IMG/VR virus record: IMGVR_UViG_3300037119_002705
Span: 1-36,736 of that record
Source: a virus
Strand: one strand, 5' to 3'
Length of the DNA: 36,736 bases
Below, piece by piece: positions 1 to 36,736 of the stretch. Both the position numbers and the translations under genes were made by a program. The notes beneath the pieces are model-generated. The model saw only the letters and a program-made list of their open reading frames with translations, did no database searches and was not told the origin of the DNA. Within the stretch, counting starts at the first letter, position 1; each line of letters starts with the position of its first letter.

Positions 1-127
1 TTTAGATGGTGAAATAACATTCGATGAATATAATTTACAATTGGAAGGTGCGGTTGATGAATCAAACAAGGTTAGCCAAGCATTAAACAAATTAAATCCA
101 TTGGTTGCTAATAAAGTGCTTGAAAAT
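1..127. repeat. Terminal direct repeat (left copy); circular join
   Basis: Bases 1-127 are identical to 36610-36736. The portal reading frame passes through the repeat without interruption when the ends are joined. A repeat of exactly 127 bp equals a common maximum assembler k-mer, so I infer that it marks circular closure by overlap and is not a biological terminal repeat. Unit genome length is then 36,609 bp. Confidence 0.95.
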
Positions 128-826
128 CTAACAGTTAATGAAATACGTGGTTTGGCAAAATTGCCAGCGGTTGAGGGTGGAAATGTGTTAGTTCCAAAAA
201 CACAATCAACCTCATTTGTTAAATTAAAAAGTGAAGATAAAATTTTAAATAGATTTCTGGAGTGCGGAGTTGATAAATCTACTTTAAATATAGTTTCATC
301 AAAGGCTGTGGAAAAATTTGAAGATGTTGAAGCTGATGAGGTGAATTTCGTTAAAATGTTTGAGATTGAAAAATTTGCAAGCGTAAACGAAAATAAAAAG
401 AAAATACTTCAATTACTTTCACAAGGAACTTCATTTAACGATATTGTAAAGGAATTGCAATTAAAACCAGCACAAGTTTCAAGCTTATTTGTCGATCTTG
501 AAAATGATGGATTTTTAAAGAAAAACGATGGTAAAGTTGAATTAACCAATAAAGGAAATTCTGAAGCGGTTAACACAGAGTTCAAGGTTTTATACACTTA
601 TGAGCTTCGTGATGATGCACCTGATTTAATTGGTACATCTAGGGAGTTTTGTCGTGAAATGTTAGCTTCAAATAAAGCTTTTACACGTCAAGAAATTGAA
701 AGTATTAGCAATGATGAAGGAACAGACGTCTGGTTGTATCGTGGCGGTTGGTATCACAACCCTGATACAGATAAAAATCAACCTTCTTGTAGGCATTTTT
801 GGAAAATGAATTTAGTGTTAGGGTAA
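1..826 (+). CDS. Portal protein, C-terminal part (continues from the right end)
   Basis: This is the 3' part of the gene that starts at 35516; the frame is read from base 2. Joined across the circle the protein is about 639 aa. The portal forms the dodecameric DNA channel at the capsid vertex and docks the terminase. After the end of the portal core this part carries a segment that reads like a winged helix (nt about 389-556, with KKKILQLL, an Ala-Gln-Val recognition-type helix, then DGFLKK and KVELTNKG). It ends in a Cys/His/Trp-rich tail: EFCREM, W-LYRGGWY, CRHFW. That tail resembles the C-terminal part of MuF/gp7-type minor head proteins. An internal ATG at 41 is not the start. The stop at 824-826 directly abuts the next ATG. 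Confidence 0.85.
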   Translation, partial: LDGEITFDEYNLQLEGAVDESNKVSQALNKLNPLVANKVLENLTVNEIRGLAKLPAVEGGNVLVPKTQSTSFVKLKSEDKILNRFLECGVDKSTLNIVSSKAVEKFEDVEADEVNFVKMFEIEKFASVNENKKKILQLLSQGTSFNDIVKELQLKPAQVSSLFVDLENDGFLKKNDGKVELTNKGNSEAVNTEFKVLYTYELRDDAPDLIGTSREFCREMLASNKAFTRQEIESISNDEGTDVWLYRGGWYHNPDTDKNQPSCRHFWKMNLVLG

Positions 827-1345
827 ATGAGACATTTTATACAGGATAAATTAACAGATGAGCAAATAAATGCTATTGCCTCAATCATTAATGGAGAATA
901 TCAGCCGTTACTTGTATCAGGAACTAATGTTAAAACTGTAAATGGTAATTCAATACTAGGGTCAGGGGACATAATCACATTACCAATTAGATTAAATGAT
1001 GTAATTCAAACAGGGTACTGCACACTTGAAATATTTGACGGTACGATTGCTGGAGGCGCTGGTCAAATTTCAAAATTCCTAACTAGCGATGGGCTTACTA
1101 AAAGTGGTGGAAATACTTTTTTATATTCAAACATTCTAAGTACAAGCGGAATTGTGACAACAATCACAGCGGTTAATGTCACGCCAATAGCGACAGAGTT
1201 TACTTATAACTTAACCACAGGTGAACTAATTGTTGATTGTGTTGAAAGTAAAAACACAGGGGTTTTAATTGGTGGGAACGTAGAAGGGTTAGAGTTTGGT
1301 GTTAATGGTAGAAATATAAGAATTACAGCCTTGGCTTTATTGTGA
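827..1345 (+). CDS. Putative virion/tail fibre-associated protein
   Basis: A 172-aa protein whose ATG follows the portal stop with no gap. Residues about 26-50 contain YQPLLVSGTNVKTVNGNS followed by LGSGDI. This motif is common in phage tail fibre and appendage proteins, where it precedes beta-structured repeats. The rest is rich in Thr, Gly, Val and Ile without transmembrane segments, as expected for a beta-rich structural protein. The position between portal and connector-like genes suggests a head or neck fibre or a small appendage. The fibre-like motif is seen; the virion role is inferred. Confidence 0.6.
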   Translation: MRHFIQDKLTDEQINAIASIINGEYQPLLVSGTNVKTVNGNSILGSGDIITLPIRLNDVIQTGYCTLEIFDGTIAGGAGQISKFLTSDGLTKSGGNTFLYSNILSTSGIVTTITAVNVTPIATEFTYNLTTGELIVDCVESKNTGVLIGGNVEGLEFGVNGRNIRITALALL

Positions 1346-1362
1346 AATAATTAAAAATTAAG

Positions 1363-1506
1363 ATGACAAAATACACGATAAAATATAGAATCAATTGTTT
1401 GCCTGAGGGTGTTTTTTTACAGGTTATTCTTTGGGCTGATAGCGAAGCTAAAGCGACTGAAGGGTTAAAAAAATTCGCTGAAACGGATGAGTATTATTTT
1501 ATTTAA
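1363..1506 (+). CDS. Small hypothetical protein, 47 aa
   Basis: A short open frame starting at an ATG preceded by an A-rich stretch (AAAAATTAAG), 17 nt after the previous stop and 12 nt before the next start. It encodes MTKYTIKYRINCLPEG, then a hydrophobic strand (VFLQVILW) and an Ala/Lys-rich helix ending EYYFI. Codon use matches its neighbours and it fills the only gap in this operon, so I take it as real. I do not recognise a family. Confidence 0.55.
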   Translation: MTKYTIKYRINCLPEGVFLQVILWADSEAKATEGLKKFAETDEYYFI

Positions 1507-1518
1507 TATATTTACAAT

Positions 1519-2025
1519 ATGGAAGCTAGTTTAATATCAACTGACAAATTAAAGAAACGCGGTTTTATACATGGAAATGTAGAAGATAGTATTTTGCGAG
1601 TTTTAATTATTCGTGTTCAAGACACTATAATTGAGCCTACAATCGGTACACTTTTATTTAAAAGACTTATTCTAGGAATTGACGACGATGACTTAACGGC
1701 TGACGAAATCACGTTAATGGATGATTATATCGTGCCAGTTATGGTTGCTGGTTGTGACCACAGAAGTGTAAATGCGTTAACTTATCAATTAAGAAATAAA
1801 ACAGTTGGAACAGGAAGCGATGACACTATTGATGCCGTTTCAGAAAGTGGTAACGTAAGAATCAAAGATGAATTAAAAGGTGACTTAGTCTTTTACACAA
1901 ACAGGCTCATAGGCTATCTTAAAGATAATTGTGAAACATTTCCTTTATATAAAACTTATTCGTGCAACAATGAAGACTTAAAGCCAAATGATAAAGAATA
2001 TAAAGCTAACATTTCTATTCTATGA
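1519..2025 (+). CDS. Head-tail connector-like protein
   Basis: A 168-aa, mainly helical protein. The N-terminal pattern LISTDKLKKR, then a helix with Ile/Gln residues (IIRVQDTIIEPTIGTLLFKRL) and Asp-rich loops, resembles the head-tail adaptor proteins (gp6-like, DUF6712-type) that sit after the portal in Bacteroidetes phages. These proteins form the ring joining portal and tail. The stop overlaps the next ATG by 4 nt (ATGA), indicating translational coupling. A TATATTTA sequence at 1507-1514 is one base away from a -7 box. Family placement is by pattern memory only. Confidence 0.5.
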   Translation: MEASLISTDKLKKRGFIHGNVEDSILRVLIIRVQDTIIEPTIGTLLFKRLILGIDDDDLTADEITLMDDYIVPVMVAGCDHRSVNALTYQLRNKTVGTGSDDTIDAVSESGNVRIKDELKGDLVFYTNRLIGYLKDNCETFPLYKTYSCNNEDLKPNDKEYKANISIL

Positions 2026-2855
2026 AAATAAGTATCAATAAACTTAATGTTGAGTTAAAAGATATTTCAACAGCTCACGACCAAGTGAACACTTATTTTT
2101 GGGGTGATTTTGGCATGGCTATAAATTCAGGCGTTATAACTTATCCTTTGGTAAATTGTTTTTATCCAACAGGGTCAATGCTTGATAATACCACGCCTTT
2201 AGATTTATATATTGTTGTTAGTGATAAGGTTTATAAAGACCAATCTAATCTAACTGAAACAGAAAGTGACACACTTCAAATTTGTAGAGATTATTACAAT
2301 GTAATTAATAAATCTGACAGATGGAACAGAATAGGTAAAATCAATAACGCCACGATAACTAAGTTTTTACACGAAGGAAGGAATGGAGCTGACGAAGTTG
2401 CTGGACACGTGCTTAAAATAAACTTTGCCCTAAGGGACTCTAACTCAATTTGTAATATTCCTTTAACAGGCTATGATTTTGAAGGATTCGCTATTAATGT
2501 TAGTTGCGCTGATGCTGTTGTTAAAAACTCTGACCTTACTTATATTCAAAATATTATTAGCGGTGGATTTTTAACACTTCCTGATATTACAGTTACTGCT
2601 TTAAATTCTGAAGATACAGAGATATTTAGCGAAATTTTTCCATCAGTGAAAAACGTATTAATTTCTATTGTTGATGGAATTTTAGTAATTACAAATTCTG
2701 AAGATACTGTTATTAATTCAATACCAACTGTTGCTGGAAAAACACAAGGCTACCAACTACCTGACACAATATTAAGCGTTTTTGTTAATGGAAATCCTGA
2801 CCAAAGTGTTATATTTGCAACATTGTCAAACCAAACAATTAATATAACGAACTAA
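2022..2855 (+). CDS. Tail terminator/neck-like protein with beta-rich C-terminus
   Basis: A 277-aa protein. The first about 145 residues follow a pattern seen in Bacteroidetes phage neck or tail-terminator proteins: His-Asp-Gln-Val near residue 19, a YPLVN strand, an IVVSDKV strand, and TESDTLQICRDYY. Residues about 150-277 are Ser/Thr/Val/Ile-rich beta structure, perhaps a bacterial Ig-like or appendage domain. The gene overlaps its neighbours by 4 nt upstream (ATGA) and 1 nt downstream (TAATG), so it is translated as part of the same coupled unit. I see the two-part layout directly; the terminator role is inferred from order and pattern. Confidence 0.5.
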   Translation: MKISINKLNVELKDISTAHDQVNTYFWGDFGMAINSGVITYPLVNCFYPTGSMLDNTTPLDLYIVVSDKVYKDQSNLTETESDTLQICRDYYNVINKSDRWNRIGKINNATITKFLHEGRNGADEVAGHVLKINFALRDSNSICNIPLTGYDFEGFAINVSCADAVVKNSDLTYIQNIISGGFLTLPDITVTALNSEDTEIFSEIFPSVKNVLISIVDGILVITNSEDTVINSIPTVAGKTQGYQLPDTILSVFVNGNPDQSVIFATLSNQTINITN

Positions 2856-3667
2856 TGGCAATAAATATAAACATAACGACAACTTTTTTAGGCGATACCG
2901 ATACACCTAATTCTTATATAGGTCAGGGTACAAAAAAAGTCGTAGTCAAGGCTGATGCTTCAGGTTTGGAATTTGTCCCTGATACGGGCGGAAGTGATAC
3001 CAATATCATGTATGACGATTTAACAGCTACGGCTGATAGGTCGCAAAACATGAACAGTAAATCTATGACTTTTATTAATGGTAAGCAGTTCAAATGGATT
3101 AATAATGTTGCGCCAACAATTGGCGAGGCTAGTTTTGATTTACAAGCTTACGGAACAACTTCGAGTGATACGCTAATTAATATTAAAAACGGCTCAGGAA
3201 CTTCAAAATTTAAAATGTCAGGTGTTGGACAGATTGGAATAGGCGCAAACCCTTTTACTCAAACAAGAGTTTACATAAATGCTATTTCAGGTGAAAAAGG
3301 TATCTATGTAGATGCGGTTGACGAAACTGCAGGTTATTTTGAATCCTCTTCGGGTAGAGGGGTTTCAGGTCGTTCACCTTCAAATTTTGGTGGTGATTTT
3401 TATTCGGGTGGTTCTTTTGCTGTTAACGCAATGGGTTTCGCTGGATATAAGTTCAAGCCAAACAACGCAGACAACGGAAGATATTCTGTAAATATTTTAA
3501 GTCAAGCCGATGATTCAGTTTTTCAGGTTAAAAACGATATGCGAATTATTTCTGCTATTTTAGGAACAAGTACAGTTTATATAAATGATGCAGCAGCACA
3601 AGCTGGTGGTGTTGAACTTTATGAATTATACATGAATAATACAGGATTAACTGTTAGAAGAGTTTAA
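2855..3667 (+). CDS. Tail fibre / receptor-binding-like protein
   Basis: A 270-aa Gly/Ser/Thr/Asn-rich protein. The N-terminus contains LGDTDTPNSYIGQGTKKVVV followed by KADASGLEFVPD, the typical 'TDTPxSYxGQxGKxxxVxxxGxGLEF' anchor of phage fibre proteins. The middle has short beta-repeat motifs (GVGQIGIG, AGYFESSSGRGVSG, GGDFYSGGSF) that resemble trimeric fibre or tailspike stalks. It probably contacts the host surface. It starts in a TAATG overlap with the previous stop. The gene after it may be its partner or chaperone. Confidence 0.7.
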   Translation: MAININITTTFLGDTDTPNSYIGQGTKKVVVKADASGLEFVPDTGGSDTNIMYDDLTATADRSQNMNSKSMTFINGKQFKWINNVAPTIGEASFDLQAYGTTSSDTLINIKNGSGTSKFKMSGVGQIGIGANPFTQTRVYINAISGEKGIYVDAVDETAGYFESSSGRGVSGRSPSNFGGDFYSGGSFAVNAMGFAGYKFKPNNADNGRYSVNILSQADDSVFQVKNDMRIISAILGTSTVYINDAAAQAGGVELYELYMNNTGLTVRRV

Positions 3668-3678
3668 TAAAAATAATT

Positions 3679-4080
3679 ATGATAAAAACAAAACAACCAA
3701 TTTTAATTAACCCAGCAACTAAAGAGGAGGCAATTGTTTACTTTGACACATTCGGGTTTAATTACAACGAATTAGAGCAAACAGTAACCTTTAATTTGGT
3801 GGCGGCAAAATTAGTAACCACAACAACGAAGAAAATACAGGAGGGTAGGCTTCAAGATTTTGAATTAGAAGAGTTTCACCAAATTCCATTTTTCGGATCA
3901 AGACAAGCCGTTTACAAAATGTCCACTTTTAACAAAATTATGAGTGGAGTGGAGTTTCAAGACTTTTCAAAAGTTAAGGATAAGCTAATGATTGAACAGA
4001 TTGATTACAATAGTTCTAATTTTTGGGGTTTAACTTCAAATGATTTAGAAACTTTTGAAGTTACAACTACAACAGAATAA
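3679..4080 (+). CDS. Hypothetical protein following the fibre gene
   Basis: A 133-aa soluble protein with no transmembrane segment. It has beta-strand-like Thr/Val segments in the middle (QTVTFNLVAAKLVTTTT) and a Thr-rich end. The start lies behind an A-rich sequence (AATAAAAATAATT) 11 nt after the fibre stop. Proteins of this size often follow fibre genes in Bacteroidetes phages and may assist fibre assembly or be minor tail components. I recognise no catalytic motif, and the role is not established. Confidence 0.5.
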   Translation: MIKTKQPILINPATKEEAIVYFDTFGFNYNELEQTVTFNLVAAKLVTTTTKKIQEGRLQDFELEEFHQIPFFGSRQAVYKMSTFNKIMSGVEFQDFSKVKDKLMIEQIDYNSSNFWGLTSNDLETFEVTTTTE

Positions 4081-4085
4081 TTTAA

Positions 4086-4093
4086 TATATTTG
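4086..4093 (+). promoter_or_regulatory. Candidate -7 box before the lysis genes
   Basis: TATATTTG fits the Bacteroidetes TAnnTTTG consensus and lies 14 nt before the holin-like ATG. There is no TTG at 17-23 nt upstream (the nearest is 28 nt away), so the promoter call is weak. Confidence 0.35.
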
Positions 4094-4107
4094 TAAAAAA
4101 AGAAACC

Positions 4108-4359
4108 ATGATAGAAAACGAATTAGAAGAAAAAGAAGGCTTGATAAAAAGAGCTAGAAGAAATTGGAACGCAAAAACACCGAAACGGCATAAAAGGATA
4201 GTTAATTTGTGTACTGGATTAGTTGCGGTTGCTGGTGTAATTGTGGCAATTCCAGCTTCAATAATTGTTGTTCCAACGGCTGTTTTGACTTATGCCTCGT
4301 TAGCTATTTTTGTAGGTGGGTTTTTTGGTATTAAATCCAAATTAAAAGTAGAAAAGTGA
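4108..4359 (+). CDS. Putative holin, two transmembrane segments
   Basis: An 83-aa protein with a charged N-terminus (EEKEGLIKRARRNW, then KTPKRHKR). Two hydrophobic segments follow, at about residues 31-54 and 57-75, separated by a Pro-containing turn, with a short basic tail. The 'KTPK..K+I' entry followed by Gly/Ala-rich helices is the layout of small Bacteroidetes phage holins. The place just before a TM/coiled-coil protein and an endolysin candidate fits a lysis cassette: holins make the inner-membrane hole at the end of infection. Its stop overlaps the next ATG (TGATG). Confidence 0.6.
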   Translation: MIENELEEKEGLIKRARRNWNAKTPKRHKRIVNLCTGLVAVAGVIVAIPASIIVVPTAVLTYASLAIFVGGFFGIKSKLKVEK

Positions 4360-4610
4360 TGACTTTGGAGGTTAGACAAAAGTTACTTAGTGAATTTACT
4401 AAGGCAGGAATAGCGGTTATTATTCTTTCAATTGGTCTTTATATTCAGAGGTTGGATTACAAAGGCATGGTAGAAAAACTCGATAATAAACTAACAAAAG
4501 CAGAGGAAAAATTTGAACGGTTTATTTTAAGTGACCACGCTAAAGCAGTTGAAACTTTAGATAATAACACCCAAGTATTAAGTAGAGTTGAAACAACATT
4601 AAATAAATAG
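4359..4610 (+). CDS. TM plus coiled-coil lysis-cassette protein (spanin-like?)
   Basis: An 83-aa protein from the ATG at 4359, chosen because it gives a TGATG overlap with the holin stop; an in-frame GTG one codon earlier is the alternative. It has one N-terminal hydrophobic helix (about residues 16-31, IAVIILSIGLYI) followed by a long charged helix (KLDNKLTKAEEKFERF). One membrane anchor and an outer coiled coil is the shape of an i-spanin such as Rz; a second holin or antiholin is also possible. The context is lysis. No partner lipoprotein is encoded in the same place. Confidence 0.5.
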   Translation: MTLEVRQKLLSEFTKAGIAVIILSIGLYIQRLDYKGMVEKLDNKLTKAEEKFERFILSDHAKAVETLDNNTQVLSRVETTLNK

Positions 4611-4612
4611 TT

Positions 4613-5032
4613 ATGATTTTAGAACTTAAAAGAGTGGCATTAAAAGACACTTATACGATTGGAAAACTTTATGTTGACGGAGTTTATTTTTGTGACACTT
4701 TAGAGGACAAGGTAAGGGATTTAAATAAGGATGGGGATTTAGCAGACCAAGGCGAAACAAAAGTCATGCACGAAACCGCAATACCTTACGGAACTTATAA
4801 GGTAATTATGAATATGAGTACTCGATTTAAAAGATTAATGCCTTTACTTTTAGATGTTCCAAGTTTTCAAGGTATTCGTATTCATGCTGGAAACGTAGCA
4901 GAACATTCAAGTGGTTGTATTTTGGTAGGAAAAAATACCGAGGTGGGAAAAGTAACCAATTCAAAGCACTATGAAGCATTGATTTACGATAAGATTTTCA
5001 AAGCTAAATCATGTACTATTAAAATTCATTAA
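4613..5032 (+). CDS. DUF5675-like putative endolysin
   Basis: A 139-aa protein, two bases after the previous stop. The core reads VPSFQGIRIHAGN (H91, G93, N94) and then SSGCILVG (S100, G101, C102). A His followed by a Ser-Gly-Cys motif resembles the active site of L,D-transpeptidase-fold enzymes, and DUF5675 proteins occupy endolysin positions in many phages. I infer that it acts on peptidoglycan in host lysis. It has no signal peptide, so release through the holin is expected. It is the last gene of the rightward arm and is followed by a terminator. Confidence 0.6.
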   Translation: MILELKRVALKDTYTIGKLYVDGVYFCDTLEDKVRDLNKDGDLADQGETKVMHETAIPYGTYKVIMNMSTRFKRLMPLLLDVPSFQGIRIHAGNVAEHSSGCILVGKNTEVGKVTNSKHYEALIYDKIFKAKSCTIKIH

Positions 5033-5082
5033 TATCAGACTTCAAATAAAACCGTTGTGTAATTTATCCATTTTTCCACAAC

Positions 5083-5115
5083 AAAAAAAAGCCACTCTTT
5101 TATGGGTGGCTTTTT
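5083..5115. terminator. Bidirectional terminator between converging arms
   Basis: AAAGCCACTC, loop TTTTAT, GGGTGGCTTT forms a 10-bp stem (one G-T pair). An A8 run lies to its left and a T5 run to its right, so it can end transcription from both sides. It sits where the rightward late arm and the leftward early arm meet. Confidence 0.85.
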
Positions 5116-5165
5116 CTTTCACTTAAAATTTAAAACTAAAATTAACTCAGAGTTCAAATATACGA

Positions 5166-5546
5166 TTATTTGTGAATAAAAAAGTCGTCACGTGAAAAAT
5201 ATCTTGATTTTTTTCTGCTGTGCTCTAAATTGTCCAAATCCTTTTTATGAAACATCAACACGCTCAAGTAAATCTTGTCTTTGTTTTCGATATGGGTATT
5301 AATAACATTAACGGAGTGTATAATTGTAGCGTGATTTTGATTCACAAGTTTGCCTATATCCGTCCAATTCATTCTAGTATTGGTAGCAACAGTATGAACA
5401 AAAATCTGTCTTAAAATGCAAAACTCACGCTGTCTTGATTTTTTTGTCAAATTATACTTTGCTATAAAGTCAGAATATTCATTTAAATCAGAGTTGATGT
5501 ATATCCGATTTACGAAAAATTCTATTGGTGAGATTTGTGCGTTCAT
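5166..5546 (-). CDS. Stand-alone DnaA domain IV-like DNA-binding protein
   Basis: A 126-aa protein. Residues 36-98 match the DnaA C-terminal domain: KSRQREFCILRQIFVH (cf. SRxREIVxARQ), WTDIGKLVNQ, and NHATIIHSV (cf. DHTTVLHAV, the DnaA-box signature helix). There is no AAA+ domain, so it could bind DnaA boxes but not open an origin. It may mark a phage origin, recruit the host replisome, or block host initiation. It is the last gene of the leftward arm. A TGTGAATAA sequence (TTATTCACA on the other strand) lies inside its own 3' end. Confidence 0.75.
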   Translation of the reverse strand: MNAQISPIEFFVNRIYINSDLNEYSDFIAKYNLTKKSRQREFCILRQIFVHTVATNTRMNWTDIGKLVNQNHATIIHSVNVINTHIENKDKIYLSVLMFHKKDLDNLEHSRKKSRYFSRDDFFIHK

Positions 5547-5556
5547 GCTTTGCTTT

Positions 5557-5997
5557 TTATTCGTTAATTTTTAGTTCTAATTCTTGGTTTGTTAGTGCGT
5601 GGTAAAGGTTTTGTAAGTCGTGAACGTGCTTTATTACCCTTGTGAATTTGTTACCAATAAATAAACCATTGAAACCTTCTAAATAGGTTTTCATTCCATC
5701 GGTCGTATATTTTCCGTATCGAATGTAAAAGAACATTTTTGTTTTGTGTATTCGATAATTATAAGGAATTGTGTCTGTTTGTTTTACAAATCCAAATTTC
5801 AATAACCACTCTTCTGTAAGTGGTATTCCTTTTATACGCTCAATTTCAATAACAGCTCGATGTGTTAAACCTGTATCTTTTCGGATATATTCAAGTCTTA
5901 AAGTTTTTTCTTTAATCTCAATTACGGTTGCTAATTCTGTATGGTTTTCGATTGAAAGCAAATTGAATCTACGCACGTCTTTTGCTTGTATAGTCAT
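5557..5997 (-). CDS. Conserved Bacteroidetes phage protein (PLTEEWLLKFGF family)
   Basis: A 146-aa protein of a type very common in Bacteroidetes phages and prophages. The N-terminal half is beta-rich; GIPLTEEWLLKFGF lies at about residues 57-70, and HVHDLQNLYHALTNQELEL near the C-terminus. The family has no established biochemical role known to me. It lies 10 nt upstream of the DnaA-like gene on the same strand, so the two are probably on one transcript. The family assignment is confident; function is unknown. Confidence 0.7.
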   Translation of the reverse strand: MTIQAKDVRRFNLLSIENHTELATVIEIKEKTLRLEYIRKDTGLTHRAVIEIERIKGIPLTEEWLLKFGFVKQTDTIPYNYRIHKTKMFFYIRYGKYTTDGMKTYLEGFNGLFIGNKFTRVIKHVHDLQNLYHALTNQELELKINE

Positions 5998-6007
5998 GGC
6001 TTATTTT

Positions 6008-6241
6008 TTAGTACTTGATTAATGTGTAATAAATATGAATACTTGAAGTGTAAGAGCTTTCGTTTCTTGACACAATATCAACATCCTGAATAATATAACC
6101 ACGCTTTAAAAGGCTGTTTGCTTTTTTATACGATTGCGTTGTTATAAAATATTGTTGTTTTTGACTATTATAATTCATTCCAGCCGAAACCAAAATAATA
6201 AACAATGCAATAAATCCTAAAATTTCTAAATTCTTTTTCAT
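6008..6241 (-). CDS. Small membrane-anchored protein, 77 aa
   Basis: An N-terminal hydrophobic helix (LEILGFIALFIILVSAGM, about residues 5-22) follows a basic MKKN start, then a polar 55-residue tail. This could be a signal anchor with the tail in the periplasm. The tail has KKANSLLKRGYIIQDVDIVS and a beta strand near the end. No family is recognised. It lies 10 nt upstream of the 5557-5997 gene in the leftward operon. Confidence 0.5.
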   Translation of the reverse strand: MKKNLEILGFIALFIILVSAGMNYNSQKQQYFITTQSYKKANSLLKRGYIIQDVDIVSRNESSYTSSIHIYYTLIKY

Positions 6242-6284
6242 ACTAATAACTATTACTTGTTATACACTCTTTTTTTTGAAATAT

Positions 6285-6773
6285 TTACTTGATTAATGTT
6301 TGCATAAAATTATACATACCATTATCTTTTTTTACCACTCGCATATTTTCATAAAATTCATTTAACTTATCCCAATTGTCAACTAAGTTGCTCCAAGCTT
6401 TTGATAATGGCTTTAATTTATGCAATTCATTTTTCCATTCAGGAACAGCTTCTAACAATTTCCAGCATCTACTAAAATCGTCGGGATCGTATGGATGATT
6501 TACAGGAAAATCTTTATTATCCATCAAACAATTCCACATCGTTTTTGAACTCATTCCTACATGTCCGTTTGCAATCCACCACATCGCTTTTTGCTGAACA
6601 TCTTTGCTTTGGTCGGCTTGTGGCTCTACCCAAGTTTGCTTACAATCTTTATGTAGCGCATCAAATGCTTTCATTTTCTTACTCATTTCATCTACTGGAA
6701 CTGGAAAGTTTAAAGCAAACTCTCCGCCACAACATAGGCAAAAAAGTTTTTCATTTCTAATTGTTGTTGCCAT
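6285..6773 (-). CDS. Conserved phage protein with N-terminal zinc-ribbon-like Cys pair
   Basis: 162 aa from ATG 6773. I chose this start over the upstream in-frame ATG at 6800 because it follows the previous gene's stop (6776-6778) by 2 nt, and because the protein then begins MATTIRNEKLFCLCCGGEF. The Cys-Leu-Cys-Cys and a later His-x-x-Cys (HKDC) may bind zinc. The body (QQKAMWWIANGHVGMSSKTM, then HPYDPDDFSRCWKLL and VPEWK) matches a conserved hypothetical family of Bacteroidetes phages. Its role is unknown. Confidence 0.6.
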   Translation of the reverse strand: MATTIRNEKLFCLCCGGEFALNFPVPVDEMSKKMKAFDALHKDCKQTWVEPQADQSKDVQQKAMWWIANGHVGMSSKTMWNCLMDNKDFPVNHPYDPDDFSRCWKLLEAVPEWKNELHKLKPLSKAWSNLVDNWDKLNEFYENMRVVKKDNGMYNFMQTLIK

Positions 6774-6775
6774 AA

Positions 6776-7048
6776 TCAAAACCCTTGTCTTTTCAAACAC
6801 TCTTTACAGCTCGATAAATGCAACCATGAATCATTTTTGTATACTGTGATTGTGTGGTTATCGATGTTTATTTCGTTTGTGTCCATTGAAACTATTTTTT
6901 CGTTGAACTCGTTTTGTATTTCCTTTTGTTCTTCGGTCAAAGGTGCAACCGTTTTGCAACATTCTTTATGTACTTCATTTTCGGGATATAAACCCCAAAG
7001 CAATAAAAACAATGCGAATCCCAATACTATTATTTGATTTAAATTCAT
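6776..7048 (-). CDS. Small membrane-anchored protein, 90 aa
   Basis: A hydrophobic N-terminal helix (IIVLGFALFLLLWGLY, about residues 6-21) is followed by a soluble tail with Cys pairs (KECCK and SSCKECLKRQGF). The membrane anchor and cysteines suggest a periplasm-facing or metal-binding tail. No family is recognised. It sits in the tightly packed early leftward operon, where small host-interaction proteins are common in phages. Confidence 0.5.
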   Translation of the reverse strand: MNLNQIIVLGFALFLLLWGLYPENEVHKECCKTVAPLTEEQKEIQNEFNEKIVSMDTNEINIDNHTITVYKNDSWLHLSSCKECLKRQGF

Positions 7049-7072
7049 TTTTTCTATTGTTAAGTGTTAATA

Positions 7073-7270
7073 CTAATTTGTTTTACGTTTTACAGTGTTT
7101 GCAATTTTACTTTCTCTATTACTACTAAAAAGATTAAACCAAACTATAAAATCTCTTTTAATTAATATCCATTTATGTTTGCTGTATTTAGATTTCCTAC
7201 ATTCGGGATTACCAGTATAACAAAGCATGATTGCTCTTAATTTCTTTTTGTCTTTTCTTGTGATTCTCAT
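7073..7270 (-). CDS. Small basic hypothetical protein, 65 aa
   Basis: A Lys/Arg-rich protein (MRITRKDKKKLRAIMLCYTG, later KYSKHKWILIKRDF) without transmembrane segments or recognisable domain. Two Cys residues bracket YTGNPE. The start ATG at 7270 lies 4 nt after the stop of the DUF551-like gene on this strand, which supports the call. The function cannot be read from the sequence. Confidence 0.45.
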   Translation of the reverse strand: MRITRKDKKKLRAIMLCYTGNPECRKSKYSKHKWILIKRDFIVWFNLFSSNRESKIANTVKRKTN

Positions 7271-7274
7271 AGTT

Positions 7275-7442
7275 TTAAATATATTTCCAATGAGTTACTT
7301 CGCTAATACTTGTTGGGTCAAACGTCCAAAAATCTTTACCGTCGAAACCGCCGAAATCTATTTTATCATTTGCCATTTTGTAAGTAACTTTACTCCCTTT
7401 TTTTGGCAACTCGTCTTTAACGCTAATCCATTCCATACTCAT
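7275..7442 (-). CDS. DUF551-like small protein, 55 aa
   Basis: A short gene reading MSMEWISVKDELPKKGSKVT and ending TSISEVTHWKYI. The pattern (M.WISVKD.LP near the start, VTHW near the end) is the hallmark of DUF551, a family of small phage and bacterial proteins of unknown function. The open frame exactly fills the gap between 7073-7270 and 7455-7730 on the same strand. The rightward open frame over this region is a shadow. Confidence 0.7.
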   Translation of the reverse strand: MSMEWISVKDELPKKGSKVTYKMANDKIDFGGFDGKDFWTFDPTSISEVTHWKYI

Positions 7443-7454
7443 TCATTTAAAAGG

Positions 7455-7730
7455 TTAGTTGTACTTTTGTTTAATTGATTCAATCCAATTTTCAACTTCT
7501 TGTAAATCGGCTTCGTTGTCAATTGCTTCGTTGTTAATTGCTTCTTGCATAAATTCTTCTTTGTTGCAAAAAGGACACGGATAGCTTTCGTTCATTAAAT
7601 AAAGATTTCCTTCATCATCGCATTTATCCATGTCATGCAGATAACCATCAACACATCTTGCATCGGGATATTTTGCTCCGAAATATGGAAATTCTGGGCA
7701 ACTATTTACTTTTTTTTCACTTGCTTTCAT
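7455..7730 (-). CDS. Cys-rich zinc-binding-type small protein
   Basis: A 91-aa protein with conserved cysteines: SCPEFPYFGAKYPDARC, then DMDKCDDEGNLYLM, then CPFCN. The order C..(YFGAKYPDARC)..DKCD..PCPFC occurs in a small protein found in Bacteroidetes phages, probably a zinc fold. The family's first CPxC pair is changed here to CPEF, so one ligand may be lost. The C-terminus is an acidic helix (NNEAIDNEADLQEVENWIES). Function is unknown. Confidence 0.6.
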   Translation of the reverse strand: MKASEKKVNSCPEFPYFGAKYPDARCVDGYLHDMDKCDDEGNLYLMNESYPCPFCNKEEFMQEAINNEAIDNEADLQEVENWIESIKQKYN

Positions 7731-7755
7731 CTTCTTGGTTTATAAGGTTAACTGA

Positions 7756-8013
7756 TTAAAAAGGTAATATTTCATTTGACTTAATATTGAAAAGTTTACA
7801 TATTAATTCAAGATTTTTAAGGCTTATTTCCTGCCTACCTTTTTCAATGTTTACGATACTCGCACGACTTAAATTTAATTTGTCTGCGAACTCTTCTTGT
7901 GTTAAAGAATGTGATTTTCTTATTTGTTCCAATCTCCACGCAATAAATTTTTTATAAGTTACGTGTTCTTCAATAACTACTTTCTTTTTAATCGTGTATT
8001 TGTTGCCTTCCAT
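7756..8013 (-). CDS. XRE/Cro-C1-family transcriptional regulator
   Basis: 85 aa with a lambda-repressor-like HTH at about residues 26-83: WRLEQIRKSHSLTQEEFADK, LNLSRASIVNIEKGR (recognition helix), and LELICKLFNIKSNEIL. It lacks a cleavable C-terminal domain, so it resembles small Cro or Xre proteins more than a CI-type repressor. It lies in the middle of the leftward arm rather than at the divergent promoters. It may switch early genes off, or mimic a host antitoxin-type regulator. No operator for it was identified with confidence. Confidence 0.85.
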   Translation of the reverse strand: MEGNKYTIKKKVVIEEHVTYKKFIAWRLEQIRKSHSLTQEEFADKLNLSRASIVNIEKGRQEISLKNLELICKLFNIKSNEILPF

Positions 8014-8015
8014 AA

Positions 8016-8264
8016 CTAATTATTTTCATTGTTACATTCGGTACATTTACCGTTTTTCTTTTTTGAATATCCAACCCATTCACGTTTTTTAGTTCGTTCC
8101 ATTGTTTCTAATTGAATAATATAACCTTCATTTGTTAGGTCAGAAAACTCCTTTTCTATTTTCCTATCAAGGATACTTACGTGAGTTGCTTTTACAAAAT
8201 TTTTACATTTCTTACACAAAGCAACCTTAGACTTTTTAGTTGATTCATTTGTCTTAGCCATCAT
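8016..8264 (-). CDS. Small double-CxxC zinc-ribbon protein
   Basis: An 82-aa basic protein with two Cys pairs, CKKCKNFV near residue 17 and CTECNN near the C-terminus, separated by about 55 residues. This is the layout of a rubredoxin-like zinc ribbon. The start at 8264 gives a 4-nt overlap with the upstream stop; an ATG one codon later is the alternative. Homologues of this size are common in early regions of Bacteroidetes phages. The function is unknown, though zinc ribbons often bind DNA, RNA or host proteins. Confidence 0.6.
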   Translation of the reverse strand: MMAKTNESTKKSKVALCKKCKNFVKATHVSILDRKIEKEFSDLTNEGYIIQLETMERTKKREWVGYSKKKNGKCTECNNENN

Positions 8265-8506
8265 TCAGCATTTAAAAGGTTAATAAACTCTTCAAGGGTT
8301 AGTTCGGTGTCGGTATAGGTTTTAATAGATGTTATCCACATTTGGGTAGTTGGATTAAAGTACAAATATTTATTCTGTTTAGCAAATGGATTAAAACGAA
8401 TATCGACTGCTTTAAATCTTTGTTTATGTTCCGTCAGTAAATGAATACACAACTCACGCATTTCATTACTAATCATTGGTAACACTTTGTTTGCGAATCT
8501 TTTCAT
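8261..8506 (-). CDS. Hypothetical protein, 81 aa
   Basis: A soluble alpha/beta protein. An N-terminal helix (EMRELCIHLLTEHKQRF) is followed by strands (AVDIRFNPFAKQNKYLYFNP) and a C-terminal acidic helix (LTLEEFINLLNAE). No family is recognised. It overlaps the zinc-ribbon gene by 4 nt and lies 3 nt from the preceding gene, so it belongs to the coupled leftward unit. A perfect consensus DnaA box (TTATCCACA at 8332-8340) falls inside it, perhaps by chance. Confidence 0.55.
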   Translation of the reverse strand: MKRFANKVLPMISNEMRELCIHLLTEHKQRFKAVDIRFNPFAKQNKYLYFNPTTQMWITSIKTYTDTELTLEEFINLLNAE

Positions 8507-8509
8507 AAT

Positions 8510-8689
8510 TTATTTTGTTTGAGGAATATACAACCTTTGATTTAAAACTTGTAATTCAGTTTCTAAGTTTGATTTTGCAATTTGTAATTCTTTTCTTTTA
8601 TCTAATCTACAGGTTTCCGCTGTAGACATTCTTCCTTGTCTAACTTTTACGTCAATAAATTTTTCGATAGCATTTAAAAGATTTTCCAT
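8510..8689 (-). CDS. Small coiled-coil-like protein, 59 aa
   Basis: A short frame between two genes on the same strand, reading MENLLNAIEKFIDVKVRQGR, then LDKRKELQIAKSNLETELQV, ending IPQTK. Heptad-like Leu/Ile spacing suggests one long amphipathic helix. It is separated from its neighbours by only 3 nt on each side, which supports its reality despite its size. The function is unknown. Confidence 0.6.
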   Translation of the reverse strand: MENLLNAIEKFIDVKVRQGRMSTAETCRLDKRKELQIAKSNLETELQVLNQRLYIPQTK

Positions 8690-8692
8690 AAC

Positions 8693-8827
8693 TCAAATAT
8701 GTTTATAATTACTTTTTTGTACTTGTTTTTTGACACGTGGCGAATCTTTAACGAAAATCAATACCAACACACAAAATAAAAGTGAAAGTATCACTACGAT
8801 AGCCCAATGTAGGTTTTTGTTATTCAT
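8693..8827 (-). CDS. Tiny single-TM protein, 44 aa
   Basis: It begins MNNKNLHWAIVVILSLLFCV and continues with hydrophobic residues to about residue 25. A basic tail follows (DSPRVKKQVQKSNYK). This is a single membrane helix with a positive cytoplasmic tail. It overlaps the upstream gene by 8 nt and lies 3 nt from the next one. Small single-TM proteins in phage early operons may be exclusion or lysis-timing factors, but nothing here shows which. Confidence 0.55.
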   Translation of the reverse strand: MNNKNLHWAIVVILSLLFCVLVLIFVKDSPRVKKQVQKSNYKHI

Positions 8828-9011
8828 TGTTCTGTTTTAAATTTTCAAGTTGAATTTTAGTGTCTAATCCAAAAAAAGCCTTGGTTGTTTCAACTCGAAA
8901 TTCTAACTTTCCATTTTCATGCCTTCTAAATTGAATTAGGTAATAATTGTGAGGAAAATAAGTTAAAGATAAATCTTGCCATTTACTCCATTTGTTTTTA
9001 AAAAATTTCAT
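8820..9011 (-). CDS. Hypothetical protein, 63 aa
   Basis: A small protein with aromatic beta strands (WQDLSLTYFPHNYYLIQFRR) and ENGKLEFRVETTKAFFGLDT. The 'NGKxxFRVET' segment is typical of a small conserved protein in Bacteroidetes phages. The C-terminus is an Asn/Gln-rich helix (LENLKQNNE). It overlaps the next leftward gene by 8 nt. The function is unknown. Confidence 0.55.
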   Translation of the reverse strand: MKFFKNKWSKWQDLSLTYFPHNYYLIQFRRHENGKLEFRVETTKAFFGLDTKIQLENLKQNNE

Positions 9012-9031
9012 GCCGTTGATGTTAGTTAATA

Positions 9032-9190
9032 CTACTTTTTAATTTTCTTGTTTTCAAATCTAATCCAAGATTTTTCTGCTTTAATTTCCATGTTTGCAAG
9101 AAGTTGGTGAAATTCTCTACCGTATCTCAATCCATGATTTTTCATTTTCTTATCGAGATATTTTCCAATAAAATTACTTTTCTCACTCAT
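9032..9190 (-). CDS. Small basic protein, 52 aa
   Basis: It starts MSEKSNFIGKYLDKKMKNHG and ends in a very basic tail (WIRFENKKIKK), with predicted helices throughout. The start overlaps the previous stop by 8 nt (9183-9190), indicating coupling, and the frame is the only one open here. A basic helical protein of this size could bind nucleic acid, but no family is recognised. Confidence 0.55.
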   Translation of the reverse strand: MSEKSNFIGKYLDKKMKNHGLRYGREFHQLLANMEIKAEKSWIRFENKKIKK

Positions 9191-9620
9191 AAGGATTAGT
9201 TTCTAAATCTTCTGCGTAAATGAATGTACCTTCTTTTTCGTCTATTCTGAAATTCCACGAGATTAATAATTCAATCACAAAATAAGGTAGTAAATCTATA
9301 CCACCTAAATCAATATACATTTTTACTTTATTTTCAAAATATATTTTATTCATCATTGATTTTAATTTCTCAATCGGCACAAAAGTTTCTCCTTTATGCT
9401 TAATCGGTTTTGTTAGCGATGATAGGTTTCGTAGGATTGGTTTAAAATGATTTAAATCTTGCTGTAAAGATAATTCCTTCAGCCTAATATTTTCTTCCCA
9501 AATTCCTTCTAAATGAAAAATGTTCACATATCCTTGTTCGAAGGATGAAATGTTTACCATTTTCAATTCACTTCCAATCCTTCTAGAAATCTGATTAACT
9601 GTTGGTTTGTTTTCTCTCAT
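9183..9620 (-). CDS. Conserved Bacteroidetes phage hypothetical protein, 145 aa
   Basis: A soluble, mostly helical protein. The central stretch (NIFHLEGIWEENIRLKELSL, then LRNLSSLTKPI and GETFVPIEKL) follows a pattern I associate with hypothetical proteins in Bacteroidetes phage early regions. The N-terminus (NKPTVNQISRRIGSELKMVN) could form a short HTH-like pair of helices. It overlaps genes on both sides (8 nt downstream, 4 nt upstream). Its role is unknown. Confidence 0.6.
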   Translation of the reverse strand: MRENKPTVNQISRRIGSELKMVNISSFEQGYVNIFHLEGIWEENIRLKELSLQQDLNHFKPILRNLSSLTKPIKHKGETFVPIEKLKSMMNKIYFENKVKMYIDLGGIDLLPYFVIELLISWNFRIDEKEGTFIYAEDLETNPYE

Positions 9621-9811
9621 TTTGTTTCGTTTTTATAAAACCCTTTTAAAATATGAGTTTTTCCACTTTTACTAAATCTTCCATAGAAAATAATTCCATC
9701 AATATCATTTTCACCTAATTTTTCCACTTCCTTAAAATCTGATGGTTGATAAATAGTATTTTCCCACCCAAAGTCTGTTACCCAATAATGAGTAAAAATT
9801 ATTTCATTCAT
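9617..9811 (-). CDS. Hypothetical protein, 64 aa
   Basis: A small beta-rich protein (MNEIIFTHYWVTDFGW, then IDGIIFYGRFSKSGKTHILK). It has no transmembrane segment or recognised motif. It overlaps the next gene by 4 nt. Its ATG overlaps the stop of the damaged gene at 9812-9967 as ATGA, which shows that the broken gene was once an intact member of this coupled operon. Confidence 0.55.
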   Translation of the reverse strand: MNEIIFTHYWVTDFGWENTIYQPSDFKEVEKLGENDIDGIIFYGRFSKSGKTHILKGFYKNETK

Positions 9812-9967
9812 AGCTCTTTAATTAATTGATTTAAGTACTCTACTTGATTATTTTTATGTCGCTAAATCGATAATCTGTAATCGAAATATTAGCTTCCAAA
9901 TGTTTTACTCTTACTGCTTTGCTTACCGAATCTTTTGTTTTGCTCTAAATAAAATCTCTCTTTTCAT
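9812..9967 (-). pseudogene. Frame-disrupted small gene (two -1 changes)
   Basis: Read leftward from ATG 9967 the frame gives MKREILFRAK and stops after 14 codons. A second frame continues with TKDSVSKAVRVKHLEANISI and TDYRFSDIK. A third ends NNQVEYLNQLIKEL and a TGA that overlaps the next ATG by 4 nt. Adding one A in each of two short A runs (GCAAAACAAAAG and CATAAAAATAAT) restores a single 53-codon gene filling the gap. Either the gene carries two one-base deletions, or the contig has errors, or it is recoded by -1 slips at AAA codons. The restored protein is helical and of unknown function. Confidence 0.55.
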
Positions 9968-9970
9968 AGC

Positions 9971-10171
9971 TTACTTTTTTAAATTTCTTAATGTTGATTT
10001 TTTCCAACCGGTTAAACGAACACAATTTTCAGCAAAAAAAGGCTGTTCTGTTTGATCGAAATTAGATTGATTTACAAGTGTCGGTCTTTTCACTCTTAAA
10101 AACGATTCACCTTCCAATGAATTGAAATAAGACCTTACGTTAATTTTTTGGTGAATGTTTAAATTTTCCAT
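9971..10171 (-). CDS. Hypothetical protein, 66 aa
   Basis: A small protein with FNSLEGESFLRVKRPTLVNQ and NFDQTEQPFFAENCVRLTGW, ending in a basic tail (KKSTLRNLKK). No recognised domain. The start at 10171 overlaps the previous gene by 32 nt, longer than is usual here. A shorter start is possible, but no ATG lies close to the stop of the upstream gene. The function is unknown. Confidence 0.5.
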   Translation of the reverse strand: MENLNIHQKINVRSYFNSLEGESFLRVKRPTLVNQSNFDQTEQPFFAENCVRLTGWKKSTLRNLKK

Positions 10172-10343
10172 AATTATTTTTTACTTTTTTGATTATTTTA
10201 ACAGCTTTTTCACACGCTTTAATCCTATCATTAGAGTCCAATTCAAAGGAAAAAATCAAGCTTTCATCAACACCTCTGATTAACAAACCTTCTTTACTCC
10301 TTTGGGTTAATGAAGAATTGTTTACGTGTGAATACCAAATCAT
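10140..10343 (-). CDS. Hypothetical protein, 67 aa
   Basis: It begins MIWYSHVNNSSLTQRSKEGL and continues LIFSFELDSNDRIKACEKAV before a Lys-rich end. The start codon overlaps the preceding stop by 4 nt (ATGA), which supports coupling and the chosen start. No transmembrane segment or known motif is visible. A rightward open frame over this region is a shadow. Confidence 0.5.
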   Translation of the reverse strand: MIWYSHVNNSSLTQRSKEGLLIRGVDESLIFSFELDSNDRIKACEKAVKIIKKVKNNYGKFKHSPKN

Positions 10344-10552
10344 GAACCGTACTTTAATTCAAAAAACTCGATCGATGCGTGTTCAATTATTTTTTCGTCT
10401 GAATCGTTTAAAATAAACCTTTGGCCATCTTTGTGAAAATCAATTAGATTTTGCTTTTCATCTTCTAAAAGCTCACTTGCTCTTTTAATTATTTCAGTCC
10501 ATTTAATATCTGTAAATTCAGATATTAAGATTTGCATTGTCGTTTGTTTCAT
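10340..10552 (-). CDS. Conserved small phage protein, 70 aa
   Basis: It starts at ATG 10552 (MKQTTMQILISEF). A longer in-frame start at 10576 would be TTG, but that TTG is part of the promoter -7 box (10574-10581), so it cannot be the translation start of this transcript. The protein has two helices (WTEIIKRASELLEDEKQNLI, and DEKIIEHASIEFFELKYG). This 'MKQT..Q.LI...' pattern with a central Glu/Lys helix resembles a small protein frequent in Bacteroidetes phages. It is the first gene behind promoter site A. Confidence 0.6.
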   Translation of the reverse strand: MKQTTMQILISEFTDIKWTEIIKRASELLEDEKQNLIDFHKDGQRFILNDSDEKIIEHASIEFFELKYGS

Positions 10553-10573
10553 AGATTTATCTTTTTGGTTTGA

Positions 10574-10609
10574 CAAATATAAACATTTATTTTTATATAA
10601 ATAAATAAA
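10574..10609 (-). promoter_or_regulatory. Promoter A with AT-rich near-palindromic element
   Basis: On the minus strand there is a TATATTTG box (10574-10581) followed by TCAAA. Immediately upstream lies a 25-bp AT element (10585-10609) that is identical to 17808-17832 and shares TTTTTATATAAATAAATAAA with 17894-17913. The element has 8-bp inverted arms, ATTTATTT and AAATAAAT, 6 bp apart. No TTG lies at the -33 position. It probably starts the 10552-to-5166 transcript. Confidence 0.65.
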
Positions 10610-10639
10610 AGGCTGTAAACTTTGTTATTTATACTCGTT

Positions 10640-10969
10640 CTAAATAAGTTCTGTTATCTCAAATCTAATAAACTCACTACCTTTTTTTACAATTGTCTTA
10701 GTTGCTATTAGTTTGTAAATTTCACGGTCATCAAATCCGTACTTTTTAACTAAGCAATCTTGAAAAACTTTTAAACAATTATCGAGGTCTTGAAGTTTTG
10801 AAGATAAACCGAACTCTAAAGTTAATTGTAAAGGTGCTTTTTTTGGCTCATATCTCAACGGTAATAAACTTAAAACCGTTTCTGTATAGTTTCTATGTAT
10901 TTGGTTTTTAAATCGCTTTCCTTGGTAGCAACTATTTACGCTTAATGCTTTTATTTTTATTTCGATCAT
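10640..10969 (-). CDS. rusA: RusA-type Holliday junction resolvase
   Basis: 109 aa from ATG 10969. I prefer this to the ATG at 11005 because family members begin just before the LSVN motif. The N-terminus has ALSVNSCYQGKRFK, and the core reads LQDLDNCLKVFQDCLVKKYG then FDDREIYKL. By spacing, D61, D63, K67 and D81 (or D80) correspond to E. coli RusA D70, D72, K76 and D91. RusA dimers cut four-way junctions, here to resolve recombination or branched replication products before packaging. It fits with the exonuclease at 15244-15855 and the replication genes upstream in the same arm. Confidence 0.85.
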   Translation of the reverse strand: MIEIKIKALSVNSCYQGKRFKNQIHRNYTETVLSLLPLRYEPKKAPLQLTLEFGLSSKLQDLDNCLKVFQDCLVKKYGFDDREIYKLIATKTIVKKGSEFIRFEITELI

Positions 10970-11008
10970 GATGTAAATATTATTGGCGTAAAACGTTCTT
11001 TGCAATGT

Positions 11009-11254
11009 TTACAACGTGGTGTCGTTTTCTTGATCATTTGTCAGAAGTCTTAATTTAACCTGTCCGAATTGTTTATAAAAAAGATAGTGAATCAATTGTC
11101 TTTTCGGTGTGTGATAATAAACACCGCTAATATGAACCGTGTTTGAACTTAAAGCTTTTATCATGTCTTTTTCAGTAAGATTGAAATGTGCTTCAGTTAT
11201 TATTTGACGTTTAGTTTCTAAATCTAATCGCCATTTTGAATTGAAATCTATCAT
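11009..11254 (-). CDS. Hypothetical protein, 81 aa
   Basis: A helical, slightly basic protein (WRLDLETKRQIITEAHFNLT, then IKALSSNTVHISGVYYHTPK, then HYLFYKQFGQVKLRLL). No known domain is recognised. It lies between the HNH gene at 11263-11676 and rusA, separated by 8 nt from the first. The location suggests a role in recombination or replication, but the sequence itself does not show one. Confidence 0.5.
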   Translation of the reverse strand: MIDFNSKWRLDLETKRQIITEAHFNLTEKDMIKALSSNTVHISGVYYHTPKRQLIHYLFYKQFGQVKLRLLTNDQENDTTL

Positions 11255-11262
11255 AATTTATT

Positions 11263-11676
11263 TTAGAATGGAAGCCCTTCTTCCGTTTGGTTTAAATTCT
11301 TTACTACTACATGAAAATTTTCGGGGACACCTCGTTCGTCAAATCCGTATCGAATAAATGATAAGTGACGCTTTACATTTTCACTATTCGTTAACACTCT
11401 AATGTTTTCAATCGTGTAACCTTTTAACGGATCAATCCTATCAATGTGAAAACTTTCTGACATCCTGCCCTTTCCGTGCAGGTAATTTGTTTCGATTGCG
11501 AATTTTTCAAACTGTTCCAATGTTAAGTCAAATTCTTTACCTCGCCTTTTTGCATTATTCATGAGTGTTGAAAAACAATATTTTAAAGCGTTTCTTTTTC
11601 TGTAATCCCTTTGATAACATTTTTTGCACAATCTTGCGGTTGATACATTCCTGCACCTCGGTGTTTCGCACTTCAT
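11263..11676 (-). CDS. HNH endonuclease with N-terminal zinc ribbon
   Basis: 137 aa from ATG 11676, chosen over 11736 because it gives a 4-nt ATGA overlap with the upstream stop and begins right at the zinc ribbon. Cys residues at 3, 8, 17 and 20 (KCETPRC ... LCKKCYQRDY) form the ribbon. The nuclease motif is HIDRIDPLKGYTIENIRVL with a later NSENVKR (H77, D79, N91, N100). Such small Zn/HNH enzymes in phages are often free-standing homing or nicking nucleases. A 27-bp sequence near its start is repeated 52 bp away in the upstream gene. Confidence 0.75.
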   Translation of the reverse strand: MKCETPRCRNVSTARLCKKCYQRDYRKRNALKYCFSTLMNNAKRRGKEFDLTLEQFEKFAIETNYLHGKGRMSESFHIDRIDPLKGYTIENIRVLTNSENVKRHLSFIRYGFDERGVPENFHVVVKNLNQTEEGLPF

Positions 11677-11708
11677 ATCGAAATCTTGCGGTTGATACAT
11701 TCCTGCAC
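11630..11708. repeat. 27-bp direct repeat pair across the HNH start
   Basis: The two copies are 11630-11656 and 11682-11708, identical over 27 bp and offset by 52 bp. Both contain CTTGCGGTTGATACATTC. The right copy is the 3' end of the 11673-12344 gene; the left copy lies within the first codons of the HNH gene. The offset is not a multiple of three, so each copy is read in a different frame. Confidence 0.9.
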
Positions 11709-12344
11709 GTACTTTTTTGCAGATATTCTTTGCCAATTAAAACCGAAAAAGTAAGGCGCTTTATTTGGAAATTTTTCCACAATTTCTTTATTTTTAATTT
11801 CTTCTAATTTCGCCAACTCGAAAAATTTTTGTTTCAATTCCTCTGGAAGTTTATCCTTTAAATAACTTTTAGCGAGTGGCATCGAGTGGAAAACTGTCCC
11901 AATCCATTCACCAGTTTTTAAACATTCACGGTAAAGTTTCAAACTTTCTTCAAGAAATTCTTTTGCTTTTTGTTCAGCAATTTCTTCATTTTGAATTTCA
12001 CGGTACAATTTTTTAGTTTCAGTTGAAACGGCATATTTTACAGCTTTATATTTTTCAATTGGAGTTAGCAAGTCGGGTACCGTCAAAACGATAACTTTTG
12101 ACAAAGGTTTTCTTTCAAAACTGTATCTGATTTCATTCAAAGATAAATCGGTGTGCTTCTTTAAAATTTCAGTCATTACCTTGTTTGTAACAGCCGTATT
12201 AATTTGAGTAGGGAAAACACCAAGCCAAATCGTACAAACTTCCTCTAAGAGCTTATTTAAGGTAATTGTGGCTTCCTTTAAATCCCTTTCATCTTTTAAT
12301 GGTAAGTCGACACACGTTCTAATATCGTTCGGGGTTGTCTCCAT
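11673..12344 (-). CDS. Conserved replication-adjacent phage protein
   Basis: 223 aa from ATG 12344 (METTPNDIRTCVDLP). Upstream in-frame ATGs would overlap the previous gene by up to 149 nt, so the nearest plausible start is used, with a 26-nt overlap. The middle (TDLSLNEIRYSFERKP, then LLTPIEKYKAVKYAV) follows the 'lt..Ei..Af......l....Y' pattern of proteins encoded after DUF6291-type replication genes in Bacteroidetes phages. Helices rich in Glu/Lys and WIGTVFHSMPLAK follow. No AAA+ motif is present, so I do not call it a helicase loader. Its last codons (YVQECINRKISI) fall in the 27-bp repeat and may be foreign. Confidence 0.6.
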   Translation of the reverse strand: METTPNDIRTCVDLPLKDERDLKEATITLNKLLEEVCTIWLGVFPTQINTAVTNKVMTEILKKHTDLSLNEIRYSFERKPLSKVIVLTVPDLLTPIEKYKAVKYAVSTETKKLYREIQNEEIAEQKAKEFLEESLKLYRECLKTGEWIGTVFHSMPLAKSYLKDKLPEELKQKFFELAKLEEIKNKEIVEKFPNKAPYFFGFNWQRISAKKYVQECINRKISI

Positions 12345-13176
12345 TTGGTATGTTTTCAATCGACTCATTAAGCTTTCTTTCAAAATCGGCTTGTCGTTGA
12401 GCCACTTGCTCATCAATTGTGAGTTTTCTGTTTCCTGTTTGGTTGGGAATTGGTTGCTGTGTTCCATTGCTATTGAATTTAATATTGTTTTTACTCCATG
12501 TTGCTAATCTCAAATTGGTTTCCCAAGTCTTTTGAATTTCAAATCTCATTTTCTTTTTGTCCATTGTCAGTTCAGCCCAATAGTTGTAAAAAGATTCCAT
12601 CATTTGAAAACCGTATTGAACAAAAAAAGGTTTTAGACTTTCGTTAAAATCCTTCCTTCGTTCCTCAATGTCTTTTATTTTTGGATTTAAACTTAAAGAT
12701 TTTCCTTTTATAATATCTTTTGTTTCTTTTTCTAAAAGAATATCATTAACATTAACAGTATCATTTACACTAACAATAACACTATCATTAACAGCGATAT
12801 TTGCGACACGGTGCGACTCGCTAATATCGGGTAGCGATGTTCTGCGATGTTTTGCGATGTTTTCAGCTTCATCAATCGTAATTTCCTCTAAAATTATTTT
12901 ATTATATAAATCTAAATTCCAACGCTTTAAATTGCCCATTCTACCGTTCAAGCTTTTATCTTGCTTTTTTTCATCCCATTTCTGTAAGTCACGTTTAAGA
13001 CTTAATCTTATAGGTTCAAATGCAATTTTAATTAATTTGTTCGGAGCGATTGGATTTTCATCATTAACATAAGCGAAAAAATGCTTAATTAATTGTCCAG
13101 CTTCATTGTCATCAAGCTCATTAAAGACACTTTGCCAATCAGCGTAAACTATAATAGATTTTTTATTTTCTGCCAT
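12319..13176 (-). CDS. DUF6291-like replication protein
   Basis: A 285-aa protein. The N-terminus (KKSIIVYADWQSVFNELDDN, then EAGQLIKHFFAYVNDENP) matches DUF6291, found in replication-initiation-like proteins of Bacteroidetes and Firmicutes phages. A low-complexity Val/Asn/Asp linker follows at about residues 125-155 (VNDSVIVSVNDTVNVND). The C-terminal part (ESFYNYWAELTMDKKKMRFE, KTWETNLRLATW) matches the tail module seen after such domains. The likely role is origin recognition or replisome assembly. It is co-directional with its partner gene and with the HNH gene 12 nt upstream. Confidence 0.65.
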   Translation of the reverse strand: MAENKKSIIVYADWQSVFNELDDNEAGQLIKHFFAYVNDENPIAPNKLIKIAFEPIRLSLKRDLQKWDEKKQDKSLNGRMGNLKRWNLDLYNKIILEEITIDEAENIAKHRRTSLPDISESHRVANIAVNDSVIVSVNDTVNVNDILLEKETKDIIKGKSLSLNPKIKDIEERRKDFNESLKPFFVQYGFQMMESFYNYWAELTMDKKKMRFEIQKTWETNLRLATWSKNNIKFNSNGTQQPIPNQTGNRKLTIDEQVAQRQADFERKLNESIENIPNGDNPERY

Positions 13177-13188
13177 TATTCAAAAATA

Positions 13189-13842
13189 TTAAAATTTATC
13201 GTTAAAACATTCACCACTCAAATATTCAGAATCTTTAAAGTGTTCTGAAATATATTTACAGCTATGAATAAAATCCATTATTTCTAAATTAGATTTCATT
13301 CTGTTACAATTTTTACAAGAAGGAGTTATATTTGTCGGTATATTTAACCCTGTTTTACTTAAAGGTGCTATATGGTCTAATTCCCATGTTTTATAATCAA
13401 GACTTCTATTGCAATATGAACACTTAAAATTTGTTCTCAATAATGAATCAAAAACATCATTTGAGTTTATTGTTGATATATTACTTACTCTTGAATTGGC
13501 TGAAATAGATTTTTCCAAACATTTAAAACGGAACATTCTTAAATCCGTATGTTTGTTTGATTCGTATTTGATTAGTTTAATTTCGTTAAAAGGTATTCTA
13601 CCTTCTATTAATTTAAATTTAAACCTATATTGTGTTTCATCATCACAGCTTATTTTTTTTTCTCCAAAATATTCTATCATTAGAAAAATAAAATTATAAT
13701 TTTTATGTCCCAACTTAACTTTTGGTACTGTTTTTATAATTTTAATTGGAATGATACGCTCTTTACCCCCATATCTTTTAAAAACATATCCGTCTTTATG
13801 TATGTAGTAACAATCAAAGTCTTTTATTTTACTTATGCTCAC
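13189..13842 (-). CDS. HNH homing-type endonuclease
   Basis: 217 aa from GTG 13842; no ATG is available in frame before a stop. The N-terminal about 60 residues (YYIHKDGYVFKRYGG ... KVKLGHKNYNFIFLMIEYFG) look like the NUMOD4/HNH_3-type 'IS..G.V' DNA-binding module. The nuclease lies at 141-184: CSYCNRSL, then ELDHIAPLSKTG, then NITPSCKNCNRMKS (C141, C144, D156, H157, N171, C176, C179, N180). All metal and catalytic positions are present. It probably cuts competing phage DNA or drives its own spread. The start codon is part of a complex leader (13843-13960). Confidence 0.8.
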   Translation of the reverse strand: MSISKIKDFDCYYIHKDGYVFKRYGGKERIIPIKIIKTVPKVKLGHKNYNFIFLMIEYFGEKKISCDDETQYRFKFKLIEGRIPFNEIKLIKYESNKHTDLRMFRFKCLEKSISANSRVSNISTINSNDVFDSLLRTNFKCSYCNRSLDYKTWELDHIAPLSKTGLNIPTNITPSCKNCNRMKSNLEIMDFIHSCKYISEHFKDSEYLSGECFNDKF

Positions 13843-13950
13843 TTGGTCGTTATTTTAATAATCAGAACAAAGTCAGAATAGCCACGACCAAGAGGCAATC
13901 TTCTGACAATGTTCCAAACTAATTTAATTTTTTTTGAGATTGGTCGTCAT
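13843..13950 (-). promoter_or_regulatory. Structured 5' leader: mini-ORF, hairpin, loop complementary to start site
   Basis: Read leftward, an 8-codon ORF (MTTNLKKN, 13950-13924) opens with ACGACCAA. It is followed by a long hairpin (13914-13901 with 13878-13865, 12 of 14 pairs, plus a GGC/GCC inner stem). The loop reads UCUUGGUCGU. The start region of the HNH gene reads ACGACCAAGUG, so the loop can pair over 9 nt next to the GUG, or over 8 nt with the mini-ORF copy. This is a possible translational switch. Confidence 0.5.
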
Positions 13951-13959
13951 TTTGATGTA

Positions 13960-13992
13960 CAAATATACAAATTTATTTCATTCGTAATACAA
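13960..13992 (-). promoter_or_regulatory. Bacteroidetes-type promoter before the HNH leader
   Basis: On the minus strand there is TTG (13990-13992), a 22-nt spacer, and TATATTTG (13960-13967). Both elements and the spacing fit the Bacteroidetes consensus TTG-N17-23-TAnnTTTG. The start of transcription would lie at about 13953-13956, immediately before the 8-codon mini-ORF. Confidence 0.65.
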
Positions 13993-14014
13993 AGAAAATC
14001 TATTTATAATCATT

Positions 14015-14389
14015 CTAAATAACTGTATTGTTATCCAGCACATCATTTAAATAATCTCTAAGTTTAGACACATCTTTTTTATCCCAAACTACAAACACAT
14101 CAGAATCTTCATAAAGACCGTCACGACCACCACAATGTAAATCTGTTTGAAACTCTTGATAAGTGTCTCTTAAATTTAATTGATAGTCTAAAGCATCACC
14201 TCCGTCCATTATTTCATTTGGAAATCCGTGTTCAGAAATTAAATCTTGTTCAACCCAATCGTTAGTGAATTCTTCACCACTAGTTTTACAAAAAAGACCA
14301 CACATTAACTCACCGTGTTCTTTGTTTATTTTTGAGTAAATAGTGTTTTCAGGTAATTTAATAAAATCGACTCTTTTATATGCTTTCAT
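14015..14389 (-). CDS. Hypothetical protein, 124 aa
   Basis: An acidic soluble protein. The start (YKRVDFIKLPENTIYSKINK) resembles the 'F.KLP.GTIYSKY' opening of small phage proteins of unknown role. Later it has DGGDALDYQLNLRDTYQEFQ and a CGGRDGLYEDSDVFVVWDKK segment. No catalytic signature is recognised. It is the last gene before the promoter and leader of the HNH gene. Confidence 0.55.
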   Translation of the reverse strand: MKAYKRVDFIKLPENTIYSKINKEHGELMCGLFCKTSGEEFTNDWVEQDLISEHGFPNEIMDGGDALDYQLNLRDTYQEFQTDLHCGGRDGLYEDSDVFVVWDKKDVSKLRDYLNDVLDNNTVI

Positions 14390-14404
14390 AATATTAAATT
14401 TTAA

Positions 14405-14680
14405 TTATTTTTTAATCCTCGCTGTTTTTAGCGTTCTTTTTTCGAAAAAACCTTCAAACTCTGGGAATTCTTTTTCCATTTTTCGAGCGTAGTCGGGTTG
14501 ATAATTGTTGTTAATCTTAAAACTATCATCGCCATTTACTTTAGTTTCCCATCTTATGACGTTAAACAGCGCATAAGCTGAATATTTTGTAAAGCCTTTT
14601 TGTTTCGCAAGGCTGGCATAGTGAACAAACAAGCCCCATATTTCGGGATTGTCTTTGTCGTATTGTTGGAAGTTTATCAT
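14405..14680 (-). CDS. Conserved phage hypothetical protein, 91 aa
   Basis: Its sequence pattern is widespread in phages: NPEIWGLFVHYASLAKQKGF, YSAYALFNVIRWETKV, then FKINNNYQPDYARKMEKEFP and FEGFFEKRTLK. The protein is helical and soluble. The conserved 'IRW.T.....FKINN....YAR' block is recognised, but no function is known to me. It sits with recombination genes in the leftward arm. Confidence 0.65.
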   Translation of the reverse strand: MINFQQYDKDNPEIWGLFVHYASLAKQKGFTKYSAYALFNVIRWETKVNGDDSFKINNNYQPDYARKMEKEFPEFEGFFEKRTLKTARIKK

Positions 14681-14693
14681 ATTAAAATAATTT

Positions 14694-14987
14694 TTATAAA
14701 GTGTTTAAAGGGAATTTCATTTTCCTTTTTCTTAATTCTTTTTTGGCTTTATCTATTCTTTTTTCTAAATCACCTAAGCCTAATAAATAGTGAAACTGTT
14801 CAATGGCTTCTTTTTTTGTTTTTCTTGATGTCACACTCATCCCTGTTTGAATTTCCGAAATAGTGAACCATTTAGTAAAGTTTAAATCTTTGTGAATAAA
14901 AAACAATCTATCACCAAACTCAATTAATCCTATTTGGTCAACTTCTTTAATTCCATAAATTGTTGCTACATTTCTTTTAATTGTCAT
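14694..14987 (-). CDS. Hypothetical protein, 97 aa
   Basis: A beta-rich N-terminal half (VDQIGLIEFGDRLFFIHKDL) is followed by a basic helix (EKRIDKAKKELRKRKMKFPL). No known motif is seen. It overlaps the preceding gene by 4 nt (14984-14987), so it is translated with the exonuclease cluster. Its charge suggests nucleic-acid or protein binding, which is a guess. Confidence 0.5.
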   Translation of the reverse strand: MTIKRNVATIYGIKEVDQIGLIEFGDRLFFIHKDLNFTKWFTISEIQTGMSVTSRKTKKEAIEQFHYLLGLGDLEKRIDKAKKELRKRKMKFPLNTL

Positions 14988-15247
14988 AACTCCTCAAAAT
15001 TAGTTGGATTAGAAATATTGTATTTTGTCATTACATCAAACCAATACGTGTATTTAAGTCGATTAGTTCCTTTGATAAACATTCGATGGTCAAAAGACTT
15101 ATCAAGAAAACGCTCAAAGGTTTTGAACTCCGTTTTTTCGAGCCATTCAGATAAAAGAATGTGCGGTCTTTGGTGTTTCATTTCGAGATTGTATTCTTCT
15201 TTCTCCTGGTCATTCATTTGATTGTAGAAATATTGTGCTTTTTTCAT
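14984..15247 (-). CDS. Hypothetical protein, 87 aa
   Basis: A helical protein rich in aromatic and charged residues (KKAQYFYNQMNDQEKEEYNL, SEWLEKTEFKTFERFLDKSF, YTYWFDVMTKYNISNP). It overlaps the exonuclease gene by 4 nt upstream and the next gene by 4 nt downstream. It is therefore coupled to the recombination module and may assist it. I do not recognise the family. Confidence 0.5.
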   Translation of the reverse strand: MKKAQYFYNQMNDQEKEEYNLEMKHQRPHILLSEWLEKTEFKTFERFLDKSFDHRMFIKGTNRLKYTYWFDVMTKYNISNPTNFEEL

Positions 15248-15855
15248 GGTAAATCGAATTGAATGTTCTTTTTTAAATTTACTACATATTCATCTCTTAA
15301 TTTTGTAGCCTCAATAATGCGCTCTTTGATTTTCTCAATTACAGCTTCGTCACGTTCAACTATAATTTCATGGTAAATTTCAATACCGTTATAAATACCA
15401 TAATTAAAGAAATAACATCTAACTGAATTTGTGCATAACATTTGCATTTGCATTTGAAATAAATAATTTTTGTCTATTTCATCACCATTGATTAAACCAA
15501 AAATCTTTAGAGGTTTAGGGCATTTAATTTCTAAGATTGAATCATCATTCACCAAACCGTCAGGACTCGCACCAGCGCTTTCACCAAATGGAAAAAACAC
15601 GGCATTTTTAACATCATAGAAATTAATATCCTTAAATTTCTCAAATGCAATAGGCTCTAATTCAACTCCACGCTGCATATCAAAACTCATAAAGTTATCA
15701 TCTTCATTTCTTCCAAAGACAATTTCACAAGCCTTTTGAAAAGCGTAATCTTCCCCAGTCAAACCTAAGCCTTTTACACCCATTAATTTGTAAATCTCTG
15801 AAGCTGTAAATCTTCCAGCCCTTTGTTCAAACCATTCGTTACTCCTCTGTTCCAT
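15244..15855 (-). CDS. YqaJ/lambda-exonuclease-type recombination nuclease
   Basis: 203 aa. The N-terminal NEWFEQRAGRFTASEIYKLM is the YqaJ entry motif. The PD-(D/E)xK core is SPDGLV ... SILEIKCPKP, with D99, E109 and K111. The spacing of 10 and 2 is the same as in lambda exonuclease (D119, E129, K131). A QMQMQML helix follows at 134-140, as in the family. The enzyme resects 5' strands at DNA ends to start single-strand annealing recombination. It overlaps the 15839-16333 gene by 17 nt, and that gene may supply the annealing or ssDNA-binding partner. Confidence 0.88.
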   Translation of the reverse strand: MEQRSNEWFEQRAGRFTASEIYKLMGVKGLGLTGEDYAFQKACEIVFGRNEDDNFMSFDMQRGVELEPIAFEKFKDINFYDVKNAVFFPFGESAGASPDGLVNDDSILEIKCPKPLKIFGLINGDEIDKNYLFQMQMQMLCTNSVRCYFFNYGIYNGIEIYHEIIVERDEAVIEKIKERIIEATKLRDEYVVNLKKNIQFDLP

Positions 15856-16333
15856 AAATCAAATATTGTGCTTCAATTTCAGCCGTTAATTCATATTTAC
15901 TTTTAATCATTTCAATACTTGCATTTGCTTTTTTTGCTTTCTCAAAATTAGCAGCAGTAAAAATAGGTTTTGAATCCGTTGGTTGTTGTGGTTTAATTCT
16001 AACACCGCCAACAATATCACCTTTCATTTTCACATTTGGATCAATGTATAATTCAATCTTAATGTTTTTCCAATTCTCGACAAAAGAAGAACCTCCAGCG
16101 AATCGCTTAATAACTGATGCGTTTGTCGAATTAAGTACCCAAGGCTTGATTTGTTCGTTGAAATAAGCTATATTGAAATTTCCCTTTTTTCCAGCGACTG
16201 TTGCGCCTATTTCCTGCCTTACTTCTTTGATGGTGAAAATTAATTTTTCTCCACGCTCCAAGACTTCTTCTAAGTCGACCACCCCGAGGTGGTCAGACTT
16301 ATAGACATTTCTGTAATTTGTTTTTGTTTCCAT
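15839..16333 (-). CDS. Recombination-module partner, possibly ssDNA-binding
   Basis: A 164-aa protein placed directly before the exonuclease. The body has KKGNFNIAYFNEQIKPWVLN, STNASVIKRFAGG, then WKNIKIELYIDPNVKMKGDI and VGGVRIKPQQP. This 'KPWVLN.TNA..I......W......LY.D..V...G......RI' pattern belongs to conserved phage proteins encoded beside exonucleases. The beta-rich core would suit an OB-like ssDNA-binding fold, but this is inference. The C-terminal helical part (AANFEKAKKANASIEMIKSK) could be an interaction tail. Confidence 0.55.
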   Translation of the reverse strand: METKTNYRNVYKSDHLGVVDLEEVLERGEKLIFTIKEVRQEIGATVAGKKGNFNIAYFNEQIKPWVLNSTNASVIKRFAGGSSFVENWKNIKIELYIDPNVKMKGDIVGGVRIKPQQPTDSKPIFTAANFEKAKKANASIEMIKSKYELTAEIEAQYLIYGTEE

Positions 16334-16345
16334 TTTAATTTAATA

Positions 16346-17383
16346 TTAAAGGTTGTTTATTTGAGATTCAGCCCATTTTTTAAACGATTCAAATTTTAAA
16401 TTTATATCATTTGACAAATCGTTTTCAATTGGTGCGTTTTCTATTTTAAAAGAATCAACCCAAACTTTTAACTGTTTTTTAATTGGTGCTTTAGCTAACT
16501 TTTCAGCTTCTAATTTATCCGATTCAATTTTAGCTAACCTTTGTTTTTCAGCTTGAATTTCAGCATCTTTTTTAGCTTGTAATTCTTTTTCAAGCTTTTC
16601 TTTTTCCTCACGTTCTTTGCGTAAAATTTCGTCTTGCTTAGCTTTTTCTTCTGCCTGAATTTTAGCTAACTTTTCAGCTTCGATACGTTCTTTTTCGATA
16701 CGTTCTTTATTTTCTTTTTCAACTCTTTCACGTTCTGCTTGAATTTCCTTTTCTCTTTTTTCAGCTTCGATTTTCAATCGTTCGTTTTCAATTCTTTGTG
16801 CTTCGATTCTTTCTTTTTCAATGCGTTCAGCTTCTAATTTTTCAGCTTCAATCCTTTTTTGTTCAGCTAAATTTTCCTCAAACTTTAATTTTTTAGTCGA
16901 TAAAAAAGCGTCCCAAACATCAAAATCCATTTCATGAAGTTGCAAATTATCAACACTATCAATATACGGAATGAGTAATAATTTACGTTCTTCGTTTAAA
17001 GCATGTTTTCTTTCTTTTTCCATTCGTTCAAAATGGTTTTCATTTTGCTCTAAATTGCTCTCCATTCGCTCATTTTCTGCAATCTCTTTGTTTTTTATTG
17101 CATCAACAAATTGACCACCACGCAAATAAAACTCTTTATTTACCTTGTGCCAAACTTGAATACCTTTTGTTCTGTTGTCACGAATTTTTAAACGCAACTC
17201 TCTGAATTTAATTAAATTCTCTTCAGTAATTTCAAGGTTAATCACTTCGCTGTACATTTCTGAAAGCACTTTTCTTTCTTCTAAAATTTGATTTAATCCG
17301 CTTACGATTTCTGTCGCTTGTTTCTCTTCAAGACCAAACTCTTTGTGGTCAATTTTCGCTAATTCATTCATACTGTTTTCCAT
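16346..17383 (-). CDS. Long charged coiled-coil protein of the recombination module
   Basis: 345 aa. The N-terminal about 110 residues (GLEEKQATEIVSGLNQILEE; LRLKIRDNRTKGIQVWHKVN) resemble DUF1351-like proteins encoded with phage recombinases. Residues about 160-300 are almost entirely Glu/Lys/Arg with Ala and Ile (KRIEAEKLEAERIEKERIEA and similar). They should form a long coiled coil or single alpha helix. A short globular end follows (KKQLKVWVDSFKIE ... FKKWAESQI). It may scaffold or space the nuclease and its partner. The coding sequence holds many near-identical short repeats. Confidence 0.6.
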   Translation of the reverse strand: MENSMNELAKIDHKEFGLEEKQATEIVSGLNQILEERKVLSEMYSEVINLEITEENLIKFRELRLKIRDNRTKGIQVWHKVNKEFYLRGGQFVDAIKNKEIAENERMESNLEQNENHFERMEKERKHALNEERKLLLIPYIDSVDNLQLHEMDFDVWDAFLSTKKLKFEENLAEQKRIEAEKLEAERIEKERIEAQRIENERLKIEAEKREKEIQAERERVEKENKERIEKERIEAEKLAKIQAEEKAKQDEILRKEREEKEKLEKELQAKKDAEIQAEKQRLAKIESDKLEAEKLAKAPIKKQLKVWVDSFKIENAPIENDLSNDINLKFESFKKWAESQINNL

Positions 17384-17398
17384 TTTAATTGTGTTTAT

Positions 17399-17773
17399 TT
17401 ATTGTTCGTAATAATTCAGCTCAAAAGTATCACCGAATAACTTTTTTATTTTTATTTCATCTGTTAAGACAAGACCGTTGATAGTAAGTGACTCAAATCT
17501 ATATTCATATTCAGAAACGTCTTGAGTATCTCCATCGATAAAATCGACCACAGTAATTAACTCTTCTTTAAATTCGATTTCAAAAGGGTATTTTCTTAAA
17601 ACTTCTACGTCCTTTTCATTATCGTATGAAAAGAAAATATATCCATTTTCTATAAAATCACCGTTCAAATAAAAGTTGTGGTGTTCGTAATTTTTCGGCT
17701 CTTTTCCATTTAGTAAGATAAATGCTTCACCTAAAAATGGTGTCAAAATTCCGCCGCAATTGTATACTTTCAT
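17399..17773 (-). CDS. Hypothetical protein, first gene of the leftward arm
   Basis: A 124-aa acidic, beta-rich protein (MKVYNCGGILTPFLGEAFIL, LNGDFIENGYIFFSYDNEKD, EYRFESLTINGLVLTDEIKI). No transmembrane segment and no known motif. It is the first gene downstream of leftward promoter B, a place often used by early phage regulators or host-takeover proteins. Its function cannot be read from the sequence. Confidence 0.5.
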   Translation of the reverse strand: MKVYNCGGILTPFLGEAFILLNGKEPKNYEHHNFYLNGDFIENGYIFFSYDNEKDVEVLRKYPFEIEFKEELITVVDFIDGDTQDVSEYEYRFESLTINGLVLTDEIKIKKLFGDTFELNYYEQ

Positions 17774-17796
17774 AATTATTTCGTATTTGTATGTGA

Positions 17797-17832
17797 CAAA
17801 GATAAGTATTTATTTTTATATAAATAAATAAA
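17797..17832 (-). promoter_or_regulatory. Promoter B (leftward) with AT-rich near-palindrome
   Basis: A minus-strand TATCTTTG box (17797-17804) lies 23 nt before the ATG at 17773. The 25-bp AT element (17808-17832) immediately upstream is identical to the one at promoter A. No TTG stands at the -33 position. It should drive the whole leftward early arm. Confidence 0.65.
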
Positions 17833-17893
17833 TAAGGTTAAATAGTTGTAATTTAGAATGAATATAAATAACAAAATAATTTCACTTAGTATA

Positions 17894-17923
17894 TTTTTAT
17901 ATAAATAAATAAATGTATATTTG
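17894..17923 (+). promoter_or_regulatory. Promoter C (rightward) with AT-rich near-palindrome
   Basis: TTTTTATATAAATAAATAAA (17894-17913) precedes TATATTTG (17916-17923), followed by TCAAA as at promoter A. The ATG of the regulator gene is at 17940. Together with promoter B it forms the divergent early control region, with about 62 bp between the two AT elements. Confidence 0.65.
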
Positions 17924-17939
17924 TCAAAAAATTAGATCA

Positions 17940-18110
17940 ATGGGAAGGAATAAAATAGAAGACAAGAAACAAACAGTTCCAGTTGGAATTGAAACTTCAA
18001 TCATTAATAAGCTTGGTGGTGTCGATGGTGCGAAAAATACACTTTATAAATTGGCTCACAAGGAAGCTTTAAAAACTAAAGGCAATGATAAAGAAACCAA
18101 AAAAACCTAA
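17940..18110 (+). CDS. Ribbon-helix-helix-like regulator, 56 aa
   Basis: The start is ATG 17940 (MGRNKIEDKKQ); an upstream in-frame ATG at 17913 overlaps the -7 box and is excluded. The sequence KKQTVPVGIETSIINKLGGV, then DGAKNTLYKLAHKEAL, has a short basic strand followed by two helices. This is the plan of Arc/CopG RHH proteins, which bind short palindromes as dimers. It is the first rightward gene next to two palindromic promoter elements, so it is a candidate for their regulator. The fold is inferred, not proven. Confidence 0.5.
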   Translation: MGRNKIEDKKQTVPVGIETSIINKLGGVDGAKNTLYKLAHKEALKTKGNDKETKKT

Positions 18111-18216
18111 TTATAGTAAAGTCGACAACGATTGGTTTACTGATGGAACAATGATTTTATCTTTTGTGATATTGATGGGGTTCGGTTTAATGTTGGCTTT
18201 GAAATTAATTAACTAA
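18085..18216 (+). CDS. Small single-TM protein, 43 aa
   Basis: It reads MIKKPKKPNYSKVDNDWFTD, followed by one hydrophobic helix (TMILSFVILMGFGLMLALKL) and a short end. The start overlaps the regulator gene by 26 nt in another frame. It has a basic, Pro-containing N-terminus and one C-terminal membrane helix. A role in early membrane functions such as exclusion or protease inhibition is possible, but nothing specific supports it. Confidence 0.5.
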   Translation: MIKKPKKPNYSKVDNDWFTDGTMILSFVILMGFGLMLALKLIN

Positions 18217-18251
18217 AGCATGAATAGTAACTTAAAAATAAACAAATAAAA

Positions 18252-18548
18252 ATGGAAAATTTAATCGGAAAAAAAGTAATCGTAAGAGCTGACAGAGCGG
18301 GCGTGTTTTACGGAACACTATCAATAAAAGAAGGAAGCGAAGTTCAACTAACTAATGTTAGAAAATTATTCTATTGGTCGGGAGCTGCTGCAATTGAACA
18401 ATTAGCAGAAGAAGGTGTTGCTAATCCAAAAGGGTGTCAGTTTACAGTTGTAAATAAAGAGATTACAGTTTTAGGTGTGATTCAAATAAACCCTTGTACT
18501 GAACAAGCTATCGCTAATATCGAAAACGTGCCAGTATGGAAAAAATAG
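18252..18548 (+). CDS. DUF6948-like conserved protein
   Basis: 98 aa. The pattern is KKVIVRADRAGVFYGTL, then VRKLFYWSGAAAIEQLAEEG, ANPKGCQFTV, and AIANIENVPVW at the end. This is the DUF6948-type family, common in Bacteroidetes phages and almost always encoded before a Gly-repeat protein like the next gene. The stop lies inside the next gene (13-nt overlap). The role is unknown; the conserved pairing suggests that the two proteins act together. Confidence 0.7.
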   Translation: MENLIGKKVIVRADRAGVFYGTLSIKEGSEVQLTNVRKLFYWSGAAAIEQLAEEGVANPKGCQFTVVNKEITVLGVIQINPCTEQAIANIENVPVWKK

Positions 18549-19231
18549 AAAAGTTTGTAAGAATCGGTTCCGGTGACGGTTCCGGTTACGGTTCCGGTTC
18601 CGGTTCCGGTTCCGGTTCCGGTTACGGTTCCGGTTCCGGTTACGGTTCCGGTGACGGTTACGGTGACGGTTCCGGTTCCGGTTACGGTTCCGGTTCCGGT
18701 TACGGTTCCGGTTACGGTTACGGTGACGGTTCCGGTTCCGGTTCCGGTTACGGTTCCGGTGACGGTTCCGGTTTAAAAACTTTAAATAACCAAAAGATTT
18801 ATTTAATCGATGGTATTCAGACAATTATTAAATCGGTAAAAGGAAATATTGCAAAAGGTTTTATTGTACAAAGTGATTTAAGTTTGACGCTTTGTTTTAT
18901 AGCTAAAGGTGAAAATAAATTTGCTCATGGTGAAACAACAGAAGAAGCTATTTCACAACTTCAAAATAAATTATTAGAAGATTTATCTACGGAAGAAAGG
19001 ATTGAAAAATTTAAAAATCACTTCAATGAAAACGATAAATACAAAGCTATTGAATTTTATAATTGGCATACAATTTTAACGGGTAGTTGCGATTTAGGTA
19101 AAAAATCATTCGTAAAAGATAAAAATATTGATTTGGAAAATGATTCATTTACGGTTATTGAGTTCATTAAAATAGTAGAAAATAATTACGGTCAAGATGT
19201 AATTTCACAATTAAAGAAAATTTACATTTAA
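18536..19231 (+). CDS. Hexamer-repeat (GS/GY/GD)n protein with conserved C-terminal domain
   Basis: 231 aa. Residues 11-78 are 34 Gly-X dipeptides (20 Gly-Ser, 9 Gly-Tyr, 5 Gly-Asp), an unstructured and possibly sticky arm. The C-terminal about 150 residues form a conserved domain: QKIYLIDGIQTIIKSVKGN, AKGFIVQSDLSL, KFAHGETTEEAISQLQNKL, then FYNWHTILTGSCDLGKKSFV and FTVIEFIKIVENNYGQDVIS. I recognise this domain and the variable Gly repeat from Bacteroidetes phage proteins, without a known function. It is the last gene of the rightward early unit and is followed by a terminator. Confidence 0.75.
   Translation: MEKIEKFVRIGSGDGSGYGSGSGSGSGSGYGSGSGYGSGDGYGDGSGSGYGSGSGYGSGYGYGDGSGSGSGYGSGDGSGLKTLNNQKIYLIDGIQTIIKSVKGNIAKGFIVQSDLSLTLCFIAKGENKFAHGETTEEAISQLQNKLLEDLSTEERIEKFKNHFNENDKYKAIEFYNWHTILTGSCDLGKKSFVKDKNIDLENDSFTVIEFIKIVENNYGQDVISQLKKIYI
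18566..18769 (+). repeat. 34-copy hexanucleotide microsatellite
   Basis: These are uninterrupted hexamers of GGTTCC (20), GGTTAC (9) or GGTGAC (5). Only positions 4 and 5 vary; every Gly is GGT, and every second codon ends in C. The tract is GC-richer than the surrounding AT-rich DNA. Six-base units keep the frame when copies are gained or lost. Confidence 0.97.
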
Positions 19232-19280
19232 AATAACGCCAAACGTCACGGCATGGTAGTGACTATCTTAAATTGCAATT

Positions 19281-19311
19281 AAGTAGTTCGGAATCTCTGG
19301 ACTACTTTTTT
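19281..19311 (+). terminator. Terminator ending the rightward early unit
   Basis: AAGTAGTTC, a 9-nt loop and GGACTACTT form a 9-bp stem (one G-T pair), followed by a T6 run (19306-19311). It separates the early unit (17940-19231) from the late arm starting at 19339. Confidence 0.8.
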
Positions 19312-19327
19312 AAATAAAAATTATTTG

Positions 19328-19335
19328 TATATTTG
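19328..19335 (+). promoter_or_regulatory. Candidate -7 box at the start of the late arm
   Basis: TATATTTG lies just after a terminator and ends 4 nt before the ATG at 19339, so the transcript would be leaderless or nearly so. No TTG at -33. It may be the late promoter, read by host sigma with a phage activator. Confidence 0.4.
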
Positions 19336-19338
19336 CGT

Positions 19339-19587
19339 ATGAATATAATTGTAATTAGTTTATTCGTTTCACTTTTTCTAAGTGAACATATTGCAATATC
19401 TACAAGGATAAAGATATTGTTTGGTCTAAGAATATCAAAAAAAATAACACCTCTTGATTGTTTTCCTTGTTTTAGTTTTTGGATTTCAATTATTATCACT
19501 TGTTTTAATATTAACACCTGTAATTACACAGAACCATTAATGGTATTTATAATCGCTAAATTTTATGAAATATGTCGCAGAAATTAA
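19339..19587 (+). CDS. Small membrane protein with DCxxC motif, 82 aa
   Basis: The start is ATG 19339; an upstream in-frame TTG belongs to the -7 box. It has a hydrophobic N-terminal helix (MNIIVISLFVSLFLSEHI), then TPLDCFPCFSFW and a second hydrophobic helix (ISIIITCF), and ends YEICRRN. The 'P.DC..C..FW' motif between two membrane helices matches a small protein family frequent in Bacteroidetes phages. Its function is unknown. It overlaps the next gene by 16 nt. Confidence 0.6.
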   Translation: MNIIVISLFVSLFLSEHIAISTRIKILFGLRISKKITPLDCFPCFSFWISIIITCFNINTCNYTEPLMVFIIAKFYEICRRN

Positions 19588-19961
19588 ATGAATCAATTGA
19601 AGTAATTAAAGCCAAAGTTTTAGCTAAAGATTACAAATTAAGTAAACAGGAAGAGCTTCATGTTATAGATGTTTATGCTGAAATAACAAAAATATCAACA
19701 GGTAAACCAAAAGTTTTAAATGTTTGCTGTGGGAACTTAATCACAGGATATAAAATCATAGGAAACTATATTAATTTCCACATGCAACCTGAATCAAAAA
19801 AACCTGAAATTGAAATCAAAAGAGTTGAGGACAAGAAAAGTTTTGTGTTTGGTAACAAGAATTACAAGCAACTTTTGAAAGAAGCAAAAGACAAGGGTAT
19901 TAAAGTGCCAAATAATATCGAAAAAGACGATTTACTAATACTGTTAAATCCAACAAAATGA
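19572..19961 (+). CDS. Protein with C-terminal HeH/SAP-like domain
   Basis: 129 aa. The N-terminal helical part (SKQEELHVIDVYAEITKIST) ends with a VCCGN Cys pair. The C-terminal residues about 95-128 (NYKQLLKEAKDKGIKVPNNI, then KDDLLILL) have the helix-extended-helix pattern of HeH/SAP/LEM-like DNA-binding motifs. It lies a few genes before the terminase small subunit, so it may be linked to packaging or late regulation. The domain call is moderate and the role is inferred. Confidence 0.55.
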   Translation: MSQKLNESIEVIKAKVLAKDYKLSKQEELHVIDVYAEITKISTGKPKVLNVCCGNLITGYKIIGNYINFHMQPESKKPEIEIKRVEDKKSFVFGNKNYKQLLKEAKDKGIKVPNNIEKDDLLILLNPTK

Positions 19962-20296
19962 AAAATCTAATATCAATTTTTATTTTATTCGTTTTATTCT
20001 CATGCGAGAAAGAACCAATAACACTACAGTCAATCGACAAGACTATTAAAACTGAATATCAAGGTCAAATAACAGCTCAATGCGATCAAACGTATATTTA
20101 CGTCAATTCCATTCAGTACGGAATAGGCTCAGCAATAACAAATGAGTCAATGAAACTTTACTCAGGCGACAGTGTAAGGCTTCAAATGTACACAAACGGC
20201 TTTTACTACCGCAAAGGAACAATCAAGCTTGATAACTACTACTACTACATTGAAGAGGGTTATGGAGCTTTAGACACCACAATTGTTATACCATGA
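19958..20296 (+). CDS. Putative phage-encoded lipoprotein, 112 aa
   Basis: The N-terminus, MKNLISIFILFVLFSCEKEP, is a lipoprotein signal peptide with lipobox LFSC (Cys16). The mature about 97-residue part is beta-rich and full of Tyr and Thr (TYIYVNSIQYGIGSAI; DNYYYYIEEGY). It would be exported and lipidated in the host envelope. Phage lipoproteins are often superinfection-exclusion factors or outer spanins. The gene is far from the lysis cassette, so exclusion is somewhat more likely. It overlaps both neighbours by 4 nt. Confidence 0.65.
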   Translation: MKNLISIFILFVLFSCEKEPITLQSIDKTIKTEYQGQITAQCDQTYIYVNSIQYGIGSAITNESMKLYSGDSVRLQMYTNGFYYRKGTIKLDNYYYYIEEGYGALDTTIVIP

Positions 20297-20460
20297 TAGT
20301 AACGGTAAATACAATGAATAAAAAGTTTTTGACTTATTGCAAAAACAAAAACATAAGTCCTTTAGACGAAAACAATCTAAAAGCTTATCTTGATTTATTT
20401 ATGACTAAAAATAAATTTATCGAAGTTCACCAACAAGGTAATAATTTCAAATTCAAGTGA
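20293..20460 (+). CDS. Small hypothetical protein, 55 aa
   Basis: A short frame starting in an ATGA overlap with the lipoprotein stop and ending 1 nt before the terminase small-subunit gene. It reads MIVTVNTMNKKFLTYCKNKN, followed by SPLDENNLKAYLDLFMTKNK. It looks soluble and helical, with no known motif. Its tight fit between two genes supports its being real. Confidence 0.55.
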   Translation: MIVTVNTMNKKFLTYCKNKNISPLDENNLKAYLDLFMTKNKFIEVHQQGNNFKFK

Positions 20461-20461
20461 T

Positions 20462-20902
20462 ATGCACCCGACTAGAATATTCAAAACACCTGAAGATTTA
20501 GAAAAAGCTTTTGAAGAGTATAAGGAAGACTTAAAAAAGCAGTCTGATGATTGGGAATTAATTCAATACGTTGGTAAGGATGGAGATAAGAAGTCTGACG
20601 GTAAAAAAGTACCAATGACTATCGAAGGTTTTAAGAGATTTTGTAGAAAAAATTACGGATGCGTTGACCAATATTTGAAAAATCAAGATAATGATTATAA
20701 TGATTTCCTTCCTATCTGTTCATATATCAAGGAAGAAATAAGAGAAAATCAAATAATTGGAGGGCTTTTAGGGTTTTTTAATCCAAGTATTACCCAAAGA
20801 CTTAACGGGCTTAAAGAATATGCCGAAACAACATCGACAAATAAGATTCAAATACTAAACATTGACCCATTAGATGATTCAGCAGACAACGGCACTACGT
20901 AA
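20462..20902 (+). CDS. terS: Terminase small subunit
   Basis: 146 aa. The helical pattern is FKTPEDLEKAFEEYKEDLKK, KVPMTIEGFKRFCRKNYGCV, an ICSYIKEEIRENQIIGGLLG helix, then GFFNPSITQRLNGLKEYAE. This matches the small terminase subunits of Bacteroidetes phages (P22 gp3-like pattern of a tP..l..a...Y start and a GFFN.SI..R.NGL end). It recognises the packaging site and regulates the large subunit. It overlaps the large-subunit gene by 29 nt. A pac or cos site may lie in or near this gene but I cannot identify one. Confidence 0.75.
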   Translation: MHPTRIFKTPEDLEKAFEEYKEDLKKQSDDWELIQYVGKDGDKKSDGKKVPMTIEGFKRFCRKNYGCVDQYLKNQDNDYNDFLPICSYIKEEIRENQIIGGLLGFFNPSITQRLNGLKEYAETTSTNKIQILNIDPLDDSADNGTT

Positions 20903-22037
20903 AATAGCAGGTCTTAAAAAAAAAATTAAGGTTGTTCAGGGCGGTCAAGGTGCCGGAAAGACAATAGCTATTCTAATTCTACTTATTAACCACGCTTTCA
21001 ATGTTGATGGTCGTGAAATTTTAGTATTATCGGCCGAACTTTCTAAAATGCGTTTGACAGTAATAAAAGACTTTGTAAACGTTATGCGCCTCATGGGTGT
21101 TTACGAAGACCATAGATTTATCGCTGGTACCTTATATCGTTTTCCAAATGGGTCTTTCATTAAATTTATAGGCTTAGATAAATCAGATGTAGGTAAAGGT
21201 TTACGTTCACACGTGGCATATTTCAACGAGTTGAATAAAACTGACTCAGAATCATATAGACAGGTTGCGAGTAGAACAGGTAAAGTTTATGCCGATTTTA
21301 ATCCTGATGCTGAATTCTTTGCTCATACCGATATTATTCCAAGGGATGATTGTGACTTTATTAAACTAACTTTTCAAGATAATGAGCTACTCCCACAAGG
21401 CGAGAAAGATGAAATACAACGATACAAGGAATTAGGTTACAATGAAGATGGTTCGATTAAATCTAAGTATTGGGCTAATAAATGGCAAGTGTACGGACTT
21501 GGCAATATCGGATCAATTGATGGCGTTGTATTCGAAAATTGGGATGAGATAAACGAAATACCAAAAGAGGCTAAGTTGATATACAATGGTGTCGATTTCG
21601 GGTTCTCAATATCAAAGTTCGCCTCACTTGACATCTACCAATGGAACGGACATTATATTTTAAACGAGCTGGTTTACGAGACAGGATTAACAAATCCTGA
21701 TTCTGCAGTAAAAATGAATGAGGCTGGTTACAAAAATCAAGTTGTTTATTGTGATTACGCAGAACCAAAAAGTATTGAAGAACTTAGAAGGGCAGGGATA
21801 AGAGCTGTATCTTGTGAATCAAAAAATGATATTTACGACTTCGCAATTCAAAAATTAAACGCTAAAACCTTTTATGTTACAAAAAAAAGTGTTAACCTTG
21901 TAAATGAGTTAAGGTATTGGGTTTATGATGAAAAGACCATGAAGCCAAAGAAAAGCAATATTGACCACCTTATGAACGCTTTGATTTATGCAGTTGGTTC
22001 AGGGGAAAAATACACAGGTGATTATGTTATCGGGTAA
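20874..22037 (+). CDS. terL: Terminase large subunit (ATPase-nuclease)
   Basis: 387 aa, compact for the family but with all motifs. Walker A is GGQGAGKT (23-30), Walker B is VAYFNE (114-119), and the nuclease acidic residues are at D241 (GVDFGFS), D294 (YCDYAEPKSIEEL) and D364 (DHLMNALIYAV). It packages DNA through the portal and cuts concatemers. The start is in a 29-nt overlap with terS. It is the most informative gene for phage taxonomy in this window. Confidence 0.95.
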   Translation: MIQQTTALRKIAGLKKKIKVVQGGQGAGKTIAILILLINHAFNVDGREILVLSAELSKMRLTVIKDFVNVMRLMGVYEDHRFIAGTLYRFPNGSFIKFIGLDKSDVGKGLRSHVAYFNELNKTDSESYRQVASRTGKVYADFNPDAEFFAHTDIIPRDDCDFIKLTFQDNELLPQGEKDEIQRYKELGYNEDGSIKSKYWANKWQVYGLGNIGSIDGVVFENWDEINEIPKEAKLIYNGVDFGFSISKFASLDIYQWNGHYILNELVYETGLTNPDSAVKMNEAGYKNQVVYCDYAEPKSIEELRRAGIRAVSCESKNDIYDFAIQKLNAKTFYVTKKSVNLVNELRYWVYDEKTMKPKKSNIDHLMNALIYAVGSGEKYTGDYVIG

Positions 22038-22116
22038 AAAATTATTTTTGGCATGGGTGTTAATATTTACAACGTGCATATTGTTATGGGCTGGTGTGTT
22101 TAAATTTATTTTTTAA
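22024..22116 (+). CDS. Tiny single-TM peptide, 30 aa
   Basis: It reads MLSGKKLFLAWVLIFTTCIL followed by LWAGVFKFIF, one hydrophobic helix with a basic start. It begins inside the end of terL, and its stop overlaps the glycosyltransferase ATG as TAATG, so it is positioned for translational coupling. In glucosyltransferase operons of serotype-converting phages a small membrane protein precedes the transferase. That parallel is suggestive only, because this one is much smaller. Confidence 0.45.
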   Translation: MLSGKKLFLAWVLIFTTCILLWAGVFKFIF

Positions 22117-22979
22117 TGAAAGTTTTAAATCTATGTTCAAATGACTATGCAAATATGTCACATGAGAATGCAAAAGCATTGCGTTCAATTGGTATTGATT
22201 GTCTTGATGCTAAATTGTACCGTCACAATTTTAAATATAAGACTGAAAGCGTATCAACAACTTATCAACAAATACAGCAAGTTGTTAAGCACTACGATGT
22301 GATTCAAATATTTCACACCGATAAAGAAATACTTCGACACGTTAAAATGGGTAAAGCAAAAAAAATAATTGCTTACCACACAGGCACAAGATATAGACAA
22401 CAGCCTGATTTTTTCGATAAAGTTTTTGAAGGATGTACGATTGTAACAGATCAATGTGAGTTTATTAACAATGGCAATATGCATTATTTAGCGCCTCACG
22501 TAGAACTTTCTCCACTTGATAAACCTAAGCGTGGTAAATTAGTTTTGGGTCACTACCCAAGCAATCCATACAACAAAGGAACTGAAACGATTAAGCAAAT
22601 GCTTAAAAGTAATCATGGTGACTTTGAGATGCGTGTTGACACTAAAATACTTTCACACGAATTAAACTTAAAAAGAATAGGTGATTGTGATATTTATGTT
22701 GAAATGTTTAATCCCGAACAAGATGGTAAACCTTATGGTTGTCATGGAGTAACGGCTTTTGAAGCCTCAGCACTTGGGTGTAAAGTTATAACAAACAATA
22801 TTAATCTAAGTGCTTATACTGATGTATACGGTGATTCTCCTTTCATGATTGCTAATACTGAAAAAGAATTTAAATCTTGGATTGAGAAGTTAAAAAAAAA
22901 AAATGTATCTTTGCCTAATGTGTATGACAAACATAATATTAAGTCAACAGGTAAACGAATTTTAGAATTAATATCATGA
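22116..22979 (+). CDS. GT-B fold glycosyltransferase (GT4-like)
   Basis: 287 aa. The second Rossmann half shows GHYPSNPYNKGTETI (about 146-159, the family's 'KG...' sugar-nucleotide loop) and later KPYGCHGVTAFEASALGCKV (Y207, G208, E216), the typical E-x7-E/'EA.A.G.PVI' region of GT4. The first half is short for the family. It would transfer a sugar to a phage structural protein, DNA or a host glycan. An A12 run (22892-22903) codes for Lys 260-262, so slippage would replace the last about 27 residues. The gene heads a cargo cassette between terminase and tail genes. Confidence 0.7.
   Translation: MKVLNLCSNDYANMSHENAKALRSIGIDCLDAKLYRHNFKYKTESVSTTYQQIQQVVKHYDVIQIFHTDKEILRHVKMGKAKKIIAYHTGTRYRQQPDFFDKVFEGCTIVTDQCEFINNGNMHYLAPHVELSPLDKPKRGKLVLGHYPSNPYNKGTETIKQMLKSNHGDFEMRVDTKILSHELNLKRIGDCDIYVEMFNPEQDGKPYGCHGVTAFEASALGCKVITNNINLSAYTDVYGDSPFMIANTEKEFKSWIEKLKKKNVSLPNVYDKHNIKSTGKRILELIS
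22882..22913 (+). promoter_or_regulatory. Candidate promoter with A12 in its spacer
   Basis: TTG (22882-22884), a 21-nt spacer containing the A12 run, and TATCTTTG (22906-22913) match the Bacteroidetes promoter consensus. The promoter would transcribe the membrane protein, methyltransferase and GT2 genes. It lies inside the GT4 coding sequence. Slippage in A12 would alter the spacer length. Confidence 0.4.
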
Positions 22980-23206
22980 ATGAATTTATAGGAATACTTT
23001 TGTTTTTAGGGATGTTTGTATGCTTTGTTTTTTTGGTAAATATACCTTTGGTTTTTGAGTGGTACAAGGATAGAAAATCTTGCAGGGATATTTATAACGA
23101 AATAAACGCAACTCTTGATAAAGAAATTAAGGAATCACAGGCGTGTTTAGATAAATTGAATTATAAATATCCTATTGATGAAACCATTAAACCATGCGAA
23201 CCATAA
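22976..23206 (+). CDS. Small membrane protein of the glycosylation cassette
   Basis: 76 aa. A long N-terminal hydrophobic helix (FIGILLFLGMFVCFVFLVNI, about residues 4-23) is followed by a charged helical tail (YKDRKSCRDIYNEINATLDK) with Cys residues. Single-anchor proteins of this size could recruit an enzyme to the membrane. It overlaps the GT4 gene by 4 nt and the methyltransferase gene by 13 nt. Confidence 0.5.
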   Translation: MNEFIGILLFLGMFVCFVFLVNIPLVFEWYKDRKSCRDIYNEINATLDKEIKESQACLDKLNYKYPIDETIKPCEP

Positions 23207-23712
23207 AAGTAAGTGAGAAAAAATGGAATGAAGTTGCTGAGAACTTAGCCGAATGGAGGAAAAATAGAACTTCAAAACCAAACCTTGATTTATATCGTAA
23301 GATTGTTTCGATTGTTCATGTTGGTGAAATGGTTTTAGATGTAGGGTGTGGTCAAATGCACTTGAAGTCATGCCTGCCTTTATCTTCAAAATATTTTGGG
23401 TGTGATCCTTTTCCTTTAAATGACGAAACAATTAACGCATCAGCAGAGTCTTTAATCTGTCAAGATGAGTGTGAATTTGATACAGTATTTTGTTTAGCTT
23501 CACTTGATAATGTTCAAGATATTAAAGCGTCTTTGCATGGCATTAACTACGTTGCTAATCAAAATATCGTAATTCTAACAGGAATTAACATTGAGCCTGA
23601 CAAATATCATACACATAAAATTACACGTGAGATATTGTTTTCAGTTTTAGGTGAGCCAAAACAAGAAATTGAAATGTTGCCTAATGTATTTTTATTCGAA
23701 TGGGAGATGTAA
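23194..23712 (+). CDS. SAM-dependent methyltransferase (class I)
   Basis: 172 aa. Motif I is VLDVGCGQ (residues 47-54), followed by SSKYFGCDPFPLND (acidic loop for the SAM ribose) and FDTVFCLASLDNV (motif IV region). The overall layout fits a Methyltransf_11-like fold. No NPPY or DPPY DNA-methylase motif is present, so a small molecule, sugar or protein is a more likely substrate than DNA. Its place between two glycosyltransferases suggests methylation of a transferred sugar. Confidence 0.7.
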   Translation: MRTIKVSEKKWNEVAENLAEWRKNRTSKPNLDLYRKIVSIVHVGEMVLDVGCGQMHLKSCLPLSSKYFGCDPFPLNDETINASAESLICQDECEFDTVFCLASLDNVQDIKASLHGINYVANQNIVILTGINIEPDKYHTHKITREILFSVLGEPKQEIEMLPNVFLFEWEM

Positions 23713-23721
23713 ATTTAAAAC

Positions 23722-23928
23722 ATGGGAAAAGATTTAAAATATATTTTAAAAAAATTAGAATTGAAGGGATGGGGTGATACAAGTAAATTGTCACCACTAA
23801 TACTAGAATTAATAAGCGACACTATTGAATTATCAAAAGAATCATTGAAAGAAGAAACTTATGTAATTAAGCATTGTTGCGATTCACGGGATTCAGATTA
23901 TGAACCCATGAAAAAATTCACAGATTAA
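23722..23928 (+). CDS. Hypothetical protein, 68 aa
   Basis: It reads MGKDLKYILKKLELKGWGDT, then LSPLILELISDTIELSKESL and a Cys pair (HCCDSRD). It looks helical and soluble. It overlaps the GT2 start by 1 nt (TAATG). No family is recognised; as part of the cassette it may be an accessory to the enzymes on either side. Confidence 0.45.
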   Translation: MGKDLKYILKKLELKGWGDTSKLSPLILELISDTIELSKESLKEETYVIKHCCDSRDSDYEPMKKFTD

Positions 23929-24530
23929 TGGTAAGTATAATTATCCCATATAACAAAGACAGGGGTTTTCTTGATGAAGCTATTGAAAGCGTTCGTAAAC
24001 AAAACTATGATGGTAAAATTGAGATTATACTTTCTGAATCAGATAACGGTGTAAGTTATAATTTGAACCGTGGAATTGAAATGGCAAAAGGCGAGTTTAT
24101 CAAATATCTTTGTGAAGATGATTACTTAACACCAAACTCAATTAGTGATAGTGTGAATGCCTTTACTAAGGATATTGATTTTATACATGGTAACGCTACG
24201 AATGTTTTCAGAACACACAAGCAAATTCAATACCCAAGGCTGAAAAACCCAACATTAAACGACATGATTGTTTCAAATGTTATTCATGGCGGTAGTTTAA
24301 TGTATCGTAAATCGGTATTTGAGAAGGTCGGTTTATTCGATGAGACATTAGTGTGTGCAGAGGAATATGATTTTAATTTACGTTGTCTAAAATTAGGCTT
24401 AAAATTAGGTTATTGTCCTCAAAACTTGTACAACTACCGTAGACACGACGAACAAAAAAGCCTTGGCAAAGGGATAAATCAAGAAGAAAGAGCGTTAAGA
24501 ATTAAAGCAATACAGGACAAATGGAAATAA
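23928..24530 (+). CDS. GT2-family glycosyltransferase
   Basis: 200 aa, shorter than typical GT2 enzymes but with the core. There is an N-terminal VSIIIPYNKDRGFLDEAIES strand-helix, and ILSESDNGVSYNLNRGIEMA. The DxD-type metal motif is EDD (63-65, in YLCEDDYLTPNS), and the acceptor-side motif is GGSLMYRKSVFEKVGLFDE followed by EEYDFNLRCL. It uses a nucleotide sugar to extend a glycan or glycosylate a protein. It overlaps the next gene by 10 nt. With the GT4 enzyme and methyltransferase it forms a sugar-decoration cassette. Confidence 0.8.
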   Translation: MVSIIIPYNKDRGFLDEAIESVRKQNYDGKIEIILSESDNGVSYNLNRGIEMAKGEFIKYLCEDDYLTPNSISDSVNAFTKDIDFIHGNATNVFRTHKQIQYPRLKNPTLNDMIVSNVIHGGSLMYRKSVFEKVGLFDETLVCAEEYDFNLRCLKLGLKLGYCPQNLYNYRRHDEQKSLGKGINQEERALRIKAIQDKWK

Positions 24531-25183
24531 AAGCACCAAAGACAATACACGATTTAAGAATTAAGCATTTCAATACGCTTAAAAATCAAAAGTTTGAGAA
24601 TATAACTGAAGATATTCCTTTTGCAGAACGTCTTGACTTGATGGTTGATTTTGTTTCTGGAATTTGTTCAGTTGATAAAGAGCTTATTTACGATATCGAT
24701 ATTAAAAACCTTAATGAAATTTATCTACACTGCATAGGACTTTTTGATAAAATACCTTACTCAGAACCAAAGAAGGAATTAAAGATTAACGGCATTGAAT
24801 ATAAATTAGTTGACCCTCATACAGTCGCTACAGGTTGGCATGTTGATTGGAGTAAGTCGGATATTGAAAAAGACCCTGTAAGAATAGCTTGTTTAATGTA
24901 TATTCCAAAAGATAAACATTATTCAATGTTAGATTCAACAGGAAATCTTGAAATGAAAATAGCTGACAGGTATAAAGATTTTGAAGAACATTTAGAATTA
25001 GTTGACTTTATGAATGCTAGTCGTTTTTTTTTGCTCAAATGGTTCAAATCAAAAAGCGACTTAGAAATGAAAATAAAAGTGCAGACGAAAGTTCAAAAAA
25101 TCCTAAAAAGGATAGGTTTGAATGGGAAAAATGTTTCCAAGCATTATCTGAATTCTACAGATGCGATTGGCAGCATTGCATAA
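24521..25183 (+). CDS. Tail-assembly chaperone, short form (gpG-like)
   Basis: 220 aa, soluble and mixed alpha/beta (TIHDLRIKHFNTLKNQ; NEIYLHCIGLFDKIPYSEPK; ELKINGIEYKLVDPHTVATG; DPVRIACLMYIPKDKHYSML). The layout, the place upstream of the tape measure, and an overlapping second frame match the lambda G/GT arrangement. At 25024-25032 the gene has T9 followed by G; in frame, CGT TTT TTT TTG contains the slippery heptamer T-TTT-TTT (25024-25030). After the slip site the zero frame adds 50 residues. The chaperone identity is inferred from position and this frameshift design. Confidence 0.6.
   Translation: MEIKAPKTIHDLRIKHFNTLKNQKFENITEDIPFAERLDLMVDFVSGICSVDKELIYDIDIKNLNEIYLHCIGLFDKIPYSEPKKELKINGIEYKLVDPHTVATGWHVDWSKSDIEKDPVRIACLMYIPKDKHYSMLDSTGNLEMKIADRYKDFEEHLELVDFMNASRFFLLKWFKSKSDLEMKIKVQTKVQKILKRIGLNGKNVSKHYLNSTDAIGSIA
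25024..25032 (+). promoter_or_regulatory. Slippery T9 tract, candidate -1 frameshift site
   Basis: Nine T residues followed by G. In the upstream gene's frame it contains T-TTT-TTT, a classical slippery heptamer. The downstream -1 frame is open from here to 25284 and overlaps the zero frame to 25183. Confidence 0.6.
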
Positions 25184-25284
25184 TGTGGAATATTTACACA
25201 TTCAATCATCGAATGGAATTCATGCAAACCGAACAAACTAGGAAATTAAACGAAATGAAACGAGTACATCGAATTAAAAGATAG
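25030..25284 (+). CDS. -1 frame extension (gpT-like) of the tail chaperone
   Basis: A -1 slip at T-TTT-TTT would fuse the first 170 residues of the 24521 gene to FAQ and the 81 residues open from 25039, giving a product of about 254 aa. The extension is charged and helical (DESSKNPKKDRFEWEKCFQA; CDWQHCIMWNIYTFNHRMEF; EQTRKLNEMKRVHRIKR). An ATG at 25039 could also allow independent initiation. In lambda-like phages the minor fused product links tail tube and tape measure. A single-base contig error in T9 is the main alternative. Confidence 0.55.
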   Translation, partial: FAQMVQIKKRLRNENKSADESSKNPKKDRFEWEKCFQALSEFYRCDWQHCIMWNIYTFNHRMEFMQTEQTRKLNEMKRVHRIKR

Positions 25285-25850
25285 TGGCAAAGGATTACGG
25301 CATATCAAACTTAGGGGTTGCAAAATCTGTTATTGAGAACCAAAAAGGGTCGCCACTTGAAATACTATTACTTGACTTAACGAATGATGTTTGTGAACGT
25401 TTAAGAGAAGGATTAAAAAAACACAACGTAAATACAGCCTCATTAGGATTAAGTCAATCAATACAACCAACTACAGCCGAATATGATGGCGAAGTTTTAA
25501 CGGTTGGAATATCAGCAGAAAGTTATTGGAAGTTTATCAACTATGGTGTGAATGGAACCGAAATAAGTTGGGGCGCTCCAAATTGGGGAAGTCAACCGAG
25601 TACAGGTAAATCGTTTCATCAAAACATTTTGGAATGGATTCCGAAGCGAGGCGTAATGATTCCAAGTCAATTTAAATCTTATGATTCATTTGCTTGGGCT
25701 ATCCAAAAAAACATTATGCGAAAAGGAAAAGAACCAAAACCTTTTTATTCTGAAGTGGTTAATGAAAAATTAATTAACTTTATGCGCCCACAGATTGAGG
25801 AATTACTTGGAAGGGCTATTTTAATTAACATTGTAGCACCATGGCAGTAA
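25284..25850 (+). CDS. HK97-gp10-like tail completion/neck protein
   Basis: 188 aa from a GTG start that overlaps the previous stop (TAGTG). The pattern NTASLGLSQSIQPTTAEYDG, VLTVGISAESYWKFINYGVN, and later FAWAIQKNIMRKGKEPKPFY with EVVNEKLINFM resembles HK97-gp10-type proteins: a 'L..SI' helix, a beta strand with 'Y....N.G', and 'I...I..KG....PF'. These proteins complete the head-tail joint. The assignment is by pattern and position. The gene ends in a 10-nt overlap with the next gene. Confidence 0.55.
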   Translation: MAKDYGISNLGVAKSVIENQKGSPLEILLLDLTNDVCERLREGLKKHNVNTASLGLSQSIQPTTAEYDGEVLTVGISAESYWKFINYGVNGTEISWGAPNWGSQPSTGKSFHQNILEWIPKRGVMIPSQFKSYDSFAWAIQKNIMRKGKEPKPFYSEVVNEKLINFMRPQIEELLGRAILINIVAPWQ

Positions 25851-26992
25851 CAATTCACACATCACCAAATTTATACACACCTTCAGACAGTCCGATTGTT
25901 TGGACTTTTTCAAGCACCAACACGGCACAACCAAATTTTTCATATATCATTGAGGTTTTTGTAGCTGGAGTTTTGGATAGTAGACATTTAATTTTTCCTG
26001 AAAGCGGAATTTATGCGCATTTCGATGCAAGTGAGATTATGCAATCAAGATGCTCACAAGCTAATACTTTAGTTGGTGCAGTTGTTCAAGATGCTGACAA
26101 TTGGAATAGCTGTTATATTAAAGTAAATGAGTTTTATGGAACGACTCCAGCTTTAGGTGGTAGTAATACAAGTTCAACCATTTACCCGTTTAAAGCAGTT
26201 GTTAACGACGATACAATAAGTAGTTGGGATTATACCGATTACACTATTTTAGATTCAACAAAGTTATTCCTAACTGAATTTAATCGCGATTCATTTAGAA
26301 TAATGAGGTATCAAACATTGTTCCTTCAAATTATAACAAACCTAGCCAATGCGCAACTTAGAATTAAATATTACGATTCAGACGATGTGCTTATTGGAAC
26401 GCAAAACGAAACGATTTCAAACACAATTCGTATTTGCCAAATAACATTGAACTCAGAAACGTATTTAAATACAACATACTTCAATCAATCAGCTTATTTT
26501 GTTGTTGATATTTGGAATGGTATAACAGAAAGAAGTGAACCTATAACTGTACATATTGATTCAATTAATAATTGTGACACATTCACTAGGGTTACATGGT
26601 TAAATCATTTAGGTGGTTACGATTCATTTACTTTTAACCACAACTTAACAACTAAAACAGATATTCAATCCTTCGAGTTTCAGAAACAATTAGGTCGTTG
26701 GGATGGGTCAAGTTTTTTATTAGATGCTTCAGCTAGTGGTTATTCACAATATTTTAAAACCATCAAAGACGGTGGAACAATTGTTAGTGGATGGCTTACC
26801 GAAGAACAGCAAAACAGTTTGGTTAAATTATATGAAAGCCCTTTAACATTAATGGAGTTATCTGAATTAGTTTTCAGTAAGTTCACAGTTTTAAATTCTT
26901 CTTATGTTCGAGCTCAATCTAGGTTCGATGAATTATTTAATGAGATAGTTGAATACAAGATGAGCAACCCACGTAAATCACCTAGGTTATGA
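25841..26992 (+). CDS. Tail structural protein, 383 aa
   Basis: It starts AVTIHTSPNLYTPSDSPIVW, then FSYIIEVFVAGVLDSRHLIF and PESGIYAHFDAS, an opening I associate with beta-sandwich tail proteins of Bacteroidetes phages. The remaining sequence is Thr/Ser/Asn/Tyr-rich beta structure with few charged helices. Its place between the neck gene and the 787-aa tail protein suggests a distal tail or baseplate component. It overlaps the next gene by 4 nt. I cannot assign a precise function. Confidence 0.6.
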   Translation: MAVTIHTSPNLYTPSDSPIVWTFSSTNTAQPNFSYIIEVFVAGVLDSRHLIFPESGIYAHFDASEIMQSRCSQANTLVGAVVQDADNWNSCYIKVNEFYGTTPALGGSNTSSTIYPFKAVVNDDTISSWDYTDYTILDSTKLFLTEFNRDSFRIMRYQTLFLQIITNLANAQLRIKYYDSDDVLIGTQNETISNTIRICQITLNSETYLNTTYFNQSAYFVVDIWNGITERSEPITVHIDSINNCDTFTRVTWLNHLGGYDSFTFNHNLTTKTDIQSFEFQKQLGRWDGSSFLLDASASGYSQYFKTIKDGGTIVSGWLTEEQQNSLVKLYESPLTLMELSELVFSKFTVLNSSYVRAQSRFDELFNEIVEYKMSNPRKSPRL

Positions 26993-29352
26993 ATGCGAAG
27001 TTAATTTGTAACGGCACTCAGTTGGATTTAGTGGAAGGATTACCATTCCCTTTGAATTACAGTATTTCAGATGTTAAAGAGCCTCAAAAAAGAAAACGTA
27101 ATTTATCTAAGTCGATTACATTAGTCGGTACAAATAACAATTTAAACTTTTTCTCATCTACATATCAACTTTCATTAACCGATTTAAATGGTGACAGCAC
27201 GGGCTTTAATTTTGATCCAACGAAAAGAGTAGAAGCGAAATACTATAAAGGTGATATTTTAGTTTTTGATGGATTACTTCAATTAAACGAGGTTGAAATT
27301 AACGATGGAAACTATTATTTTTCGTGTACAATGTTTTCAAACTTTGTGGATTTGTTCCTTCAACTAGGTGAACGAACTGTTGCTGAATTGGGCTGGTCTG
27401 AATACGACCACGCTTTGACTAGAACTATTGTTAAAAATAGCTGGGACACTTCGGTTATGGTTAACGGTGTTGCTACAAGTAATTTTACAGCAGGAGTCCC
27501 GCAGGGATTTGGATATGTTTATCCGTTGGTTGATTACGGGTATAACACAATTCCAACAACTTTTGGAATAAATAATTTAGTGCCTTTAATTTATTGTAAG
27601 GAAATTGTAGAAAAATGTTTTGCAGTCGCTGGACTTACATTTGATTCAAATCACATTAACAGCGATTTATTTAAAAAGCTTGTGTTTGGCTTTGAGGGTG
27701 GCAAAAGGCGAGTGCTAACAACGGCACAAATAAACGCTAGACATTTAGAAGCTGAAGGTGATTTCATGTTAAATAGCAATCTAGCGTTTTCACAAAACTA
27801 TCCATTCAATAACAGAATTTACACTCAGGATTCAGTAATTGGTTTCCTTACGGGTCGTACAAGTGGAGGTTTAACAACCACAACAATAGATGACCCTAGT
27901 GGTATAATTGCACAATCAAGCCCTGGTCTTTTACAATATGTAAATCTAGCAGGAACTTACAAGATGACTGTTACAGGTTCATTTCAACAAACGTTAACTT
28001 TAGCTGGTGATCAAACTTATGTTGGCGGTAATCATGGATTCGTTATTGAGTTTCTAAAATATGGTTCTGTTATAGACACATTTACTGTAATGTCAAACAA
28101 TGGAGATTTAGTTGTTGGAGCGAATTACACTAAAACATTTGAATACAGCACAAACAATAATAACAGTATATTCACGTCAATTCGAGTTAGAAGAGTTGTA
28201 AATTTAGTTATTAATGGTGTAACTCAAACAATAGACTTTACAGATGAAACACCAATACCGTTTGCTTATGAAATAACTTGTCTTGATGGAACATTAAACG
28301 ACGGGAGTACGGTTACTTTATCGCCTGTTATTCCTGACATGAAGGCAAAGGATTTTATGGAGGACATGATTAAGGCTTTTAATTGGTATATTTCGGACCC
28401 TGACATTTTCAACGTTTCAAAGATTGAGCCATTAAATGATTTTTACCAAGCAACAACAGAGTTTGACGATTGGTCACAATTAATAGACAAAAGTAAAAGT
28501 ATCAAGATTTTACCAGCATCAACGATTGATGGTAAAGTTTATCAATTCTCGTTCCAGCAAGAAGATGACTACGACAATAAAAGGTATCAAGATGAATTTA
28601 ACCAACGTTACGGAGACTTTGATTACATAGTTGAAAGTACTTATCAAAACACTACGCGAAAATACGAACTTAGATTTGGTCAAGCCGTACCGATTGAATT
28701 AGTGAATAGTGATATCGTACTGCCAAGGATAGTAAAACTTGAAAACAACGCTTATATTCCATACAGAGGTAAACCAAAGATTTATTTCTATAACGGATTA
28801 AAGACAGGTGATTTCAGATTAACAAATGTATTACCAGCTGGAGGAAGTGAAGATTTAATAAGTTATCCTTGTGTGCATCATTTTGATGATTTTGAAAACC
28901 CAACATTTGATTTTAATTGGGGGCTTCCAAAAAGGATTTATTACGGTAACATGGACACAATTGTTACAACTAATAATCTTTATTATGCGCATCATGACAA
29001 GTTTATTCGAGAATTAACAGGTAAGGATAGTAAAATTTTACAATGCTATGTTAAGTTCTCGTCTCAAATGGTAAACACTTTAGATTACAGTAAGTTGAAA
29101 ATGTGGAACGGTGTTCTTTACAGGCTTAATGAAATAAAAGATTTTGATTCTGACGTTGCTGAAAGTACATTTGTTGAACTTGTTAGAATAATTGAGGCTG
29201 AAAACCCTATAAATTTGCAAGGATTAGGTGAAGCCACGGGAGAGCAAACGGTTGGTTTAATGAGTGGGGGAACTGATGTTGATGAAGATACTAATGTTGT
29301 TTTTGGTGGCATTGGAGTTAGTAGAAATAGTGAAATTTTAACAGGTGGATAA
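26989..29352 (+). CDS. Large tail tip/baseplate hub-like protein, 787 aa
   Basis: This is the largest predicted virion protein. The N-terminus (AKLICNGTQLDLVEGLPFPL, VKEPQKRKRNLSKSITLVGT, then GDILVFDGLLQLNEVEI) matches the start of large tail proteins in Bacteroidetes phages. The central part is beta-rich; after about residue 440 there is DMKAKDFMEDMIKAFNWYIS, resembling the hub domain that follows a DUF-type tail module. The C-terminus is Gly-rich. It is likely part of the tail tip complex. It overlaps the next ATG by 1 nt (TAATG). Confidence 0.6.
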   Translation: MNAKLICNGTQLDLVEGLPFPLNYSISDVKEPQKRKRNLSKSITLVGTNNNLNFFSSTYQLSLTDLNGDSTGFNFDPTKRVEAKYYKGDILVFDGLLQLNEVEINDGNYYFSCTMFSNFVDLFLQLGERTVAELGWSEYDHALTRTIVKNSWDTSVMVNGVATSNFTAGVPQGFGYVYPLVDYGYNTIPTTFGINNLVPLIYCKEIVEKCFAVAGLTFDSNHINSDLFKKLVFGFEGGKRRVLTTAQINARHLEAEGDFMLNSNLAFSQNYPFNNRIYTQDSVIGFLTGRTSGGLTTTTIDDPSGIIAQSSPGLLQYVNLAGTYKMTVTGSFQQTLTLAGDQTYVGGNHGFVIEFLKYGSVIDTFTVMSNNGDLVVGANYTKTFEYSTNNNNSIFTSIRVRRVVNLVINGVTQTIDFTDETPIPFAYEITCLDGTLNDGSTVTLSPVIPDMKAKDFMEDMIKAFNWYISDPDIFNVSKIEPLNDFYQATTEFDDWSQLIDKSKSIKILPASTIDGKVYQFSFQQEDDYDNKRYQDEFNQRYGDFDYIVESTYQNTTRKYELRFGQAVPIELVNSDIVLPRIVKLENNAYIPYRGKPKIYFYNGLKTGDFRLTNVLPAGGSEDLISYPCVHHFDDFENPTFDFNWGLPKRIYYGNMDTIVTTNNLYYAHHDKFIRELTGKDSKILQCYVKFSSQMVNTLDYSKLKMWNGVLYRLNEIKDFDSDVAESTFVELVRIIEAENPINLQGLGEATGEQTVGLMSGGTDVDEDTNVVFGGIGVSRNSEILTGG

Positions 29353-29861
29353 TGGCAGAAAACGATAAAGTATTTAGAATAGTTCATAAACGAGGAAATG
29401 GTTTACCAACTATTCCTGTAAGTGCCGACCATAGAAATGGTGATTGGTTGAGTACGGATATTTATGAGGGTGAGATGTACCAAAATACAGCAAACGGCAA
29501 GGTATACACAAGACATGGTGCTACAATTGTAAATGCTGACGGAACACCAGCGAAGAAAACATACAAAGCCAAGATTTCACAATCAGGAACATCAGCACCA
29601 ACTGAACAGACTGTCTTTCAAAATGACTTTACAGGGGCTTGGAATTATGTTTCGACAGGCACTTACGATTTTGATACTATTGGAGACTTCACAGATATTG
29701 ACGATGTACATTGGGTAGTTCAAAATAGCGACACGACTTTAGTTTATTTTTCAGCTTCAGTCGTGTCGAATGCGTTTAGGCTTCAAGTTAGAGATTCTTC
29801 AGGAACTCTAATAAACACAGAAATTACTAAGGCTAGTATATTAATCGAACAAATCGGATAA
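29352..29861 (+). CDS. Tail-associated beta-rich protein, 169 aa
   Basis: The N-terminal segment (VFRIVHKRGNGLPTIPVSAD, then IYEGEMYQNTANGKVYTRHG) resembles fibre-anchor sequences. A second half follows from KTYKAKISQSGTSAPTEQTV, a pattern seen in small Bacteroidetes phage appendage proteins ending in a beta sandwich. It is translated by a TAATG overlap on both sides, next to the tape measure gene. It is probably a tail-tip or small fibre protein. Confidence 0.55.
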   Translation: MAENDKVFRIVHKRGNGLPTIPVSADHRNGDWLSTDIYEGEMYQNTANGKVYTRHGATIVNADGTPAKKTYKAKISQSGTSAPTEQTVFQNDFTGAWNYVSTGTYDFDTIGDFTDIDDVHWVVQNSDTTLVYFSASVVSNAFRLQVRDSSGTLINTEITKASILIEQIG

Positions 29862-32065
29862 TGGAAGAGATAATATTTAGAACCGAAGTCGACACGGGTA
29901 GCACCGTAAAAGATTTACAAAATGTTGAGAAAGAGCTTTCAAATATAAATAATGAAAGTGAAAAGATGGGTGATACCATCACGGCAAAATTTGAAGCGTT
30001 AAACGCTAAGGTTGAAGCTGGTGGTTTGTCCGTTCGTGAGTATTCAAAAGCAATTAAGGAATATCAAAATATCGCTTTGAGCGCATCATCAGAATCACCA
30101 ATAGGTCAAGAGGCTGTTCAAAGAGCTGGGGATTTAGTTGATATGATTGGCGATTTGAGGGCTGAAATAAATGTGTTATCGCAGGATGGTAGCAACATGA
30201 AAGCAGCGTTAGAATTAGGTTCTGTTGTTACAGCTGGATATGGCGCTATTCAAGGTGCAATGGCGCTAACAGGTGTTGAGAGTGAAAAGCTTCAGGAAAC
30301 GATGGTTAAACTTCAAGCCGCAACATCTGTACTTAATGGACTTGAACAAATTAGAGCTTCCCTAGAAAAGGAAAGTATGCTCATGATTAAAGCTAGGGCT
30401 GTAGCTACAAACATAATGAGCGCTGCTCAATATATTTATACCGTGGCAGTTGGTACGACAACGGGCGCAATGAAAGCTTTAAGAATTGCAATGTTGGCAG
30501 TTCCTTTGTTTGCTATTATTGCTGGTATTATTGCTTTGATTGCTGCACTCGATTCACTTATGCCTGAGATAAAAAGCGTTGAAGAGTTGAATGATGACTT
30601 AACAGCAAGTTACCAAAGACAAATGGATATGCTCGAACGTTCACAAAACTCATATAAGCGAGATATTGACAATAAGATTAAATTGGCTAAGTCGATGAAT
30701 TCAAGTGCTGAAGATGTTCATTTATTGGAAATGGAAAGATTGAGACGTGAAGAGGTTACACGACGACAAAACACACTAGCTAGTTCGATGTTAATGGATA
30801 AAAAAACAGAGCTTTATAAACTAGCGTTAAAGAGAGAAAACTTTGAACAAGCTAAAAAAATACAGGAAGAAATAAATGCAGAGCGTAAAAAGTTTAAAGA
30901 CTTAAATGCTTTGAATGGTCAATATGCAATCGATAAACAGATTGCAGAAAATGAATTTGCAAACGAGCAAAAACAAAAAGCAGACCAAGAAGCAAAAGAA
31001 TCTCAAGACAGGGCAAAACAAGCTAGTGATAAACGTAAACAGCAATTAGCCGAACGTCGAAAAAAAGAAGAAGAAGAAGCTCAAAAAAGACTTGAATTAG
31101 AAAGAACAATTCAAGATTTATCTTTAGCCTACATGGTTGAAGGTGAGGAAAAACAAAGAGTTGCTTTAGCTTTGCAACAACAAAGGGAGCGTGACGAGTT
31201 AGTTAAAAAGTTTGGAAATGACACCAAGTTGATATCTGAATTAAAAACAAAACAACTTAATGAAACAAATGATTTAGAATTAGCTATAACGGCTGAACTT
31301 GATGCAAAGAAAACTGAAGCTGAAAAGATTGCATTAGAAAAATCCAATGCTGATAAACAATCAATGCTTGAAGGTAAACTTATTCAAATGCGAGGTGATT
31401 TCGATGCAGAACAGCAATTGAGACAGGAGCTTTTAGATTTAGAATACCAACAAGCAATATCGAACAAAGATTTAACTGAAGGTGAAAAGTTTAAGATTGA
31501 ACAAGATTATGCTCAAAAAACAGCCGATTTAAACGCTCAAAAAGTCGAACAGGAAAAAGTTACAAATGAGGCGATTGCAAAATCTCGTCAAGAATTTGCT
31601 GGAGCAATAGCAAATGTATTTGGACAAATTGCTGGATTAGCAAGGGAAGGGAGTAAGGCTCAAAAAGCTTTTGCTTTGGCTGAGATTGGAATTAACACGG
31701 CTGTTGGTTTTGTTCAAGGTTTAAGAATAGCACAAGCTGCCGCTATCAAGTCACCAACTCCAGCTTTAACTTTTGGGATATTTTACGCTCAACAATTGGC
31801 GAGTGTATTAGGTGCAGCTAAACAAGCTAAGCAAATACTTGGTGCGTCTTCAAGCGTTCAAGCTCCAACCGTGAATTCGGGTGGTGGTGGTTCACAAAAC
31901 AACACGCCAACAAGTCAAGCTGGTCAAGAACTTACAGGAACAGAAAGCAATTTAACATCTAATTTACAAGGTAGTGGTAGTCAAAGGGTTTATGTTGTTG
32001 ACTCAGATATAACAGGAGTTCAGAAACAAAGCGCACGTGTTGAGGCTGTAAGCACCATAGGGTAA
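29861..32065 (+). CDS. Tape measure protein, 734 aa
   Basis: A long helical protein. The first about 100 residues are coiled coil (DLQNVEKELSNINNESEKMG). Hydrophobic helices follow (about 207-230, AMLAVPLFAIIAGIIALIAA), then a very long Glu/Lys/Gln coiled coil (residues about 330-580), and Ala/Gly-rich helices. The C-terminal end VYVVDSDITGVQKQSARVEA is typical of Bacteroidetes phage tape measures. The length implies a tail of roughly 0.1 micrometre, using the usual about 1.5 Angstrom per residue, consistent with a siphovirus. No sheath gene was seen. Confidence 0.85.
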   Translation: MEEIIFRTEVDTGSTVKDLQNVEKELSNINNESEKMGDTITAKFEALNAKVEAGGLSVREYSKAIKEYQNIALSASSESPIGQEAVQRAGDLVDMIGDLRAEINVLSQDGSNMKAALELGSVVTAGYGAIQGAMALTGVESEKLQETMVKLQAATSVLNGLEQIRASLEKESMLMIKARAVATNIMSAAQYIYTVAVGTTTGAMKALRIAMLAVPLFAIIAGIIALIAALDSLMPEIKSVEELNDDLTASYQRQMDMLERSQNSYKRDIDNKIKLAKSMNSSAEDVHLLEMERLRREEVTRRQNTLASSMLMDKKTELYKLALKRENFEQAKKIQEEINAERKKFKDLNALNGQYAIDKQIAENEFANEQKQKADQEAKESQDRAKQASDKRKQQLAERRKKEEEEAQKRLELERTIQDLSLAYMVEGEEKQRVALALQQQRERDELVKKFGNDTKLISELKTKQLNETNDLELAITAELDAKKTEAEKIALEKSNADKQSMLEGKLIQMRGDFDAEQQLRQELLDLEYQQAISNKDLTEGEKFKIEQDYAQKTADLNAQKVEQEKVTNEAIAKSRQEFAGAIANVFGQIAGLAREGSKAQKAFALAEIGINTAVGFVQGLRIAQAAAIKSPTPALTFGIFYAQQLASVLGAAKQAKQILGASSSVQAPTVNSGGGGSQNNTPTSQAGQELTGTESNLTSNLQGSGSQRVYVVDSDITGVQKQSARVEAVSTIG

Positions 32066-32071
32066 CAAAAA

Positions 32072-32093
32072 AAGACGAGCGTTAACTCGTCTT
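32072..32093 (+). terminator. Hairpin after the tape measure gene
   Basis: AAGACGAG, loop CGTTAA, CTCGTCTT forms a perfect 8-bp stem 6 nt after the tape measure stop. It is followed by CCTTGGCTTT rather than a clean T run, so termination may be partial. An A7 run lies to its left. Confidence 0.55.
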
Positions 32094-32158
32094 CCTTGGC
32101 TTTAAAATCAAAATGTAATTTAACAAAAATCTATTGCAAATATAAACAAATATTTTAG

Positions 32159-32383
32159 ATGGCAATAGAAATTGTAAAAAAGTTAATTGATTCAGGTGAG
32201 ATTAATAAATTAATTGAATCTAAAATAATTTCGAGTAAAATTATTGAGTGGGTCAATGTCTATGAAAGTTATGTTTCTGAATTAAATATCACCTCATCAA
32301 GAATGCAGGCTGCAGAAAACGTCTCTATAAATAAAGGTGTGTCAGTTGAGATGATTTACTACATAGCTAAAAAACTCAAGTGA
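32159..32383 (+). CDS. Small helical protein with HTH-like end, 74 aa
   Basis: It reads EIVKKLIDSGEINKLIESKI, IIEWVNVYESYVSEL, then SRMQAAENVSINKGVSVEMI followed by YYIAKKLK. The last about 35 residues ('A......GVS...IY...K.') look like a helix-turn-helix of the Mor/resolvase type. It stands alone between the tape measure hairpin and the capsid promoter-like box. It could be a regulator of the capsid operon or a small structural helper. The gene boundaries are clear; the function is uncertain. Confidence 0.5.
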   Translation: MAIEIVKKLIDSGEINKLIESKIISSKIIEWVNVYESYVSELNITSSRMQAAENVSINKGVSVEMIYYIAKKLK

Positions 32384-32403
32384 CTTTTAATATTTATTAA
32401 AAA

Positions 32404-32433
32404 CGCAAACAAATCTTATATTATATTTTTGCG
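32404..32433 (+). promoter_or_regulatory. Candidate promoter before the capsid operon, with inverted repeat
   Basis: TATTTTTG (32424-32431) fits TAnnTTTG and ends 8 nt before the protease ATG. It is overlapped by the right arm of an inverted repeat, CGCAAA (32404-32409) and TTTGCG (32428-32433). No -33 TTG is present. The repeat could be an operator on the promoter. Confidence 0.4.
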
Positions 32434-32438
32434 TTATA

Positions 32439-33479
32439 ATGTTGAAAATTTACAAACTTACAATAAACGATAACGACAATACGGGTGTCGATTATACTGC
32501 TTTTGTAGATGTTCCAGCGCATTTAAAAGGATTCGTTTCTTTTAACAAGAATGAGCCTTTAAAATATGAGTTTAATGAAGAGAAAAGAATTGTAACAGGT
32601 GTTATGATTTCTGCTGACTTACCAATTTACAGAAAAGATAGTGAACTAGGTGAACATTATGTCCTTTTCGATTCAGAAACCATTACACAAATCAAAGAAA
32701 AATTCCACAAATTAGGCAATAACAACAATGTTAATGAAATGCACGACCCTGCTTTGAAGCAAGAAGGTGTGTTTTTAGTTGCTAGTTATCAAATTGGTGG
32801 TGATAAAAATCCAAGCGCACCAAAAATATTTGAAGGTCAAGACTTGAAAGATGGTACATGGATAGCTTCGTATAAGGTTGAGAACGATGAGCTTTGGACT
32901 AAGGTTAAAAATGGTGAATTCCAAGGTTTTTCTGTGGAAGGAATGTTTTACAAAGAACCAATTTCAATAAAAAAAGAGAAAATGAGTAAAAAAACAAAAA
33001 GCATTTGGGAAATGATGGGGTTAAAAAAATCCACAGAAAAATTTACCCAAGCTACAACATCTGATGGTGTTGTATTAATCTACGATGGTGAACTCGCTGA
33101 AGGAATAGCCGTTTTAGTAGACAAAGAAGGTGAACAAGTTCCAGCTCCTGAAGGTGAACATCAAGTTACTCTTGAAGACGGAACGGTTAAAGTAATTACA
33201 CTTGATGCTGGTGGAATCGTTACAGCTATTGCTGACGGTGAAGTTATGGAAGATGATGGCGTAAGAGCTGAAGTTGCTGAGTTGATGAAACAAGTGTTGA
33301 AGGATACTGATGAGCGTTTTGCAAAAATTGAGTCCGAAAACGTTGAGTTGAAAAAAGAAATCCTAGAGTTTAGAGAAGCTTTAAAAGACCCAGCTAATCA
33401 TAAATTCAACAAGAAACCTTTAGAAGGTGAAGGTAAAAAATTAACAATCGCTGAAATGATGGCAGCACAAAAAAAATAA
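32439..33479 (+). CDS. Capsid maturation protease with scaffold-like C-terminus (S78_2/XkdF-like)
   Basis: 346 aa. The protease part, about 45-175, has RIVTGVMISADLPIYRKD, FHKLGNNNNVNEMHD (candidate catalytic His102), and KVKNGEFQGFSVEGMF (candidate Ser165), the Peptidase_S78_2/XkdF pattern. The second half is acidic and ends in a coiled coil (ERFAKIESENVELKKEILEF), like an internal scaffold fused to the protease. Such proteins direct procapsid assembly and then cleave the scaffold. The gene ends 2 nt before the major capsid gene. Confidence 0.75.
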   Translation: MLKIYKLTINDNDNTGVDYTAFVDVPAHLKGFVSFNKNEPLKYEFNEEKRIVTGVMISADLPIYRKDSELGEHYVLFDSETITQIKEKFHKLGNNNNVNEMHDPALKQEGVFLVASYQIGGDKNPSAPKIFEGQDLKDGTWIASYKVENDELWTKVKNGEFQGFSVEGMFYKEPISIKKEKMSKKTKSIWEMMGLKKSTEKFTQATTSDGVVLIYDGELAEGIAVLVDKEGEQVPAPEGEHQVTLEDGTVKVITLDAGGIVTAIADGEVMEDDGVRAEVAELMKQVLKDTDERFAKIESENVELKKEILEFREALKDPANHKFNKKPLEGEGKKLTIAEMMAAQKK

Positions 33480-33481
33480 CA

Positions 33482-34462
33482 ATGGGAAAACTAAAAATTA
33501 AATTAAAAGAACAATTTGGTTTCGACGTTACAGCTTTGCCTGATTACACGAAAGAAACTATGCCTAACATTGTTACTGACTTAATCGGTAACTCTGCATT
33601 CTTATCTAGCTTAACACCTAGAGAAGGAATTAAAGGAAGTGAAAGAATTAACTTACTTAACGGTGATGTTACGCTTCAAGCAAAAACAAACTGTACACAA
33701 TCACCTGATGGATCATTTATTTTTACAGATGAGATTTTAGAAGTTGTCCCATTGTATATGGGTATTGAGTTTTGTAATGAGGACTTAAACGGTAAGGTAA
33801 CTGAGATTTTGAACAAAATCGGCATGAAAATGCAGAACGGACAATTGCCAGCCGACCTTGACCAAATCATTATGACTTATTTGATGAAATTATTGCAACG
33901 TAAATTGCAAAGATTAATCATCTTAGGAGATACGACTTCAATTGACCCTGAATTAGCATTAACAAGTGGATTGAGATACAGAATTAATAACAACACTTCG
34001 GTAGTTGATTATATGAGTGCTGAGGCTTCAATCACGGCATCAAATGCTTATGCGATTGCTTACGGTTTATTTAAATCAATTCCTTCAGAGTTGTTTGATA
34101 ACGAAATGGAAGTTGTTATTTACATGGGTAGAGACAAAGCTTTGCTTGTGTTGGAAGATTGGAATCAAGCTAACCCTTATACACTTGTTCCTGTGCCTGA
34201 TCAAAAAGGATCTTCAATGGAATTTGTATTACCTTTAACAAATATTAGAGTTGTTTCTCTTCCTGAGTTAAATGGAACAAATGAGATGTGGGCTTTCCCT
34301 TTAGATTTGGTTTTTGTAGGAACTGATTCTCAAGATGATTGGAATTTCTCAATGAAGTACGATGATTACAACGATAAGTTGAAAGCAGAGGCTGCGTTCA
34401 GAGCTGGTGTCCAAATCGTTTGGGGACAATACTTCACAAGATTACAGTTAGCTGTATCATAA
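33482..34462 (+). CDS. Major capsid protein
   Basis: 326 aa. Its size, its position after the protease-scaffold gene, and its pattern (LKIKLKEQFGFDVTALPDYT; PNIVTDLIGNSAFLSSLTPR; RKLQRLIILGDTTSIDPELA; EVVIYMGRDKALLVLEDWNQ; PELNGTNEMWAFPLDLVFVG) fit the HK97-fold capsid proteins of Bacteroidetes siphoviruses. The start is behind an A-rich stretch, without a Shine-Dalgarno sequence, as expected for highly expressed Bacteroidetes genes. It is probably the most abundant virion protein. Confidence 0.8.
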   Translation: MGKLKIKLKEQFGFDVTALPDYTKETMPNIVTDLIGNSAFLSSLTPREGIKGSERINLLNGDVTLQAKTNCTQSPDGSFIFTDEILEVVPLYMGIEFCNEDLNGKVTEILNKIGMKMQNGQLPADLDQIIMTYLMKLLQRKLQRLIILGDTTSIDPELALTSGLRYRINNNTSVVDYMSAEASITASNAYAIAYGLFKSIPSELFDNEMEVVIYMGRDKALLVLEDWNQANPYTLVPVPDQKGSSMEFVLPLTNIRVVSLPELNGTNEMWAFPLDLVFVGTDSQDDWNFSMKYDDYNDKLKAEAAFRAGVQIVWGQYFTRLQLAVS

Positions 34463-34473
34463 TCTAAATAATT

Positions 34474-34986
34474 ATGTGTGAGATATTAGCAGGATTTGAA
34501 AAGATTTGCGATACCGCTGGTGGTATCGCAAAAGCTTATGGTTGGTCAACAGCTGAAACAGACACGTTAACTTTTGCTGACGGCACAATTACGGCATTAA
34601 CTTTAGAAAGTGGTAAATACGCTTATCCAATTAATTTTGAGATTGAAACCTCAACTTATACAGATACAGCTATTGGTGAGCGCGCTAATTCAAGTTATGG
34701 TCGTGAGCAATCGGCTTCAATTATGTTAGCTGGTAATACAGCTGCCATGATTGCCAACATTGAAGACATTGCGAAAGGAAGAACAACATTAGCATTCGAG
34801 TTAAACGACGGAACTTATGAAGTTTTATTCCTGGAGAACGGTGCTAAATTGTTGGATGAAAGAAACGTTGGAACAGCATACACGGATAGAAATGGAACAA
34901 CTTTAAATTTTGCAGGGCGTGAGAAATCAAAAGCTTGTAAGGTTTCTAGTGCAATTATCTTAGCTTTGCTTGAACCAGCTTCGTAG
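34474..34986 (+). CDS. Structural protein after the capsid gene (tail tube or decoration candidate)
   Basis: 170 aa, mainly Thr/Ala/Gly beta structure (ALTLESGKYAYPINFEIETS; SYGREQSASIMLAGNTAAMI; RTTLAFELNDGTYEVLFLEN). It begins with Cys-containing helices (CEILAGFEKICDTAGG). A protein of this size and make-up after the capsid gene in Bacteroidetes phages may be the major tail-tube protein or a capsid decoration protein; the sequence does not decide. No other clear tail-tube gene was seen, which favours that reading. A terminator follows. Confidence 0.5.
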   Translation: MCEILAGFEKICDTAGGIAKAYGWSTAETDTLTFADGTITALTLESGKYAYPINFEIETSTYTDTAIGERANSSYGREQSASIMLAGNTAAMIANIEDIAKGRTTLAFELNDGTYEVLFLENGAKLLDERNVGTAYTDRNGTTLNFAGREKSKACKVSSAIILALLEPAS

Positions 34987-35010
34987 ATTTTAAATAAAAA
35001 AATAAAGGTG

Positions 35011-35044
35011 AAGGGAAGGTGTTTATATATCTTCCCTTTTTTTT
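35011..35044 (+). terminator. Terminator after the capsid operon
   Basis: AAGGGAAG (35011-35018), a 12-nt loop, CTTCCCTT (35031-35038), and a T8 run (35037-35044) form a canonical intrinsic terminator. It may trim capsid mRNA levels relative to portal. Confidence 0.85.
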
Positions 35045-35046
35045 AT

Positions 35047-35054
35047 TAAATTTG
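35047..35054 (+). promoter_or_regulatory. Candidate -7 box before the connector/portal genes
   Basis: TAAATTTG fits TAnnTTTG, lies directly after the terminator, and ends 6 nt before the ATG at 35061. No TTG at -33, so the call is weak. It would restart transcription for portal and fibre genes. Confidence 0.35.
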
Positions 35055-35060
35055 TAAATT

Positions 35061-35234
35061 ATGGGAAAGATTTTTGTAAAGCAGTTAGGCACTTGTCTGA
35101 TTGACAATGAAGAAAACAAAGAGCTATTAACTAGTTTAGGATTAAAAGACAATGACACTAAAAATTTTAAAGAACCAAATAAACTCGCTAGTGTTAACAT
35201 TAAACGAGTTGGCAAATCCCGAAAATCCAAGTAA
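35061..35234 (+). CDS. Small hypothetical protein, 57 aa
   Basis: It reads MGKIFVKQLGTCLIDNEENK, ELLTSLGLKDNDTKNFKEPN, and a basic end (NIKRVGKSRKSK). It follows the terminator and a -7-like box. The last 83 nt overlap the next gene in another frame, more than anywhere else in the late arm. Both proteins look plausible, so the region may be read twice. The basic tail could bind DNA or the acidic connector proteins. Confidence 0.5.
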   Translation: MGKIFVKQLGTCLIDNEENKELLTSLGLKDNDTKNFKEPNKLASVNIKRVGKSRKSK

Positions 35235-35526
35235 TTGGCTTTTTGTGTTTACTAGTGAGCAGAGTTTACAAGAAGTGGGTAAGCTTTATTTAACTGATTT
35301 ATCTGAATTTCCTGAAAGGTATAATAAATTTGAGTTACAAGAACCCGAAACTGTTGAATTTGTTCTTGCTGGAGATTACAAGTATGAAGTTTATCAAATG
35401 CCGGATGGTGATAGTTTAGTTATTACTGAAGGAGTTTTGGTTGAGGTTGGAAAATTAAGGGTTGTTGAAGATGAAACCACGGTTGTTTATGAAGCCGAGG
35501 TAAAAAATAAGACTTATGAGCGATAA
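35152..35526 (+). CDS. Conserved phage protein before the portal, 124 aa
   Basis: A beta-rich acidic protein (KNQINSLVLTLNELANPENP; NWLFVFTSEQ; FPERYNKFELQEPETVEFVL; GDYKYEVYQMPDGDSLVITE). This 'N....TL.E......WLF.F......R.N.F........L..G.Y.Y..Y' pattern is conserved in Bacteroidetes phages, next to the portal gene. It is probably a small structural or connector protein. It overlaps the portal start by 11 nt and the previous gene by 83 nt. Confidence 0.6.
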   Translation: MTLKILKNQINSLVLTLNELANPENPSNWLFVFTSEQSLQEVGKLYLTDLSEFPERYNKFELQEPETVEFVLAGDYKYEVYQMPDGDSLVITEGVLVEVGKLRVVEDETTVVYEAEVKNKTYER

Positions 35527-36736
35527 AGAAGAGAAATACACTAGTCCAATTTCAATAATGATGCGTGAGGCTGATGTGCCACAACCAACTGAAAAGAAAG
35601 ATAACGGTGGCTGGGTTAAATGGGGTGATAAAAATCTTTACCCTCAATTTTTGTTTAAGCTTTATTACGAAAGTCCTATTCATGGTGGCATTATAAACCA
35701 AAAAGTTACTTACATAACTGCTGGAGGTTTAAAGTATGACGGTTCAAAACCTGAATTATTCGAAAAATTAAGAGCGAACGGAAATGAAAAGTTTACGCTT
35801 GACGAATTAGTTGAAAATTTAGCTTTAGACCAAGAGGTTTTAGATGAATTTTACATCAAAGCTAAAAAAAATATTACAACAGGTATTTGGGAACTAAGCC
35901 AATTAGATGCTGAATTAATCAGAAACTCATGCGACGGAAATATTTTTTATTATTCAGAAAATTGGTCAACTCAACAACATGCTGAAAAAACAAAATTCAG
36001 AACTTACAATAGTTTTTTTAATAGAAAGCCTGAAGATACTGAATGTGTTCTTTATGTAAGTTCAAAGGCTAAGCAGTATGAGCTTGAGAATGGAAAATTA
36101 ACCAGTAACACTTATCCCGTACCTTGTTATTCAGGTTCAATTGTTTCAATCATGGCTGATGTTGAAATGGATAGTTTTCACCATTCAGAATCTGTTAATG
36201 GATTTACGGCTGGAACAGTTCTAGCTTTAAACAACGGAACGCCCACGCCTGAAGTAAAAGAAGAAATTGAAAAAGACATTAAAGGAAAAGCTTCAGATAA
36301 GAAGAAAAAAGGCGGTGTTGTTATAATCTATTCAGATGGAAAAGAACGTTCACCTGAAGTGCTTCAATTGAATGGAAATGATAATGACAAGAGATATATT
36401 GTAACACAGCAATATATTGCTGATAAGGTTATGATCGGACACAGTGTTACTAATCCGTCTTTATTCGGTGTTAAAGTCGCTGGAAGTCTTGGCGGTAATC
36501 AAGATCAAGGTTTACAAACATCTTATGCTATTTTCAAACAAAACTACGTTAAAAAAAGACAGAAACCATTAGCTGAAGCTATCACGTTTTTAAGTAACAA
36601 ACTTAACGGTTTAGATGGTGAAATAACATTCGATGAATATAATTTACAATTGGAAGGTGCGGTTGATGAATCAAACAAGGTTAGCCAAGCATTAAACAAA
36701 TTAAATCCATTGGTTGCTAATAAAGTGCTTGAAAAT
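35516..36736 (+). CDS. Portal protein, N-terminal part (continues at base 1)
   Basis: 407 codons are open to the window end, and the frame continues into bases 2-826, for about 639 aa in total. The N-terminus (ISIMMREADVPQPTEKKDNG, then GWVKWGDKNLYPQFLFKLYY) and HGGIINQKVTYITAGGLKYD are typical of Bacteroidetes phage portals. The core continues GIWELSQLDAELIRNSCDGN, RYIVTQQYIADKVMIGHSVT and NPSLFGVKVAGSLGGNQDQG. The ATG lies inside the end of the previous gene (11-nt overlap). Bases 36610-36736 duplicate 1-127 and should be counted once. Confidence 0.85.
   Translation, partial: MSDKEEKYTSPISIMMREADVPQPTEKKDNGGWVKWGDKNLYPQFLFKLYYESPIHGGIINQKVTYITAGGLKYDGSKPELFEKLRANGNEKFTLDELVENLALDQEVLDEFYIKAKKNITTGIWELSQLDAELIRNSCDGNIFYYSENWSTQQHAEKTKFRTYNSFFNRKPEDTECVLYVSSKAKQYELENGKLTSNTYPVPCYSGSIVSIMADVEMDSFHHSESVNGFTAGTVLALNNGTPTPEVKEEIEKDIKGKASDKKKKGGVVIIYSDGKERSPEVLQLNGNDNDKRYIVTQQYIADKVMIGHSVTNPSLFGVKVAGSLGGNQDQGLQTSYAIFKQNYVKKRQKPLAEAITFLSNKLNGLDGEITFDEYNLQLEGAVDESNKVSQALNKLNPLVANKVLEN
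36610..36736. repeat. Terminal direct repeat (right copy)
   Basis: Identical to bases 1-127. See the left copy: it marks circular closure of the contig and should be removed once when the genome is circularised. Confidence 0.95.

Follow-up and report, generated by a model that had tools for sequence, protein, structure and literature searches.

Promoters of the window and the shared AT-rich element

The question raised by this locus is how transcription is started at three phage promoters that carry a -7 box of the Bacteroidetes type, share an AT-rich element and have no TTG at -33. The window (the whole stretch of viral DNA that was analysed, 36,736 nt) carries promoters A and B on the minus strand and promoter C on the plus strand. 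Promoter A (-7 box TATATTTG, 10574-10581) heads a leftward operon that includes an XRE gene, promoter B (TATCTTTG, 17797-17804) heads the leftward operon with the recombination and replication genes, and promoter C (TATATTTG, 17916-17923) heads the rightward operon. A fourth promoter, D (TATATTTG, 13960-13967, minus strand), lies 5' of an HNH endonuclease gene (13189-13842) and is without the AT element. The TAnnTTTG box shortly before each start codon resembles that of the Bacteroidetes primary sigma promoters (-33 TTG, -7 TAnnTTTG), but A-C lack the -33 TTG: as the preliminary description of this DNA had stated, no TTG was found at the corresponding position (~17-23 nt 5' of the box) in any of the three spacers. 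A, B and C look like real promoters.

The 20-mer TTTTTATATAAATAAATAAA was found exactly three times in the window, starting at 10590, 17813 and 17894, always on the plus strand (chance expectation from shuffles at ≤3 mismatches: 0.25 matches). AT elements A (10585-10609) and B (17808-17832) are identical across 25 bp, a 22-bp imperfect palindrome ATTTATTTTTATATAAATAAAT plus AAA, and AT element C covers 17894-17913. Among the spacers of these three promoters, the longest shared string measures 22 nt; 5000 composition-preserving shuffles gave none longer than 13. Every copy adjoins the sequence TAnnTTTGTCA (10571-10581 and 17794-17804 on the minus strand, 17916-17926 on the plus strand), so the earlier account of a shared element directly 5' of a TAnnTTTG box followed by TCA, with 25-bp identity between the first two copies, was correct.

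Copies B and C lie in a direct repeat on the plus strand with one 2-bp indel (17805-17833, 29 bp; 17888-17914, 27 bp), and the sense of the AT element relative to its promoter is therefore reversed in C compared with A and B. The element, of 96% A+T, covers the spacer and the -33 region, and its orientation is reversed in C, whereas an UP element has a fixed orientation and lies at about -40 to -60. The box and the centre of the element are 14.5 nt apart in A and B and ~16.5 nt apart in C. In each of the three promoters, A+T makes up 96% of the 26 nt that immediately precede the box, a share at the upper end of what was seen in 115 peer phage promoters (median 77%).

As to the inverted arms described earlier, the element forms a 22-bp inverted repeat (ATTTATTT-T-TATA-T-AAATAAAT) with one position unpaired in A and B, and the palindrome is real there and weaker in C: 10 of 11 positions pair in A and B and 9 of 11 in C, with shuffle p values of 0.004 (A), 0.015 (B) and 0.08 (C). 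In nearly AT-only DNA this symmetry is suggestive and not strong evidence. The GC-skew minimum lies near 17.8 kb, but the idea that the copies are replication iterons there was set aside, because copy A is 7 kb away and the skew tracks gene direction.

Fur-box-like repeats upstream of the promoters

A second motif had been overlooked in the preliminary description. Boxes A, B and C are preceded by a 19-bp inverted repeat, ATTTAGAAYnAnTATAAAT, whose centre is 55 nt upstream of A and 56 nt upstream of both B and C (in the upstream alignment the motif reads TTTAGAAYnAnTATAAATA, at 10626-10644 and 14001-14019 on the minus strand and 17852-17870 on the plus strand). The repeat of promoter A is ATTTAGAACGAGTATAAAT (10627-10645, minus strand; 55 nt from the box). 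The divergent promoters B and C have one repeat in common, ATTTAGAATGAATATAAAT (17851-17869, plus strand), exactly 56 nt from each box. At promoter D (box 13967), the repeat ATTTAGAATGATTATAAAT (14002-14020, minus strand) is centred 44 nt upstream.

The repeat resembles the Fur box of the flavobacterium Riemerella anatipestifer, ATTTAGAATTATTCTAAAT, which was tested by gel shift (PMC5609570); the Fur box of R. anatipestifer rhuB is ATTTAGAATTATCCTAAAT (PMC10986502). Both are 19-bp inverted repeats, and the window sites are 1-3 positions off. When the window was scanned with the R. anatipestifer consensus (≤3 mismatches, centre base left free), exactly three matches were obtained, all at promoters, where 0.16 were expected; they fit ATTTAGAATnATTCTAAAT with 1 (D), 2 (B and C) and 3 (A) mismatches. 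The published box differs in being a host repressor site near the start of iron-uptake genes, whereas the window sites are phased and lie upstream of -33 (PMC5609570, PMC10986502).

No fur gene is encoded in the window, and a phage-encoded Fur was rejected as the binder for that reason. Within the same phylum, the Crp-like global activator BT4338/Cur of Bacteroides likewise has a palindromic site, wwwTATGTTnTAnAACATAwww (PMC3878776), but this is a different sequence that the window motif does not fit; on sequence, Crp/Cur was thus ruled out as the protein that uses the upstream repeat.

Orthologous promoters and relatives

Promoter C was compared with its counterparts through the DUF6948 gene on its 3' side (18252-18548, plus strand), whose orthologues in L407/L408 (71%) and L409 (59%) have Fur-box promoters without the AT element. 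In L407/L408 the motif lies at 55 nt, directly 5' of the DUF6948 orthologue, with TTG-N19-TATATTTG. In L409 the orthologous promoter has the R. anatipestifer Fur consensus unchanged, at 44 nt, with TTGACA and TAAATTTG. The AT element was not found in these orthologous promoters (best match with 4-5 mismatches), and the fourth and most distant DUF6948 locus (L410) has neither the Fur-like site nor the AT element.

Relatives were also searched with other proteins. Among YqaJ relatives only L004 is close (61%); this distant relative has the motif twice, once with 1 mismatch, Fur-like sites stand upstream of its boxes, and the AT element is absent. The first leftward protein, the RHH-like protein and the terminase gave no relatives in viral_contigs or genome_contigs. 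The pattern ATTT-N-TATA-N-AAATAAAT-N0-8-TAnnTTTG, which combines the AT element with the box, was matched by 8 viral stretches only, several of them in coding-like sequence, and a Fur-like motif at a promoter was found in none of the 8. Neither this pattern search nor the orthologous promoters yielded a second phage with the AT element at a promoter.

In the orthologous promoters of L407-L409, the Fur-like site and the box are thus conserved and the AT element is not. The preliminary description had proposed that the AT element marks a phage-specific promoter class, to be recognised by the element standing beside the boxes of related phages; L407/L408 and L409 keep the box and the Fur box and lack the element, and the proposal was abandoned. 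Its suggestion that a dimeric helper replaces the -33 contact survives in part: a dimeric protein is likely, but the AT element as its site has no cross-phage support. Judged by these comparisons, it is the Fur-box-like repeat at 55-56 nt, rather than the AT element, that other phages support as a putative dimer site.

The phage of L409 has its own -33 block, parallel to the AT element of the window: in three of its promoters (L420-L422) a Fur-like site is accompanied by a common phage-specific block, TA(C/T)TTGACAANNGTAAA-like, around TTGACA over -33. In the phage promoters L088, L105, L129 and L073, which have a Fur-like site, AAAGTTTGGTRG or a near variant is found at -33, apparently within an inverted repeat.

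Distribution and helical phasing among phages

The motif followed by TAnnTTTG was found in more than 119 viral stretches, and in 68 in the reverse orientation. The forward scan required a box on the same strand, 25-55 nt downstream. For the phase analysis, near-duplicates were removed by clustering at 75% identity. Among the nonredundant centre distances, 111 of 129 fall at 43-46, 53-57 or 63-66 nt (Rayleigh R=0.675 at 10.5 bp, p ~1e-26, a value that assumes independent sites after clustering, which is only roughly true, a few divergent pairs sharing one site). These windows (about 44, 55 and 65 nt) are ~10.5 nt apart, and the distances in the present phage are 55, 56 and 56 nt for A-C and 44 nt for D. 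On the other side of the forward-scan sites, where boxes had not been selected for distance, 9 of 10 lay at 39-40, 44-46 or 56-57 nt, a number too small for a separate phase test; decoy boxes were rare.

A TTG at 18-21 nt was present in 62 of the 115 peer phage promoters bearing a Fur-like site (9.5 expected by shuffle). About half of the peer promoters are without it, as activator-dependent promoters may be.

Five cultured flavobacterial phages were checked. Cellulophaga phi10:1 has a Fur-like site at 29114, with boxes 44 and 66 nt away on the two strands, and another at 51055, 56 nt from its box; the DNA similarity between the window and this phage falls in a coiled-coil gene. Elizabethkingia TCUEAP1 has a Fur-like site at 7154, 45 nt from the box. 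No site was found in FPSV-S2 and elemoA, and RAP44 has a weak site without a box, so the architecture is not universal.

Host promoters with the same motif

Matches to the motif and box pattern in genome_contigs come almost only from Bacteroidota. The downstream gene is nqrA in 63 of 106 host matches (L160-L276), always with the motif at 54-57 or 65-66 nt; nqrA was called by its N-terminal signature, and two calls were confirmed with TIGR01936. Other host genes in phase are nuoA (64 nt), sdhC (b558, 45 nt), RseC (66 nt) and ferredoxins (56 and 66 nt). The motif also stands upstream of host iron-uptake genes (TonB receptors, imelysin, DUF4856 lipoproteins and FeoAB), and for TonB receptors, imelysin and DUF4856 lipoproteins it is mostly at 36-38 nt. 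The split is imperfect, with one FeoAB match at 50 nt and some Crocinitomicaceae lipoproteins at 48-51 nt. The distances of the phage sites follow the phases of the respiratory genes.

Candidate phage regulators

Two phage proteins were considered as ligands of the AT element. The XRE/HTH_3 regulator (7756-8013, minus strand) is a solid HTH_3 match (E 5.5e-15). The first rightward ORF (17940-18110, plus strand; 56 aa) looks RHH-like by sequence only; its structural model has two helices, a pLDDT of 75 and no PDB match, and an RHH fold was not accepted from a model so small and uncertain. Of the two, the XRE protein is the better-supported candidate. The ORF at 18536-19231, adjoining the DUF6948 gene, contains a long low-complexity repeat of the GSGYGSGDG type.

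Proposed mechanism and alternatives

At promoters A-C, the Fur-like site is probably bound by host Fur, or by a protein with the same site, which would activate from upstream, with the AT block as a phage-specific addition over -33. We infer Fur binding, activation, iron dependence and any role of the AT block from the sequence patterns described above. In the proposed mechanism, host RNA polymerase would read the three promoters of a Flavobacteriales phage, each of them tripartite: a TAnnTTTG -7 box, an AT-rich block that replaces the TTG, and a Fur-box-like repeat centred 55-56 nt upstream. A dimer of host Fur, or of another protein with the same site, would bind the repeat, on the helix face that RNA polymerase also occupies, and activate transcription by contact with the polymerase, as appears to be the case for nqrA, nuoA and sdhC; at the divergent pair B and C, a single dimer could act on both promoters. 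The AT block would probably ease opening of the weak -33 region, and a phage regulator, for instance the XRE protein, may in addition use it as an operator. More tentatively, with the chances a little short of even, A-C may exemplify a widespread class of Flavobacteriales phage promoters, at which host Fur would be a phased class I activator, core operons would fire when iron is replete, and one dimer would drive two divergent operons.

Fur is known mostly as a repressor, and site A is 3 positions off the consensus; both points count against activation by Fur. The direct opposite, that Fur represses at the phage sites and that the promoters fire when iron is scarce, draws on repression of iron-uptake genes by Fur through the same box in this bacterial order (PMC10986502). 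We regard it as improbable: the uptake genes mostly have the box at 36-38 nt, over -33, whereas the phage sites stand at 44, 55 and 65 nt on one helix face, as at nqrA, and contact with polymerase fits this arrangement better than blocking does. It is also unlikely that the respiratory and phage promoters are activated by a regulator other than Fur with an overlapping recognition sequence. Such a protein is suggested by the R. anatipestifer sdh and NADH-dehydrogenase genes, whose expression is lower under iron restriction in a fur deletion strain too (PMC5609570), so that Fur alone does not account for their iron response and the site may serve another protein. Against it stand the perfect published Fur consensus in the orthologous promoter of L409 and the single Fur-family gene reported in F. 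psychrophilum (PMC9331221).

Two further explanations concern the AT element. It is quite possible, though we would not favour it outright, that the element is the operator of a phage dimeric repressor (XRE or RHH-like) that shuts A, B and C via -33, the Fur-like site setting only the basal level. This would account for the presence of three nearly identical copies across the spacer and -33, for the use of both orientations, as a dimer would allow, and for the HTH_3 protein encoded within the promoter A operon; at least 9 paired positions were found in just 1 of the 115 other phage promoters. AT-only DNA is easily palindromic, however (p=0.08 in C), and the centre-to-box distance differs between A and B (14.5 nt) and C (~16.5 nt). 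Such an operator is compatible with activation from the Fur-like site, and both could hold. With slightly more doubt, the element can be taken as a UP-like or easily melted AT-rich spacer, or as a recently duplicated promoter cassette, without a protein of its own. The 96% A+T before all three boxes is in keeping with this, as are A and B, which look like a duplicated cassette, and the direct repeat of B and C; but a UP element should hold one orientation and C is reversed, and the 22 common nucleotides exceed every shuffle.

Relation to known systems and implications

Activation from the upstream repeat may be compared with class I activator-dependent promoters, at which E. coli CRP is centred at -61.5, -71.5 or -82.5. 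The window likewise has a dimer site upstream of polymerase at distances one helix turn apart, but the protein would be another one, and, with absolute distances measured from the -10/-7 element, the sites are out of step with the CRP positions by about half a turn. The stx1 promoter of Shiga toxin phages is also a phage-borne promoter under the host iron regulator Fur; there a cargo gene is repressed, whereas in the window core phage operons appear to be activated. Text searches of the open-access literature turned up no earlier account of phage promoters, or of nqr, with a Fur box or under Fur control in this phylum.

The Fur-like sites before many Flavobacteriales phage promoters suggest that these phages tie expression to the iron status of the host. 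If this is true, many phages of a major order of marine and freshwater bacteria would take host iron status as an input during infection, and iron would be read through a host protein, not a phage one. The Fur regulon would then have an activating half, with a position code of 36-38 nt for uptake genes and 44/55/65 nt for respiratory genes and phages. The cultured phages that bear the motif, Cellulophaga phi10:1 and Elizabethkingia TCUEAP1, make this reading testable. In phi10:1, the boxes that flank the site at 29114-29132 (L415/L418) lie downstream of the annotated starts of gp067 and gp068, and these two gene annotations may be too long.
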